The notes below the pieces were generated by a model, which had not been told where the DNA came from, ran no database searches, and worked only from the letters and a program-made list of their open reading frames with translations. DNA of 64,000 nucleotides from Methylotenera sp. G11 (GTDB lineage Bacteria; Pseudomonadota; Gammaproteobacteria; Burkholderiales; Methylophilaceae): NCBI RefSeq assembly GCF_000799735.1, contig NZ_JUHH01000001.1, forward strand, positions 1,178,001 to 1,242,000. Direction: 5' to 3'. Position 1 is the stretch's first letter. Each line of letters starts with the position of its first letter. The position numbers and the translations under genes are program-made. Below, in pieces: positions 1-64,000 of the stretch.

Positions 1-741
1 TATGGCTACAAAGCACAGGTGTATTCATTCTGGGGTATCGGCGCCTTATCTGTAGTTGTATGGGCACACCACTTCTTCACTGCCGGGTTGCCGGTTCCTG
101 CGCTGCTCTACTTCATGTACAGCACCATGGCGATTTCACTGCCATTGGCCGTGCTGTTCTTCTGCTGGATCAAAACCATGTGGCGCGGCTCCATGAGCTT
201 CGAAACGCCCATGCTGTTCACGGTAGGCTGGATCATCCTGTTCGGCATCGGTGGCCTGACCGGCCTGGTGCTGGCCGACGTTGCGGCTGATGCGCAGTAT
301 CACAACAGCTATTTCGTGGTCGCACACTTCCACTACACGCTGTTTGCCGGCGGCATCATGGGCATTATGGCCGGCGTGTATTACTGGCTGCCGAAAATGA
401 CCGGCCATATGTACAACGAAAAGCTGGGTAAACTGCACTTCTGGTTAACGGCGATTTCCTTCAACCTGACATTTATCCCGCAGTTCTTCCTGGGTCTGGC
501 CGGCATGCCACGCCGCATTCCTGACTATGCACTGCAATTTGCCGAATTCAATATGATTTCTTCAATCGCAGCGTTTGTACTTGGTTTATCACAACTCATC
601 TTTGTGTATAACATCATCAGCACCGTCAAAGGTGGCAAGAAAGCAACCGACCAGGTTTGGGAAGGTGCGCAGGGCCTGGAGTGGACATTGCCATCACCAC
701 CTCCATACCACAGCTTTACCGAGCAACCGGTAGTTAAATAA
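1..741 (+). CDS. ctaD: Cytochrome c oxidase subunit I (aa3 type), 3' part
   Basis: The frame is open through base 1, so the start lies outside the window; 246 residues are visible. Subunit I holds haem a and the haem a3-CuB site where oxygen is reduced in the inner membrane. The VWAHH motif (visible residues 20-24) carries the CuB histidine pair, and AHFHYT (108-113) carries the haem a3 and haem a ligands. Several hydrophobic helices follow. It heads a run of oxidase assembly genes on the same strand, and ctaC is expected just upstream. The family assignment is very secure. Confidence 0.97.
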   Translation, partial: YGYKAQVYSFWGIGALSVVVWAHHFFTAGLPVPALLYFMYSTMAISLPLAVLFFCWIKTMWRGSMSFETPMLFTVGWIILFGIGGLTGLVLADVAADAQYHNSYFVVAHFHYTLFAGGIMGIMAGVYYWLPKMTGHMYNEKLGKLHFWLTAISFNLTFIPQFFLGLAGMPRRIPDYALQFAEFNMISSIAAFVLGLSQLIFVYNIISTVKGGKKATDQVWEGAQGLEWTLPSPPPYHSFTEQPVVK

Positions 742-750
742 GACGGATAT

Positions 751-778
751 GAAGGCCCGGCCACCAGGCCGGGCCTTC
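751..778 (+). repeat. Perfect 12-bp GC-rich hairpin after ctaD
   Basis: GAAGGCCCGGCC and its exact reverse complement flank an ACCA loop. The stem is almost all G-C. It ends 10 bases before the next small gene and has no T-tract, so it is not a standard intrinsic terminator. It may protect the 3' end of the ctaD message or damp downstream expression; that role is inferred. Confidence 0.7.
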
Positions 779-788
779 CGGGATCAAT

Positions 789-896
789 ATGAAAAATCAG
801 GAAATCAACAAAAGCAGCAATAAAAAAATAGCCATATTGCTGGGAGTGATCGCTTTCATCTGGTATCTGGCTTCCATGTTTACGCTTTGGAAATAG
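789..896 (+). CDS. Small single-span membrane protein in the oxidase operon (35 aa)
   Basis: This 35-codon frame starts at ATG and ends in TAG. It has a charged, Lys/Asn-rich N-terminus (about residues 1-13) and one hydrophobic span (about 14-33), which predicts a membrane peptide with its N-terminus in the cytoplasm. Betaproteobacterial ctaD-ctaG intervals often hold such a short protein, annotated as a cytochrome oxidase small assembly protein. Position and size support this; the sequence has no motif that proves it. The GC-rich hairpin lies between it and ctaD, and ctaG starts 54 bases downstream. Confidence 0.6.
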   Translation: MKNQEINKSSNKKIAILLGVIAFIWYLASMFTLWK

Positions 897-950
897 AACA
901 TGGAAATTAAGCATAGCAACAAAACTCAGGAATAAGACACGGAAACAGAT

Positions 951-1514
951 GTGACGATAGATACTGACAATGACGGCTTAAGCCTGGCAGATCGCAGAAG
1001 GCTGGCGAATAAGAAGCTGGGTTTGAAAATGGTTTGGATTGTAGTTGGCTCATTGATATTTGCATTTGCGTTAGTGCCGCTTTATGACGTTTTATGCACG
1101 ATGACTGGTTTGAATGGAAAAACCGACACCAGTGCCTCTGTATTAAAAAGCAATAAAGTCGATACAACGCGCTGGGTCACCGTGCAGTTCACGTCCAGTG
1201 TAATGCCTGGGCTGGGCTGGAATTTTTACCCGAAACAGTCAAGCATTAAAGTACGCCCGGGACAAGTGGAAACAGTATTGTTTGAAGCTAAAAACATTAC
1301 CAGCCAGACCGTTGCCGGGCAGGCAATACCAAGCGTTACGCCAGGCCAGGCTGCCGCTTACTTAAAGAAAATAGAATGTTTTTGTTTTCAAAGGCAGGAG
1401 TTAAAACCAGGTGAAACAAAAGTCATGCCTTTACGGTTTTTTGTAAGCAGCGAATTGCCGGCTGATGTAAAGGAAATGACCTTATCCTACTCATTTTTTA
1501 GCGCTAAGGAATAG
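951..1514 (+). CDS. ctaG: Cytochrome c oxidase assembly protein CtaG/Cox11
   Basis: The 187-residue protein delivers copper to the CuB site of subunit I. It has one N-terminal membrane span (about residues 27-45) and a periplasmic domain with the copper-binding ECFCF motif typical of Cox11, placed about 50 residues before the end. The GTG start gives the usual family length, and no in-frame ATG precedes the membrane span. It sits between ctaD and ctaE, the common order in proteobacteria. Confidence 0.95.
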   Translation: MTIDTDNDGLSLADRRRLANKKLGLKMVWIVVGSLIFAFALVPLYDVLCTMTGLNGKTDTSASVLKSNKVDTTRWVTVQFTSSVMPGLGWNFYPKQSSIKVRPGQVETVLFEAKNITSQTVAGQAIPSVTPGQAAAYLKKIECFCFQRQELKPGETKVMPLRFFVSSELPADVKEMTLSYSFFSAKE

Positions 1515-1667
1515 CAGGTGGAGTTAGCAAAAAGATTTTAAGTGTGTGGATTCAACGCCACAGTAAAGTAAAACTGATATTCATGAGTTGGTAGTTATGA
1601 CCGGTAGTGATGATTAGCAGTTAAGGCCGGTAGTTACGAATAGTTGCGTTAATTTAATATAAAACAC

Positions 1668-1690
1668 ATTCAGTCAGGCACTGGCTGAAT
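1668..1690 (+). repeat. Hairpin in the ctaE leader
   Basis: ATTCAGTCAG pairs with CTGGCTGAAT around a GCA loop, with one T-G pair. It lies directly upstream of the ctaE ribosome-binding region (ATAGGGAG at about 1697-1704). The interval 1515-1711 also has two CCGGTAGT copies and a possible -10 hexamer TATAAA (1658-1663) with no good -35. The hairpin could affect ctaE translation or message stability, but no function is shown. Confidence 0.5.
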
Positions 1691-1711
1691 AATGCAATAG
1701 GGAGCTTACGC

Positions 1712-2617
1712 ATGACAACACATTCAAGTAATCATTATTTTGTACCGCATGGCGCTATCTACCCTGCCGTCATATCGGCAGGACTGATGTCACTGGCTGC
1801 GGGTTTTATTTTCAGTGTAGCGACAGATACCAACAAGGAACTCGCATACCTGCAAGCACCAGGCAAATGGATGATGTACATTGGTGCCGCGATTATCATA
1901 CTCATGACCTTTAAGTGGCTGGGGGCTGTGGTACTCGAAAGCGTGACGGGGCAATACCATAAATGGGAAGACAAATCATTCCGCATCGGCATGATCGTTT
2001 TTATCTGTTCCGAGATCGCCTTTTTTGCCGCATTCTTTGGCGCACTGTTCTATATGCGCATCATTTCCGTGCCGGATCTGGCTGCTTTTGACCCGGCATT
2101 CACGCCGTATAAGGACTTCCTGGGCACCTGGCCTTCCGCAGGCCCTGGCGGGATTGTACTTGGCACCGAATACAAGCCAAGCCAGCTCAACCCAATGGGC
2201 GCCTGGGGTCTGCCGGCAATCAACACCGCCTTGCTGTTATCTTCCGGTGCCACCATTACCTGGGCACACTGGGGCTTGTTAAAAGACAACCGCAAGCAAC
2301 TGGTTACTGGCCTGTTTTTAACCGTAGCACTAGGCACTGCATTCCTGATCTGCCAGGCATTTGAATACCACCACGCCTATACAGAAATGGGCTTAACGCT
2401 GCATAGCGGTGCTTATGGCGCCACCTTCTTCATGCTTACCGGCTTCCATGGCTTCCACGTCACACTGGGTACCATCATGCTGATCGTGATTTTATTGCGT
2501 TCAATGAAAGGCCACTTCTCATCCAAACACCATTTTGGCTTTGAAGGTGTTGCCTGGTACTGGCACTTTGTTGATGTAGTTTGGCTGGGTTTGTTCATTT
2601 TCGTTTACTGGCTGTAA
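1712..2617 (+). CDS. ctaE: Cytochrome c oxidase subunit III
   Basis: The 301-residue integral membrane protein is the non-catalytic third core subunit of the aa3 oxidase. It has seven hydrophobic spans. The family hallmarks are visible: the ICSEIAFFAAFFGALFY helix, the QAFEYHHA segment, FFMLTGFHGFHV and a C-terminal VAWYWHFVDVVWL. The ATG has a good upstream GGGAG. An intrinsic terminator follows, so the ctaD-ctaE block may end here. Confidence 0.97.
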   Translation: MTTHSSNHYFVPHGAIYPAVISAGLMSLAAGFIFSVATDTNKELAYLQAPGKWMMYIGAAIIILMTFKWLGAVVLESVTGQYHKWEDKSFRIGMIVFICSEIAFFAAFFGALFYMRIISVPDLAAFDPAFTPYKDFLGTWPSAGPGGIVLGTEYKPSQLNPMGAWGLPAINTALLLSSGATITWAHWGLLKDNRKQLVTGLFLTVALGTAFLICQAFEYHHAYTEMGLTLHSGAYGATFFMLTGFHGFHVTLGTIMLIVILLRSMKGHFSSKHHFGFEGVAWYWHFVDVVWLGLFIFVYWL

Positions 2618-2626
2618 TTGCAGGTA

Positions 2627-2661
2627 TAAAAAAAGGGGTGCATATAGAGCGCCCCTTTTTA
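2627..2661. terminator. Bidirectional intrinsic terminator between ctaE and the DUF2909 gene
   Basis: An A-rich and a T-rich arm enclose a GGGGTGC/GCGCCCC stem with a seven-base loop. T-runs follow the stem on both strands. It separates the convergent ctaE and DUF2909 genes. Confidence 0.85.
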
Positions 2662-2698
2662 CTGCCGGAATCCAGTTTACTGCAAACCAGGTCAGAAA

Positions 2699-2902
2699 CT
2701 AACGTTGACCGGGCCCGATCAGGCCAAAGTAATAGCCCAGCAACAGCAATAAAAACAAAGCAATAGAAAAACCGATACGCAGCGTTAACGCTTTTACAGT
2801 ACGTGCCCCGCCATTTTTATCTTTAGCTAAAAAATACAAGGCAGAAAAAAGGCTGGCAATAATGACAAGTAACGCTAATACAACAACAATTTTGAATAAC
2901 AT
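2699..2902 (-). CDS. DUF2909-family twin-transmembrane protein
   Basis: The protein is 67 residues long from the ATG at 2902, with two hydrophobic spans (about residues 2-22 and 42-62) joined by a short basic, polar loop (KDKNGGARTVKALTLR). This is the pattern of DUF2909 proteins, which sit next to SURF1 and ctaE in betaproteobacteria; their function is unknown. An upstream in-frame ATG would add a His-rich, poorly hydrophobic stretch, so the shorter start is preferred. It is convergent with ctaE and divergent from SURF1. Confidence 0.8.
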   Translation of the reverse strand: MLFKIVVVLALLVIIASLFSALYFLAKDKNGGARTVKALTLRIGFSIALFLLLLLGYYFGLIGPGQR

Positions 2903-2923
2903 ATCAATGCCCCATCCATGTAG

Positions 2924-3691
2924 ATGAGACATTATGCGATGCGTATGGCACAAATGCAATTTAGATTCTCAAACTACACATTTACCCTTTCCTGGACTGG
3001 TTTATTAGTGCTGCTGATCTGTGTACCGCTATTTATTAAGCTTGGCCTATGGCAATACCGCAAGGCTGAGTTAAAGCAGGAAATCCAGGCCAGCTATGAC
3101 AGCGCGCAGGATAATGAGGCATTAAACCTGCCATCCAAGCTTGATCGCCCGGATGAATGGAAATATAAAAAAATAAAAATAAAAGGCCATTACGAAAGCA
3201 AGTACCAGATACTGCTGGATAACCAGGTCGAAGACAGCCGCGCAGGTTTCCATGTACTGACGCCACTCAAGATCGACGGCAGGAATGATTACGTGCTGGT
3301 CAACAGGGGCTGGATTGCAGGAGGCTCAACCCACACCGACATACCGGCCATTGTGACACCTGAGGACACGGTGGAAATCGTGGGACTGGGCTGGGTGCCC
3401 AGCAAAAAGGTTTTTACATTGGAAGATAAGTCAGAACACAAGCAGTGGCATCAAGTATGGCAGCACATGGATATGGAGCGCTATCAGAAAAGCGTACCGA
3501 TCAGTGTATTGCCTGTTGTGATTAAACTGGATGCAAAAAGCAATGCCGGCGGTTTTGTTCGCAACTGGCAGCTGCCTGCCGAAAAAATCGCTACCAACAT
3601 GGGCTATGCCTATCAGTGGTTTGGTTTTGCCATCGCAAGTATCCTGATCTTCCTGTACACCGGCGTGAGCAAAAATAAGAAATCAACCTGA
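2924..3691 (+). CDS. SURF1 family oxidase assembly protein
   Basis: The 255-residue protein has the SURF1 layout: a membrane helix near each end (about residues 24-41 and 229-248) around a large periplasmic domain. Hallmarks are LGLWQYRKAELKQ after the first helix and the ending GYAYQWFGFA. SURF1 helps haem a insertion into subunit I. Several ATGs cluster at the 5' end; the one at 2954 (MQFRF...) matches the usual family start and gives 245 residues. The 2924 start lies only 21 bases from the opposite DUF2909 start. Confidence 0.93.
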   Translation: MRHYAMRMAQMQFRFSNYTFTLSWTGLLVLLICVPLFIKLGLWQYRKAELKQEIQASYDSAQDNEALNLPSKLDRPDEWKYKKIKIKGHYESKYQILLDNQVEDSRAGFHVLTPLKIDGRNDYVLVNRGWIAGGSTHTDIPAIVTPEDTVEIVGLGWVPSKKVFTLEDKSEHKQWHQVWQHMDMERYQKSVPISVLPVVIKLDAKSNAGGFVRNWQLPAEKIATNMGYAYQWFGFAIASILIFLYTGVSKNKKST

Positions 3692-3703
3692 AACTTGGAT
3701 ATT

Positions 3704-4318
3704 ATGCAAATTGGACTAGAAAATAACGAATACCTGCAGCGGCAACGCAAAGGCCGCCTGATGCTGCTATGCATGCTGATATTCTTCATCACCCCCATCA
3801 TCGCCGTCATCGCCATGTATAAACTGGACTGGCGGCCAAAAGGCGAAAGTATCGGCGAACTGGTCGTTCCGGCAAAACTGCTGTCCATGGACTACGCGCT
3901 GATATCGAGTGATGGCAGCGCTGTAAAACCGGACCTGTGGAAAGACAAATGGAGCATGGTGTATGTAGCCGGCAGCTGCACTCAGGAATGCCATGACAAA
4001 TTGCACATCATGCGCCAGCTGCACACCTCCTTATACAAAGAAATACCGCGCATGCAGCGGGTATTCATCACAACCTTGCAGGAAGTCAGCCCGATCAAGC
4101 AAGATTACCCGGATATGCTGATCATCAACCAGCCTGGCACTGAAATATCGGCACTGAGCGACCAATTCAACATCAATAACGAGTCATCCATGAACGCCGG
4201 CAGGATCTACCTGGTAGACCCGCTAGGTCATTTCATGATGAGTTACACGCCGCACACCGACCCGGCCTTGATCCGGAAAGACGTGATACGGCTGATGAAA
4301 TATTCCTGGGCCGGATAA
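3704..4318 (+). CDS. SCO-like, membrane-anchored thioredoxin-fold protein in the oxidase operon
   Basis: The ATG at 3704 gives 204 residues; a TTG nine bases upstream is also open. One membrane helix (about residues 19-38) precedes a periplasmic domain with a C-x3-C pair (C92 and C96, SCTQECHDKL), the spacing of SCO copper chaperones, and a late GHFMMSY segment. Similar proteins lie between SURF1 and ctaA in other betaproteobacteria. SCO proteins load the CuA site or keep its cysteines reduced; that role is inferred here. Its stop overlaps the ctaA start by one base. Confidence 0.75.
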   Translation: MQIGLENNEYLQRQRKGRLMLLCMLIFFITPIIAVIAMYKLDWRPKGESIGELVVPAKLLSMDYALISSDGSAVKPDLWKDKWSMVYVAGSCTQECHDKLHIMRQLHTSLYKEIPRMQRVFITTLQEVSPIKQDYPDMLIINQPGTEISALSDQFNINNESSMNAGRIYLVDPLGHFMMSYTPHTDPALIRKDVIRLMKYSWAG

Positions 4319-5337
4319 TGGCAGATTACAAGCACTTTAAACGTTTATCATTGCTTGGCGCCATCCTCGCGCTGTGCGTGGTTGTGCTCGGCGCCTATGT
4401 CCGTCTTTCCGATGCCGGGCTGGGCTGCCCTGACTGGCCTGGCTGTTATGGCACACTGACGGTACCGCAAAGCGAAACCGCAATCCGGAATGCGCAGGAG
4501 ATCTTTCCGCATAGCACTATTGAAACCGGCAAAGCCTGGAAAGAAATGGCGCATCGTTACCTTGCCGGCACCCTGGGCCTGGTGGTGCTGGCGTTATTTG
4601 CATTTGGCTGGCGGAGCAGGAAAAACATTAAAGTAAGCCCCTTGCTGCCTACCGCCCTGCTGTTCATCATCATGTTCCAGGCGGCGCTAGGCATGTGGAC
4701 AGTGACCATGCTGCTGAAACCGGCCATTGTCAGTGCACACCTGATCGGCGGCATGACCACGCTGGCCCTGCTGGCCTGGATCGCACACCGCCACTGGGGC
4801 AACGCTGGGAAATCCGCGGCCATTTCACCGGCATTAAGGCTGCTGATACGCGGCGCACTGCTTATATTGCTCGCACAGGTATTCCTGGGCGGCTGGACCA
4901 GCACCAACTACGCAGCCCTCGCCTGTACTGACTTTCCTACCTGCCACGGCGCATGGATGCCGGCAATGGATTTTAAAGATGCTTTTCACCTGGTGCGTGA
5001 GCTAGGCCAGAGTGCCAATGGCGGCAACCTGACACTGCCGGCACTCACCGCAATCCAGTGGTCGCATCGCATCGGCGCGCTGGTGACATTCATTTACCTG
5101 GGCAGCCTCGCCCTGCACCTGCTCGGCATTCCGCCACTTAAAAATGTGACACGGCTGCTGCTGGCGGTGCTGATAGCGCAAGTCTGTATCGGCATTGCCA
5201 ATCTCATCCTGCATTTACCTTTAGTACTGGCAGTAGCGCATAACCTGGGAGCTGCGCTGCTGGTTATCATCACCGTTGTCATCAATTCCAAAATCACGGA
5301 ATTAAATCAAAGCACTGGAAACGAGGCCAAACCATGA
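4318..5337 (+). CDS. ctaA: Haem A synthase (CtaA/COX15)
   Basis: The 339-residue polytopic enzyme oxidises haem O to haem A for the aa3 oxidase. It has about eight membrane helices in two related halves. Histidines typical of the haem-binding helices are visible in AHRYLAG, SAHLIGG, WSHRIGA and AHNLGAA, together with the loop cysteine pairs CPDWPGC and CTDFPTC. It overlaps the preceding gene by one base (TAATG) and ctaB by four (ATGA), which implies translational coupling. Confidence 0.96.
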
Positions 5338-6266
5338 CAGTTCAAAAATATAAAAGCGAGATGCAAATGAATACGAACCTGATGAGCCAGCTCAAAGCGC
5401 TCGCGCCGCGTTTAAAGAATTTTTTCCCGCTGTGCAAGCCGCGTGTCACGTCACTGATTGTGTTCACGGCACTGATCGGCATGTTCCTCGCCACGCCGAA
5501 CATGGTGCCATGGCCGCTATTGCTGGCAACCACCATCGGCATCGCTTTTGCTTCTGGCGCCGCCGCTGCATTCAATTGCCTCATTGAGCACCAGATTGAT
5601 GCCATCATGGCGCGAACACGTGCACGGCCGCTGCCTACAGGCCAGGTTTCAGCCGTTGAAACCATCGTGTTTGCTACGCTGCTCGGCGGCACCGGGCTGG
5701 CGGTTCTATACTTTTATGTGAACCCGCTCACCATGTGGCTGACACTCGCCACATTTGTCGGCTATGCGGTGATCTATACCATATTCCTCAAACCCGCCAC
5801 GCCGATGAACATCGTAATCGGCGGTGCTTCCGGCGCCATGCCGCCGATTCTGGGCTGGGCGGCCGTCACCAATACCATTTCACCTGAATCGCTGATCATG
5901 TTCCTGATCATATTCGCATGGACACCGCCGCACTTCTGGGCGCTGGCACTCTACAGGCGTGAAGAATATGCAAAAGTAGGCATGCCGATGCTGCCGGTAA
6001 CCCATGGCGAAGCCTTCACGCTGCTGCATATCCTGCTGTACACGGTGATCCTGGTAGCGGTTTCACTGATGCCTTATGGCCTTGGAATGAGCGGCATGAT
6101 TTACCTGGTATCGACCATCGTGCTGGATGCGATCTTCATGGCCTACGTGATCGGGCTTTACAGGAAATACTCGGATAACCTTGCCAGAAGGACTTTCAGG
6201 TACTCCATCACCTACCTGACCCTGTTGTTTGCCGCTTTATTGGTAGATCACTACTGGACATATTGA
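5334..6266 (+). CDS. ctaB: Protohaem IX farnesyltransferase (haem O synthase)
   Basis: The 310-residue membrane prenyltransferase adds a farnesyl group to haem B, the step before CtaA. The UbiA-family motif [19 protein letters not shown] contains the Asp/Arg cluster for the Mg-diphosphate substrate. A second polar loop is seen near [15 protein letters not shown]. About eight to nine helices follow. The start overlaps the ctaA stop; a later ATG (MNTNLM) is also possible. It is the last gene before a strong terminator. Confidence 0.96.
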
Positions 6267-6293
6267 TGTTTGATTAAATACATCTGCTAAATT

Positions 6294-6328
6294 AAAAAAT
6301 AAGGAGCGGCTAACGCTCCTTATTTTTT
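6294..6328 (+). terminator. Intrinsic terminator after ctaB
   Basis: ATAAGGAGCG pairs with CGCTCCTTAT around GCTAA-type loop bases, and a run of T follows. It ends the SURF1-ctaB unit. Confidence 0.9.
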
Positions 6329-6424
6329 AATGCATACATATCGTAGCAAAACCCCGCCCTGATAGCGATTCCTCAATATTAATCACACATTCAGCCAATC
6401 CGGATAGCGGAATCGGAGCAAATG

Positions 6425-6467
6425 TTGGAGAAAATCCAGTATTAATTCTCAATTTACATTATATAAT
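6425..6467 (+). promoter_or_regulatory. Putative ccoN promoter with a degenerate FNR/ANR-like site
   Basis: The non-coding stretch 6267-6586 holds a terminator and this site. TATAAT at 6462-6467 is a perfect -10. No good -35 is visible. An inverted repeat TTGGA-N4-ATCCA (6425-6438) is centred at 6431.5, about 41.5 bases before the expected start near 6473. That is the class II position for FNR/ANR activators. It matches the TTGAT-N4-ATCAA consensus at 7 of 10 positions, so the site is plausible rather than certain. The rest of the interval shows nothing clear. Confidence 0.45.
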
Positions 6468-6586
6468 CGCGGATTAAGACTTACATGTTATGCGGGAAAT
6501 TCACGCGCTGTGCGTATTTTTGCGATATTTTTGCTAAAAATATCCCTGCTGATTGATTTATTTTGTTTTATTTAAGGACGGAAGTA

Positions 6587-8020
6587 ATGAGTAACAGTAA
6601 TGTAGAAACGTTTTACGACGACTACGTCATCCGTAGATTTACCGTGATGGCCGTAGTCTGGGGGGTGGTTGGCATGCTCATGGGCGTTATCATCGCCGCA
6701 CAGCTTGCCTTTCCTGAACTAAACCTCGGTCTGCCATGGACAAGCTTCGGCCGTTTGCGTCCACTGCACACTAACGCGGTAATTTTTGCGTTTGGCGGCT
6801 GTGCCCTGTTTGCCACGTCTTACTACGTTGTGCAGCGCACCAGCCAAACCAAACTGGCCTTCCCGCTGCTGGCTCGCTACACGTTCTGGGGCTACCAGGC
6901 CGTGATCGTAGCTGCAGCCATCTCACTGCCTTTAGGCTACACGCAAGCTAAAGAGTACGCTGAACTGGAATGGCCAATCGACTTGCTGCTGCTGGTGGTT
7001 TGGGTCATGTATGCGATCGTGTTCTTTGGCACCATCGCTCAACGAAAAATCAAACATATCTACGTTGCTAACTGGTTTTACGGCGCATTCATTATCGTGG
7101 TGGCCTTGCTGCACATTGTTAACAGTGCCGCGATCCCTGCTGAATGGATGAAATCCTACTCAGCGTATGCCGGTGTTCAGGATGCCATGATTCAATGGTG
7201 GTATGGCCACAATGCTGTGGGCTTTTTCCTGACAGCAGGCTTCCTGGGCATGATGTACTACTTCGTACCTAAACAGGCTGAGCGCCCAGTGTACTCATAC
7301 CGTTTATCTATCGTGCACTTCTGGGGTTTGATCTTCACTTACATGTGGGCGGGTTCACACCACCTGCACTACACCGCCTTGCCTGACTGGACACAATCAG
7401 TCGGCATGGTACTTTCACTGATCCTGCTGGCACCTAGCTGGGGCGGCATGATCAACGGTATGATGACAATGTCAGGCGCATGGCACAAACTGCGCGATGA
7501 CCCGATCCTGCGCTTCCTGATCGTTTCCCTGTCTTTCTACGGCATGAGTACCTTTGAAGGCCCGATGATGGCGATTAAAACCGTGAATGCATTGTCACAC
7601 TACACCGACTGGACTGTTGGTCACGTGCACTCAGGCGCTTTAGGCTGGGTTGGTTTCGTATCCATGGGTTCACTGTACTTCCTGACACCGCGCCTGTGGG
7701 GTCTGAAACAGATGTACAGCAAGAAAGCCATTGAACTGCACTTCTGGCTGGCGACGATCGGCGTGGTGCTGTACATCACCGCGATGTGGATCTCCGGCGT
7801 GACGGCTGGTCTGATGTGGCGTGCGATGAACGATGACGGCACCTTGACCTATACCTTTGTTGAATCTGTAAAAGCGATGCATCCGTTCTACGTGATCCGT
7901 ATGACCGGTGGCCTGATGTACGTAAGCGGCATGATCATCATGTTATGGAACGTCATCAAAACAGTACAGATGGGGCAAGCGACACGCGCCAGAATACCTT
8001 CAACAGTTGTTCATGCTTAA
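6587..8020 (+). CDS. ccoN: cbb3-type cytochrome c oxidase subunit I
   Basis: The 477-residue catalytic subunit reduces oxygen at a haem b3-CuB centre with high oxygen affinity. It has at least 12 hydrophobic helices. Motifs include [16 protein letters not shown] near the N-terminus (low-spin haem ligand), [34 protein letters not shown] (CuB histidines) and HVHSGALGW (haem ligands). The ATG at 6587 follows AAGGACGGAAG; an upstream TTG would only add eight atypical residues. It leads the ccoNOQP operon. Confidence 0.97.
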
Positions 8021-8030
8021 GAGAACTAAA

Positions 8031-8657
8031 ATGTCAGATAAAGAACAAAAAGGATTTACCCACGAGAAGATCGAAACCAACAGTTTCCTGATGGTTGTGC
8101 TGATTTTAATTGTGGTTTCATTCGGCGGTTTGGTTGAAATCGTTCCGCTGTTTTTCCAGAAATCAACCACGCAGCCGGTTGAAGGCCTCAAGCCTTACAC
8201 ACCGCTGCAACTGGCTGGACGCGACATTTACATCCGTGAAGGCTGCTACAACTGCCACTCACAGATGATCCGTCCATTCAAAGCAGAAACATTGCGCTAT
8301 GGCCATTACTCGGTTGCAGGCGAGTTTGTTTATGACCACCCATTCCAATGGGGCAGTAAACGTACAGGTCCAGACCTGCACCGCGTTGGCGCCCGTTACA
8401 GCGATGAGTGGCATCGCATCCACCTGATCAACCCGCGTGACCTGGTGCCGGAATCAGTGATGCCTGCCTACCCCTGGCTGGAAAAAAATCTGGTTGATGC
8501 GAAAAACCTGCCGTCACACCTGCGCGCGCTGAAAATCGCCGGTGTGCCTTATACCGATGAAGAGATTAAAAACTCAGCAAACGAGGTATATGGCAAAACC
8601 GAAATGGAAGCCGTAATTGCTTACTTACAAGTGCTAGGTACAGCGCTCAAACAATAA
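8031..8657 (+). CDS. ccoO: cbb3-type cytochrome c oxidase subunit II (monohaem cytochrome c)
   Basis: The 208-residue subunit has an N-terminal anchor (about residues 18-42) and one haem c motif, CYNCH at 72-76, followed by SQMIRPF as is typical of FixO/CcoO. It passes electrons from CcoP to CcoN. The ATG at 8031 is ten bases after the ccoN stop. A longer open frame overlaps ccoN but adds only eight unlikely residues. Confidence 0.96.
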
Positions 8658-8667
8658 GCGAGTCAAT

Positions 8668-8808
8668 ATGGACATTACTGATTTACGCAGTATAGCGACT
8701 GTCGCAGCCCTGGTTACTTTTGTGGGTATCTGGGTCTGGGCATGGTCTGGACGGCATAAAAAAGATTTTGACGAAGCGGCAAGACTGCCGCTTGAGGGAG
8801 ATGAATAA
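8668..8808 (+). CDS. ccoQ: cbb3-type cytochrome c oxidase subunit IV (CcoQ)
   Basis: This 46-residue protein has one membrane helix (about residues 9-27) and then the polar tail SGRHKKDFDEAARLPLEGDE. The basic-acidic tail ending in ARLPL(E/D) is typical of CcoQ, which stabilises the assembled cbb3 complex. It starts 10 bases after ccoO and its stop overlaps the ccoP start by one base (TAATG). Confidence 0.92.
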   Translation: MDITDLRSIATVAALVTFVGIWVWAWSGRHKKDFDEAARLPLEGDE

Positions 8809-9722
8809 TGAGTGATTTTACAAGTAGTTTCTGGCCGATGTTTATTTCGGCCATCGTGATTGGCGGTATTATTTTCTGCCTGACTGTGCTGTTTCTTACC
8901 AGCAAATCACATGACGCAGCCCACACTGGCGAGTCTACAGGTCACGTATACGATGAAGACATCATCGAGATGAACAACCCGATGCCAAGATGGTGGATGT
9001 GGATGTTTATCATTACCTGTGTGTTCGGTGTCAGCTATCTGTTTCTGTACCCAGGTCTGGGAACTTACGGTGGTAAACTGGGCTGGACGCAACTGAAGCA
9101 ATATGAACAGGAAGTGAAAGAAACCAACGACCGCATTGCACCTATCTACGCTAAATTTACATCTATGGCACCTGAAGACGTGGCTAAAGATCCAAAAGCA
9201 ATGGCAATCGGCGAACGCCTGTTCATGAACAACTGCTCACAGTGTCACGGTTCTGATGCTCACGGCAGCCGCGGCTTCCCTAACCTGACAGATAAAGACT
9301 GGTTATATGGCGGCGCGCCTGAAACGATCAAGGAAACCATCACCAATGGCCGTCATGGCATGATGCCGCCAATGGCTGCAGCGATTGGCAATGCGGATGA
9401 CGTGAAAAACGTTGCCAACTACGTATTAAGCCTTTCAGGCAGCCAGCATGACGCAAACCGTGCAGCACTGGGCAAAGAGAAATTCACAGCCTGCGCAGCT
9501 TGCCACGGCGCAGAAGGTAAAGGCAACCAGACAATCGGCGCGCCTAACCTGACAGATGACATCTGGCTGCATGGTGCCGGTGAAGCCGCTATTATCGAGC
9601 GTATCAACAACGGCAAGAATAACCAGATGCCGGCGCAAGGTTCACGTTTAACACCTGAACAGATTCATGTTCTCGCTTCTTACGTTTGGCGCTTTTCAAA
9701 CAATGAAAACAACGCTCAGTAA
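8808..9722 (+). CDS. ccoP: cbb3-type cytochrome c oxidase subunit III (dihaem cytochrome c)
   Basis: The 304-residue subunit receives electrons from soluble cytochromes. It has two N-terminal helices (about residues 9-30 and 62-82), then two cytochrome c domains with CSQCH at 143-147 and CAACH at 229-233. The cytoplasmic-side segment DEDIIEMNNPMPRWW is the conserved CcoP signature. Late methionines in MMPPM and QMPAQG are candidate axial ligands. Confidence 0.97.
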   Translation: MSDFTSSFWPMFISAIVIGGIIFCLTVLFLTSKSHDAAHTGESTGHVYDEDIIEMNNPMPRWWMWMFIITCVFGVSYLFLYPGLGTYGGKLGWTQLKQYEQEVKETNDRIAPIYAKFTSMAPEDVAKDPKAMAIGERLFMNNCSQCHGSDAHGSRGFPNLTDKDWLYGGAPETIKETITNGRHGMMPPMAAAIGNADDVKNVANYVLSLSGSQHDANRAALGKEKFTACAACHGAEGKGNQTIGAPNLTDDIWLHGAGEAAIIERINNGKNNQMPAQGSRLTPEQIHVLASYVWRFSNNENNAQ

Positions 9723-9789
9723 CAACTTAGATTTAATTTAGATAGCAATGCAACTTCAGCTTACTTAAATTATCCTAATACCACTAAAT

Positions 9790-9834
9790 GCCCACTATTT
9801 TGCATATGCTAAAATAGTGGGCGTTGTCCTTTTT
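9790..9834 (+). terminator. Stem-loop after ccoP, probable terminator
   Basis: GCCCACTATTTT pairs with AAAATAGTGGGC around a nine-base loop. A T-rich but imperfect tail (GTTGTCCTTTTT) follows. It probably ends ccoNOQP or reduces read-through into ccoG. Confidence 0.7.
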
Positions 9835-9865
9835 GTGTCGCATTTTAAGCAGGGTTTAAAATCAA

Positions 9866-11296
9866 GTGTCCAATCAGAAAGTAAAGTCCAGGAAAGTCAT
9901 CCCTATTGCCGAAGACACCTCTAAACCAAGGTCTCTTTACGAATCCCAGCCAAAGATTTACCCGCGAAGCATTTCCGGATACTTCAAAAACATGCGCTGG
10001 CTCACCATCTGGATCACTCAGCTTGTTTTTTACGGCACACCCTGGCTCATGTGGAATGACAGGCAGGCCATGCTGCTTGATATCAGCACACACCGTTTTT
10101 ACATCTTTGGCCTCGTGCTTTATCCGCAGGACCTGATTTACCTTGTCGTCATCCTGATCATTGCCGCACTGGCCCTGTTCCTGTTTACCGCCGTTGCCGG
10201 GCGGCTGTGGTGCGGGTTCTCGTGTCCGCAGTCAGTCTATACCGAAATATTCCTGTGGATGGAACGCAAGATCGAAGGCGACCGTGCGGCGCGCATGCGC
10301 CTAGATGGCATGAAGTTCGGTATCAAGAAATTCCATAAAAAATTCCTGAAACATGCCGCCTGGATCAGTTTCTCGCTGTTTACCGGGTTTACTTTCCTGG
10401 GGTATTTCTCACCAATACGTGAATTGCTGGATAATATCCTGCAATATCGCCTGAGCCCATGGGAAACCTTCTGGATCCTGTTTTACGGGTTTGCCACCTA
10501 TGGCAATGCCGGTTTCCTGCGTGAACAGATCTGTAAGTACATGTGCCCTTATGCCCGCTTCCAGAGCGCAATGTTTGATAACGATACGCTGATCGTGACC
10601 TATGACCAGGAACGCGGCGAGCCGCGCAGCGGCCGTTCACGCAAAGTGGACGCAAAACAGTCAGGCCTGGGCGACTGCATTGACTGCAGCTTCTGCGTAC
10701 AGGTATGCCCAGTCGGCATTGATATCCGCAACGGCTTGCAGTATGAATGCATCAGCTGCGGTTTGTGTGTGGATGCCTGCAACAGCATCATGGACAAGAT
10801 GGAATACCCGCGCGGCCTGATCCGTTTTTCTACGCACAATGCCGTAGAAAAGCACTGGTCACAGAAACAGATCATCCAGAAAGTCATGCGTCCGCGTGTG
10901 CTGATTTACAGCGGTTTACTGTTATTGCTATGCATAGGCTTTGTAGCCTCCCTGGCGATGCGCGTACCTTTCAAAGTGGATGTCATCCGCGACCGGGGCG
11001 TGATGTCACGCCTGGTAGCCGGCGGCAAAGTCGAGAATGTCTACCGCCTGCAGATCACCAATGCCTCCGAGAAACCTGAAACCTACCGTATCGGCGTGAA
11101 TGGCCTCAGCGGCCTGACCATCGCATCCGAAGGTGTTTTCACGGTTAACCCGGCTGAGTCACGTATGGTCGCCATAAGCCTGCAGATTGAAGACGGCTCG
11201 ATCAAGAGTGGCTCGCACCCTGTTGTGTTCGAGATTGAAGCCGCAGGCTCAAAAGAAAAGATTCTCGAAAAATCCATTTTTTACATGTCGCATTAA
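9866..11296 (+). CDS. ccoG: Cytochrome c oxidase accessory protein CcoG (FixG/RdxA)
   Basis: The 476-residue membrane protein has several N-terminal helices and two 4Fe-4S motifs, CIDCSFCVQVCP and CISCGLCVDAC, in the ferredoxin region. A C-terminal Ig-like FixG domain follows. CcoG is known to reduce copper for cbb3 oxidase maturation. Additional cysteine motifs GRLWCGFSCPQ and CKYMCPYARFQ are the membrane-domain hallmarks. Translation starts at GTG. It lies 143 bases after ccoP, and a short fixH-like gene follows by 10 bases. Confidence 0.96.
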   Translation: MSNQKVKSRKVIPIAEDTSKPRSLYESQPKIYPRSISGYFKNMRWLTIWITQLVFYGTPWLMWNDRQAMLLDISTHRFYIFGLVLYPQDLIYLVVILIIAALALFLFTAVAGRLWCGFSCPQSVYTEIFLWMERKIEGDRAARMRLDGMKFGIKKFHKKFLKHAAWISFSLFTGFTFLGYFSPIRELLDNILQYRLSPWETFWILFYGFATYGNAGFLREQICKYMCPYARFQSAMFDNDTLIVTYDQERGEPRSGRSRKVDAKQSGLGDCIDCSFCVQVCPVGIDIRNGLQYECISCGLCVDACNSIMDKMEYPRGLIRFSTHNAVEKHWSQKQIIQKVMRPRVLIYSGLLLLLCIGFVASLAMRVPFKVDVIRDRGVMSRLVAGGKVENVYRLQITNASEKPETYRIGVNGLSGLTIASEGVFTVNPAESRMVAISLQIEDGSIKSGSHPVVFEIEAAGSKEKILEKSIFYMSH

Positions 11297-11306
11297 AGGT
11301 TAAGTC

Positions 11307-11573
11307 ATGGCACAGAAACAAGATCAGAATCAAAATCAGAAATGGTGGAAATCAGGCTTTGCCTGGCTTGTATTCGGCGGTCCTGCAATCGTTGTGGTTG
11401 CCAGCCTGACTACCGTATATATCGCCGTGAACGGACAGGATGAAGTACTGGCGCATGAAGAAAACCAGGGGCAGTCACCGTTCAAAAAACCGATGACAAC
11501 CGAAGAGAAGAACTCACTGGAACCTGCTGTCAAGGCACGTAATCATGCCGCTACCGGCGTGAATGACCATTAA
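11307..11573 (+). CDS. Short FixH-like protein
   Basis: The 88-residue protein has one membrane span (about residues 17-43, FAWLVFGGPAIVVVASLTTVYIAV), which resembles the N-terminal anchor of FixH/CcoH proteins. FixH proteins are usually longer (roughly 120-170 residues), with a periplasmic Ig-like part; here only a polar tail of about 45 residues follows. It may be a reduced FixH. The position after ccoG fits a ccoGH arrangement, but the genes that usually follow (ccoI and ccoS) are absent here. Confidence 0.65.
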   Translation: MAQKQDQNQNQKWWKSGFAWLVFGGPAIVVVASLTTVYIAVNGQDEVLAHEENQGQSPFKKPMTTEEKNSLEPAVKARNHAATGVNDH

Positions 11574-11594
11574 TCCCGGTTCAAGATAATAGGC

Positions 11595-12257
11595 ATGCAG
11601 ACAGCGCTTTTATATAGTGCCCTGCTCATGGGCATTGCAGGCGGGCCGCATTGCGTGGCGATGTGCGGTGCGGCATGCACGGCACTCACGCAATCCCAGC
11701 AGCATCCTTACGGCATATACCAATACCACCTGGGTCGGCTATGCGGATATGCACTGCTGGGGGCAATCGCGACATTTGCGATTCAGAGTATCGCCTGGCT
11801 TTCAAGCTACAGCTCTGCCCTGCACCCGCTGTGGACTTTTTTCCATGTGCTGATCTTCTTCTGGGGACTGTTACTGGTCATCTACGCGCGCCAGCCAATA
11901 TGGGTAGACCGGGCAGGCCGCAATATCTGGGGCCATGTCAAAAAGCTGGCGGTAAAGCGTGGTGGGAATTTTTATGTGGGCATGCTCTGGGCATTGATGC
12001 CTTGTGGCCTGCTCTATTCGGCGCTAGTTATTGCATCATTCAATGCCCACCCGCTGGGCGGGGCATTGAGCATGGCGGCCTTCGCACTTGGCTCCAGTAT
12101 ATCGCTCTTTTTAGCGCCCTGGCTCTGGCTGAAGCTGAAAACCAACGCCATTGAACCCTATGGCATGCGGCTGGCCGGATTATTGTTAAGTGCTGCCAGC
12201 GCGTGGGCGATCTGGATGGAGCTGACACACAACACCAAGGTATGGTGCGCTACTTAA
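11595..12257 (+). CDS. TauE/SafE-type membrane protein of the cbb3 cluster
   Basis: The 220-residue protein has about six hydrophobic helices. Its start, MGIAGGPHCVAMCGAAC, is the glycine-cysteine motif of the DsbD/UreH-like 'sulfite exporter TauE/SafE' proteins often found in ccoGHIS clusters. A second motif, GMLWALMPCGLLYSAL, lies in the second half and mirrors the first. The cysteines suggest redox or metal handling during cytochrome oxidase assembly rather than sulfite export; this is inference. It is convergent with the BNR gene, with 59 bases between them. Confidence 0.8.
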   Translation: MQTALLYSALLMGIAGGPHCVAMCGAACTALTQSQQHPYGIYQYHLGRLCGYALLGAIATFAIQSIAWLSSYSSALHPLWTFFHVLIFFWGLLLVIYARQPIWVDRAGRNIWGHVKKLAVKRGGNFYVGMLWALMPCGLLYSALVIASFNAHPLGGALSMAAFALGSSISLFLAPWLWLKLKTNAIEPYGMRLAGLLLSAASAWAIWMELTHNTKVWCAT

Positions 12258-12316
12258 ACCCTCAGGCAATATTCCCGGCAACAGCCTCACACAGCGCTTC
12301 CGCTAACGGATTGGTG

Positions 12317-13513
12317 TTATAACGGTATGACTTTCAGCCCCTCGCCGGCCGTATTCCAGACCAGCAATGACACCTTGCCATTCTGCAGCAATAGCGGATA
12401 GTCAGCGGTACCGCCGACATCTGCCATCATCTTCGGCGATTCCCAACTTTTGCCTTCATCGCTCGATTTCATGAGCCAGAGCTGGCTTTTGCCTGCATCT
12501 TTCTCACGCCATGCCAGCCAGACGTTTTCACCGGCAGCAAGCAAAGCCGCATGACCAGCCTGCTTTTTCATATTGCCGAATTTTCTAGGAGGCGACGATA
12601 CCCAGGCCTCGCCATCCATGCGCGCATAGAACAGTGCTGCATCCTTGCCGGCATCATCATTGCCGCCATCGTACCAGGCCATATGGTAACCCCACCAGCG
12701 CGCGCCATCGCCGCCAGCCGCAAGTGCAGCACCATGATGCGGGCAGCCGTCAATTTTCCAACGCCCGAAAGTCGCCCGTTTTGGATCAGGCATTTTATCC
12801 GCAGCAGGAATTTCCGCAATCATATGATCGCGCTCACTGCCTTCAAACACATGGCGCCACATGGCGGCCACGCGACCATCCGGCTTGCCGGCAAGCGCGA
12901 TGCGGCAGCACTCGCAGCTGCTGTCTGCCAGTTTCTGCTCCGGCAGGAAGCTGGCACCGCTATCTTTAGACACTGCATAGTAGATGGCGGCACCCTCATA
13001 TGGCTTACCGGCGGCTTTAGCGGCAAGCAGATCCCGCTTATCCACCCAGGCGACGGTAATGCTGCCGCCAGCGCTTACGTGCAGCGCATCAAAGCGGTGT
13101 GTGATCTCGCTGCGGTCCTGATGCACGATATAGGGTTTTTCAAACGTTTTACCGGCATCCACCGAGCGTGCAAACCATATATAACCAGAAAACGGCTTTT
13201 TCAGCGCTTCAGTCCAGCTGACATAGATATAGCCGCCTGCTGACACAGCGATCTTCGGGCGCGCCTCACCATCGGCACCTATCTTCTGCGCCACCTGATT
13301 CACCCTGACCGGCCTGGAAAAACTTTTACCGGCGTCCAGGCTGCTGCTGACTTCCACGAAACCATCTTTTACGGCAGCACGCCAGAGCTTATCCTGTGCA
13401 TCCAAAGCCAGGCTGACAGCAAGCGACGCTTGTTGGTGACCGGTATGTCCTTCATGTGCATGGGCGGCAAAGCCAACCCAGAAAAAAACAAGTGCGAACA
13501 GGTATTTAATCAT
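12317..13513 (-). CDS. Secreted BNR/sialidase-like repeat protein with His/Cys motifs
   Basis: The 398-residue protein begins with a signal peptide, and the mature part starts HEGHTGHQ (residues 20-27). Four Asp-box repeats of the S-x-D-x-G type are seen at about 57-65 (SSLDAGKSF), 117-125, 182-190 and 350-357, so a beta-propeller is predicted. CECC at 200-203 and CPHH at 257-260 are not sialidase catalytic features and look like a metal site. Its ATG overlaps the receptor stop by one base (TGATG), so the pair is probably co-translated. True sialidase activity is not supported. Confidence 0.8.
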   Translation of the reverse strand: MIKYLFALVFFWVGFAAHAHEGHTGHQQASLAVSLALDAQDKLWRAAVKDGFVEVSSSLDAGKSFSRPVRVNQVAQKIGADGEARPKIAVSAGGYIYVSWTEALKKPFSGYIWFARSVDAGKTFEKPYIVHQDRSEITHRFDALHVSAGGSITVAWVDKRDLLAAKAAGKPYEGAAIYYAVSKDSGASFLPEQKLADSSCECCRIALAGKPDGRVAAMWRHVFEGSERDHMIAEIPAADKMPDPKRATFGRWKIDGCPHHGAALAAGGDGARWWGYHMAWYDGGNDDAGKDAALFYARMDGEAWVSSPPRKFGNMKKQAGHAALLAAGENVWLAWREKDAGKSQLWLMKSSDEGKSWESPKMMADVGGTADYPLLLQNGKVSLLVWNTAGEGLKVIPL

Positions 13514-15843
13514 CAGTAATCGAATTTTAGTTGTAGATAAGCGGTACGTTGCGGATAGGGATGGAACACATACGCTTTATAATTGTTCAAGTTATCAATC
13601 CCTAGGCTGGCGGTAATGCGGTTAGCAAATTTATAGGTCGCTTTAACGTCCATGACAAAAAACTTGCTGGCGCCTCCAAAGGTATCGGGATTAATGTCGC
13701 TATTATCCAGGGCATTATACTGCCTGCCGCTGTAACGTGCTGCCAGGCTATAAGTAAGATTATTCCCATGATGGTAAGTAGCCACTGCCTTGAACATATT
13801 TTTGGGGATGCGCGGCGGCTTATTGCCGACCGTCGCCGGCGCTGCATCGTTGCGCAGCACTTCAGCATCTGTGAACGTGGCGCTGCCTTGCAGGTCCAGG
13901 CCATGCAAATAGACGTCCTGCCACTGCGTCGCCAGCTCAAGGCCGCGTGTTCGTATGTGATCTACGCTCTGAATAAAGCTGCAGCCTGCTGCCCTAGTAC
14001 AGGTGCCGGTGTCATAAGGAATGGCGCTGCCGTTAGCCAGGGTTTGCGAGATGAGTGCATCATGCTTGTTTTCACTGAACAGGCTGGCCCTGACCAGGCC
14101 GTTATCAAAGCGACGCTCGGCCGAAAACTCTGCAGCAACCACTTCCTCCGGCTTCAGGATCGGGTTCGCTTCTACAAAATAAGCGGCAGCTCCGTTCTGC
14201 AAAGGCTGAAACATTTCACTCACAGTCGGGAAACGGAATGCCTGCCCGAAAGCGGCACGAAAACCCCAGGCCGGAACCGGCTCAAAACTCAGGGAAAGTT
14301 TCGGCGAGAACCTGGTTGCCGATACCGCTTGATAATCGGCTGTTTTCAGAATACTGGAAATGGTTGTTTTATTCTGCCCATCACTTGCCTGCCAATGCTC
14401 AGCACGGCCGCCCAATGTAAGTGCCCACTGTGGCGTAATCTGCCATTTATCCTGGGCATACAGCGCATGGGTTCTGGTCTCGCCGCGGGCAGAAGCGTTG
14501 AGCGTGCCCTTATCTCCCTGCGACCAGTCTGCCGTATTATGGGTTTCGCTTTCCAGCTTGTATTGGTCCAGGTGATAGCCGATGTCTATCGTATGGTCAT
14601 GCGGACGCAGCGTTGCGCGCGTGTCCAGTATTGTCCAGCCGGTACCGGACATATCCGTGACTCGGCCGGTTCTTGTGATGTATGGATTACCCGCAGCGAT
14701 TGAGCCGTTAGCGGATGCATTGGCGGCACTATTCCTGTCCCGCTGGTAATCATAGTCAGATAGCGTTACCTGCCAGTCAAAAAAGCCATGGGTGCTGGAC
14801 TTGACATCCAGTGCTTGCATGACATGCAGCGACTCGGCCTCTGCCGGGTTCATGCCGGAAATATCGTAACGTTGGCCGTTGAAACTTACCCGGCCGTTAT
14901 ATACCGCATTGCCCGCGCTATCCCTGATATAGCTTTCAACGTCGGTCTTGCCGTCCATATTCCATAAACCCAGGGTATAGGACGCCTTGATTTGAGATGT
15001 GATGTCGTAGGCCGCCTTGAATTTAATATTGGTCTGCTCTGTGCTATCGATACTGTTTGCACCGAACACCACACGTTCGGCATTCGTCTCGCTTTTATCC
15101 TGGTAAGCCCCGGTCACTGCCGGACTGGCGCCACCTGCAACGGTCGAAAGCGCAGCCGTGGAGAAATTCATCGGCTGGCCTTCATTCTTGAGGTAATCCA
15201 CCCCTAGCCAGAATGCAAAGTCGTTTACCTTGTTACCGACAGATGCAGTCAGGTGACTGCCGTTGTAACTTTCATCTGTACCGTATAACTTAAAATTCTG
15301 GGTAAAAGCCTGCATACTGGCGTGCGATTCAAACCGGTCTGGCATGCGCGTTGCAATGCTCATCACACCACCGAAAGAGTTGCCGGCATAAAGTGCAGAG
15401 AAAGGCCCGTACATCATGCTGATGCTTTCTATTTCTTCCGGGCTTACCATTCCCCAGCGCGGCGGATACGCGAACGAGTTGCCCAATAAATTGGACAGCA
15501 GTACGCCATCTGCATACAGCATGCTCTGCGCACTCGATAGCGTGCCGATAGTACGGGTTGCGATGATGCCGTTGCGGTCGCCGATGAAGCGTTCGCGTAC
15601 CTGTATGCTGGGAAGGTATTTCAGGGTTTGCGCAGGTGTCGCAGCGTTGACGCTATCTTGTATCTGCTTTTTATCATAAGTCTCCACGGTAGCCGGATGC
15701 TTGAGGATACGGCTATCGATCAGGGGCGCACGCACTTCGATTTCATCCAGGTTAATGGCCTCGTTATGCTCTGCGTAACAGACATTAGCGACCATCGAAG
15801 CGGCCAGAACAGCCATAAGTTTTTTCTGCATTTTTGATACCAT
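13513..15843 (-). CDS. TonB-dependent outer-membrane receptor
   Basis: The 776-residue protein has a signal peptide ending near CYAEHN, a TonB-box-like DEIEVRA, a plug domain (about residues 45-160, with the SIQVRERF and MLYADGV segments) and a long beta-barrel that ends LQLKFDY with an aromatic last residue. These receptors use TonB energy to import metal complexes or other scarce compounds. No iron-siderophore operon or cobalamin riboswitch is seen. Coupling to the His/Cys-rich BNR protein and proximity to oxidase genes favour copper or another metal as the substrate; this is inferred. An in-frame ATG at 15831 is an alternative start. Confidence 0.92.
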   Translation of the reverse strand: MVSKMQKKLMAVLAASMVANVCYAEHNEAINLDEIEVRAPLIDSRILKHPATVETYDKKQIQDSVNAATPAQTLKYLPSIQVRERFIGDRNGIIATRTIGTLSSAQSMLYADGVLLSNLLGNSFAYPPRWGMVSPEEIESISMMYGPFSALYAGNSFGGVMSIATRMPDRFESHASMQAFTQNFKLYGTDESYNGSHLTASVGNKVNDFAFWLGVDYLKNEGQPMNFSTAALSTVAGGASPAVTGAYQDKSETNAERVVFGANSIDSTEQTNIKFKAAYDITSQIKASYTLGLWNMDGKTDVESYIRDSAGNAVYNGRVSFNGQRYDISGMNPAEAESLHVMQALDVKSSTHGFFDWQVTLSDYDYQRDRNSAANASANGSIAAGNPYITRTGRVTDMSGTGWTILDTRATLRPHDHTIDIGYHLDQYKLESETHNTADWSQGDKGTLNASARGETRTHALYAQDKWQITPQWALTLGGRAEHWQASDGQNKTTISSILKTADYQAVSATRFSPKLSLSFEPVPAWGFRAAFGQAFRFPTVSEMFQPLQNGAAAYFVEANPILKPEEVVAAEFSAERRFDNGLVRASLFSENKHDALISQTLANGSAIPYDTGTCTRAAGCSFIQSVDHIRTRGLELATQWQDVYLHGLDLQGSATFTDAEVLRNDAAPATVGNKPPRIPKNMFKAVATYHHGNNLTYSLAARYSGRQYNALDNSDINPDTFGGASKFFVMDVKATYKFANRITASLGIDNLNNYKAYVFHPYPQRTAYLQLKFDY

Positions 15844-15934
15844 CAGTGATTTTTATTTATAGCCGGAGTGTATAACCATTATGCAATTAATGTAATGTGA
15901 CCAATTGTCGCAGGGGGGATGCCGGCGAGATGAA

Positions 15935-15955
15935 GCACAGGGACAGACCCCGTGC
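15935..15955. repeat. REP-like imperfect palindrome
   Basis: GCACAGGG and CCCCGTGC flank ACAGA, giving a 21-bp hairpin with one mismatch. The GGGACAGACCCC core resembles palindromes that accompany REP-type elements in many proteobacteria. Only one copy is seen in the window, in the gap between the receptor and the regB-like gene. Without a second copy or a nearby RAYT transposase this remains tentative. Confidence 0.4.
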
Positions 15956-15988
15956 AATTTATCGTTCGCCACGTATAATATCCGGGTC

Positions 15989-17290
15989 ATGGATATCGAC
16001 CTCCCTATTTTAGAAGACCCGTCACGCCGTAATTTGCAGCGTCTGTTCCTGTTGCGCAGCGTGATGATTGCATTCATGCTGGCTGCCACGCTGGCATTGT
16101 TTTACCTGCATATACCGCTGCCCAGGTATCCGGTCGCTTTCGCAGTAAGCGGCATGCTGCTGCTGAACCTGGTCACGCTGCTGCGCCTGAACAAACAGAA
16201 CCGGCACGTCAATGACCGAGAGGTTCTGCTGCAACTGCTGGCTGACCTTGCGGCATTGACCGTATTGTTTTACTACACCGGCGGCTACAGCAACCCCTTG
16301 GTATGGATGTACCTACTGCCTCTCACCGTGGCGGCTGTTGCGTTAAAGCGCCAGTATGCCTGGCTGCTGGCGGCGGTCGCCATTGCCTGCTATTCATTGC
16401 TGGTGTTTTATTATGTTCCGCTCTCACATCTCCACATGCACGACATCGCCGGGAAAACACTGGATATTCACCTGGTAGGCATGTGGATAGGCTTTGTGGT
16501 GAGTGCCGGCATCATCGCCTTTTTTGTGACCAAAATCGGACAAAGCCTGCGCGAGTACGATCAGCTGATGGCGAGCATGCGGGAAAAATCGCTAGAAAGT
16601 GAGCGTGTACTCTCACTGGGAACGCTGGCAGCCAGTGCGGCACATGAACTCGGTACCCCACTTTCCACCATGGCCGTGGTGAGCAAGGAGCTGGCAAACG
16701 ACCTCACCCATCAACCGGAGCAATTGCAGCAGCTGGAAATCCTGCGCACACAGATCAACCGCTGCAAGGAAATATTATCCTCGATCACCCGCAATGCCGG
16801 ACAAAGCAGGGCCGATGACGGACATGGCTCGGGCTTACGCGAATTTCTGCACGAAGTCACTCAGCGCTGGCGTGACACACGCCCGGCCACAGAGCTGGTT
16901 ATTTCCGTTTGCAGCCACAGCAGCAACCCGCAGATATTCACCGACCGGGCACTCATACAGGCCTTGCAGAATCTACTGGATAACGCTGCCGACGCTTCTC
17001 CTGAGCGCATATTGCTCCATGCGGACTGGGATGCAGATATGCTGGAAATCAGCATCAGGGACTTTGGTCCCGGCATTACCGAAGAAATCAAAAGACAGCT
17101 CGGCCAGCCTTTTTTCTCCTCCAAAAATGAAAACGGCATGGGCCTGGGTGTGTATTTAACCCAAATGACGCTCAGCAGATTAGGCGGGGAGCTAAGCATC
17201 AGCAACCACGCTGAAGGCGGCGCACTTACCTCCGTAAAATTGCATCTGGATAAGCTGCGCATTCATCAACCCCCTTCAGGTCAACATTGA
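15989..17290 (+). CDS. regB: RegB/PrrB/ActS-type redox sensor histidine kinase
   Basis: The ATG at 15989 gives 433 residues; an upstream open extension is low-complexity and crosses a palindrome. About six membrane helices (residues 20-182) include GGYSNP (98-103), the conserved quinone-sensing loop region of RegB. The H-box AASAAHELGTPL has H219. C259 in NRCKEIL corresponds to the redox-active cysteine of RegB. ATPase motifs DNAADAS, DFGPGI and GMGLGVYL follow. It lies 10 bases before the regA-like gene. The RegBA system adjusts respiratory and oxidase genes to redox state. Confidence 0.92.
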   Translation: MDIDLPILEDPSRRNLQRLFLLRSVMIAFMLAATLALFYLHIPLPRYPVAFAVSGMLLLNLVTLLRLNKQNRHVNDREVLLQLLADLAALTVLFYYTGGYSNPLVWMYLLPLTVAAVALKRQYAWLLAAVAIACYSLLVFYYVPLSHLHMHDIAGKTLDIHLVGMWIGFVVSAGIIAFFVTKIGQSLREYDQLMASMREKSLESERVLSLGTLAASAAHELGTPLSTMAVVSKELANDLTHQPEQLQQLEILRTQINRCKEILSSITRNAGQSRADDGHGSGLREFLHEVTQRWRDTRPATELVISVCSHSSNPQIFTDRALIQALQNLLDNAADASPERILLHADWDADMLEISIRDFGPGITEEIKRQLGQPFFSSKNENGMGLGVYLTQMTLSRLGGELSISNHAEGGALTSVKLHLDKLRIHQPPSGQH

Positions 17291-17300
17291 AAGCCACCCT

Positions 17301-17867
17301 ATGAACGCACTGGATCAGGATGAAAAAGCGACCTTATTGCTGGTAGATGACGATGAGGACTTTCTTAACGTGCTCGCAGTTGCCATGCGCAAACGCGGGT
17401 TCAGCGTCACATTGGCAGACAGTGCCGAAAGTGCTTTTGAACGGGTGAAAGACGACCCGCCGGAATTTGCCGTAGTCGACCTCAAAATGTCTGGCAACTC
17501 AGGGCTGGTACTGGTGCGGCAGCTGGCTGGCCTGGCGGCCGGAACCAAGATAGTCGTGCTGACAGGTTATGCGAGCATCGCAACTGCGATTGAAGCGATC
17601 AAACTGGGGGCGACACATTACCTGGCAAAACCGGTAGATGCGGATGAAATAGTCGCCGCGTTCGAGAAAAAGAACGGAAACGCAGACGTTGAATTATCAA
17701 GCAACCCGCTCTCGGTCAACCGACTGGAATGGGAACATATCCAGCGCGTGCTTGCAGAGAATGACGGCAATATCTCGGCCACCGCGCGCAGCCTGAACAT
17801 GCATCGGCGCACCTTGCAAAGAAAGCTCGGCAAGAAGCCAAGCGCCAATCCGGCAATCGGCATATGA
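17301..17867 (+). CDS. regA: RegA/PrrA/ActR-type response regulator
   Basis: The 188-residue regulator has a receiver domain with acidic residues DDDE (16-19), phosphoacceptor D60 in VVDLKMSG and the late KPVDADE lysine. A short Fis-type helix-turn-helix ends the protein (about 143-180, EWEHIQRVLAENDGNISATARSLNMHRRTLQRKL), as in RegA/PrrA. It is the partner of the kinase just upstream. No clear terminator is seen in the 130 bases that follow. Confidence 0.93.
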   Translation: MNALDQDEKATLLLVDDDEDFLNVLAVAMRKRGFSVTLADSAESAFERVKDDPPEFAVVDLKMSGNSGLVLVRQLAGLAAGTKIVVLTGYASIATAIEAIKLGATHYLAKPVDADEIVAAFEKKNGNADVELSSNPLSVNRLEWEHIQRVLAENDGNISATARSLNMHRRTLQRKLGKKPSANPAIGI

Positions 17868-17997
17868 AGTGGTAAGGCACCTTGCAGCAATCCGTACTAC
17901 AGGACATCTGATTACGGAGCCAGGAAAGTATCCGCAGCTTGCTTATTATCATCGCCCCCGATGGCAATAATGCCTGCATAGGCGCAGCATTTTACTG

Positions 17998-18636
17998 TCA
18001 GTCGTCGCTGAATCTTTGCTCCAGCCATGGGTCGGCTTCATTATGATAACCGCGCACTTCCCAGAAACCTGGCTTGTCAAACGCATGTATTTCAATTGCC
18101 TTAAGCCACTTGGCGCTTTTCCACGCGTAGCGCTTGGGTACTACCAGACGCACCGGACCGCCGTGTTCTGCGGTTAAAGGTGCGCCCAGCACGCTGTGCG
18201 CGACAATCACGTCATCATCCAGCAATGCTTCCAGAGGCAAATTAGTGGTGTAGCCGTCATAGCTATGCAGGGTCACGAACCTTGCCGAAGCTGTTGGCTG
18301 GGCTAAAGCCAGCAGGTCCTGGGCACGCACGCCTTGCCAGTCCATATCCAGCTGGCTCCAGCGCGTTACGCAATGAAAATCGGAAATATCGGTCACCTGC
18401 GGCATCGCCTGGAATGCCGCCCAGTCGAGGTTCAGTTCACGCTCTACCAGGCCATAGATACGCAGGCGCCAATTGGCGGCCGCCACCTCAGGCACGATGC
18501 CGAGGTCAAGCCGGGGAAAGTTCCGCACTTCGGTCTGCCCCGCCGGGATACGCGCGTTAGCACCTGCCTTGCCCGGTTTACTGCCTTTTTTCGCGAGGGA
18601 GATTTTACTTTCTATCAGTTTTTTCCAGTCCGGCAT
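17998..18636 (-). CDS. Sulfite oxidase-like molybdopterin protein
   Basis: The 212-residue protein has the sulfite oxidase Mo-cofactor fold. C89 in DFHCVTRWS is the expected cysteine ligand of molybdenum, and HGGPVRLVVPKRYAWKSAKW is the characteristic later motif. There is no signal peptide and no haem domain, so it resembles the compact cytoplasmic YuiH-like group, whose substrate is unknown. It is 68 bases downstream of lspA on the same strand. Confidence 0.88.
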   Translation of the reverse strand: MPDWKKLIESKISLAKKGSKPGKAGANARIPAGQTEVRNFPRLDLGIVPEVAAANWRLRIYGLVERELNLDWAAFQAMPQVTDISDFHCVTRWSQLDMDWQGVRAQDLLALAQPTASARFVTLHSYDGYTTNLPLEALLDDDVIVAHSVLGAPLTAEHGGPVRLVVPKRYAWKSAKWLKAIEIHAFDKPGFWEVRGYHNEADPWLEQRFSDD

Positions 18637-18704
18637 ATCAACACCTTAATGATTCATATTCAACACAATCATAAGCCAAGTTTGCCGACGGCGATACTGA
18701 CAGG

Positions 18705-19172
18705 CTATCTGGCAGCAGGCTGTTGTTTTTTAAAACTATCCAGCAACAGCAAACCAACCCCTACGCATATCGCGCTATCTGCCACATTAAATGCAGGCCA
18801 GTAAAGGTCATCGATATGGAAATACAGAAAATCAACCACATAGCCTAAAGTCAGGCGGTCATAAAGGTTGCCGATGGCTCCGCCCAGCACTAAGGCCAGG
18901 CCTGAACAGAATAGTTTCTCGGCATGGTGTTTGACCAGCAGGTAGGTAATCACAATTACAGCAACAGCAGTGACAGCGGTAAAAAACCACTTTTGCCAGC
19001 CGCCGGCATTCGCCAGAAAGCTGAATGCCGCCCCTTCATTGTGATAGCGCACCAGGTCAAAAAAACCGGTAACGGTCAAATGCTCGCCATAGCTGAACGC
19101 TTTCTGAACCAGGTTCTTGGTGTACAGATCCAGCGCTACGATCAGCGCGCTGATAGCGAACCATTTACGCAT
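18705..19172 (-). CDS. lspA: Lipoprotein signal peptidase
   Basis: The 155-residue inner-membrane aspartic protease removes signal peptides from prolipoproteins. It has four helices. The catalytic aspartates D114 in GYVVDFL and D132 in FNVADSAI are present, with GNLYDRL upstream of the first. It overlaps ileS by eight bases, the classic ileS-lspA arrangement. Confidence 0.97.
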
Positions 19173-22014
19173 GGGAACGTGCCTCGCCTTTACCGAACAG
19201 GTTGCTTACGCAGCGGCCACAGATATGCGGATGCTCCGCATCTGCACCGACATCCGCACGGTAGTGCCAGCAGCGGTCACATTTGGCATGCGCACTCGGT
19301 GTCACCACGATGCGTAATCCTGAACCTGTTTCTTCATGCACAGTTGCCCGTGAAGCAATCAGCACAAAACGTAAATCATCCCCTAACCTGCGCAAGGATT
19401 CGTAACTATCGCCTTGTGTATAGATATCTATCTCAGACTGCAGTGAAGACCCGACCAAACCGGCTGAGCGTTTTTCTTCAATCGCTTTATTTACGAGCGC
19501 ACGCACATTCAGGATATCTTCCCACGCACGAATATCAGCCTCAGTTAAATCGTGTTCCGGCAAACTATACCAAACCTCTTCGAAGACCGTTTTACCGGCA
19601 TCCAGACCCAGCGTCTGCCAGATCTCGTCCGCAGTAAAACTCAGGATAGGCGCCATCAAACGCATCATTGCATGCGTAATGTGATGCAGGGCACTCTGCG
19701 CTGCACGACGTGCATGTGAGGTCTCACCTGCGGTATACAGGCGATCTTTCAGGATATCGAGGTAGAAACCGCCTAAATCTTCGGAACAGAAACTCACGAA
19801 CTTCTGCACGGCCAGATGGAATTCGTATTTACCATAGAAGGAAATATCATTACTATTTGTATCTTTTTTAGTTGCAATATCTTCTTGCAATTGATGTGTC
19901 AAATACAGAGCATAACGATCAATTTCCAGCCACTCATGCACCGGCAGCAAATCTTTACCGGCATCAAAATCAGCCAGGTTAGCCAGCAGGAAACGTAAAG
20001 TATTGCGAATCCGGCGATAACTTTCAGCGACGCGTTTCAGGATCTCATCAGAGATTGTCAGTTCGCCCGAATAATCGGTCGACGCTGTCCACAAACGCAG
20101 GATATCGGCACCGTAAGTATCCATCACCTTTTGCGGCGCAACGACATTGCCTTTGGATTTACTCATTTTATGACCGGAACCATCCACCACGAAACCGTGC
20201 GTGAGCAATGCATTGTAAGGCGCACGGCCATCAATCGCGCAGCCGGTCAGCAGGCTGGACTGGAACCAGCCGCGATGCTGGTCTGAACCTTCCAGATACA
20301 GATCAGCCGGGTGCTGTAACTCCGGGCGGCGCTTTAAGACTGCGGCATGCGTTGCACCTGAATCAAACCAGACATCCAGGGTATCCGTCACTTTTTTGTA
20401 CTGTTCGGCATGCTGCGGTGCATTGGCGGCCAGGAATGCTGCGCCATCCAGGCTGAACCAGGCCTCAATGCCTTGCTTTTCGACATCCAGGCAGACTTTT
20501 TCCAGCAATTCAAGCGTCTGCGGATGCGGCTCACCGGTTTCCTTATGCACAAACAAAGGCATTGGTACGCCCCAGTTGCGCTGGCGCGACACGCACCAGT
20601 CAGGGCGGTTTTTAATCATGGCCTCCAGGCGCGCGCGCCCCCAGTTCGGGAAAAACTCTGTCTGATCGACGGCTTGGTTAGCATGCTCACGCAAGCTTAC
20701 ACCTTGCGCATCGGTCTCATTCATACCAATAAACCACTGGTGCGTAGCCAATTGCATCAATGGCGTTTTGTGACGCCAGCAATGCGGGAAGCTGTGATTC
20801 AGGCGGGCACTGGCTAATAAGGCACCGTTCTCCTGCATCTTCGCCAGGATCACTTTGTTGGCATCCTGGCGGCTCAGGCCGCGGATGGCCTCAAACTCAA
20901 CCAATTGGCTATTGAAGAACCTGCCATCGCCGCCGATCAGCACGCGCGGCTTTTCATGCGGGAAATTAGCGCGCATCACCAGCCAGTCATCATTACCGTG
21001 GGCTGCGGCAGTATGCACCAGGCCGGTACCGGCATCCGTTGTAACGTGTTCACCGCAGATGACAGGCACCTGACGATGATCGAACGGGTGCTGCAATGAC
21101 AAGCCATTCAAAGCGATACCTTTGCATGAACCAAGCACTTTGACACTTTCTTCGCCATAGCGCTTCAATGTGGCTTCGCCCAGTTCGCGGGCAAGAATCA
21201 GCAGACCCTTGCCTGTCTGGATCAAATCATAATCCATCTCCGGATGCACCGATACCGCCTGATTGGCCGGCAGCGTCCAGGGGGTGGTGGTCCAGATAAC
21301 CGCATAAGCATCTCCGCTTACACTTGCGCCAAACGCTTTTGCCAATGCAGCGCTATCAGTCACTTTAAAGCCAACATCAATCGCAGGCGAGTTGACGTCT
21401 TCGTATTCAACCTCAGCCTCAGCCAAGGCAGAGCCGCAATCCACACACCAGTGCACAGGCTTGCTGCCTTGATAGAGATAACCGTTTTTATAAATATCCC
21501 CCAAAGCGCGCATGATGTCGGCTTCGGTTTTAAAGTCCATGGTCAGGTAGGGATTGTCCCAATCACCCTGTACACCCAGTCGGATAAAATCTTTCTTCTG
21601 GCGCGCAACCTGTTCCAGCGCATACTCACGGCACAATTCACGAAACCTGGCAGGGGCAATATCTTTGCCGTGGTTTTTCTCAACCACCAGTTCAATCGGC
21701 AGCCCATGGCAATCCCAGCCCGGCACATAGGGCGCATCAAAACCGCTCAGTGTTTTGGATTTAACAATGATGTCCTTAAGGATCTTGTTCACTGCATGGC
21801 CGATATGAATATCGCCGTTCGCATAAGGAGGGCCATCGTGCAGGATGAATTTTTTAGCGCCTTTGCGCGCTTCCCTGATGCGTTGATAGAGCTTTTTGTC
21901 CTGCCATGCCTTTAGCCATGCCGGCTCGCGCTTGGCCAGGTCGCCGCGCATCGGGAATGTAGTTTCAGGCAGGTTTAATTTATATTTACTTTGCTCTTTA
22001 TTCTGTTCAGTCAT
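19165..22014 (-). CDS. ileS: Isoleucyl-tRNA synthetase
   Basis: The class I synthetase charges tRNA-Ile. The HIGH motif appears in [13 protein letters not shown], the KMSKS motif in [10 protein letters not shown], and the editing domain lies between them. A C-terminal zinc site has paired cysteines (CDRCWHY and CGRCV). The ATG at 22014 gives 949 residues, close to the usual size; two upstream ATGs (22026 and 22044) are also in frame. It belongs to the murJ-ribF-ileS-lspA run. Confidence 0.97.
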
Positions 22015-22056
22015 TTCATTATCCATCAATATTATTAGCTGCAAATGTATCTGCGG

Positions 22057-22953
22057 CTAAATAAAAAACTTTCTCGCTACATCTGCGTCCCGTGTAATTT
22101 GCGCCTTAAGCGCATCCAGACCATCAAATTTCATTTCATCACGTATCTTGTGAAAAAACTCGACATGCACATGCCTGCCATATAGATTTTCATTAAAATC
22201 GAGCACGTGCACTTCCAGCGACAGCTTTGGCACGCCGGCAACAGTAGGCCGCACGCCAAGATTTGCCACCGCATTCAAACCATCTAATTTTACTGCATAT
22301 ACACCGGTTAAAGGCGGCCGCTCATGGCGCATGTGTACATTCGCGGTAGGGAAACCCAATTTCCGTCCAAGCTGGGCACCATACACCACTTTGCCGCTGA
22401 TGCTGTAAGGCCTGCCCAGCAGCTTGGCCGCTTCATCCAGCTGACCATTGGCCAAGGCAGAACGCACACGCGTACTCGACACACGGTCTCCATCGAGGTC
22501 AACCTGCGGCAACTTCATTAAATTGAAGCCTGCCTGCATAAAATCCTGCGTTGATCCGGCACGCTGCGCGCCGAAACGGAAATCATCCCCCACCAGGATC
22601 ACTTGCGCATTAAGCGACTGCCGCAGGATGCGCTGCATGAAATCACTGACGCTCACATTCGCAAAACGATGGTTGAATGCACAGACATATACGCGCTCCA
22701 CGCCTGCACTTGAAAAATACTCCAGCTTCTCACGCAGTGAACATAACCTTGCAGGTGCTTTTTCTGGTGCAAACAACTCGCGCGGATGCGGTTCAAATGT
22801 CATCACCGCAGAACTCAACCTGCGTTCTTTCGCAGCCTGCACCAGTTTTTGCAGTAAATCCTGGTGCCCCAGGTGTATGCCGTCAAAATTGCCGATCGCC
22901 AGGACACAGGGCGCCTGAAGCGCAGCTGGAATATGTCGTAATATCTGCATCAT
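22057..22953 (-). CDS. ribF: Bifunctional riboflavin kinase/FAD synthetase
   Basis: The 298-residue enzyme converts riboflavin to FMN and then FAD. The N-terminal nucleotidyltransferase half carries [11 protein letters not shown], and the C-terminal kinase half carries GKLGFPTAN-like [10 protein letters not shown]. It starts inside the last codons of murJ (four-base overlap) and lies 42 bases upstream of ileS. Confidence 0.96.
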
Positions 22954-24494
22954 CGATTCACCCGGCGCATATAATCTCCAGGCCTGAAACCCAGCAGCAT
23001 AAGTATCGCAAAATAACTCACCCCTCCCAACAGAACCAGGCCGCCGATATGAACCAGGCGTTTAATCAAGCTAAATCCAAGCCACGCACTGGCTTCGCCC
23101 ATCGCATAGTGCAATACGGCGCCCATAAACACCAAGGCAACAAACAGCTTCAGCAGAAACACCATCCAGCCAGGCTGTGGCTGGAAATAACCGGCGCGAC
23201 GCAAGTGAAAATACAGCAATGACGCATTGACACAAGCCCCCAACCCAATTGCAAGCGCCAGGCCAACATGCTGCAGACCAAGTACAAACACAAACAGCAT
23301 GTTCATCAACTGCGTCATCACTAACGTGAATACACCGATTTTTACCGGAGTCTTGATGTTCTGGCGCGCATAGAACCCCGGCGCGAGGATTTTCACCAGA
23401 ATCAAGCCCAGCAAGCCGATGCTGTAGGCAATCAGTGCCTGCTGCGTCATCGCAACATCAAGTGGCGTAAACTTGCCATAATAAAACAGCGATGTCACCA
23501 ATGGCGCAGACAACACGGCCAGGGCAACAGCTGCAGGCGCAGCCAGAATGCAGGTTAAGCGTAATCCCCAATCCAGCAGCTGCGAATACTCGACATCATC
23601 CTTGCCCGCATAAGCCTTGGATAAGCTGGGCAGCAATATCGTGCCCAGGGCTACGCCAAGCACGCCGGTAGGAAACTCCATCAAACGATCTGCATAATAA
23701 AGCCAGCTGACACTGCCGGTAATCAGGAACGAGGCAAATATGGTATTGAGGATCAACGAAACCTGCGCGACAGAAACGCCCAGCACAGCGGGGCCCATCA
23801 GCTTCAGGATACGCCAGACTCCTTCATCATCACGCTTGAAATCAAACTTTGGCAGCAGGCCGATCTGCTTCAGGAATGGCACCTGGAATACCAGCTGCAG
23901 GAATCCGCCGACAAATACTGCCCAGGCCAGCGCCTTGATTGGTTCATCAAAATAATCGGCAAAAAACAGCACCGCCGCAATCATGGCGACATTGAGCCAA
24001 ACCGGCGTAAAAGCGGGAATACCGAAGCGGTTATAAGTGTTAAGCACACCGCCCGCCATCGACACCAGTGAGATAAAGAAAATATAAGGAAAAGTGATGC
24101 GCAGCAGCTCAACCGTGAGCTGCATTTTTGCCGCATCTGCCCTGAAACCGGGGGCAATCAGGCTCACGATCCATGGCGCTGCCAGCATGCCCAGCAGCGT
24201 CACAGCAACCAGAATGATACCCAGCCAGGTTGCAACCCGGTTGACCAGCCCCTGTGTTTCCTCAAAACCGCGCCGACTCTTGTATTCAGCCAGGATCGGT
24301 ACAAAAGCCTGGCTGAAGGCGCCTTCTGCCGATATCCTGCGCAATAAATTGGGTATTTTAAAGGCCACAATAAAAGCATCGCTGAACATGCCGGCGCCAA
24401 AAACACGCGCTATCAAGGTATCCCGTACAAAACCTAAAATACGGGAGACAAAAGTCATGCTGCCGACCTTGGCCAGCGCTTTGAGTAAATTCAT
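22950..24494 (-). CDS. murJ: Lipid II flippase MurJ
   Basis: The 514-residue MOP-family protein has about 14 membrane helices. It moves lipid II across the inner membrane for peptidoglycan synthesis. The N-terminal [20 protein letters not shown] and the [15 protein letters not shown] segment are highly typical. It is divergent from rpsT, the usual betaproteobacterial layout. Confidence 0.96.
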
Positions 24495-24609
24495 GCTTTA
24501 TCGTTATAATGAAATGGGTATAAAGTATTGTATTAACAATATATTGCGTGATTTTATCATGCCGTGTGAAATCACGTGGTAATTGCTAATGATATTTGTG
24601 TGTTTTAAC

Positions 24610-24638
24610 TTGCAATCTGTTTAATATGTAGTTAATAT
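24610..24638 (+). promoter_or_regulatory. rpsT promoter
   Basis: TTGCAA (24610-24615) and TAATAT (24633-24638) are separated by exactly 17 bases. The rpsT start follows about 40 bases later. This is a good sigma-70 match for a strongly expressed gene. Confidence 0.6.
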
Positions 24639-24679
24639 TACGGGCTTCGTATTATGAATAGCTTTTAGGAAAAGACAAG

Positions 24680-24943
24680 ATGGCAAATACCGCACAAGCA
24701 AGAAAACGTGCTCGTCAAGCAGTAAAGCAACGTGCTCACAATGCAAGTTTGCGCTCTACTTTGCGCACCGCGATTAAAAAGATTATTAAGGCTGTAGAAG
24801 CTGGTGACAAAGCTGCAGCAACAGCTGCTTACACAGAAAATGTAAGCGTTATTGACCGCATTGCGGACAAAAACATTATTCATAAGAACAAAGCGTCACG
24901 TCATAAAAGCCGCTTAAACGCTGCTATTAAAGCAATGGCGTAA
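24680..24943 (+). CDS. rpsT: 30S ribosomal protein S20
   Basis: The 87-residue basic protein starts [18 protein letters not shown] and ends [11 protein letters not shown], as expected for S20, which binds 16S rRNA early in 30S assembly. The ATG has an upstream AGGAAAAG. It is a single-gene unit closed by a strong terminator. Confidence 0.98.
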
Positions 24944-24964
24944 CTGCTTGTTCAAGCAATAGTC

Positions 24965-25007
24965 AACCAATAAAAAAGCCGAACAATGTTCGGCTTTTTT
25001 ATTGGTT
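24965..25007 (+). terminator. Intrinsic terminator after rpsT
   Basis: AAGCCGAACA pairs with TGTTCGGCTT, extended by A-rich and T-rich arms and outer AACCAATA/TATTGGTT. A T-run follows the GC stem. Confidence 0.92.
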
Positions 25008-25082
25008 CAGCTTTTTTATTTCCCCGACCTGCATTGATAGCGCGCTTCATTGCCCAGTGTCTCTGAATAAAGCGCCCCTGAA

Positions 25083-25115
25083 CAAAAAAGGCTCCGCAAC
25101 TACCGTTGTGGAGCC
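25083..25115 (-). terminator. Intrinsic terminator after purK
   Basis: On the minus strand, GGCTCC-A-CAAC pairs with GTTG-C-GGAGCC, followed by six T. It begins 11 bases after the purK stop. Confidence 0.88.
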
Positions 25116-25125
25116 TGCCTTAAAA

Positions 25126-26286
25126 TCAATTACCTATATTCAATTCCGAGCGCACCTGCATTGCCTGCTTGATCGCCTCATCACGGCTGGCGTTAATCAC
25201 AGTAAAATGCCCCATCTTGCGACCGGCGCGGGCTTCATGCTTGCCATACAAATGCATTTTCAATTGCGCATTGGTAAACGCCAGCTTCCAGTCAGGCTCA
25301 TCCCTGCCGCCGTTAGCATTATCCGGCCAGACATCCCCGAGCAGATTCACCATGACCGCAGCACTGTGCTGACGACTGCTGCCCAGCGGCAATCCAGTCA
25401 TCACGCGTACCTGCTGCTCAAACTGATTTGTCACGCAGGCATCCAGTGTGTAATGCCCCGAGTTATGCGGACGCGGTGCAATTTCATTGACCAGCAGCTC
25501 CCCGCCGCACACAAAGAATTCAACACCCAACACACCGGTATAGCCAAGTTTCTCAGCTACGCTGATAGCCAGTTTCTGTGCCTGGTGATTGACGGCATCG
25601 CTACCGCGCGCCGGTACGATCGACACATCCAGGATGCCATTAAGATGACTGTTCTCGGCCGTAGGGAATGTAGCGACTTGTCCATTAATATCCCTGGCAA
25701 GCACGACTGAAACCTCACAATCCAGCTTCAGCATTTTTTCCAGCACACACTCCTCCTGGCCGAAATCTGCAAAGGCTTTTCTCGTCTGTTCAAAATCGGC
25801 AACGCGCGCCTGCCCTTTACCGTCATATCCAAAACGGGATACCTTCAAAATAGCCGGATAAATATCACTGCCATCCGCCGGAATATCCGCATCACTATCA
25901 ATCACTACAAATGGCGCTACCGGCAACCCGGCATCTTTAAGAAAATTTTTCTCACTGACACGATGCTGCGCAATCGCCACCGCTTTACCGGAAGGATGCA
26001 CCGGAACCGAAGCGGCCAGCAGTTCGAGGGTAGCCGCCGGCACATTCTCAAACTCGGTAGTCACCGCCTGACAAGTTGCGGCCATTTGTTTCAATGCAGT
26101 TTCATCATCATATTTTGCGCAAATATGCACATCTGCAATTTTACCTGCCGGACTATTGGTATCAGGATCAAGCACGGTAACCTTGTAGCCCATTTCATGC
26201 GCTGCAATCACAAAAAAACGGCCAAGCTGACCGCCACCCAACATACCCAGCATTGCCGGAGGAAGAATTACATTACCCTGACTCAT
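25126..26286 (-). CDS. purK: N5-carboxyaminoimidazole ribonucleotide synthase
   Basis: The 386-residue ATP-grasp enzyme makes N5-CAIR from AIR, ATP and bicarbonate in purine synthesis. MLGGGQLGRFF near the N-terminus, the central CEVSVVLARD and the late NEIAPRPHNSGHYTLDAC are characteristic. It lies 10 bases downstream of purE, so the two form a purEK operon. Confidence 0.97.
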   Translation of the reverse strand: MSQGNVILPPAMLGMLGGGQLGRFFVIAAHEMGYKVTVLDPDTNSPAGKIADVHICAKYDDETALKQMAATCQAVTTEFENVPAATLELLAASVPVHPSGKAVAIAQHRVSEKNFLKDAGLPVAPFVVIDSDADIPADGSDIYPAILKVSRFGYDGKGQARVADFEQTRKAFADFGQEECVLEKMLKLDCEVSVVLARDINGQVATFPTAENSHLNGILDVSIVPARGSDAVNHQAQKLAISVAEKLGYTGVLGVEFFVCGGELLVNEIAPRPHNSGHYTLDACVTNQFEQQVRVMTGLPLGSSRQHSAAVMVNLLGDVWPDNANGGRDEPDWKLAFTNAQLKMHLYGKHEARAGRKMGHFTVINASRDEAIKQAMQVRSELNIGN

Positions 26287-26296
26287 GGTTCCACTC

Positions 26297-26800
26297 TTAA
26301 TTTACTGACGGCTTGTCAGTTAACTCCATGTTATATACTTTTTCTGTCTGCTTGTTACGGAACTCAGCAAGCTTGGCCGCCAAATCCGCATTAGCGTTTG
26401 CCAGAATCGATACTGCAAACAAACCGGCATTCGCCGCACCCGCATCCCCGATTGCGAAAGTCGCAACCGGAATGCCTTTAGGCATCTGCACAATTGACAG
26501 CAAGGAATCCTGCCCTTGCAGATGCTTGGAAGGTACAGGCACCCCCAGCACCGGCAGCGTTGTTTTTGCAGCGACCATGCCCGGCAGATGCGCGGCACCA
26601 CCCGCGCCGGCAATGATGACCTGATAGCCATTAGCGGCTGCGTTTTCTGCAAACTCGAACATCAGGTCAGGGGTACGATGCGCTGAAATGACTTTCGCTT
26701 CATAAGCCACGCCAAAATCTGCAAGCATCTGCGCTGCATTTCTCATGACAGGCCAATCACTGTCCGACCCCATGATAATTGCTACTAACGGTTTACTCAT
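26297..26800 (-). CDS. purE: N5-carboxyaminoimidazole ribonucleotide mutase (class I)
   Basis: The 167-residue enzyme converts N5-CAIR to [20 protein letters not shown] and [11 protein letters not shown](V)AAKT are the class I PurE substrate-binding motifs. It is the first gene of purEK. Confidence 0.97.
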
Positions 26801-26862
26801 ATTTATGTTTTTCCAAATAATCGCCGGTTAGGGCTATAGTCTGTGCTGCGACACTGCCCTAA

Positions 26863-29059
<2,197 letters not shown>

Positions 29060-29222
29060 TTAAATGGCTACGCCCGCAAGTTAAAACCTGCGCGATGCCC
29101 ATATCCTCAATGCACGAACTTGTGCGATTCATCACTTTGCCCCAGAACCAATGCGTGCACTTGACTTTGCATCGCCGCCTGCTTCAGAAACAAATCCCAT
29201 TATAAAGACTAAACCTAAAAAA

Positions 29223-29254
29223 CAAAAAAGCCCTATCAAAAAGACAGGGCTTCT
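29223..29254 (-). terminator. Intrinsic terminator after rpmA
   Basis: On the minus strand AAGCCCTGTC pairs with GATAGGGCTT around a T-rich loop, followed by a T-run. It separates rplU-rpmA from obgE-proB. Confidence 0.88.
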
Positions 29255-29270
29255 TAAGTTTTCGTAAAAA

Positions 29271-29528
29271 CTAAGCTGGAATAATGTTCACAGTTTTACG
29301 TTTTAATGCACCCTTAACGGTGAAGCTCACTTTACCGTCAGCTTTTGCATATAAAGTATGGTCTTTACCCATACCTACATTTTCACCGGCATGCATTCTT
29401 GTACCGCGCTGACGCACGATGATGCTGCCAGCTGAAACAAATTGCTCACCAAATGCTTTAACGCCTAAACGCTGGGCTTGTGAGTCGCGACCGTTACGTG
29501 AACTACCGCCTGCTTTTTTGTGTGCCAT
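29271..29528 (-). CDS. rpmA: 50S ribosomal protein L27
   Basis: The 85-residue protein begins [16 protein letters not shown] and continues [24 protein letters not shown], the nearly invariant L27 start. It lies near the peptidyl transferase centre. It is 26 bases downstream of rplU. Confidence 0.98.
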
Positions 29529-29554
29529 GATTTAATCCTTAATTCTTTAACTGC

Positions 29555-29869
29555 TTATTTAGCAGCGATTGCTTCAATTTTAATTTCTGTAAAACTTTGG
29601 CGATGGCCTTGAGTTTTACGGTAGTGTTTACGACGACGGAATTTGAAAATCATCACTTTGTCGCCACGACCATGAGAAACCACAGTAGCTTTAACAGTAG
29701 CACCTTTGATAATTGGTGAACCGATTGTCGTTTTGTCGCCGTCAGAAACCATTAGAATTTGATCAAGCGTAACTGTACCGCCGACTTCAACGTCTAATTT
29801 TTCAACTTTTAATCTTTCGCCTTGAACTACGCGATATTGTTTACCACCAGTTTTGATCACTGCATACAT
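29555..29869 (-). CDS. rplU: 50S ribosomal protein L21
   Basis: The 104-residue 23S rRNA-binding protein begins [25 protein letters not shown] and has the basic [16 protein letters not shown] segment of L21. It is the first gene of the rplU-rpmA unit and has a good promoter upstream. Confidence 0.98.
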
Positions 29870-29906
29870 GATTATGCCTTTAACTCATACTTCAAAAGAA
29901 TCGCGC

Positions 29907-29934
29907 ATTATACGCAATTTATCCCGCAAAGCAA
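29907..29934 (-). promoter_or_regulatory. rplU-rpmA promoter
   Basis: On the minus strand TTGCTT (29934-29929) and TATAAT (29912-29907) are separated by 16 bases. The rplU start is about 37 bases further on. A small inverted repeat ACGCTT/AAGCGT lies upstream at about 29963-29980. Confidence 0.6.
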
Positions 29935-30079
29935 ATCATAATCAATGTAAATTTAAAAAATTATGACGCTTGCACCAAAGCGTAAGATTATCTCACTTTT
30001 AAACCAATTTTAGCTAGTTATTTATGAAGCCTAAAGTAGGCTGTGATAAAATATTTTCTTATTTACTAGGTTAATTGAC

Positions 30080-31048
30080 GTGACACCCAGCATTATTAAT
30101 TCATGCATTGCAGAGGATATGCGCAAAGTAGACAGCGTAATCCGATCATCCCTTCATTCCGAGGTGGCACTCGTTAACCAGATCGCCGAATACATCATTA
30201 ATAGCGGCGGAAAACGATTACGCCCGATACTGGTGCTGCTGTCAGCCGGCCTGTTCGGAAAAATCGAAGATCACCACCACCAGCTCGCTGCCGTTGTAGA
30301 ACTCATCCACACCTCAACCCTGCTGCATGATGACGTCGTTGATGAATCATCAAAACGCAGGGGCAAAAGCACCGCCAACGCACTGTTCGGCAACGCTGCC
30401 AGTGTGCTCGTGGGTGACTTCGTTTATTCACGGACTTTCCAGATGATGGTGGCAGTAAAAAACATGCGCGTGATGGAGATACTGAGTGATGCCACCAACG
30501 TCATTGCCGAAGGCGAAGTACTGCAGCTACTCAACGTACACAATGCCGACATCACCGACGAGGATTACCTGAAGGTCATTCACTACAAAACCGCCAAGCT
30601 GTTCGAAGCCGCCACCCAGCTGGGCGCAGTCATCAGCAAAGCCAGCCCGGGGGATGAAACCGCACTGAGCCTGTATGGCATGCATTTGGGTACCGCATTT
30701 CAACTGGTCGATGACATACTCGACCTGAGCGGCAACAGTGAGCAGATCGGCAAGAATCTGGGTGACGACCTCGCCGAGGGAAAACCAACACTGCCGCTGC
30801 TATATGCAATGCGCAATACCGACGCAGAACAGAGCCAGATGATCAGGAATGCAATCGAACAAGGCGGCCTGGAACAGCTGCCGCAGGTTATTGCCGCCGT
30901 CACCAGCTCCGGCGCTTTGGCGCACGTAAGAACGCTTGCCGAATCTGAGGCTGAGAAGTGCAGCAAAGCCATTGAGCACTTCCCTGACTCAGTCTTCAAA
31001 CAGGCTATGCTCGCACTGGCGGAGTTTGCGGTTAAGCGGAGCTTTTAA
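30080..31048 (+). CDS. ispB: Polyprenyl (octaprenyl) diphosphate synthase
   Basis: The 322-residue trans-prenyltransferase builds the side chain of ubiquinone. The first aspartate motif is in LLHDDVVDES and the second in QLVDDILDL; KRLRPILVLL is the IPP-binding segment. It starts at GTG. Adjacency to rplU on the opposite strand is standard in proteobacteria. Chain length is inferred from genome type, not from the sequence. Confidence 0.95.
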   Translation: MTPSIINSCIAEDMRKVDSVIRSSLHSEVALVNQIAEYIINSGGKRLRPILVLLSAGLFGKIEDHHHQLAAVVELIHTSTLLHDDVVDESSKRRGKSTANALFGNAASVLVGDFVYSRTFQMMVAVKNMRVMEILSDATNVIAEGEVLQLLNVHNADITDEDYLKVIHYKTAKLFEAATQLGAVISKASPGDETALSLYGMHLGTAFQLVDDILDLSGNSEQIGKNLGDDLAEGKPTLPLLYAMRNTDAEQSQMIRNAIEQGGLEQLPQVIAAVTSSGALAHVRTLAESEAEKCSKAIEHFPDSVFKQAMLALAEFAVKRSF

Positions 31049-31062
31049 AAGCCCCGCCGCAA

Positions 31063-31134
31063 GGCCGCTTGATTCCAATGCGGCCAAATTCAAAAGCAGT
31101 CAAATTCACAAGCAGCCAAATTCAAAGGCTGCTT
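31063..31134. repeat. Two hairpins with a 16-bp tandem repeat after ispB
   Basis: GGCCGC/GCGGCC (31063-31068 and 31080-31085) and AAGCAGCC/GGCTGCTT (31110-31117 and 31127-31134) form perfect stems. Between and inside them CAAATTCA recurs at 31085, 31101 and 31117, a 16-bp period. No T-tract follows, so it is not a standard terminator. Confidence 0.65.
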
Positions 31135-31148
31135 AACCCCAAGACTAC

Positions 31149-31535
31149 CTAATTCAAAGTGATTTTTTCACCCGTGTCAGCATGGTAATAAGTCAAATGC
31201 GCGCAGTCACTGGTGCCGGATGTCAGCGAACCGTCGAACAAAGCTTTACCATCGACATCTACCACAGCATATCCATTGTGATACAGGGTCACTTCCGCGA
31301 GTTTGGGTGTTTTCGCCGAAACTTCGCGCATGCCGAAGCTGACGCAGCTTTCTTCCTCGTCCTCTGAGTAAACCTCCCAAGCTTTGCCCCCAGCCAATTG
31401 CGTCAACCAACTCGGCAAATCAACCTCAACCCGGCAGATAACAGGCTCATCCCATTCCGGACGGTCCAACTCGGCCTTCCCTAACTCGGCTTTGATAAGT
31501 TCGATTACATCTAGTTGATCGGTGATATCTGTCAT
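31149..31535 (-). CDS. Hypothetical acidic protein (128 aa)
   Basis: I do not recognise this protein. It is acidic, with no signal peptide or membrane span, and predicted to be cytoplasmic. Visible features are DRPEWDEPVICRVEVDLPSW, an acidic YSEDEEESCVSFG and a beta-rich second half (EVTLYHNGYAVVDVDGKALFDGSL). The ATG follows GGAAATGG-type purines. It stands alone and is convergent with ispB. Coding bias looks like the neighbours, so it is probably a real gene. Confidence 0.7.
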   Translation of the reverse strand: MTDITDQLDVIELIKAELGKAELDRPEWDEPVICRVEVDLPSWLTQLAGGKAWEVYSEDEEESCVSFGMREVSAKTPKLAEVTLYHNGYAVVDVDGKALFDGSLTSGTSDCAHLTYYHADTGEKITLN

Positions 31536-31756
31536 TCCATTTCCTTCTTGCTATACATGCTTATTATAATCTCGAATACATCTCTTATGTTTGTGGCGAG
31601 ATACCTGTATTTCAAGTCCGCACTGCCATAAACCGGAAAATAGATTTCGGCAGGCGTTCCTGCTTAACGCTGCAATGGCACATTTAGTTTACACCGGTAA
31701 GTTTACAGCGGTTTTATGGCACGCTATAGTTCCAGCTAAACCATAAAAGGACACTT

Positions 31757-32626
31757 ATGCCTATCGGCCTTTCTGAACTATCCAGCCTGCTTCGGGCAGA
31801 CAGCACATTATTCATTACCGTTTCAGCCGTTTTCGGTTTAATGGTGGGCAGCTTTCTCAATGTTGTCATTTACCGGCTGCCCAAGATGATGGAACAGGAG
31901 TGGCACAACAACTGCCTGGAGCTTCAGGGCAAGGAGGTTCCGGCACAACCGCAATTTACCCTGTCCAAGCCACGTTCCAGCTGCCCGGGCTGCGGCCATA
32001 GGATCAGCGCATTAGAAAACATCCCTGTCATCAGCTACCTGCTGCTGAAAGGGCGGTGCAAGGCCTGCAAAACCCCTATCAGCATGCGTTACCCGCTGAT
32101 AGAGATACTGACTGGCACTTTAATCGGCCTGACCAGCTGGCAATTTGGCTACACGGCAGCCACACTTTTTGCCTGGGTTTTCGTATTCGCACTGATCACA
32201 CTGACCTTTATTGACTTTGACACCCAGCTACTGCCTGACGATATTACCCTGCCGCTGCTATGGCTTGGCTTATTCGTCAATCTCAATGCCGGGTTCACAG
32301 ACCTGAAGTCCGCAGTGATCGGCGCCATGGCAGGCTACCTGGTTCTATGGTCGGTATTCTGGCTGTTTAAACTCATTCGCGGCAAAGAAGGCATGGGTTA
32401 CGGCGATTTCAAGTTATTGGCTGCAATCGGCGCATGGTTCGGCTGGCAACTGCTGCCAGCCGTCATCCTGCTGTCCTCCACATTAGGCGCCATCATCGGC
32501 ATCGCCCTGATCATGCTCACCAAGCGCAAAAAGGATGTCCCCATCCCGTTTGGCCCGTTTTTAGCCATTGGCGGTATCGCGGCATTATTCTTCGGCCAGC
32601 AGCTGGCTCGGATCTACCTGCCATGA
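31757..32626 (+). CDS. pilD: Type IV prepilin peptidase/N-methyltransferase
   Basis: The 289-residue membrane aspartic protease cleaves and methylates type IV pilins and pseudopilins. Two zinc-type CxxC pairs (C76/C79 and C101/C104) lie in the N-terminal cytoplasmic loop. The catalytic aspartates lie in FIDFDTQLLPDD and in the GYGDFKLL motif. Eight helices are expected. It leads pilD-coaE-zapD-yacG; pilB and pilC, often upstream, are not here. Confidence 0.96.
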   Translation: MPIGLSELSSLLRADSTLFITVSAVFGLMVGSFLNVVIYRLPKMMEQEWHNNCLELQGKEVPAQPQFTLSKPRSSCPGCGHRISALENIPVISYLLLKGRCKACKTPISMRYPLIEILTGTLIGLTSWQFGYTAATLFAWVFVFALITLTFIDFDTQLLPDDITLPLLWLGLFVNLNAGFTDLKSAVIGAMAGYLVLWSVFWLFKLIRGKEGMGYGDFKLLAAIGAWFGWQLLPAVILLSSTLGAIIGIALIMLTKRKKDVPIPFGPFLAIGGIAALFFGQQLARIYLP

Positions 32627-32650
32627 TTTTCTGCTGAGACAAATCCGCAC

Positions 32651-33268
32651 ATGTATATCGTCGCACTCACAGGTGGAATAGGATCCGGCAAAAGCGAAGC
32701 TGCCAGGCAGTTTGCCCGGCTGAATGTACCGGTAGTGGATACGGATGTGATCGCTCACGAGCTGACTGCCGCCGGCAGCCCCATGCTGCCGGAATTAGCG
32801 CAAATGTTCGGCGCAGGAATTTTAAATGCCGACGGCAGCTTGAACCGCGCTGCATTGCGCACCCATGTGCTCGACAACCCAGCTGAACGCGCCAGGCTCG
32901 AACAGCTGCTGCATCCAGCAATCTATGATCGCGCCATGCAGCATCTCAGGGATAACGATCGCAAGCTGCAGCCACAATATCAGGTGCTGGTGATTCCACT
33001 GTTGTTTGAAAACAACCGCTATCGCAGCGTCATTGACACCATACTGGTCATCGATTGCGATGAAGACATGCAGGTCAGCCGGGCCATGGCCCGCAGCCAG
33101 CTTACTGAACAGGAAGTCAGGGCCATCATGGCTGCGCAGACTTCCAGGACTATCAGGCTAATCGGAGCTGATGAAATCATCGAAAATAATGGCTCCATCA
33201 TGGAACTAATCGAAAAAGTGAATAAATTTCACAATAAACTTATTAAAACTTGCTTAGTTAGCAAATAA
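32651..33268 (+). CDS. coaE: Dephospho-CoA kinase
   Basis: The 205-residue kinase performs the last step of CoA synthesis. The P-loop GGIGSGKS is at residues 8-15, followed by DTDVIAHELT. It lies 24 bases after pilD. Confidence 0.96.
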   Translation: MYIVALTGGIGSGKSEAARQFARLNVPVVDTDVIAHELTAAGSPMLPELAQMFGAGILNADGSLNRAALRTHVLDNPAERARLEQLLHPAIYDRAMQHLRDNDRKLQPQYQVLVIPLLFENNRYRSVIDTILVIDCDEDMQVSRAMARSQLTEQEVRAIMAAQTSRTIRLIGADEIIENNGSIMELIEKVNKFHNKLIKTCLVSK

Positions 33269-33351
33269 ATTTAATAATTCAGTTCAACTTTTTAAGCTAT
33301 CCAACCTTAACGGTTAACAAGAGCCTACTTAATGCTATAACGTTATGAAAA

Positions 33352-34110
33352 ATGCCTAGCTACGATTATCCATTCAACGAACGTATACGCACCTTGCTTC
33401 GCGTGGAAGACCTGTTCGCCAAAGTTCTGCACAATGTTGCAGCCGGGCATGAACACCACCATCATTGCGCGTTACTGACATTGCTACAGGTACTGGATAT
33501 CGTAGATCGCTCTGAACTGAAGTCCGAACTGCTGCAAGAGCTTGACCGACAAAAACACGCGATGAACCTGCTGATTGGAAATCCGGCAATCGTCGCAGAC
33601 GCCCTTCACGCCACACTTAACGATATTGAACTGGCCGCGAATGCGCTACGGGTTGAAACAACCAAGCTTGGCCAGTCACTGCGCGCCAATGAATGGCTAA
33701 TGAGCATCAAGCAGCGTGCCGGCATTCCTGGCGGAGTATGCGAATTTGACCTGCCGTCTTACCACTACTGGCTTGGCCTGGGCGAAGAGCGCCGCTCCAG
33801 GGATTTCGACACATGGCTGCAACCGCTGATCCCGATGCACCATGCCATCATTATTATCCTGCGCATCTTGCGTGGCAGCGGCGCCACCACGCCATTGGTT
33901 GCCACCGGCGGGGCCTATCAGAAAATGCTTAGCGGCTCGAAGCCAGCCCAGATGCTAAAAATTGAAGTGGCTGACGACATTACCTGTTTCCCTGAAGTGA
34001 GCGCCAACAAATACGCCATCAACATTCGCTTTAATACGCTGGACTGCACGCAAAAACCCCAGAAATATGACGGTGACGTGCACTTCTCGCTTACATTGTG
34101 TAATTTGTAG
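33352..34110 (+). CDS. zapD: Cell division protein ZapD
   Basis: The 252-residue protein begins YDYPFNERIRTLLRVEDLF, the signature of ZapD (formerly DUF1342), which bundles FtsZ filaments. An alpha-helical N-terminal half is followed by a beta-strand C-terminal half. It sits between coaE and yacG, as in many proteobacteria. Confidence 0.94.
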   Translation: MPSYDYPFNERIRTLLRVEDLFAKVLHNVAAGHEHHHHCALLTLLQVLDIVDRSELKSELLQELDRQKHAMNLLIGNPAIVADALHATLNDIELAANALRVETTKLGQSLRANEWLMSIKQRAGIPGGVCEFDLPSYHYWLGLGEERRSRDFDTWLQPLIPMHHAIIIILRILRGSGATTPLVATGGAYQKMLSGSKPAQMLKIEVADDITCFPEVSANKYAINIRFNTLDCTQKPQKYDGDVHFSLTLCNL

Positions 34111-34154
34111 CTTACCAGCCAATCAAAGCCATGCTTTAAACCATCATCCTCATT

Positions 34155-34352
34155 ATGAATACCCAGAAAAAACGCTCCGTTGCATGCCCAGGCTGTAAAA
34201 AATTAACTGAGTTCTCTCCGGAAAACCCTTATCGCCCATTCTGCAGCAAACGCTGCAAAATGATTGACCTGGGCCTTTGGGCAAGCGAGCAATACGCCAT
34301 CCCTGCAGAGGCCAAGTCCGATGCGCTTGGCGACGACCTGCCGGCACAATAA
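34155..34352 (+). CDS. yacG: DNA gyrase inhibitor YacG (zinc protein)
   Basis: The 65-residue protein has the four-cysteine zinc site CPGC and CSKRC, with the PYRPFCSKRCKMIDLG signature. E. coli YacG inhibits gyrase by binding GyrB. An acidic tail ends the protein. It closes the pilD-coaE-zapD-yacG cluster. Confidence 0.94.
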   Translation: MNTQKKRSVACPGCKKLTEFSPENPYRPFCSKRCKMIDLGLWASEQYAIPAEAKSDALGDDLPAQ

Positions 34353-34394
34353 GTCAAACAGCAGAAATTTAACCATCGATATTAGAGAGTCACC

Positions 34395-34898
34395 ATGCTT
34401 AAGCTGAACCTGATATTTTCTTTGCCACGCTTAACCCGCTTGTTCTTGCTGCTGACACTTGCCACCAGCAGCTTTACAGCGGCCGCCAAAGAAACCGTTT
34501 CGATAGAAAATGCATGGGTGCGCGCTACAGCGCCCGGGCAGGATGTTGGCGCAGCCTATATGACATTTGCCAGCAAGCAGGATGTCACTTTGATTCGCAT
34601 AGAAAGTGACGCGACTAAAAGTGTAGAAATTCACAGCATGTCGATGCAAAACGGCGTGATGAAGATGCGCATGCTGGATACCCTGCCAATCAAGGCCGGC
34701 AAACCGTATACACTTGAACCGGGTGGTTTTCACCTGATGCTGTTCGATTTAAAGAAACCGCTCACAGCAGGCCAGCATGTAAATTTTGAACTGACTTTCA
34801 AATCAGGCAATGCTGAATTCAAGCAGCAGATCAAAGCACCGGTCAAAGCACCTGGCAGCGACGAATCAGGCGGCACCGACCACAGCCACCATCATTAG
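34395..34898 (+). CDS. Periplasmic copper chaperone PCu(A)C
   Basis: The 167-residue protein has a signal peptide of about 30 residues and the PCu(A)C fold (DUF461). The Cu(I) ligands sit in HSMSMQNGVMKMRM and in the later GGFHLMLFDLK. The tail is His-rich (DHSHHH). It delivers copper to the CuA site or other cuproproteins. Two oxidases and other copper-assembly genes lie in this window, which fits the role. Confidence 0.93.
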   Translation: MLKLNLIFSLPRLTRLFLLLTLATSSFTAAAKETVSIENAWVRATAPGQDVGAAYMTFASKQDVTLIRIESDATKSVEIHSMSMQNGVMKMRMLDTLPIKAGKPYTLEPGGFHLMLFDLKKPLTAGQHVNFELTFKSGNAEFKQQIKAPVKAPGSDESGGTDHSHHH

Positions 34899-34913
34899 GC
34901 AACACGGAAAGCG

Positions 34914-35921
34914 TTACTGCTGATTCCAGATTGCGCGCTGCAAGGCAATGCCATGGGCGCCATGCGTTCTGGCAATATGCAGATCATCGACTTGCATGCC
35001 GCCTAATGCGAACACAGGCAATGCATAGCCTTCAATCAATTCGGCAAAGCACTCCCACCCCAAAGCACTCGCCTGCGGATGACTCCTGGTAGGCTGTACC
35101 GGCGATAGCATCACATAATCCAGCCCGAGCCTCGCGGCCTGCATCAGCTCTTTTTCATTGTGGCACGAAGCTCCGCTTAGCAAGCCCTGCGGCTTTGATT
35201 GCAAGGCCATCAACTGACTTGAAGATAAATGCACCCCTGCCGCATGCAAGCCCTGCGCCAGATCGACATCAGAATTGATGAACACTTTGGCAGAATATGG
35301 CTCGGCTACTGCCATAACCTTGCGCGCAAATTGCAGCAGCGCTTCAGGGGAAAGCTGCTTCTCGCGAACCTGTATCATTCTGAGACCGCGGGAAAAGGCA
35401 AGGTTTAACCGAGTAAAAAACAAGTCTTCACCTAATTCATGCAGGTTGGTAATTGCATAAACTGAAGACAAACACAGCCCGGTCAATATAGGCGCATTGG
35501 CCGGCAGCATAGGCCCTACGGTAACATGTTGCGGATTCTGCCAGCTCAGCGCCTGCTGCTCCAGCCCGGCCGGCTCGCCAGCCCACCCGGTAATGACAAA
35601 GAAATGGAGCCTGACAGTTTTGGCGGGGCTTTCCAGCCCGCCACTGGCATTGTATTTTGCCTCGTAATCGTAGGTGCGCGTGACCCATGGATAATACTGC
35701 GTCGGGATAATGCCCAACTCCTCCTGCAGTTCCCTGACCAGCGCATGAGCCGGCAATTCGCCAGCCTCGACCTTGCCGCCAGGAAACTCCCAGTAACCTG
35801 ACCACGGTTTCCCGACAGGGCGCTGCCCCAACAGTACCGAACCATCAGGCGCCTGGATCACGCCTACCGCAGCCTCCGTGATCACAGCGGTCACCTGGTC
35901 AGAAACTCCCATAAGATACAA
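34914..35921 (-). CDS. Nudix hydrolase fused to a thiamine-phosphate-synthase-like domain
   Basis: The 335-residue protein has an N-terminal MutT-like Nudix box (about residues 47-70, GGKVEAGELPAHALVRELQEELG). The C-terminal half (about 150-335) has a ThiE-like TIM barrel: MIQVREKQL, SPVQPTRSHP and FALGGM. Such fusions are common in beta- and gammaproteobacteria. The Nudix part probably cleans oxidised dGTP; the ThiE-like part may be degenerate. It starts 8 bases after argJ. ATGs at 35921 and 35912 are both possible. Confidence 0.9.
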   Translation of the reverse strand: MYLMGVSDQVTAVITEAAVGVIQAPDGSVLLGQRPVGKPWSGYWEFPGGKVEAGELPAHALVRELQEELGIIPTQYYPWVTRTYDYEAKYNASGGLESPAKTVRLHFFVITGWAGEPAGLEQQALSWQNPQHVTVGPMLPANAPILTGLCLSSVYAITNLHELGEDLFFTRLNLAFSRGLRMIQVREKQLSPEALLQFARKVMAVAEPYSAKVFINSDVDLAQGLHAAGVHLSSSQLMALQSKPQGLLSGASCHNEKELMQAARLGLDYVMLSPVQPTRSHPQASALGWECFAELIEGYALPVFALGGMQVDDLHIARTHGAHGIALQRAIWNQQ

Positions 35922-35929
35922 TGGCCTGA

Positions 35930-37156
35930 TTAAGAACGGTAATCCGCATTGATCTTCACATAGTCGTATGAAAAATCACAAGTCCAGATCGTAATATCCT
36001 CACTGCCGCGATTCAATACGACGCGCACCAGGATATCGGATTCCTTCATTACTGCAGCGCCCTGCTCTTCAAGATACGAAGCGGCCCTGCCGCCATTCTC
36101 GGCAACCAGCACATCACCCAGGTAAAGCTGCAATGTATTCACATCCAGGTCATCGATGCCGGCATAACCGATGGCTGCCAGAATACGGCCCAGGTTAGGG
36201 TCCGATGCGAAGAATGCGGTTTTGATCAAAGGTGAATGGGCAATCGCGTACGCCACTTTGCGGCATTCCTGTTCCGACTTGCCGCCTTCAACCGTCACGG
36301 TCATGAACTTGGTAGCGCCTTCACCATCACGCACGATGGCCTGCGCCAGTTCAATAGCGACATCGGCAATCGCATCGCGCAGCACCGCAAAGTCAGCGCT
36401 TTCGGTAGTGATTTCAACATTGCCGGCCTGATTGCTAGCCATCACGATCAGGCTGTCATTGGTAGAAGTATCACCATCCACCGTGATACAGTTGAATGAT
36501 TTATTGACGGCGTAATGAATGATCTGTTCAAGCGCGACCTGGCTCACAGCGGCATCCGTTGCGATATAGCCCAGCATGGTCGCCATGTTGGGGTGAATCA
36601 TGCCGGAACCTTTACTGATACCGGTAATGATGATGTCCTTGCCGCCTAATTTAATCTGGCGCGAAGTACCCTTGGCAACGATATCCGTGGTCATGATCGC
36701 TTCGGCAGCATTGAGCCAGTTATCTTCTTTCAGGTTTGCAATCGCGGCAGGCAGGCCTGCAATCACTTTATCTACTGGCAGCGGCTCCAGGATCACACCG
36801 GTAGAAAACGGTAATATCTGGTTTGCATTCAGATCAAGCAAGCCCGCCAGCGCCTCACAACTCTGTTGTGCACGCCTGAGGCCATCTTCCCCGGTACCGG
36901 CATTTGCATTGCCTGTATTTACCAGCAAGGCGCGGATTTCGTTCTTTTCAGCCAGGAATTGCTTGCACAATACGACCGGTGCGGCGCAAAAACGATTCTT
37001 TGTGAAAACGCCCGCGACCTTGCTGCCTTCGGCAAGCTTGATCACCAGCACATCCTTGCGGTCAGGTTTTTTGACATAGGCTTTGGCAAAACCTAATTGC
37101 ACGCCTTTGACCGGCAACAAGGATGAAGCCTGTGGGGCCGTTAATTTTACTGGCAT
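35930..37156 (-). CDS. argJ: Ornithine acetyltransferase/N-acetylglutamate synthase
   Basis: The 408-residue enzyme recycles the acetyl group in arginine synthesis. It cleaves itself before the nucleophile T193 in [16 protein letters not shown], which is intact. [11 protein letters not shown] is the substrate segment near the N-terminus. It lies between cysS (45 bases upstream) and the Nudix-ThiE gene. Confidence 0.97.
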
Positions 37157-37201
37157 ATCGGATTCCTTATTTTTTCGTCATGATCTATAACTTGAACAAA
37201 C

Positions 37202-38575
37202 TTATGCGCGACGCCAGGTCGTGCCCTGCGGAGTATCTTCCAGAACAATTCCCGCTTCTGCAAGCTGCTTCCTGATGGCATCCGCTTCAGCGAAATTTTT
37301 ATTTTTCTTCGCATTCAGGCGCGCCTGGATCAAACCCTCGACATCTAACGCACCGTCCGTCTCACCTTGCAGGAACTCATCAGGCTTGCGCTGCAGCAGC
37401 CCGAGAACTCCTGCCAGCCCTTTAAGCAGGCTCAGCGAATCAGCATTCCTGGTCCTGTTCACCTCATTCACCAGGTCAAACAACACAGCCAAAGCCTCAG
37501 GCGTATTGAAATCATCATCCATAGCGTCCTTGAATCGTGCGGCCTGCGGATGCTGCCAGTCAACAGCGGCGTCCATGACATCCGCTCCGCGCAAAGCCGT
37601 ATATAAACGGGTCAGCGCAGATTTTGCATCATCAAGGTGCTGGTCGGAATAGTTGAGCGGGCTACGGTAATGCGCACGCAGGATGAAAAAACGCACCACT
37701 TCAGCATCATATTTTTCCAGCACGGTACGTATCGTGAAGAAGTTACCCAGGGATTTAGACATCTTTTCATCGTCCACACGGACAAAACCATTGTGCATCC
37801 AGTAATTCACCATCTGGCAGGGCTTGCCGTCATGGCTATGTGCGGCTTCTGATTGTGCAATCTCGTTTTCATGGTGCGGGAACTGCAAATCCTGCCCGCC
37901 GCCATGAATATCAAAATGCTGGCCCAGATGATGTGAGCTCATGGCTGAACATTCGATATGCCAACCCGGGCGACCTTTACCCCAAGGGGAATCCCAGCTT
38001 GGTTCGCCCGGCTTGGCGGCTTTCCACAACACGAAATCCATCGGGTCACGCTTGAAGCTATCCACCTCGACACGCTCGCCGGCACGCAGGTCTTCAAGCG
38101 ATTTACCGGATAATTTGCCGTAACCTGTGAATTTATTCACCGCATAGAACACATCGCCATTGGCTGCCGGATAGGCAAATCCTTTATCTACCAGGGCTGC
38201 AATCATGCCCAGCATGCCATCGACAAACTCCGTCGCTTTAGGCTCGATATCCGGACGGACAACGCCGAGCTTTGCGGCATCTTCATCCATGGCATCAATA
38301 AAACGCTGCGTGAGCTGTGCGATGGATTCATTGTTTTCTTGGGCGCGCTTGATAATTTTGTCATCAATATCGGTAATGTTGCGTACATAAGTCACGTCGT
38401 AACCGCTTGCGCGCAGCCAGCGGCTGACCATATCGAACACCACCATGACGCGCGCATGCCCTAAATGGCAAAAATCATAAACGGTCATACCACAGACATA
38501 CATGCTGACTTTACCGGCAACAATAGGTTTAAAAGTCTGCTTTTCGCGGGCTAGCGTGTTGTAAATTTTTAACAT
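37202..38575 (-). CDS. cysS: Cysteinyl-tRNA synthetase
   Basis: The 457-residue class I synthetase has a HIGH-type motif in [12 protein letters not shown], the KMSKS loop in [11 protein letters not shown] and zinc ligands in CGMTVYD and the [10 protein letters not shown] region. The C-terminal half binds the anticodon. It is first in the cysS-argJ-Nudix run. Confidence 0.97.
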
Positions 38576-38644
38576 AGTTATTTAGAGCTGGATGGTTGAA
38601 TGGCTGATTTGCTGAACGCTGCGACCCAATTAATATATACATGC

Positions 38645-38671
38645 GGTTTAGGAAATATATCGGCCTAAACC
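38645..38671. repeat. Perfect 8-bp inverted repeat upstream of the TPR gene
   Basis: GGTTTAGG and CCTAAACC flank an 11-base A/T-rich centre. It lies 12 bases before the putative -35. It could be an operator; no T-tract supports a terminator. Confidence 0.45.
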
Positions 38672-38682
38672 TGAATGAGCTA

Positions 38683-38711
38683 TTGGAGGTTGCCTAGGCT
38701 ATTGATAGAAT
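38683..38711 (+). promoter_or_regulatory. Putative promoter of the TPR gene
   Basis: TTGGAG (38683-38688) and TAGAAT (38706-38711) are 17 bases apart and end 36 bases before the ATG. The -10 is good and the -35 is weak. Confidence 0.45.
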
Positions 38712-38747
38712 CACACAATTATTAAATTCACAAAAAAGTATATCACA

Positions 38748-39728
38748 ATGAATAATCTTGTTGCGCTGCTCGCGCCGTCTATTGCCAGGTTTGTACTGAT
38801 TTTATCCGCATCTTTTGCTTTCACCGCAATCGCCTGTGCAGATGAACTGAAAGAGATTTCACAACTGGCAGAACAAGGCCAGACAGCAGTAGCGCTTGAC
38901 CGCGTGAACACCTTCATTGCCGCCAACCCAAAAAACCCGCAGGGCCTGTTTATGAAAGGCGTACTGCTGGCAGAACAAGGCCGCCGCGAAGAGGCCATCA
39001 GGGTATTTACCGACGTTACCGAGAAGTTCCCCAGCCTGCCTGAACCATACAATAACCTGGCTGTACTGTATGCTGACCAGGGCCAGTTCGACAAAGCACG
39101 CAAAGCACTGGAAACAGCGATTAAAACACACCCAAGCTATGCGACAGCGCATGAGAACCTGGGTGACATCTACGCACGCATGGCAAGCGAAGCTTACGGC
39201 AAGGCACTGCAGCTCGACACGGCAAACGCGCGCGCCCAGGGCAAGTTATCTTTAATCAAAGACCTGTTCGGCACCGGCAACAAAACCACGATTGCAGCGA
39301 ACGAGCCGGCTAAGAATATCAGCGCAGCCCCTGCTGCCGGCACTGCACAGGCCGACATCAAGAAAGCAAACTCCGCTGCACCGGCAAATGCCAGGGACGC
39401 GATTACCGCCAGCGTAAACAAGTGGGCACATGCGTGGTCCAGTAAAAACCTTGACCAGTACTTTGCCAGCTACGGTGCGAGCTTCAAGCCGGCTAAAGGC
39501 TTAAGCCGCCAGGCATGGGAGCAGCAGCGTAAAGAACGCATCAGCAAGCCGGAAAAAATCAGTGTTGAAATCTCCGACCTGAAAATTGAATCTGATGACA
39601 GCACGGCAAAAGCGAAATTCAAACAGTCATACCGCGCGGACGGCCAGCCGATCCGCACCAGCAAAGCACTGTTAATGAAACGTGACGGTGATAATTGGTA
39701 TATTGTTGAAGAAATCGCCAGCAACTAG
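38748..39728 (+). CDS. Exported TPR protein with a C-terminal Cds6/NTF2-like domain
   Basis: The 326-residue protein has a signal peptide cleaved near AIACA-DE, then tetratricopeptide repeats (about residues 30-160, with NPQGLFMKGVLLAEQGRREEA and PEPYNNLAVLYADQG). An Ala-rich linker leads to a C-terminal domain (about 215-326, KWAHAWSSKNLDQYFASY) of the NTF2-like type. The next gene has a related C-terminal domain joined to a YkuD domain. A role in peptidoglycan remodelling is inferred from this pairing. Confidence 0.85.
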   Translation: MNNLVALLAPSIARFVLILSASFAFTAIACADELKEISQLAEQGQTAVALDRVNTFIAANPKNPQGLFMKGVLLAEQGRREEAIRVFTDVTEKFPSLPEPYNNLAVLYADQGQFDKARKALETAIKTHPSYATAHENLGDIYARMASEAYGKALQLDTANARAQGKLSLIKDLFGTGNKTTIAANEPAKNISAAPAAGTAQADIKKANSAAPANARDAITASVNKWAHAWSSKNLDQYFASYGASFKPAKGLSRQAWEQQRKERISKPEKISVEISDLKIESDDSTAKAKFKQSYRADGQPIRTSKALLMKRDGDNWYIVEEIASN

Positions 39729-39770
39729 GCAAGTAGAAATAACCGGAAATTCAGGTGTAAGAAGTAACGC

Positions 39771-41021
39771 ATGCTAGTTAAAAAAGCTTTCACATACGCA
39801 TTATTAGCTGCTATTACATTGGTGCCCTGGAACGCCACGGCAGTCAATCGTTTCAGCCTGAGCAATCTGCTGCCGAAACCCGATTTAAACTTAGCAGATG
39901 CAACTGCCGCTGCTACCAGCCTTGCTGAAAGCCTGCTGGTAAAAAGCCTGCTCGAAATATCCGAAGGCAATACCAAGCAGGCGCTCGATACCATAGACCA
40001 GCTGATACAAAGCGTGCCTAATTTCAAACTGGCTTATCTGGTGCGCGGCGACCTGCTCATGGCGCAGGGTAAATACCTGCAATCATTCGGCAGCGCTGGC
40101 AACAACCCGACAGAAGCGATCAGGGACTTGCAGGACGAGGCCCGCGCACGCATAGAACGCCACCTGGCTAAACAGGTTAAGGAGAAACAGCCTAACCTGC
40201 TGCTAGCGCCCAATGACCAGCAGAAGCATCTGATAGTAGTGGATACCAGCAAGTCAAGACTGTACCTGTACAGAAATGAATCCGGACAATTGAAGTATGT
40301 AGCAGACTACTACATTACCGTCGGCAAGAATGGCGTAATCAAGCAGTCCGAGGGTGACAAACGCACGCCAATTGGCGTGTACTTTGCACGCCCCAAGCTT
40401 AATCAGCCGCTGCCAGACTTATACGGCGAAGGCGCTTACCCACTCAATTACCCAAACGAATGGGACAAAGAGCATAACAGAAAGGGTTCAGGTATCTGGC
40501 TGCATGGCACGCCCAGCAACACCTACAGCAGGCCGCCGCGTGCCAGCGACGGCTGCGTCGTGCTGACCAACCAGGACCTGAAATCGCTGGAACCTTTCCT
40601 GCAATCCGGCAAAACGCCTGTTGTGATTGTCAATGACCTGGAATGGCTGGATAACACCAGCGACAGCCCGGAAACCCAGAAAAAAGAACTGACCGCAGCC
40701 ATTGATCAATGGCTTGGCGACTGGAAGGCGCAGGACACGGAACGCTATCTGTCGCACTATTCAAAAGACTTTTCCAGTGACGGCATTAACTTCCGGAAAT
40801 GGGCAGAGCATAAACAGCGCGTGCAGGCCGGCAAACCGGATGTTGAAATATCGCTGTCAGACATCAGCATGTTCAGTTATCCGGATACCGAGAAGAAACT
40901 CGTTGTCGTCGATTTTGTGCAGGATTTCAAAAGCCCCAGCCTGAAAAACAGAATGCAGAAGCGCCAATACTGGATCCAGGAAAATAACAGCTGGAAAATC
41001 ATCTATGAAGGTGCCGCTTAG
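39771..41021 (+). CDS. L,D-transpeptidase with TPR-like and Cds6/NTF2-like domains
   Basis: The 416-residue protein has a signal peptide, a helical repeat part (about residues 30-115), a YkuD catalytic domain (about 150-290) and an NTF2-like domain at the end (about 300-416). The active-site pattern is complete: IWLHGTP with histidine and RASDGCVVL with the cysteine. L,D-transpeptidases make 3-3 crosslinks or attach proteins to peptidoglycan; some members act as amidases. It starts 42 bases after the TPR gene, so an operon is likely. Confidence 0.92.
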   Translation: MLVKKAFTYALLAAITLVPWNATAVNRFSLSNLLPKPDLNLADATAAATSLAESLLVKSLLEISEGNTKQALDTIDQLIQSVPNFKLAYLVRGDLLMAQGKYLQSFGSAGNNPTEAIRDLQDEARARIERHLAKQVKEKQPNLLLAPNDQQKHLIVVDTSKSRLYLYRNESGQLKYVADYYITVGKNGVIKQSEGDKRTPIGVYFARPKLNQPLPDLYGEGAYPLNYPNEWDKEHNRKGSGIWLHGTPSNTYSRPPRASDGCVVLTNQDLKSLEPFLQSGKTPVVIVNDLEWLDNTSDSPETQKKELTAAIDQWLGDWKAQDTERYLSHYSKDFSSDGINFRKWAEHKQRVQAGKPDVEISLSDISMFSYPDTEKKLVVVDFVQDFKSPSLKNRMQKRQYWIQENNSWKIIYEGAA

Positions 41022-41110
41022 GCAGGCCTGTGGCATACTGGCCGCTTGCCTGATCATTTAACCCACTACTATTCACTACCACTCGCTACCGAATATTTAA
41101 AAGGAATCAT

Positions 41111-41680
41111 ATGCGTCGAATCTTTGCCCTAATGCTACTTGCCATACTCAGCACATCTGCCGCGGCTGCCAACCCCCAAGTGGTGGTGGATACAAACCGC
41201 GGCAGCTTCATCATCGAGCTGTACCCTGAAAAAGCGCCAAAGACAGTAGCCAACTTTATGCAGTATGTGAATTCCGGCTTCTACAAAAACACGATCTTTC
41301 ACCGTGTCATCAACCGCTTCATGATTCAGGGCGGCGGTTTCACCGCTGATATGTCCGAGAAGAATACCGGCGCACCGATTATCAATGAAGCAGCCAACGG
41401 TTTGAAAAATGACATCGGCACCATTGCCATGGCAAGGACTTCTGACCCGAACTCAGCAACGGCACAGTTCTTTATCAACCTGGAAAATAACCAGTTCCTC
41501 AACTACCAGAGCCCGGATCCTGAACTGATCGGCTACTGTGTATTTGGCCGCGTACTTAAAGGCATGGATGTCGTACGGGAAATTGCATCAAGCCGGACCG
41601 GCAATGTCGGTCCATACAGCGACGTGCCTAAAGAAACCGTTTTGATTAACGAAATCAGAATCAACAAAGCGCCTTTATAA
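41111..41680 (+). CDS. ppiA: Periplasmic cyclophilin-type peptidyl-prolyl isomerase
   Basis: The 189-residue isomerase has a signal peptide of about 20 residues ending ASA-like SAAAAN. The cyclophilin core contains [32 protein letters not shown] and YCVFGRV. Arg and Phe of the active site are present. It is followed by a closely related copy without a signal peptide, a periplasmic/cytoplasmic pair. Confidence 0.93.
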   Translation: MRRIFALMLLAILSTSAAAANPQVVVDTNRGSFIIELYPEKAPKTVANFMQYVNSGFYKNTIFHRVINRFMIQGGGFTADMSEKNTGAPIINEAANGLKNDIGTIAMARTSDPNSATAQFFINLENNQFLNYQSPDPELIGYCVFGRVLKGMDVVREIASSRTGNVGPYSDVPKETVLINEIRINKAPL

Positions 41681-41725
41681 ACAAGGCATCACACTCTTAT
41701 CATTTTATTTTTTTAAGGATACCTC

Positions 41726-42217
41726 GTGGTTAAATTACAAACTAACTTTGGCGAAATTACCCTGGAACTCGACGCTGAAAAAGCGCCGATCACTGTTGCG
41801 AATTTCCTGCATTACGTAGATAACGGATTCTACGACAACACTATTTTCCACCGTGTCATCAATAACTTCATGATTCAGGGCGGCGGTTTCGATACCGGCA
41901 TGAACCAGAAATCGACAGCCGCTGAAATCAAGAACGAAGCTGACAATGGCTTAACCAATGACAAATACACAATCGCAATGGCACGTACTTCAGCACCGCA
42001 CTCTGCCAGCAGCCAGTTCTTTATCAACGTAGCCGATAATGACTTCCTGAACTTCAGTGCGCCTAACAGCAGCGGCTGGGGCTACTGTGTCTTCGGCAAG
42101 GTTACGGCAGGTATGGATGTCATCGATAAAATCAAACAGGTTGCGACGACCAGCCGCAAAGGCCATCAGGACGTTCCTGTAGAAAACGTCATCATCGAGA
42201 GCGCCACCCGCGCTTAA
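41726..42217 (+). CDS. ppiB: Cytoplasmic cyclophilin-type peptidyl-prolyl isomerase
   Basis: The 163-residue cyclophilin starts at GTG with an upstream [36 protein letters not shown] and [10 protein letters not shown] are the active-site motifs. It has no signal peptide. It is a tandem relative of the gene 46 bases upstream. Confidence 0.95.
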
Positions 42218-42225
42218 GCAGGGCA

Positions 42226-42257
42226 GAAGGTGCTGCACAGAATGATGCGGCACCTTC
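42226..42257 (+). terminator. Stem-loop after ppiB
   Basis: GAAGGTGC pairs perfectly with GCACCTTC, with an extra GC pair inside. The T-tract is poor (ATCATC), so termination is likely but not certain. Confidence 0.6.
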
Positions 42258-42365
42258 ATCATCGATACCCGCCAGCATACAGCACAGCCGGTCATTGATC
42301 AGTCATTGATAGACTGAAATTTAACAATCCAGGTTCTCATTTGCCTGTATCTGACTTATCATCTC

Positions 42366-43124
42366 ATGATGCTAAAGTCACCTATCCAGACCCCTGCCCT
42401 GTCAGGCGCTACCCTGTTCATCTCCGACCTGCACCTATGTGCAAGCCGCCCCGCCATTAACGATGCGTTTATGGCGTTCCTGCAGAATACCGCTTCAAAA
42501 GCGGCAGCGCTTTATATTCTGGGAGATTTATTTGAATACTGGGCTGGTGATGATGATGTTGAAGATGCATTCCATCAGCAGATTATCGGCGGCTTTAAAA
42601 CACTCTCAGATTCAGGCGTTCAGGTATTTCTCATGCACGGCAACCGTGACTTCCTGATTGCCGAAGGCTTTTGCCGCATGACGGGAGCCACCCTGATCGC
42701 AGACCCGACCACCATAGTCCTTTATGGTAAAAAAGCTTTGCTCAGTCATGGCGATGCATTGTGCATCGATGACGCCGCCTATCAGCAGTTCCGCACCCAG
42801 GTCAGGGATGAAAAATGGCAGGCTGAGTTCCTGAGCCAGCCGCTGGAACTGCGCAGAAAACAGATTGAAGCGATCCGTGCCCGCAGCGAGCAGGAGAAAA
42901 CCCAAAAGTCACTGGAGATCATGGATGTGAATGCAGAGGCCGTCAACACCCTGCTCCGCACGCACCAGCCGGACCTGCTGATCCATGGACATACCCACCG
43001 GCCGAATCGTCACACCATCAAACTGGATGGCAGATTAATTACGAGATGGGTATTGGGTGACTGGTACGAACAAGGCAGCTACCTGGCATGCGATGAGCAC
43101 GGCTGTAAAGATATGGCACTGTAA
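42366..43124 (+). CDS. lpxH: UDP-2,3-diacylglucosamine diphosphatase
   Basis: The 252-residue Mn-dependent phosphoesterase makes lipid X in lipid A synthesis. Metallophosphatase motifs are FISDLHLC, LGDLFEYWAGDD, HGNRDFL and HGHTHRP. An ATG one codon later is equally possible. Two 11-bp direct repeats lie upstream at 42289-42310. Confidence 0.95.
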   Translation: MMLKSPIQTPALSGATLFISDLHLCASRPAINDAFMAFLQNTASKAAALYILGDLFEYWAGDDDVEDAFHQQIIGGFKTLSDSGVQVFLMHGNRDFLIAEGFCRMTGATLIADPTTIVLYGKKALLSHGDALCIDDAAYQQFRTQVRDEKWQAEFLSQPLELRRKQIEAIRARSEQEKTQKSLEIMDVNAEAVNTLLRTHQPDLLIHGHTHRPNRHTIKLDGRLITRWVLGDWYEQGSYLACDEHGCKDMAL

Positions 43125-43148
43125 ACAAGGCCGACAGACCTGCTGCCT

Positions 43149-44810
43149 TTACGGGGTATAACCCGGTATATTCGAATGATCCACGGTATCGATCTGTTCA
43201 GGCTGCAAAAACTTCTCTGCGTATTTCAGGTAGATCTTTTCACGGATAAACACATCGAACAGATCGGGATCGATATGGTGATTCACTTTCATCCGACCCA
43301 GGATCTCAAGTGACTCAGTCAGCGTTTTAGCTTTTTTATAAGGACGGTCTTTCGAGGTCAGCGCTTCAAAAATATCGGCAATACCCATGATCCTTGCGGG
43401 TACGGACATTTCCTCACGCTTCAGCCCTTTAGGGTACCCGCTGCCATCCATGCGCTCATGATGTCCGCAGGCGTACTCAGGTACCCGCGACAGGCTGCGC
43501 GGATACGGCAGTGAATCCAGCATGGTGATTGTTACATTGATGTGGTTATTGATGATCCAGCGCTCTTCTGCGGTTAGTGTGCCGCGCACGATACTCAGGT
43601 TATACAGCTCGTCATCACTTAAAAACCTGGTAATGCGGCCATCGGCATCAACAAGCTCGCGCCCGGCGATCTGGCGCACGCGCTGCTGATCCTGTTCAGT
43701 CATTGATTCGCTGCCAATGTTGGATGCCCGCAAGAATTCACGGTCAAGGTCACACTGCCGCTTAAAGGCCTGCAACTCTGCCTGCATGCGCCGAAACTCA
43801 GCTTCAGGGTTCTGGGGAGGATTGTGCTGCAACAGTCCAAGCTGTGCTTTCAGCATTGCATTTTCTGCCTGCTGCTTGATCAGGTCGAAGCGCTGGTCTA
43901 TCAGCGCGATACGGTCAAAAATCGAGGATAGCTTGGTAGGTTTATCCATGACCGCTTCCGGCGTCGTGATCTTGCCGCAATCATGAAGCCAGCTGGCTAC
44001 TTTGAGCTCGAACAGCTCGCTTTCATTCAGGAAAAAATCCTTGAACGGTCCGGACTGATCCTCTATCGCGGCTTGCGCCAGCATCATGGTGAGCTCCGGC
44101 ACGCGCTTGCAATGGCCGCCGGTATATGGCGATTTCTGGTCAATCGCACCGGCAATCAGCTCGATAAATGACTCAAACAGGTCTTTAAAACCTTTGATCA
44201 GGTTCTGGTTGGTCATGGCCACTGCGGCCTGCGATGCCAGGGACTCAACCAGGCTCTGGTTAGCCGGTGAAAAAGGGATGATCTTGCCGTTGTGGATGTC
44301 TACCGCGTTAATCAGTTGCAGTACACCGATGACATCCGACTCATGATTCTTCATCGGAATCGTCAGGAACGACTGCGAACGGTAGCCGGTCTGGGAATCA
44401 AAATAACGGGTGCCCGAAAAATCAAAACTTTCGGCTGCGTAAGCATCGGCAATATTAACGGTCGATTTCTTCAGTGCGGCATAGGATGCGACCGTGGTCA
44501 GATTAGGGTGCTGCTGATCGCCCCCATGATACAAAGGCAATGCATGCTGGAACTCAGGCGGGACTTCCTGTCCGGTAGTCCCGCCCGATGCAAGCTTAAG
44601 CGTATTGTTGCGCATGATCTCAAATTTGAGATGCCTGTTATCTTCATGCATGATATAAATCGTGCCGCCGTCAGCATTGGTGATCTGCTGCGCACCTAAC
44701 AATATCATTTCCAGAAGGCGCTTGTTATCTCTCTCGGCAGATAGGGCGACTCCAATTGCATTAAGCCAATCAAGTCGTTTTAGTAAGTAAGACTGCTGAT
44801 AATCAGACAT
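43149..44810 (-). CDS. GAF/HD-GYP protein with an insertion in the HD-GYP domain
   Basis: The 553-residue protein has an N-terminal GAF domain (about residues 22-205) and an HD-GYP domain, a cyclic-di-GMP phosphodiesterase family. The HCKRV motif (233-237), HD pair (276-277), HH pair (450-451) and GSGYP (457-460) are present. Between the DKPTKL segment (289-294) and TLTAEE (411-416) there is an insertion of about 115 residues, partly coiled-coil-like (about 297-360). Canonical HD-GYP domains run straight from KPG-type residues to LT-x-EE. Activity is probable but not assured. Confidence 0.88.
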   Translation of the reverse strand: MSDYQQSYLLKRLDWLNAIGVALSAERDNKRLLEMILLGAQQITNADGGTIYIMHEDNRHLKFEIMRNNTLKLASGGTTGQEVPPEFQHALPLYHGGDQQHPNLTTVASYAALKKSTVNIADAYAAESFDFSGTRYFDSQTGYRSQSFLTIPMKNHESDVIGVLQLINAVDIHNGKIIPFSPANQSLVESLASQAAVAMTNQNLIKGFKDLFESFIELIAGAIDQKSPYTGGHCKRVPELTMMLAQAAIEDQSGPFKDFFLNESELFELKVASWLHDCGKITTPEAVMDKPTKLSSIFDRIALIDQRFDLIKQQAENAMLKAQLGLLQHNPPQNPEAEFRRMQAELQAFKRQCDLDREFLRASNIGSESMTEQDQQRVRQIAGRELVDADGRITRFLSDDELYNLSIVRGTLTAEERWIINNHINVTITMLDSLPYPRSLSRVPEYACGHHERMDGSGYPKGLKREEMSVPARIMGIADIFEALTSKDRPYKKAKTLTESLEILGRMKVNHHIDPDLFDVFIREKIYLKYAEKFLQPEQIDTVDHSNIPGYTP

Positions 44811-44957
44811 TAGGAATATCTTGACCCGGATTCACACTCAAAAAGGAAATACCATTAAGTAATCCAAGCAACCATCAGCCACAGCCCAACTACATCACTA
44901 TGGCTGATCATTACAAGGACGCCGCAAATCTAAAACGCATTGACTACTTGCTGCCAG

Positions 44958-45482
44958 CTAGGTTTTTGATGCCCTGACTTCCAGCTCACGCACTTCGGCG
45001 GCAAATCTATCCAGCACGCCATTAATATATTTATGCCCGTCCGTGCCGCCGAAAACTTTTGCAAGTTCAACGCCTTCGTTAATGACAACACGGTAAGGAA
45101 TACTGCTATCAAACATCAGCTCACAGCCGGCAACACGCAAGATAGCATGCTCAACAGGACTCAGTTCAGCGAGCGGCCTGTCGATAAAACCCACCAGCCT
45201 TTCATCAATCGCATTCAGATTGGCGGTTACGCTTTGCAGTAACTGCCTGAAATAAGCCTCGTCAGCCTTGTTATAGTCTGGATCATCGGTCATATCACGG
45301 AATATCTGCGACAATTCCGATTCGTTCAACATCCCGCGATAGACTGCCTTCAGCACCAGTTCGCGTGATTTTCTGCGGTTTTTGCTACCGCTTTTTTTAG
45401 TTGCGCCTGCATGCCTGCTGCGCTTCTCTGCCGCCTCATTATCCACCACCAGGCTGGTCAGCGGTTTTTGAGTATCGGTCAT
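44958..45482 (-). CDS. nusB: Transcription antitermination factor NusB
   Basis: The 174-residue all-helical protein joins the rRNA antitermination complex. [18 protein letters not shown] and the C-terminal [23 protein letters not shown] are typical. A longer than usual N-terminal tail (about 30 residues, Lys/Ser-rich) is present. It overlaps ribH by four bases. Confidence 0.95.
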
Positions 45483-45928
45483 AACGCTCTTACCAGATTG
45501 TACATTTCAACAGCAACCTGAGCGGCTTCAGCACCCTTGATATGCATGCGTGCAATCGCCTGGTCATCATCTTCAGTGGTCAGCACCGCATTGGCAACCG
45601 GCACCCCGGTATTCAGCTGCACTTCTGAAATACCACGCGCAGACTCGTTCGACACCACTTCGAAATGGTAGGTCTCGCCGCGAATAATCGCGCCCAGGGC
45701 AATCAGCGCATCATACTTCTCACTTAACGCCATATGCTGCAAAATTAACGGCGTTTCAAGCGCACCGGGTACAGTGGCGATTGTAATGGCATTGCTTTCC
45801 ACACCTAGCTTGAGCAACTCATCTTTGCATGCACTTAACAGGCCTTCACCGATATCACTGTTGAATCTTGATAGCACGATGCCAACCTGCATGCCTTTGC
45901 CGTTTAAATTTTTCTCGATTTCTCTCAC
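45479..45928 (-). CDS. ribH: 6,7-Dimethyl-8-ribityllumazine synthase
   Basis: The 149-residue enzyme forms the lumazine precursor of riboflavin. [19 protein letters not shown] and [16 protein letters not shown] are the substrate-binding motifs. It is coupled to nusB by overlap. The other rib genes that usually precede it (ribBA, ribE, ribD) are not here, and no FMN riboswitch is visible in the 212 bases upstream. Confidence 0.96.
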
Positions 45929-46140
45929 GTCTTTAACTTTCCTGTTTTAACTTTTCTGGATTTTTAAATAATTTTCTTTAAATAATCTGTTTTAAATTTC
46001 TTAATCGCTATTTTACCGCATATCGCCGGTGAACTTAGTGCTTATATTTATTAGACATTTTTATTTACTCAATCAGCGCATCAAGCTTGCCGTTTTACTG
46101 ATCCGGCTCATTATATCTGCCTCAAATAAAAGCCCCAGCA

Positions 46141-47817
46141 TCAGTGAAACAGCACCCAGGTTTTCTGAATAGTACTCCAGACACCATAACTGATCGGAAT
46201 GAGCACCAGCGCCCAGGCCATGACGGTGAGCAGCGGATGGTTGTCGGATTTTGCTGCCGCAGCAGACTTGCCGGCAGCGCCACTCACGGCCATAGACTGA
46301 TCATGTGCAAGTTTATGCTCTGCCGCCAGCTCGGCATCTGTCATGTAATATTTTTCCGCCACCGGCTTTACCAGTAAATTGGCAATGAAGCCGATGACCA
46401 GCAAACCAGCCAGAGTCAGGAATATGGGGCCATAGACCTGATCAAACGGCACGCCTGCCTCCAGGCCGGTGTCATGCATATAATTCACGACTACCGGCCC
46501 CAGGATACCGGCGGTAGACCAGGCCGTGAGCAGTCGTCCATGAATCGCCCCCACAAACTGTGTGCCGAACATATCTGCCAGGTACGCCGGAATAGTCGCA
46601 AAGCCGCCGCCGTACATGGAGGCAATCACGCAGAAACTGGCCACGAACAGCGCCAGTGATTTGAATCCCGCCACATAGGTGGCTGTGCAGTACATGATGG
46701 CGCCCAGTACAAAGAAAATATAATAAGTGCGTTTACGACCCAGCTTATCCGATGAAGTCGCCCAGGCAAAACGCCCGAAAATATTGAAAATGGAAATCAG
46801 CCCGACAAACCCGGCGCCAACCGACGCCACTGCCGCTGCCAGCGCTGCATCCTGCTTGATCACATCAAAGCCCACTCCGGGCTGGTCAATCAATGCGCCG
46901 CCAAAAGTCTCCTGCAGCATGGGCGCTGCCGCACCGATAATGCCGATGCCGGCCGACACATTCATACACAGCACGATCCACAGCAGCCAGAACTGCGGCG
47001 TCTTATGCGCATTTTTCAAATGTACATGGCGCGTTGCGATCATGACATTCTCTTTAGTGGCCGGCGGAGTCCAGCCAGCCGGCTTCCAGCCCAGGGGCGG
47101 CACCCGATAGCCCAGGGAACCATACAGCATGAATGCCGTATAGATTGCGGCTAGCGTAACAAAAGTCTGCCAGACGCCTACACTGTCCGGGGTTGCGAAA
47201 TAAGTCATCAATTTAGTGGCCAGCGGCGAACCTATCATCGCGCCGCCGCCAAACCCCATAATAGCCATGCCGGTTGCCATGCCACGGCGGTCCGGGAACC
47301 ACTTGATCAATGTGGAAACCGGGGAGATATATCCTAAACCAAGCCCGATACCGCCGATAACGCCGGAGCCCAGCCACATCATCCATAGCTGGTGGCTGTA
47401 AACGCCGTATGCCGATACCAGCAGGCCTCCGCACCAGCATAAGGTAGCAACCAGTCCGGCTTTGCGCGGCCCTGCGCGCTCCAGCCAGCCGCCCCACAGC
47501 GCTGCGGAGCATCCCAGCAGCACAAAAAACAGGGTATACATCCAACCCAGGTCGAACTGTGTCCAGTTGCAGTCCGTAGCAAATAACGCCCTGGCAGTAC
47601 CGGACAATTTTTCAGAGAATGTCGTCGCACCGGCAGCGCAGGCTGCCAAAGGTTTACCATCCGCTCCCAGCAGCGCATTCCCCAAAGGCTTCCAGAACAC
47701 GCTGAAGCCATACGCCATGCCAATGGAAAGGTGTACCGCCAGCGCGGCAGGCGGCACCAGCCAGCGGTTAAAGCCAGGATTGGCAGTAATGTGTTCTTTC
47801 GATAAAAAACCTGACAT
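46141..47817 (-). CDS. OFA-family MFS transporter (oxalate/formate antiporter type)
   Basis: The 558-residue permease has 12 predicted helices. RWLVPPAALAVHLSIGMAYGFSVFWKPL and the GLGLGYISPVSTLIKWFPDRRGMATG loop are hallmarks of the OFA family, whose known members exchange oxalate/formate or carry related monocarboxylates. A C-terminal Ala-rich segment precedes one last hydrophobic stretch. It is divergent from phoB. The substrate cannot be deduced. Confidence 0.88.
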   Translation of the reverse strand: MSGFLSKEHITANPGFNRWLVPPAALAVHLSIGMAYGFSVFWKPLGNALLGADGKPLAACAAGATTFSEKLSGTARALFATDCNWTQFDLGWMYTLFFVLLGCSAALWGGWLERAGPRKAGLVATLCWCGGLLVSAYGVYSHQLWMMWLGSGVIGGIGLGLGYISPVSTLIKWFPDRRGMATGMAIMGFGGGAMIGSPLATKLMTYFATPDSVGVWQTFVTLAAIYTAFMLYGSLGYRVPPLGWKPAGWTPPATKENVMIATRHVHLKNAHKTPQFWLLWIVLCMNVSAGIGIIGAAAPMLQETFGGALIDQPGVGFDVIKQDAALAAAVASVGAGFVGLISIFNIFGRFAWATSSDKLGRKRTYYIFFVLGAIMYCTATYVAGFKSLALFVASFCVIASMYGGGFATIPAYLADMFGTQFVGAIHGRLLTAWSTAGILGPVVVNYMHDTGLEAGVPFDQVYGPIFLTLAGLLVIGFIANLLVKPVAEKYYMTDAELAAEHKLAHDQSMAVSGAAGKSAAAAKSDNHPLLTVMAWALVLIPISYGVWSTIQKTWVLFH

Positions 47818-47974
47818 GCAATTGACTCCCCAAAATTATTATTATTTTTTACAAATAAGACACTGCGGCAACTCCGCGCTTAACCGGCAAATCCGCACTT
47901 TCTCTATGTTGTAACAAAATGTAAAAAATGGCAATTGGCTTATGATATTTACCTGAAAATTCAATGTTTAATTT

Positions 47975-48008
47975 TTGTCATTAATATGTCATATTAGCGT
48001 CATAAACT
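47975..48008 (+). promoter_or_regulatory. PHO box and promoter of phoBR
   Basis: Direct repeats TTGTCAT (47975-47981), ATGTCAT (47986-47992) and GCGTCAT (47997-48003) recur every 11 bp. They match the PhoB half-site CTGTCAT at five to six of seven positions. TAAACT (48003-48008) lies 10 bases after the second repeat, the same spacing as in E. coli phoA. This predicts autoregulation of phoB. Confidence 0.8.
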
Positions 48009-48052
48009 AATCGGGCGTAAGTTAGAAGGCAACTCAATTTTAAGGAAAAAAC

Positions 48053-48745
48053 ATGCCAGCCAACATATTAGTTGTTGAAGATGAACCAGCAATTCAGGAA
48101 CTATTAACACTTAACATCACACAGGCCGGGCACAATGCAATCCGCGCCCTCAGCGTCGAAATCGCGCAGGATCTCATGCGTGAAACTATCCCCGACCTGA
48201 TTCTGCTGGACTGGATGCTGCCGGGGATGAACGGCCTGGAATTCGCCCGCAGGTTAAAATCAGACGCTTCGACCAAGAACATCCCGATCATCATGCTCAC
48301 CGCACGCGGCGAAGAGTACGACAAAATCCGCGGCCTTGAGGTGGGCGCCGATGATTATGTCACCAAGCCTTTCAGCCCGCGTGAACTCAACGCCCGCATC
48401 AAGGCAGTGCTGCGTCGCCGCGCGCCGCAAATGACGGATGACCCGATTGAAGTCCAGGGCCTTCGCCTTGACCCGACCACGCATCGCGTAACCGGCAACC
48501 AGAAAAGCATAGACCTTGGCCCTACCGAGTTCAGGCTGCTGCATTTTTTCATGACGAATCCTGAACGTGTGCATACGCGCAGCCAGTTACTGGATAAAGT
48601 CTGGGGCGATCGCGTATTTGTTGAAGACCGCACGGTCGATGTCCATATCCGCCGCCTGCGAAATGCCTTGTCGATATCAGGCCATGAAGACCTGATCCAG
48701 ACTGTGCGGGGCGCCGGCTATCGCCTGTCATCCCAGAATGAATAA
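48053..48745 (+). CDS. phoB: Phosphate regulon response regulator PhoB
   Basis: The 230-residue OmpR-type regulator has phosphoacceptor D53 in LLLDWMLPG, the KPFSPREL lysine and a winged-helix DNA-binding domain (about 130-230, ending VRGAGYRLS). It binds PHO boxes and turns on phosphate-starvation genes. The ATG follows AAGGAAAA. It is autoregulated, judging by the PHO box upstream. Confidence 0.95.
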   Translation: MPANILVVEDEPAIQELLTLNITQAGHNAIRALSVEIAQDLMRETIPDLILLDWMLPGMNGLEFARRLKSDASTKNIPIIMLTARGEEYDKIRGLEVGADDYVTKPFSPRELNARIKAVLRRRAPQMTDDPIEVQGLRLDPTTHRVTGNQKSIDLGPTEFRLLHFFMTNPERVHTRSQLLDKVWGDRVFVEDRTVDVHIRRLRNALSISGHEDLIQTVRGAGYRLSSQNE

Positions 48746-48857
48746 ACACTGCGGTGCTATTTTCTGAGTTGCGGTGTTCAAGCCTGATGCTAATTAACAT
48801 TACCGGGGCAAAAAAGCCCGCTATAATTAAGCCATATACAACTCTGAAAATAACCCT

Positions 48858-50156
48858 GTGATTGATGTTCGCTGGAAAGCTTTTTTCTTCATATTGTCTC
48901 TCAGTGCAGTCAGCCTTTTTGTATGGCTGACGACCAGCACCACCATCGCGCTGCTCACATTCTCATCGATCCTTCTGATTTACCTTGCGATCCAGGTTTA
49001 CGGGCTGTATCAACTGCAGACCTGGCTGAAAAAACCTATCCTGGGCGATATTCCGGAAGGCTTCGGCTTGTGGGAGGACGTGTTCAACGCAATATTGAAA
49101 TACGAACGCAATAACAATCTTAAAAAGTCCGAATTGAATGCAGCGCTTGAGCGCTTTAACACTGTCGCCAATGCCATTCCTGATGGCCTGGTGATATTGA
49201 ATGCCACCAATGAAATCGAATGGTGTACGGCGAATGCAGAATCCCAGCTTGGTTTGAACCTGGCCACAGACAAGCACCTGCCTATCGTCAACCTGGTCAG
49301 AAACAGTCATTTCATCGCCTATCTATATAACGGGGTCTATAACGACCCTTTCAAGCTCAAAGATGCCAGGAACACTGACGCTATCCTCGAAATATGGCTG
49401 ATACCGCTGGTCAGCAAACAGAAACTGCTGATCAGCCGCGATATCACGCAACTGGAAAAAGTGGATGCCATGCGGCGCGATTTTATTGCAAACGTCTCAC
49501 ACGAACTCAGAACTCCGCTGACGGTGGTCGGCGGGTTCATTGAAACCCTGTCAGACATGGAAGGTGCGGTACCCGAGAGCATACGCGGCTACTTTGACAT
49601 GATGCAGGATCAGACCACGCGCATGCGCAGGCTGATCGAAGACCTGCTGACGCTTTCACATATCGAAAGCAATACACAGCCGCCGGAAGACCGGCCAATC
49701 GAGATGCTGGCACTCATCAATATGCTGCATAACGATGCCAAGGCCTTGAGTAATGGCAGACACCACATCAGTGTAGACATCGACCAGCAGCTCGACCTGT
49801 CCGGCGCTGCCGACGAACTGCATAGCGCCCTCGGCAACCTTGTCAGCAATGCAGTTCGCTATACCCCGGAAGGCGGCGAAATCCGCATTAGCTGGCAGCC
49901 ACGCAACAAGCTGGCGGTTTTCAGCGTAAGCGACAACGGCATCGGCATCGAGCAGCAGCACATAGACCGGCTGACCGAGCGCTTCTATCGCGTTGACCGC
50001 AGCAGGAGCCGCGAAACCGGCGGCACAGGACTGGGGCTTTCCATCGTCAAACACATCTTGACCCGCCATCAGGCCAAACTCGCAATCAGCAGCATCCCCG
50101 GCAAGGGCAGTACTTTCAGCGCCATTTTCCCTGAATCGCGAATTATCAAAAAATAA
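48858..50156 (+). CDS. phoR: Phosphate regulon sensor histidine kinase PhoR
   Basis: The 432-residue kinase has two N-terminal helices without a large periplasmic loop (about residues 8-50), a PAS domain (about 95-195) and the catalytic core. H215 lies in NVSHELRTPL; ATPase boxes are GNLVSNAVRYT, DNGIGI and GGTGLGLSIV. This is the usual PhoR design. It starts at GTG, 112 bases after phoB, where TATAAT (48822-48827) may give an extra weak promoter. phoU and pst genes are not in the window. Confidence 0.94.
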   Translation: MIDVRWKAFFFILSLSAVSLFVWLTTSTTIALLTFSSILLIYLAIQVYGLYQLQTWLKKPILGDIPEGFGLWEDVFNAILKYERNNNLKKSELNAALERFNTVANAIPDGLVILNATNEIEWCTANAESQLGLNLATDKHLPIVNLVRNSHFIAYLYNGVYNDPFKLKDARNTDAILEIWLIPLVSKQKLLISRDITQLEKVDAMRRDFIANVSHELRTPLTVVGGFIETLSDMEGAVPESIRGYFDMMQDQTTRMRRLIEDLLTLSHIESNTQPPEDRPIEMLALINMLHNDAKALSNGRHHISVDIDQQLDLSGAADELHSALGNLVSNAVRYTPEGGEIRISWQPRNKLAVFSVSDNGIGIEQQHIDRLTERFYRVDRSRSRETGGTGLGLSIVKHILTRHQAKLAISSIPGKGSTFSAIFPESRIIKK

Positions 50157-50189
50157 CGACCATGCATTCATACCGGAGCCACTGAAGTC

Positions 50190-50927
50190 ATGAAGACCTT
50201 TTTCTGGTTTATCCTCACTGTACTATCAGCTTTCTCCCTGGCGGGTTGCTCGACTGTTCCGGAATCAGGCAAAACACCGGACAAAGTCATTCCACAGCAG
50301 CAGGATCGCAGCACGATCAACCAGTTAGGCAAAAGTGATTTTGATCGCATGGCCGATGTTGAAATACGCGAAAACGCAGAAAGCCTGCGTGCTTTAATGC
50401 TGAAGCTGTATAAGCGCAACCCGGGTGAGCTTAAAAAAAGCACGTCTGATACCGCGGATAAAATGGCAGCATGGGTGTTTGATGGCGGTGCGCAGCATCA
50501 GTACCGGCTTGAAGAAATCAACAACCTGCAGTCTACGGACGCCATTTTTCAGGCATTCAGACCAGAATACAATGGTGACCGTGTGCTGTCATTCATTGTA
50601 GGGCTGCAAACCATGCTGCTTAAAGCGCATAACGACAAAACCGACTTTTACCTTACCGACAGCATTGATCCGCAGCGCATTTACAATGTAGCGAGAAATA
50701 TTGAAATTGCGGCATGGAAACTGTCGAATGCGCGCAAACATGATGGCACGCTTTATTTACTGACGAATGAAATGAATGAGACCGAGAAGAACTTATCATT
50801 TGAACGCGAATTCGGCAAAATAATCGGCCGTACGGATTTATATGCCATCTCACTTGCGGAAAAATCCCAGCGATTTATTTCGCGCGTGATGCAAAATCTG
50901 GCAACTGCGGTATTCCTGCCTATTTAA
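50190..50927 (+). CDS. Hypothetical lipoprotein in the phoBR operon
   Basis: The 245-residue protein has a lipoprotein signal (LAGC at residues 16-19) and a mostly helical mature part. I recognise no domain. It starts 33 bases after phoR on the same strand, so phosphate control is likely by co-transcription. The GGAGCC-like bases ahead of the ATG give a ribosome site. A GGCGGC/GCCGCC stem at 50963-50991 may end the unit. Confidence 0.8.
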   Translation: MKTFFWFILTVLSAFSLAGCSTVPESGKTPDKVIPQQQDRSTINQLGKSDFDRMADVEIRENAESLRALMLKLYKRNPGELKKSTSDTADKMAAWVFDGGAQHQYRLEEINNLQSTDAIFQAFRPEYNGDRVLSFIVGLQTMLLKAHNDKTDFYLTDSIDPQRIYNVARNIEIAAWKLSNARKHDGTLYLLTNEMNETEKNLSFEREFGKIIGRTDLYAISLAEKSQRFISRVMQNLATAVFLPI

Positions 50928-51013
50928 CTATACACTTAAGAACTGCACGTAAAACGGGATAAGGCGGCAGTCATATCTAAAAATCGCCGCCCTATTTACC
51001 TGGACAACGCATG

Positions 51014-51427
51014 CTAACTCACGCGATCTTGTGATTGCACATATTTAGTCATGGCGGATTTGGCAGATACGACCCGGGCAATTTCTTTACCCGATTTGCT
51101 GAAAAAAATCACGGCAGGCAGTGATGCATCCGGCAGGTTCAATGCAGTCTTGTAGCCCGCAACCTTTTCATTCTCGACTGCCAGCAATAAAGGTGCATAA
51201 CCTTGATTTTGATTGATTTGCGCCAGCAGCAGATAAGCTGCCTCTGCCGCAATTTCACCCCGCTCGGTCAACACCAGAATCACGCCTTTTTCACTTTGTG
51301 CCGCTTTTGAAATAACGCTGGTATGTATATCAAAAGTCGGGCTGGATTTTGCGTATACCGTCAACGCACTGGCCGCCAGAACCGCGCTCAATAACAACGG
51401 CGCTCGCTTCTTCAGTAAATTTTTCAT
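51014..51427 (-). CDS. Exported thioredoxin-like protein without a CXXC motif, putative Pho regulon member
   Basis: The ATG at 51427 follows TTAGGAGATC and gives 137 residues; an upstream ATG adds seven unlikely residues. A signal peptide ends near VYA-KS (residues 25-27). The mature part contains no cysteine. Strand pattern and LPAVIFFSKSGKEIARVV resemble the cis-Pro loop region of thioredoxin folds. A PHO-box array lies upstream. Function is unknown; a stress or redox-fold role under phosphate limitation is only inference. Confidence 0.78.
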   Translation of the reverse strand: MKNLLKKRAPLLLSAVLAASALTVYAKSSPTFDIHTSVISKAAQSEKGVILVLTERGEIAAEAAYLLLAQINQNQGYAPLLLAVENEKVAGYKTALNLPDASLPAVIFFSKSGKEIARVVSAKSAMTKYVQSQDRVS

Positions 51428-51474
51428 TTTAGATCTCCTAATCATCAAATTGATGGGTACTGCATTGGTATAGC

Positions 51475-51530
51475 AGCATAATTTATGCCAATGACAGTTT
51501 GGAGACTTGATAATGAAAGATATATGACAA
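51475..51530 (-). promoter_or_regulatory. PHO box and promoter of the thioredoxin-like gene
   Basis: On the minus strand TTGTCAT (51530-51524), CTTTCAT (51519-51513), AAGTCTC (51508-51502) and the perfect half-site CTGTCAT (51497-51491) follow an exact 11-bp step. TATGCT (51480-51475) begins 10 bases after the last repeat, the E. coli phoA spacing. The start codon is 47 bases on. The rest of the gap (51531-51776) shows no gene or clear element. Confidence 0.75.
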
Positions 51531-51776
51531 GTGTCAGCGCACGCAAAGTGTCGCCGTTATTGGCGCTCAGGCTAACTGACATTCTTATTCCGCAGCCGTT
51601 GAACCGTGTGAACAATGCTTGATTAGCGTGCGTAATGAACCGAATCGTGCATTACACCGGAATTTTAATAAGGATTGTTTAAGCGGAAGCAATCCAACTG
51701 CTGCCAGCTGAACACTCCGCTCATATGCTGCATCAACGCAGTATCGGGCTGGTGCGCGCCAATACTGCGGCGATTG

Positions 51777-52019
51777 CTATTTATCGGCTGATTCAGCGGC
51801 GGGCGCAGGAACCTCTACCTGTTCCACAGCTTTGGCAATATCACTCGCTGCCCGCTCCGCATCGGCCGCCGCGTCTTTAGCAGCATCGAGGGTATTCGCT
51901 TTCATTTCGGTAATGGTCTCTTTTGCCGCTTGCGCACTGTCTTGCTGTGCCTGCTTGCAGGCTGCCAGGCTACAGGCAACCAGCAGGCCGAACAGAATAT
52001 TTTTTAACGAACGATTCAT
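51777..52019 (-). CDS. Small Ala-rich lipoprotein
   Basis: The 80-residue protein has a lipoprotein signal with LAAC (residues 18-21). The mature part is Ala/Lys/Glu/Asp-rich and likely one amphipathic helix (AKETITEMKANTLDAAKDAAADAERAASDIAKAVEQV), then a Pro/Ala tail. It resembles small coiled-coil lipoproteins of the envelope. The ATG follows AAGGGAGTCACA. It lies 55 bases after the large oxidoreductase, behind its terminator. Confidence 0.75.
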   Translation of the reverse strand: MNRSLKNILFGLLVACSLAACKQAQQDSAQAAKETITEMKANTLDAAKDAAADAERAASDIAKAVEQVEVPAPAAESADK

Positions 52020-52033
52020 TGTGACTCCCTTAT

Positions 52034-52066
52034 AAAAAAACTAAGGCCATCATGAAGATGGCCTTA
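52034..52066 (-). terminator. Intrinsic terminator after the DUF3683 oxidoreductase
   Basis: On the minus strand AAGGCCATC pairs with GATGGCCTT around a short loop, followed by AGTTTTTTT. Confidence 0.85.
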
Positions 52067-52074
52067 ATACTTAC

Positions 52075-55000
52075 TTACAGCAATACTTTTTCGATACCGC
52101 CATTGTTGGCTTTATTTACATACTCCTGCATCCAGTTCTCACCGAGGATATGTTTAGCCATTTCAACGACAATATAATCAGCTTCGATACCGGTATCTTC
52201 ACCGTAGCGGGATAAGCCCTGCAGGCAGCTTGGGCATGAAGTCAGTATTTTCACGGATTCTTCAGGCTTGCCCACGGTCAGCCCCATTTTAGCCATACCA
52301 CTCTCAAGTTCTTCCTGCTTGCGGAATTTAACCTGGCTTGCAATATCCGGACGTGCTACCGCAAAGGTACCGCTCTCGCCGCAGCAGCGGTCATTCAGCT
52401 GCACATCCTGCCCCATCAGCTTGTTCGTGACTTCAAGCGGCTTATAGGTCTTCATCGGCGTATGGCATGGGTCATGGTACATGTAACGGGTACCGGTCAC
52501 CCCTTGCAGGCGCATGTCTTTTTCCATCAGGTATTCATGGATATCCAGCAGACGGCAGCCCGGGAAAATCTTCTCGAACTCATATTTCTGCAATTGATCC
52601 ATACACGTGCCGCAGGACACAATCACGGTTTTGATGTCGAGGTAATTCAAGGTATTGGCCACACGGTGGAACAGCACGCGGTTATCAGCTGTGATTTCCT
52701 GGCCTTTATCGTGGTTGCCAGCCGAAGTCTGCGGGTAGCCGCAGCACAGGTATCCCGGAGGCAATACCGTGATTGCGCCAACCTCATACAGCATGGCCTG
52801 CGTTGCCAGGCCTACGTTTGAGAACAATCGCTCTGAACCGCAGCCAGGGAAGTAGAACACGGCTTCAGAATCCTCAGTCACCTTCTGCGGATTACGGATC
52901 ACCGGAATCATGTGATCATCTTCAAGTCCGAGCATCGCACGTGAAGTTTTAGACTGCATTTTCTTCGGCATAGGGCGATTGACGAAATGGATCACCTGCG
53001 CCTTGATCTCTGCCTTGCCTACCGTTGCCGGCGGATGCTTCTTGTCACGCAGCAAACCAAACCGCTTGGCCAGTGTGTGCGCGAAGTTCTGTGCCTTGTA
53101 ACCCCAGTTGATCATAACGGTACGCAGCAGCTTGATCGTGGCTGGGTCTTTGGCGTTCAGGAACGCCATGCCCACGGCGGTGCCGGGGTTGAATTGTTTT
53201 TTGCCCTGCTCGCGCAGGAAGTTGCGCATTTTGATTGAAACGTCACCAAAATCGATATCGACCGGACATGGTTTTTCGCAGCGATGGCATACCGTGCAGT
53301 GGTCTGCCACATCATTGAATTCATCAAAATGCTTGATGGAAATGCCGCGGCGGGTCTGCTCTTCGTACAGGAAAGCCTCGATCAGCAAGGACGTAGCCAG
53401 TATCTTGTTACGTGGACTATACAGCAAATTGGCGCGTGGCACATGCGTGCTGCATACCGGCTTGCACTTACCGCAGCGCAGGCAGTCGCTGATGTCATCG
53501 GCAATTTCACCGACGGCAGACTGCTCCATAATAATGGATTCCTGCTCCAGCAAACCGAAGCTTGGCGTGTAGGCGTTGTCCAGGCCGGAGCCGGCCAGCA
53601 GCTTACCCTTATTAAAGTGGCCGTTCGGGTCGACTGTATTTTTGTAGACAGTGAAAGTATCTATCGTAGCCTGATCCAGGAACTCCATTTTGGTGATGCC
53701 GATACCATGCTCGCCTGAAATCACGCCATTCAGACTGCGTGCCAGCGCCATCACCCGCGCCACGGCAGCATGCGCATCCTGCATCATGCCGTAATCGTCG
53801 GAGTTTACCGGGATATTGGTGTGCACGTTGCCGTCACCCGCATGCATGTGCAAGGCAACGAATACACGGCTTTTCAATACCTGTTTATGAATCTCGTCGC
53901 AACGCTCCAGAATTTTCTGGTATTCGCGGCCGGCAAATATATCGGCCATCGGGCGTTTAAGTTCACGTCTCCATGAGATGCGCAGGTCATAGGACTGCAC
54001 GGCACGGAATATATTCTCATACTGCACGAATGCCGCACCGGCATCACCTAAAGCAGAGACAGGTGCATCCAGGTTATTCAGGACAAAGCTCCAGCGCGTA
54101 CGCAGGTCGGCAATCAGGTTTAACGCCATTTCCTGTTTGCTTTTGACCATATGGCCATCCACGTTGCCGTCCTCATCAGGCTGCAGCGGCAAATCACTCT
54201 GCATGAAGGCTTCGATCGCATCCAGCAGTTTGAGCTTGTTATTGATGGACAAATCAATGTTGATACGCTCGATACCGTCGGAGTAATCACCCAGGCGCGG
54301 CAACGGAATCACCACGTCCTCATTGATTTTGAACGCATTGGTATGTCTGGCAATCGCCGCTGTGCGGGAACGGTCCAGCCAGAACTTTTTACGCGCTTCG
54401 CTTGATACTGCAATAAAGCCCTCGCCATTACGTGCATTACACATACGCACCATGGCAGAGGCCACTTCACCGACTGCATTTTCATCATCGGAAGCGATGT
54501 CAGCGATCAACACCATTTTCGGGCGCTGCTGGCGCGCAGCTTTAGTCGCGTAACCTACCGCCTTGATATAGCGCTCATCCATATGCTCCAGGCCAGCCAT
54601 GATCACGGCTGGCGTCTGTTTGGCAGTGGCATCCAGGTAATCCTTGATTTCCACAATTGCCGGTACCGCATGTGCAACGTTGCCGAAAAACTCCAGGGCG
54701 ATCGTGCGCACATGCTTGGGCATACGATGCAGAATGAATGTCGCACTGGTAATCAGGCCGTCACAGCCTTCTTTCTGTATCCCAGGCAAACCGGACAGGA
54801 ACTTGTCAGTCACATCCTTGCCCAAACCCACCTTGCGGAAGCTAGGGCCCGGTATTTCCAGGATCTGCGGTTCGGCCAGCAGGGTTTTCATATCATCGCC
54901 ATAGCGGCTGATCTTGAAACGCGCGGTTTCAATGTCGTGAATCTTGCCTAAGTTATGATCCAGGCGCTCGACTTCCATCCAGTCGCCATCAGGGGTCACC

Positions 55001-55944
55001 ATGCGCCATGACGCGAGGTTATCCAGAGCCGTGCCCCACAGCACGGCTTTTTTACCACCCGCATTCATCGCCACGTTACCGCCGATACAGCAGGCATCCG
55101 CACTGGTAGGGTCGCAGGCAAATTCAAGGCCGGCATCGGAAGCCGCCTCCATCGCACGGCGTGTTACCACGCCGGCACCGCATTCAATAGTCGCCACCTG
55201 TCGCGCAACGCCAGGCAAGGTACGCATCTGCACACCGGTGTGCTGGTCCAGTTTCTCGGTATTGATGACCGCAGACAACGGAGTCAGCGGGATAGCGCCA
55301 CCGGTATAACCCGTACCGCCGCCCCTAGGGATGATAGTAAGCCCTAACTCGATACAGGCGCGCACCATTGCCGCGATCTCTTTTTCCGTATCCGGCGTCA
55401 GCACCAGGAATGGATATTCGACACGCCAGTCGGTCGCATCCGTCACATGGGATACGCGTGATAAACCGTCAAACTTGATATTGTCTTTACGCGTAATTTT
55501 AGCCAGCTTGGCAAATGCTTTTTTACGCAGGTTCGCGGTTTGCCTGAACTCATTCTCAAACTGGGTGACCGCCTGTCGTGCAGCCACCACCAGTTTCAGC
55601 ACTTTCGCATTGCCGGCACTGCGCTCGTCTATCGCTGCGATACGGTGATGCAGCGCATCTACCAGCGCTTTGCGGCGTTTAGGGTTTTCCAGCAGGTCAT
55701 CCTGCAGATAAGGATTGCGTGACACCACCCACAGATCACCCAGCACTTCAAACAGCATGCGCGCAGAACGGCCGGTTTTACGGACACCGCGCAATTCATT
55801 TAAAATGCCCCATATTTCTTCACCGAGAAACCGAATCACGATTTCACGGTCAGAAAAAGAGGTATAGTTGTAGGGGATTTCGCGCAGGCGCGCCGCAGGC
55901 TTATGCTCTGCGTTAAGAATATGGCTGGTTAATGGTGCGTTCAT
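52075..55944 (-). CDS. FAD/Fe-S oxidoreductase with N-terminal DUF3683 (D-lactate/glycolate dehydrogenase type)
   Basis: The 1289-residue protein has a DUF3683 region (about residues 1-160), a PCMH FAD domain ([15 protein letters not shown]), an FAD-oxidase C domain, two 4Fe-4S motifs ([11 protein letters not shown] and [11 protein letters not shown]) and two cysteine-rich CCG segments (CGYPQTSAG and CGESGTFAV). It combines in one chain what GlcD and GlcF make separately. Known relatives oxidise D-lactate or other 2-hydroxy acids into the quinone pool. It forms a single-gene unit; the substrate is not shown. Confidence 0.93.
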
Positions 55945-56113
55945 TTAATTTTTGATAAATAGCCTGGCTATTAAAAGATTATTATAACATGCCATGCATC
56001 TGCAAATAAGCGCAAGCACTGCATGGTTATTAGATGTAAATCAAACAGATTAAATCCCCTCGATTACAGATAATTACTCTAGACGAAATAATTTGAAACG
56101 TTACACTGAGAAT

Positions 56114-56614
56114 ATGAATAGTTTATTAAAGAAATCGCTGCTTCCCGCCATCATCATCGCCCTGCTCGCATTTCTGGCATTGCAGCTGCACCAGAAACCC
56201 GCTGCGCCGGATGTCACATTCAACACCATTGATGGCAAACAGATATCAATGGCATCATTAAAAGACAAAGTCGTACTCGTCAACTTCTGGGCCACGGACT
56301 GCCCGGGCTGCATCAAGGAAATGCCTCAGCTGATAGACACTTACAAGCAATACCATCCAAAAGGCTTTGAAATCATTGCGGTTGCCATGCCCTATGACCC
56401 GATCTCGCAAGTGTTGAATTACAGCAAAGCCCAGGCACTGCCGTTTCCGGTAACGCACGACAGCAAATCAGAAATCATCAGCAGTTTTGGAAAAGTCAGC
56501 CTGACGCCCACTGCATTCATTTACGACAAGCAAGGCCACCTGCTGCAGCACACCATAGGCGAGCTTGACTTTAATGCGCTCCAGCAACTGTTAGATAAAG
56601 AATTGAGCCTCTAG
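56114..56614 (+). CDS. TlpA-like membrane-anchored thioredoxin
   Basis: The ATG at 56114 gives 166 residues; an upstream TTG is also open. One N-terminal helix (about residues 8-25) anchors a periplasmic thioredoxin domain with CPGC at 63-66 in NFWATDCPGC. A cis-Pro loop (LTPTAFIYDKQGHL) follows. TlpA/ResA proteins reduce disulfides, for example during cytochrome or CuA assembly. It lies one base upstream of the HemJ-like gene. Confidence 0.9.
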   Translation: MNSLLKKSLLPAIIIALLAFLALQLHQKPAAPDVTFNTIDGKQISMASLKDKVVLVNFWATDCPGCIKEMPQLIDTYKQYHPKGFEIIAVAMPYDPISQVLNYSKAQALPFPVTHDSKSEIISSFGKVSLTPTAFIYDKQGHLLQHTIGELDFNALQQLLDKELSL

Positions 56615-56615
56615 A

Positions 56616-57041
56616 ATGCTTTGGGTTAAATCACTCCATATTATTTTCGTCACCAGCTGGTTCGCCGGCCTGTTTTACCTTCCGAGGCTGTTCGTAAACC
56701 ACGCGATGGTAGTTTCCAATCACAGCCCCGACTATGCGGTTTCAGAACGGCTGAAACTCATGGAGAGAAAGCTTTATCGTTTCATGCTGCCCTTAGCCTT
56801 GCTGGCATTGGGGTTCGGCCTGTGGTTATGGCTGGGTTATGGCATCAGCGGCGCCTGGATGCACGCCAAACTCACACTGGTAGCCGTGCTGGTGGTATAC
56901 CATTGGTATTGCGGCAGGCTGCTGACTGATTTCAGACTGGATCAAAACAAGCACAGCCACACCTGGTATCGCTGGTTTAACGAAATACCGGTTCTGGTGC
57001 TGGCTGCGGTTGTCATTCTTGTCGTGGTAAAACCTTTCTAA
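56616..57041 (+). CDS. HemJ/CopD-like membrane protein
   Basis: The 141-residue protein has four helices. MLWVKSLHIIFVTSWFAGLFYLPRLFVNH is the N-terminal signature of the UPF0093 HemJ group, in which some members are protoporphyrinogen oxidases and others are annotated CopD-like. The conserved His in the first helix and a Lys in HAKLTLV are visible. A haem pathway role is likely by similarity and by the neighbouring thioredoxin. Confidence 0.85.
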   Translation: MLWVKSLHIIFVTSWFAGLFYLPRLFVNHAMVVSNHSPDYAVSERLKLMERKLYRFMLPLALLALGFGLWLWLGYGISGAWMHAKLTLVAVLVVYHWYCGRLLTDFRLDQNKHSHTWYRWFNEIPVLVLAAVVILVVVKPF

Positions 57042-57070
57042 ATTACAACCATATCCAATCAGCGCAACCC

Positions 57071-57841
57071 ATGGAAATATTCGATTCGCCCTGGCTCATC
57101 AACATGCTGGCAAAAGCCAGCAAAACCCCGCAGGGCAGATTGCTGGCCTTGTTCGACATCCTGCATGACTGGTTAAAAGCGCCCAGCTTCGAGCAAGCCT
57201 CGGTGACGCTAGGCGCGCCAAGCCTGCCCCTGGTCAACTACTGCCTTGAGCAGGCCAGACTGCTAGGCGCTGAAAACCCCGAACTGCTCGCAGAACATAT
57301 CGTACTGATTGCACAGAATGCCGCACGCCATGCCATTGTGCAGCCCGAGAGCAATAGCCTGATCCATGCCAGAAAAGTTGCGCAAGCGCTGATCCAGGCA
57401 CAGACACAAAGAACAGGCCTGGCGGCAAACCTAAAAAGATCACACGCAGTGCATTACGGCGTCGCAGCCAGCTTGCTGATGCTGATCGGCGCCGCTGCAA
57501 TATGGCCTCCCATGCTCATGCACAGCCGCAACGCCCATGCCCAGCTTGCTCAGGCAGATCAGCGTGACAACATCACCGTGGTGAATGCCGCAGGAAATCA
57601 GAACAAGGCGCTGACTGCAATCGACGCCTCCAGGATGTATGCCAAATATGAGCAGATGCGCCAGGGAACCTGCCAGTTTCCCGAAGCGCTCCAGATTCCG
57701 GATAAACACAAATCCATCTATCTGGAAAACGTAGTCGGCGGCAAGCTCCCCACAGATCTCGACGACCTTAGCGTCGCTAACTTCTATCTGGAAAAAGTGC
57801 GCTGCAACTTCACGCCCATGCTGATGGCAGCATCAAAATAA
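57071..57841 (+). CDS. Hypothetical single-span membrane protein (256 aa)
   Basis: I recognise no family. An N-terminal cytoplasmic helical part of about 145 residues is followed by one hydrophobic span (about 146-162) and a C-terminal part with two cysteines (GTCQF and VRCNF). The tail probably faces the periplasm. It starts 29 bases after the HemJ-like gene, on the same strand, so co-transcription is likely. Confidence 0.7.
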   Translation: MEIFDSPWLINMLAKASKTPQGRLLALFDILHDWLKAPSFEQASVTLGAPSLPLVNYCLEQARLLGAENPELLAEHIVLIAQNAARHAIVQPESNSLIHARKVAQALIQAQTQRTGLAANLKRSHAVHYGVAASLLMLIGAAAIWPPMLMHSRNAHAQLAQADQRDNITVVNAAGNQNKALTAIDASRMYAKYEQMRQGTCQFPEALQIPDKHKSIYLENVVGGKLPTDLDDLSVANFYLEKVRCNFTPMLMAASK

Positions 57842-57868
57842 CCCTTAGGCAAACGCCGAAAATAATTG

Positions 57869-57898
57869 TTGCAATATATGTATACCGATTAGTATAAT
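57869..57898 (+). promoter_or_regulatory. TetR gene promoter with overlapping palindromic operator
   Basis: TTGCAA (57869-57874) and a perfect TATAAT (57893-57898) are 18 bases apart. The palindrome TATAC-N6-GTATA (57881-57896) lies between and over the -10, ideal for autorepression. The expected start of transcription (about 57905) coincides with the ATG at 57906, and no Shine-Dalgarno is seen. Confidence 0.65.
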
Positions 57899-57905
57899 CA
57901 GCTGC

Positions 57906-58469
57906 ATGTCCGGCTTACGTGAAAAAATACTCAGCACCGCAAGCGATTTGTTTCAAACGCAAGGTATCAACTCGACCGGGGTAGACACGATCGTGGCGAC
58001 TGCCGGCACCACCAAGATGACACTCTATAAATACTTCAGCAGTAAAGAGCTGCTGATCCTGGAAGTGCTTAAGGAAGGCCATCAGGATTTCCAGACCTGG
58101 CTCAATAACAAACTCAACGCCAACGCCAGGCATCCCGCCGAAAAACTGCAGAAACTGTTCGACTACATCGAAGAGTGGATCACCGCACCTGAATTCAATG
58201 GCATTGGCTTCATCAAAGCTTCAGCGGAATTTCCGAAGGAAGATAACCCGGTACACATGCTTTCTGCCGAGCAATCCATGCAGTTTCAGGAATACATCAA
58301 ACAGCTGGCTCACGAAGCCAACATTCAGGATGCCGACGGCCTGTCACTGCAGCTATCACTCCTATTCAAGGGCGCAGCCCAGGCAGAGCAGATGAAACGC
58401 GGCTCCGACGCGATCAAATATGCAAAAACAGCGGCAAAAATCCTGATTGACGGCGCATTAACCCGCTGA
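57906..58469 (+). CDS. TetR family transcriptional regulator
   Basis: The 187-residue repressor has an N-terminal helix-turn-helix (about residues 5-50, ILSTASDLFQTQGINSTGVDTIVATAGTTKMTLYKYFSSKE) and a helical ligand domain. The expected operator overlaps its own promoter. A PfkB-family kinase follows by 84 bases and might share control. The ligand is unknown. Confidence 0.92.
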   Translation: MSGLREKILSTASDLFQTQGINSTGVDTIVATAGTTKMTLYKYFSSKELLILEVLKEGHQDFQTWLNNKLNANARHPAEKLQKLFDYIEEWITAPEFNGIGFIKASAEFPKEDNPVHMLSAEQSMQFQEYIKQLAHEANIQDADGLSLQLSLLFKGAAQAEQMKRGSDAIKYAKTAAKILIDGALTR

Positions 58470-58553
58470 TTCAAAACACGCCCGCTTCGTTCTCCTTGCC
58501 CAACCGCAGCAATACCTAAGATAATAAGCGTTTTAACTTAGCCTGCTATTTTC

Positions 58554-59510
58554 ATGCATACACTCATCTGCGGTTCCCTTGCTTTCGACACCATCATGGT
58601 GTTCCAGGATCAATTCAAAAACCATATCCTGCCTGACAAAATCCACACGCTCAGCGTTGCGTTCTATGTGCCGGAGATGCGCAGGGAATTCGGCGGCACC
58701 GCCGGTAATATCGCTTACAACCTGCAATTGCTGGATGGCAATCCGCTTATTATGGCGACAGCAGGCGAAGACTTTGCCCCATACACCGCGTGGCTTAACA
58801 AAAACAATTTAAACACAAGCCATATTAAAACGATTGCCGGCAGCTTTACCGCACAGGCCTTTATTACCACAGATATCGACGACAACCAGATTACCGCATT
58901 CCACCCCGGCGCCATGGTGGAATCACATCAGAACAGCGTGAAAGATGCTAAAGATGTAAGCCTTGCAGTGATCGCCCCAGATGGGCGTGACGGTATGTTC
59001 CAGCATGCCCGTGAATGTTTCGAGGCCGGCATCCCATTTCTGTTCGATCCAGGCCAGGGCCTGCCTATGTTTAATGGCGAAGAACTGCTGCAGTTCATTG
59101 AAATGGCAGATTATTTAGCGGTGAATGATTACGAATCACAGATTATTCAGGATAAAACCGGATTAACGCTTGATGAACTGGCGCAAAAAGTAAAAGCGCT
59201 GATTGTGACCCTTGGCGGCAGCGGCTCGCAGATATATGCAGACGGTCAACGCTATGACATTCCATGCGTTGTAGCCTCTCAGGTAGTTGACCCTACCGGC
59301 TGCGGCGATGCCTACAGAGCTGGCTTGCTCTACGGCATAGTCCGCAACTGGGACTGGCAAACCTGCGGCAGGTTGGCCGCTACGATGGGCGCCATCAAGA
59401 TTGCAAGCCGTGGCGGACAGAACCACGCACCAACGCGTGAAGAAATTGAAACTGTTTACACACAGGCATTAATGAAAGAAACTATCGCATCAGAAAGAGC
59501 AGCTTCTTAA
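58554..59510 (+). CDS. PfkB-family carbohydrate/nucleoside kinase
   Basis: The 318-residue kinase has the ribokinase fold. FGGTAGNIAYNLQLLDG is the N-terminal glycine motif, and DPTGCGDAYRAGL holds the catalytic aspartate and anion hole. Overall layout is adenosine-kinase-like. The substrate cannot be read from the sequence. A weak hairpin follows at 59531-59561. Confidence 0.9.
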   Translation: MHTLICGSLAFDTIMVFQDQFKNHILPDKIHTLSVAFYVPEMRREFGGTAGNIAYNLQLLDGNPLIMATAGEDFAPYTAWLNKNNLNTSHIKTIAGSFTAQAFITTDIDDNQITAFHPGAMVESHQNSVKDAKDVSLAVIAPDGRDGMFQHARECFEAGIPFLFDPGQGLPMFNGEELLQFIEMADYLAVNDYESQIIQDKTGLTLDELAQKVKALIVTLGGSGSQIYADGQRYDIPCVVASQVVDPTGCGDAYRAGLLYGIVRNWDWQTCGRLAATMGAIKIASRGGQNHAPTREEIETVYTQALMKETIASERAAS

Positions 59511-59608
59511 AAGCCTGCATTTTAAAAACCGTAGCCTCTTAAACTTTTGCGTTTAAGCTACGTCATAATGAGTGTTATATTCAATAAAGAAATCAGAGGA
59601 AATAAATC

Positions 59609-60061
59609 ATGCGCATTACTCGATTATTGGCAGTGGGCTTATTAGCAGCATTATTGGCCGCTTGCGCCAGCTCTAACTCCGGCAGCGTATATAGCCGTGA
59701 TGAGGCACGCAGAGTACAGACGGTAAAAACAGGTGTCATAGAAAGCGTACGCCAGGTGAAACTTGAAGGCACCAAATCCCCGGTCGGCACGATAGCCGGT
59801 GGCGCTGTAGGCGGTATAGCCGGCAGTTCGGTCGGCGGCGGCAGAGGCAGCGCCATCGCAGCCGTCATCGGTGCGGTTGCTGGCGGCTTGGCCGGCTCAG
59901 CGCTGGAAGAAGGCGTTACACGTAAAGATGGCGTAGAGCTCACCGTGAAACTGGATGGCGGCGGCATGATTGCAATCGTACAGGAAGCCGACGAAGTCTT
60001 TAATGCCGGTGAAAAAGTCCGCATCCTTGAAAGCGGCGGAGTATCCCGCGTTTCACACTAG
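59609..60061 (+). CDS. Glycine-zipper outer-membrane lipoprotein (SlyB/PCP type)
   Basis: The 150-residue protein has a lipoprotein signal with LAAC (residues 13-16) and a glycine-zipper 2TM region (about 51-95, GTIAGGAVGGIAGSSVGGG). A C-terminal strand part (VELTVKLDGGGMIAIVQE) follows. SlyB-like lipoproteins stabilise the outer membrane. The ATG has AGAGGAAATAA upstream. Confidence 0.9.
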   Translation: MRITRLLAVGLLAALLAACASSNSGSVYSRDEARRVQTVKTGVIESVRQVKLEGTKSPVGTIAGGAVGGIAGSSVGGGRGSAIAAVIGAVAGGLAGSALEEGVTRKDGVELTVKLDGGGMIAIVQEADEVFNAGEKVRILESGGVSRVSH

Positions 60062-60120
60062 CGACACTACAAGTACGCAGCCATGAAGCTGCGCCTGACA
60101 CACCAGCACACCTGACCTGA

Positions 60121-60168
60121 AGGCCCTGTTATTCCTGCATTGCCAGGCCAACAGGGCTTTTATATTTT
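60121..60168 (+). terminator. Intrinsic terminator after the SlyB-like gene
   Basis: GCCCTGTT pairs with AACAGGGC around a 19-base loop, then TTTTATATTTT. It insulates the next promoter. Confidence 0.75.
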
Positions 60169-60187
60169 GCATGCCACCCTTGCCCGG

Positions 60188-60232
60188 CTGTCAATAAACC
60201 GTCACTTCTCCGTCATTAATTATTCATATCCA
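60188..60232 (+). promoter_or_regulatory. PHO box and promoter of olsBA
   Basis: CTGTCAA (60188-60194), CCGTCAC (60199-60205) and CCGTCAT (60210-60216) recur with an exact 11-bp step. TATCCA (60227-60232) begins 10 bases after the last repeat. The start codon is 40 bases on and has AAGGAGAAA. This predicts induction of ornithine-lipid genes by phosphate starvation. Confidence 0.78.
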
Positions 60233-60271
60233 CCGATTAAAGTCTCTTTCACAAAAAGGAGAAAATAAATC

Positions 60272-61063
60272 ATGGCGAATAACTTAACGTCACGCAAAGC
60301 AGTTATATTAACTAATAACAGCAAAGACCTTGGTCACGAGCTCGCTGCACCGCAAAGAAAGCTCTACGTCAGCCTTGCCCGTACACAAGCAGAAATTGAA
60401 GAAGCGCAGCGCCTGCGTTACAAGGTTTTTGCAGAAGAAATGGGCGCCCAGCTTTCCGGTACGGGCGGCCTCGACATTGACGGTTTTGACCAGTTCTGCG
60501 ATCACCTGATTGTGCGTGACAGCGGCACTAACCAGGTCATAGGTACTTACCGCATTCTAATCCCTTCAAAAGCCAACGAGGCTGGCGGCTATTACTCTGC
60601 GGGCGAGTTTGATTTAAGCCGAATCGCACACCTGTTTGACCGCACGGTTGAAGTCGGCCGCGCCTGCGTACACCAGAACTACCGCAACGGCGGCACCATC
60701 ACCATGCTCTGGGCTGGCCTTGCCAAATACATGCAGATCCACAACTACGAATACATGATTGGCTGCGGAAGCATCAATATGTCTGATGGCGGCCACCTGG
60801 CAGCCAGCCTGTACAGCAAGCTGCAGGATGAGTACCTATCTCCGCTGGAGTACCGTGTATTTGCACACAATCCGCTGCCTATCCATTCATTGAACTGCGA
60901 TCTGCAGGTTGCCTGCCCACCGCTGATCAAAGGTTATTTACGCCTGGGAGCCTATATTTGCGGGGAGCCGGCATGGGATCCCTATTTCAACACGGCAGAT
61001 ATGCTGGTAATGTTACCGTTATCCAGAATCAACCCAAGATACGCCAGCCATTTTATGAAATAA
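60272..61063 (+). CDS. olsB: Ornithine N-acyltransferase (OlsB-like, GNAT/hemolysin fold)
   Basis: The 263-residue acyltransferase fits the OlsB family. EEAQRLRYKVFAEEMGAQL, the FDQFCDHLIVRD segment and VEVGRACVHQNYRNGG are its motifs. OlsB transfers a 3-hydroxyacyl chain from ACP to ornithine to give lyso-ornithine lipid. The next gene is an OlsA-like O-acyltransferase. A PHO box lies upstream. Confidence 0.87.
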   Translation: MANNLTSRKAVILTNNSKDLGHELAAPQRKLYVSLARTQAEIEEAQRLRYKVFAEEMGAQLSGTGGLDIDGFDQFCDHLIVRDSGTNQVIGTYRILIPSKANEAGGYYSAGEFDLSRIAHLFDRTVEVGRACVHQNYRNGGTITMLWAGLAKYMQIHNYEYMIGCGSINMSDGGHLAASLYSKLQDEYLSPLEYRVFAHNPLPIHSLNCDLQVACPPLIKGYLRLGAYICGEPAWDPYFNTADMLVMLPLSRINPRYASHFMK

Positions 61064-61089
61064 GCACTGGAAGTATCGATACTTAAGCT

Positions 61090-61875
61090 TTGCAGACTAT
61101 AAAAACAGATCTATCCTCAACCAGTAAAATAATCAGGTTGTTCCGGGTTGGCCGCATCGTCGCCCATACCCTGCTGGGTTTAACCATCGCCAGCGTAGTC
61201 TTACCGCTAGCAGGAAAATCCTTTAAATCACGTCTGATCCAATGGTGGTGCAGAAAACTGCTGGCCGCTTTTAATCTGCAAGTGAGCAGCCATGGCCATA
61301 TCCCTGCAAAGGATGCCCAGCTCACCACGACCATGTTTGTAGCCAACCATATCTCCTGGTCGGACATTCATGCGATCAATAGCGTGATTGCGCTGCGCTT
61401 TATTGCAAAATCAGAGATCCGGAACTGGCCGGTTTTTGGCTACCTGGTCAGCCGGGCAAATACACTGTTTATTGACCGCAGCAGGAAACGTGATGCAAAA
61501 CGCACCATTGACGTTGCGGTGCAAAGCTTGCAGGCCGGCGATAACCTGTGCCTGTTCCCTGAAGGCACGACGACTGACGGCAGTGTCCTGCATCCATTCA
61601 AAAGTAGCCTGATACAAGCAGCCATTGAGGCAAAAGCGTCTATCCGGCCTGTAGCCATTCGCTACCCGCACCCGGATGGTGGCGTGAATATTGATGTGGC
61701 CTACGCCGGGGAAACAACGCTCATGCAATCCATGCAGAAAATACTTTCGCAAAAAAAACCTGTAATCGAACTGCATTTCCTTAAACCGATTACAGCTGAA
61801 GATGTAGCGAAACAAGACCGCCGCGAACTGACTTTGCAAATTGAAGCATTGATACGCCGGCACCTGGCACTGTAA
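61090..61875 (+). CDS. olsA: Lyso-ornithine lipid O-acyltransferase (OlsA/PlsC-like)
   Basis: The 261-residue membrane acyltransferase has an N-terminal hydrophobic helix (about residues 22-42), the HX4D motif NHISWSD (87-92) and FPEGTTTDG. It should add the second acyl chain to lyso-ornithine lipid. A stop at 61084-61086 forces the start to the TTG at 61090, or to a later codon. It lies 26 bases after olsB. Confidence 0.85.
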   Translation: MQTIKTDLSSTSKIIRLFRVGRIVAHTLLGLTIASVVLPLAGKSFKSRLIQWWCRKLLAAFNLQVSSHGHIPAKDAQLTTTMFVANHISWSDIHAINSVIALRFIAKSEIRNWPVFGYLVSRANTLFIDRSRKRDAKRTIDVAVQSLQAGDNLCLFPEGTTTDGSVLHPFKSSLIQAAIEAKASIRPVAIRYPHPDGGVNIDVAYAGETTLMQSMQKILSQKKPVIELHFLKPITAEDVAKQDRRELTLQIEALIRRHLAL

Positions 61876-61962
61876 TGCAGCCAGTCAGAAGCCATATGAA
61901 GGTTATTAAGCATGGGGCTTTAATATGGATAAAGCGCCACCGTTACGGCGAGGTGACAGCCG

Positions 61963-62808
61963 TTAACTTTTGATGGCCTTTACGGTAATGGGATTATCCG
62001 ACGGATGTGAGTCGACCTGCACGACCACCTTGGTTTCAACATTCATCGCTGTCAGTTTACCGCCCCACAGGCACCCTGTATCCAGGGCATAAATATTCGC
62101 CCGCTGTTGCAATCCCAATGCTGACCAATGTCCGAAAATCACCTGCGTATCTTTTGTAGCCCTCCCCGGCACGTCAAACCAGGGAATATAACCAGCCGGA
62201 ATATCCTGCAGCTCACCCTTGAATTTAAATTCCATCTTTCCTTCCGTAGTGCATATCCTTAAACGCGTAGCCGCATTGGTAATCAATCGCAGCCGGTCAA
62301 ACCCGTGCAGCCCGTCACTCCAATGATCCGGCAGGTTGCCGTACATGTGCCTCAGGAAATCCAGGTAATGATCACCATGCAGAACCTTTTCAACCTCAGC
62401 AGCATAGCCAAGCGCCTGCTCTGCTGTCCATTGCGGCAGCAAACCGGCATGCACCATCAAATGATCGCCTTCCCGGTAGATCAGGCGCTGATGTCGCAGC
62501 CAGTTTAAGAGCACCCCCCTATCAGGCGCTGCCAGCAGCGCATCCAGAGTATCGCCCTTATGTGCGGCAACGATCCCTTCTGCCACCACCAGGGCATGCA
62601 AATCATGATTGCCAAGCACCACCGTGAGGCTATCCTGATGTGCGTAACACCAGCGCAGCACCTCCAGCGAACCGCTGCCTCTATTGATAAGGTCGCCAAC
62701 CAGCCACAAACGGTCTGACTTCTCATCAAAGCTTATGCGTTCAAGCAGCGCCTTAAATGCATGATAACAACCCTGAATATCACCTATTGCATATATAGCC
62801 ACGCACAC
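61963..62808 (-). CDS. apaH: Diadenosine tetraphosphatase ApaH
   Basis: The 281-residue metallophosphatase hydrolyses Ap4A symmetrically. AIGDIQGCYHAF, LVGDLINRGSGS and VLGNHDLHAL are the metal-site motifs. A GTG two codons after the first ATG may be the true start (VAIYAIGD). It is convergent with olsA. Confidence 0.95.
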   Translation of the reverse strand: MCVAIYAIGDIQGCYHAFKALLERISFDEKSDRLWLVGDLINRGSGSLEVLRWCYAHQDSLTVVLGNHDLHALVVAEGIVAAHKGDTLDALLAAPDRGVLLNWLRHQRLIYREGDHLMVHAGLLPQWTAEQALGYAAEVEKVLHGDHYLDFLRHMYGNLPDHWSDGLHGFDRLRLITNAATRLRICTTEGKMEFKFKGELQDIPAGYIPWFDVPGRATKDTQVIFGHWSALGLQQRANIYALDTGCLWGGKLTAMNVETKVVVQVDSHPSDNPITVKAIKS

Positions 62809-62841
62809 TCACCATTTAAAATCCACCAAAAGCATTGCCAA

Positions 62842-62872
62842 GAAAAAAGCCACTTAGTTATTAAGTGGCTTC
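62842..62872 (-). terminator. Intrinsic terminator after the dihaem cytochrome gene
   Basis: On the minus strand AAGCCACTTA pairs with TAAGTGGCTT around a short loop, followed by TTTTC. It lies about 33 bases past the stop. Confidence 0.88.
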
Positions 62873-62904
62873 TCTTCATCTTACGCTAAAAATAACCTAA
62901 AAGA

Positions 62905-63744
62905 TTAGAATTTTGCGCCTGCTGCATTCGCCATATGTTTCACGGCACCTGCGACTTCATCATCGCTCAGGCTTGGATTTCCACCTTTAGCCGGCATTGT
63001 ACGCACACCTTTAATCGCGTGAGATACCAATGTTTCGTAACCTTGCTTGATACGTGGCTCCCACTGTGCCTTATCCCCAAATTTAGGTGCATTCATCAAT
63101 CCAGCTGCATGGCACATGGAACATACGGCCTTATATACTTCCTCACCACTTTTACCTGCTGCCGGAGCTGCAGCAGCAACAGGCTCTGCCGTTTTTGCTT
63201 CGGCTGCCGGGGCAGCTGCGGCTTCTGCCGGCTTATCTGCAGCCGCTTTTGGTGCCGGTGCTTTGAAATTTGCACCTGATGCGTTTGCCATATGTGCAAC
63301 CGCACTTGCGATCTCACCATCAGTCAGTGCAGGGTTACCGCCACGTGCCGGCATTGCACGAATACCTTCGATGGCATGCTTGATCAGTGTTTCATAACCT
63401 TGCGCAATACGTGGCTGCCATTGACCTTTATCACCAATTTTTGGCGAATTCATCAGGCCAGCTGCGTGACACATAGAACATACCGCTTTAACCACTTCTT
63501 CACCGCTTTTTTCAGCGCCTGAAGCTGCACCGGCTGCTGCGACTTCAACAACGGCTACAGGCTTGATATTTTCTTCAACCTGAGAAACGGCTGCTGTTGG
63601 CTCTGCAACCTCAATCGTGTCAGTTACACCAAAAATTTTCGCTACCAACAAAACAAATAGGACAATACCTACGACACCTACAAACGAGGCAAGTACGACT
63701 TGTCCAAATGAATAGCCTTTTTCGTCGCTATTTACATTGCTCAT
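62905..63744 (-). CDS. Membrane-anchored dihaem cytochrome c (tandem c5-type domains)
   Basis: The 279-residue protein has an N-terminal anchor (about residues 15-38), then two near-identical cytochrome c domains with CSMCH at 89-93 and 208-212, joined by an Ala/Pro/Lys linker (about 161-197). Each has MPARGGNP or MPAKGGNP with the likely axial Met. The repeats are 119 residues apart and clearly duplicated. It should carry electrons in the periplasm; the partner is unknown. Confidence 0.92.
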   Translation of the reverse strand: MSNVNSDEKGYSFGQVVLASFVGVVGIVLFVLLVAKIFGVTDTIEVAEPTAAVSQVEENIKPVAVVEVAAAGAASGAEKSGEEVVKAVCSMCHAAGLMNSPKIGDKGQWQPRIAQGYETLIKHAIEGIRAMPARGGNPALTDGEIASAVAHMANASGANFKAPAPKAAADKPAEAAAAPAAEAKTAEPVAAAAPAAGKSGEEVYKAVCSMCHAAGLMNAPKFGDKAQWEPRIKQGYETLVSHAIKGVRTMPAKGGNPSLSDDEVAGAVKHMANAAGAKF

Positions 63745-63780
63745 TACAGTTCATTCCCAGAAAAAATTAGTAAAGAAACG

Positions 63781-63808
63781 ATTATACCTGCACTTTAGAT
63801 TAAGGCAA
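63781..63808 (-). promoter_or_regulatory. Promoter of the dihaem cytochrome gene
   Basis: On the minus strand TTGCCT (63808-63803) and TATAAT (63786-63781) are 16 bases apart. The start codon follows 37 bases on. Confidence 0.55.
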
Positions 63809-63832
63809 AAAGACAGATTAAGGCAAAAAGAC
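63797..63832. repeat. Perfect 18-bp tandem duplication covering the -35 region
   Basis: AGATTAAGGCAAAAAGAC occurs twice without a gap (63797-63814 and 63815-63832). The copy nearer the cytochrome gene contains the inferred -35 TTGCCT (minus strand). Confidence 0.9.
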
Positions 63833-63953
63833 TAAAAATCCAGCCGAAAATCAAATGCATGGAACAAAGTCATTAAACGATATGAAAAATGCCGTCTCCG
63901 AATACCGCACGCAGCGATTCTGTTTGTTATAATGCGCTACCTGTTGTTTATAC

Positions 63954-64000
63954 GCGCCCGTAGCTCAGTTGGATAGAGTATTGGTTTCCGAAGCCAAGGG
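63954..64000 (+). tRNA. tRNA-Arg (anticodon CCG), 5' part
   Basis: The first 47 bases of a tRNA are visible. The acceptor strand is GCGCCCG, followed by TA and D-arm GCTC...GAGT. The anticodon arm TTGGT-TTCCGAA-GCCAA places CCG at 34-36, which reads CGG arginine codons. The right edge cuts it before the variable loop ends. TATAAT at 63928-63933 is a likely -10. Confidence 0.93.

Follow-up and report, generated by a model that had tools for sequence, protein, structure and literature searches.

Which RNA polymerase reads the promoter of a thioredoxin-like gene that lies beside phoBR in Methylotenera? The 56 bp ahead of this gene (51475 to 51530 of the 64,000-bp stretch analysed here, referred to as the window) had been taken, from the letters alone, as a PhoB-type array followed by a -10. 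Pho and sigma54 promoters are regarded as distinct classes, and we ask to which of them this stretch belongs. The features concerned are as follows.

47975 to 48003, plus strand: Pho box of phoB, an internal positive control (pattern, matrix and four-phase score).
48053 to 48745, plus strand: phoB (TIGR02154, above cut-off).
48858 to 50156, plus strand: phoR (TIGR02966, above cut-off).
50190 to 50927, plus strand: lipoprotein-like gene between phoR and the thioredoxin-like gene, identified by inspection.
51014 to 51427, minus strand: exported (by inspection), cysteine-free thioredoxin-like protein of 137 aa (predicted fold, sequence).
51475 to 51480, minus strand: TATGCT, a -10-like hexamer overlapping the sigma54-type -12 (sequence, matrix).
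51475 to 51490, minus strand: sigma54-type core TGGCATAAATTATGCT (matrix ranks).
51491 to 51530, minus strand: four PhoB-type half-sites in 11-bp phase (sequence, scores, conservation).
60188 to 60227, plus strand: second-best four-phase array, ahead of olsB/olsA-like genes, an internal positive control (four-phase score).

Read on the minus strand, the half-sites are TTGTCAT (51530-51524), CTTTCAT (51519-51513), AAGTCTC (51508-51502) and CTGTCAT (51497-51491), followed by TGGCATAAAT and then by TATGCT. That is, the four 7-mers do stand in exact 11-bp phase where the sequence-only reading had placed them, and its count of two near-perfect half-sites and a perfect one is borne out by 6, 6, 3 and 7 matches to CTGTCAT. 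The total of 22/28 is the top four-phase score on both strands of the window; since the maxima in 40 windows resampled with the same dinucleotide transitions were only 17–20, a chance origin of the array is rejected. The runners-up are the arrays ahead of the olsB/olsA-like pair (60188, 21/28) and phoB (47964, 20). When a PhoB weight matrix, as that reading had suggested, was trained on the phoB and pstS boxes only and run over the window, the array ranked third; ahead of it were the phoB box, itself one of the training sequences, and, with a slightly higher score, a site at 43044.

At the genome level (2.545 Mb), the double-site pattern YTGTCATNNNNNTKTCAT has exactly four exact matches, namely before the PstS gene (assigned by TIGR02136, above cut-off), before phoB, at the array, and before the gene of a PDZ-like protein. 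Allowing one mismatch gives 30 matches versus 9 for the reversed control, so these looser matches say little. The fourth exact site (L039; G000:C1:2301466-2301483) lies ~53 bp before its gene, and no obvious -10 is seen 10 bp past it; in its C-terminal part the protein is similar to the PDZ portion of HtrA-type proteases, with a match that stays below cut-off. The olsB/olsA-like genes, whose NCBIfam matches to OlsB and OlsA are below cut-offs, are likely to be Pho-regulated genes of ornithine lipid synthesis, judging from their array; predicted Pho boxes upstream of olsB have been reported, for a first matrix, in 21 of 43 Burkholderia sensu lato genomes (PMC7814305).

Lack of conservation of the 11-bp array ahead of the orthologues had been named as a refuting outcome, and the array proves conserved: it stands in the same phase, directly before the core, in 8/8 close orthologues found. 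All of these are Methylotenera, the named relatives being Methylotenera MAGs. In the order window, AG31 copy a, MLJ.18, RIFCSPLOWO2_02_FULL_45_14, UBA6020, MGR_bin363, PB2.3.53 and clean1837, the four-phase scores are 22, 22, 21, 21, 19, 19, 20 and 18, respectively. For the other nine homologous promoters scored, the best values are 14–17 and lie elsewhere in the promoter, with no array seen at the equivalent place in any of them; the margin is narrow, as the lowest array-bearing score is 18 (L020) versus 17, at another position, for the best array-less promoter.

In a gapless block of the eight orthologues, the TGTCA columns of the half-sites show a mean identity of 92.5% (13/20 invariant) and the 16-bp core shows 89% (11/16 invariant), while the spacers between half-sites reach 71% (2/12 invariant). 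The values are 52.5% for the 60 bases upstream (1/60 invariant) and 62.5% for the 30 bases downstream (0/30 invariant), although the gapless comparison makes these flanks look more diverged than a gapped alignment does, where the mean identity is 56%.

The gene itself is patchy, being present in 16 of 187 family genomes and 8 of 52 genus genomes, many of which are incomplete. This indicates an accessory rather than a core Pho function; the proposed new Pho regulon function is supported in part, by the array and its conservation. The tree of homologues is poorly resolved: it gives three changes, one origin of the array is still compatible with it, and both paralogues described below are placed, though weakly supported, among the array-bearing copies. 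G107 was omitted from the tree for its split frame, its thioredoxin-like gene (L048 3083-3449) matching in two pieces in different frames.

The thioredoxin-like gene points toward the lipoprotein-like gene, and the order phoB, phoR, lipoprotein-like gene, thioredoxin-like gene is kept in 7/8 orthologous loci including the window, in agreement with the adjacency to phoBR pointed out earlier. The exception is L020, where tblastn finds no phoBR within its 12.4-kb locus and the array is nevertheless retained; G189, G190 and G107 show the opposite, being near phoBR yet without array. The array is therefore unlikely to be a feature of the phoBR neighbourhood and not of the gene. Apart from this, the phoB of UBA6020 (L015 ~3303-3901) matches in three separate pieces, which may be an assembly error or a broken gene, and a scan of the window for small RNAs gives no Rfam match at gathering thresholds.

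Could the array serve something other than PhoB? Its third half-site is weak (3/7), and PhoB binding is a prediction here, which would leave room for another OmpR-family regulator or for a conserved sequence of other function. Since the same 7-mer and phase recur at pstS, phoB and the ols pair, and the gene adjoins phoBR in 7/8 orthologous loci, we consider this very improbable.

We now turn to the bases after the array. In Pho promoters, the Pho box replaces the -35, and the -10 follows it at a distance of about 10 bp. TATGCT does begin 10 bp past half-site 4, and -10-like hexamers are likewise found 10 bp after half-site 2 at pstS (TAAAAT) and phoB (TAAACT) and after half-site 4 at the ols pair (TAAAGT). 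This agreement is weak because the choice of half-site is free, the distance being counted from half-site 2 at pstS and phoB though their third 7-mer scores 5/7, and from a fourth half-site scoring only 4/7 at the ols pair, and because TATAAT-like hexamers of equal or better quality occur nearby. Around TATGCT itself there are others of equal quality (4/6), and TATGCT is also present in 3/9 array-less relatives. The hexamer is where it was claimed to be and is a candidate -10; it is equally the -12 of a sigma54-type site and has rivals of the same quality.

In fact, the bases taken as spacer and -10 are a conserved sigma54-type -24/-12 core by their sequence, which is also found in array-less homologues. 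The stretch from the last half-site to the end of the -10, TGGCATAAATTATGCT (TGGCACGGCTTATGCT in several relatives), has the -24/-12 form (TGGCAY-type and TGC-type), with GG at 51489-51488 and GC at 51477-51476, and the 10 bp between GG and GC are kept in all 8 array-bearing copies. To score it, matrices were built from 29 Salmonella sigma54 sites printed in PMC3844500. With an 18-position matrix, which was tried first, the core is the top site in 16/17 upstream regions, the window's own being the exception, and only rank 23 in the window, since the pair of bases that follows the core misfits the Salmonella sites. With these two bases dropped, the 16-position matrix puts the core on top in 17/17 upstream regions and first in the window. 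When each region was shuffled 200 times, the core score was reached 0–3 times in 16 regions and 19 times in G094 (score 8.5); the cores of G093a, G201 and MGR_bin363 are on the weak side (12–13 bits). Nine of the 17 promoters are without array, i.e., those of the two paralogues, G189, G190, G107, G093 (two), G201 and G094. The remote homologues G127, G167 and L010 were excluded from the 17; no convincing core is found in the first two and none by eye in L010.

A single sigma54-type site proves little, since YTGGCAYRNNNNNTGCW has 29 exact matches in the genome versus 3 for the reversed pattern. The genome does encode rpoN (TIGR02395, above cut-off). A search for the same PhoB/sigma54 junction at other promoters of the family was uninformative with one mismatch, the pattern being too loose (at least 120 of 187 genomes), and two exact matches outside the gene (L104, L119) have no phased array by eye.

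If the promoter were a plain PhoB/sigma70 promoter, the sigma54-like core would be a nonworking leftover of an ancestral state. It is then hard to see why TGGCA and GC should be invariant in 8/8 array-bearing orthologues whose flanks have diverged, or why the hexamer retains GC at positions 4-5, where the three other Pho promoters of the genome (pstS, phoB and ols) show AA, AC or AG. A -12 shared with the hexamer would require this GC, with three promoters for comparison only. This alternative, to which the conserved array common to pstS, phoB and the ols pair and the lack of a GlrR-type enhancer site in the array-bearing copies do lend weight, is unlikely in our view.

On the other hand, half-site 4 abuts the -24, so bound PhoB would exclude sigma54-RNA polymerase, and PhoB~P may act as repressor of a sigma54 promoter. 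TGG directly follows the last half-site in 8/8 orthologues and, among the promoters examined, the core also occurs without the array but the array never without the core, as such a repressor would have it; TATGCT at activation distance, however, would be needless for repression, with the caveat that this spacing depends on a free choice of half-site. We hold repression to be quite improbable, somewhat more so than a plain Pho promoter.

The paralogues tell more about the core. The window genome has a second copy of the gene (C1:956220-956624), and so has AG31; both adjoin a histidine kinase, a small lipoprotein-like gene and a sigma54-type response regulator, in the following loci.

L042, 1639 to 5625: kinase, small lipoprotein-like gene and GlrR-like regulator, with convergent thioredoxin-like paralogue.
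L017, 5998 to 9943: the same genes, with convergent thioredoxin-like paralogue.

For the regulator of the window genome, the best NCBIfam match is GlrR with 615 bits (cut-off 763; next best 436), whereas no GlrK match is seen for the kinase and no match of any kind for the small protein; the AG31 proteins are recognised by similarity only. A homology between the small lipoprotein of this locus and the lipoprotein at 50190 is unsupported (BLASTP E 0.043).

Both paralogues keep the core and have no array. The stricter form of the GlrR site is TGTC-N10-GACA. Two such sites are present in the paralogue promoter of the window genome and one in that of AG31, 216–281 bp before the start, and G093b also has one; the expectation is 0.003 per shuffled promoter. 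None of the 8 array-bearing promoters has a GlrR-type site, and GlrR control of the window copy is rejected, with neither TGTN12ACA nor TGTCN10GACA in 400 bp. The NifA-type TGTN10ACA occurs once in the 17 promoters, where shuffles give 0.1 each. GlrR/QseF reportedly binds TGTN12ACA, the sigma54 promoter on which it acts being overlapped by a weak sigma70 promoter (PMC6075780), and overlap and competition of sigma54 and sigma70 promoters are also described in PMC3844500.

In several orthologues, a GCAC-containing element (51628-51651 in the window, minus strand) starts ~155–170 bp upstream of the core. It agrees at 18 or more of 24 positions in 5/8 array-bearing promoters and in G107, and at 14/24 in the window and PB2.3.53, with a consensus drawn from the same alignment in which it was scored; it is not found in MGR_bin363. 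The element is possibly an enhancer site.

Overall, PhoB and sigma70 are favoured by the array together with its neighbours and position, and sigma54 by the core, which occurs more widely, and by the paralogue linked to GlrR. We therefore lean, with modest confidence, toward a composite promoter on whose shared bases two holoenzymes would compete. The starting points are the array with its conservation and position, the core with its presence in array-less homologues, and rpoN; what the model adds is the binding, the conditions under which each holoenzyme would work, an enhancer-binding protein and a role for the gene product. Under phosphate starvation, PhoB~P would bind the array, which would replace the -35, and recruit sigma70-RNA polymerase to TATGCT. 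Sigma54-RNA polymerase could also occupy the same bases as -24/-12 and fire on the action of an enhancer-binding protein. As the two holoenzymes cannot bind together, the gene would respond, by way of one start region, both to phosphate starvation and to another signal.

As for the gene product, the earlier claims of export and of a missing CXXC pair agree with our inspection: the protein looks exported, and there are no cysteines at all in the 8 orthologous proteins, hence no CXXC active site as in a redox-active thioredoxin. The two paralogues have one cysteine each, within the signal peptide, and after residue 35 none of 19 homologues has any. The proposed check by structure prediction returned a thioredoxin fold (beta-alpha-beta-alpha-beta-beta-alpha). 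Like the thioredoxin superfamily, the protein has this predicted fold and an LPAVIFF loop whose proline takes the cis-Pro position; it differs in having TERG where thioredoxin has CGPC, a mature protein without cysteine, and no Pfam or NCBIfam match. Our guess is that it may assist the adjacent two-component system in the envelope, as an accessory protein of thioredoxin fold without redox activity.

Parts of this arrangement are already known, namely overlapping sigma54/sigma70 promoters (glmY, glmZ, rhlG) and, in Desulfovibrio vulgaris por, a predicted sigma54 promoter with a PhoB site in its vicinity. The glmY/glmZ promoters of E. coli and Salmonella (GlrR/QseF; PMC6075780, PMC3844500) are among the closest likenesses, having overlapping sigma54 and sigma70 promoters with competing holoenzymes, and the paralogue here has GlrR-type sites and adjoins a GlrR-like gene. 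They drive small RNA genes, however, and no PhoB array is named in the passages concerned, whereas here a conserved PhoB array would serve the sigma70 arm, ahead of the gene of an exported protein. Pseudomonas aeruginosa rhlG also has overlapping promoters, likely sigma70- and sigma54-dependent, but the regulators named in the relevant passages are quorum sensing and AlgU, with no mention of PhoB counted in that paper (PMC4074388). In the D. vulgaris por/lactate operon, a PhoB site, bound in vitro, lies upstream of a predicted sigma54 promoter, though ~47 bp away and not flush with it; according to the passages on this operon, the site is in no other lurR genome except a very similar strain and has no reliable effect on expression (PMC6456213). 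Binding of PhoB to a Pho box has also been reported for the aioBA region of a Halomonas strain, and an RpoN site is given for aioBA of an Agrobacterium, a different organism (review PMC7533571). E. coli Pho promoters share the 11-bp-phased half-sites ahead of a -10-like hexamer, with PhoB taking the place of the -35 (PMC3616915), and differ in that here the spacer and -10 bear a conserved sigma54 signature. In the open-licence literature searched, we came across no description of a PhoB box that directly adjoins a sigma54 core and has bases in common with it, nor of a Pho-regulated CXXC-less thioredoxin.

A further step is possible, though rather doubtful: the 56-bp stretch may be a sigma-factor switch, in which PhoB~P would both recruit sigma70-RNA polymerase and evict sigma54-RNA polymerase, so that phosphate status would choose the holoenzyme and the second signal for an envelope thioredoxin devoid of redox activity. 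Array and GlrR-type sites would then be alternative input modules on the same core in two paralogues, each beside the matching regulator gene.

If the composite promoter is real, a conserved PhoB box, -10 and -24/-12 that share bases would show how a gene may pass between nutrient and envelope regulons with the core unmoved. It would also provide a compact system for testing how two holoenzymes compete, and the Pho response of methylotrophs would gain a cysteine-free protein of thioredoxin fold.
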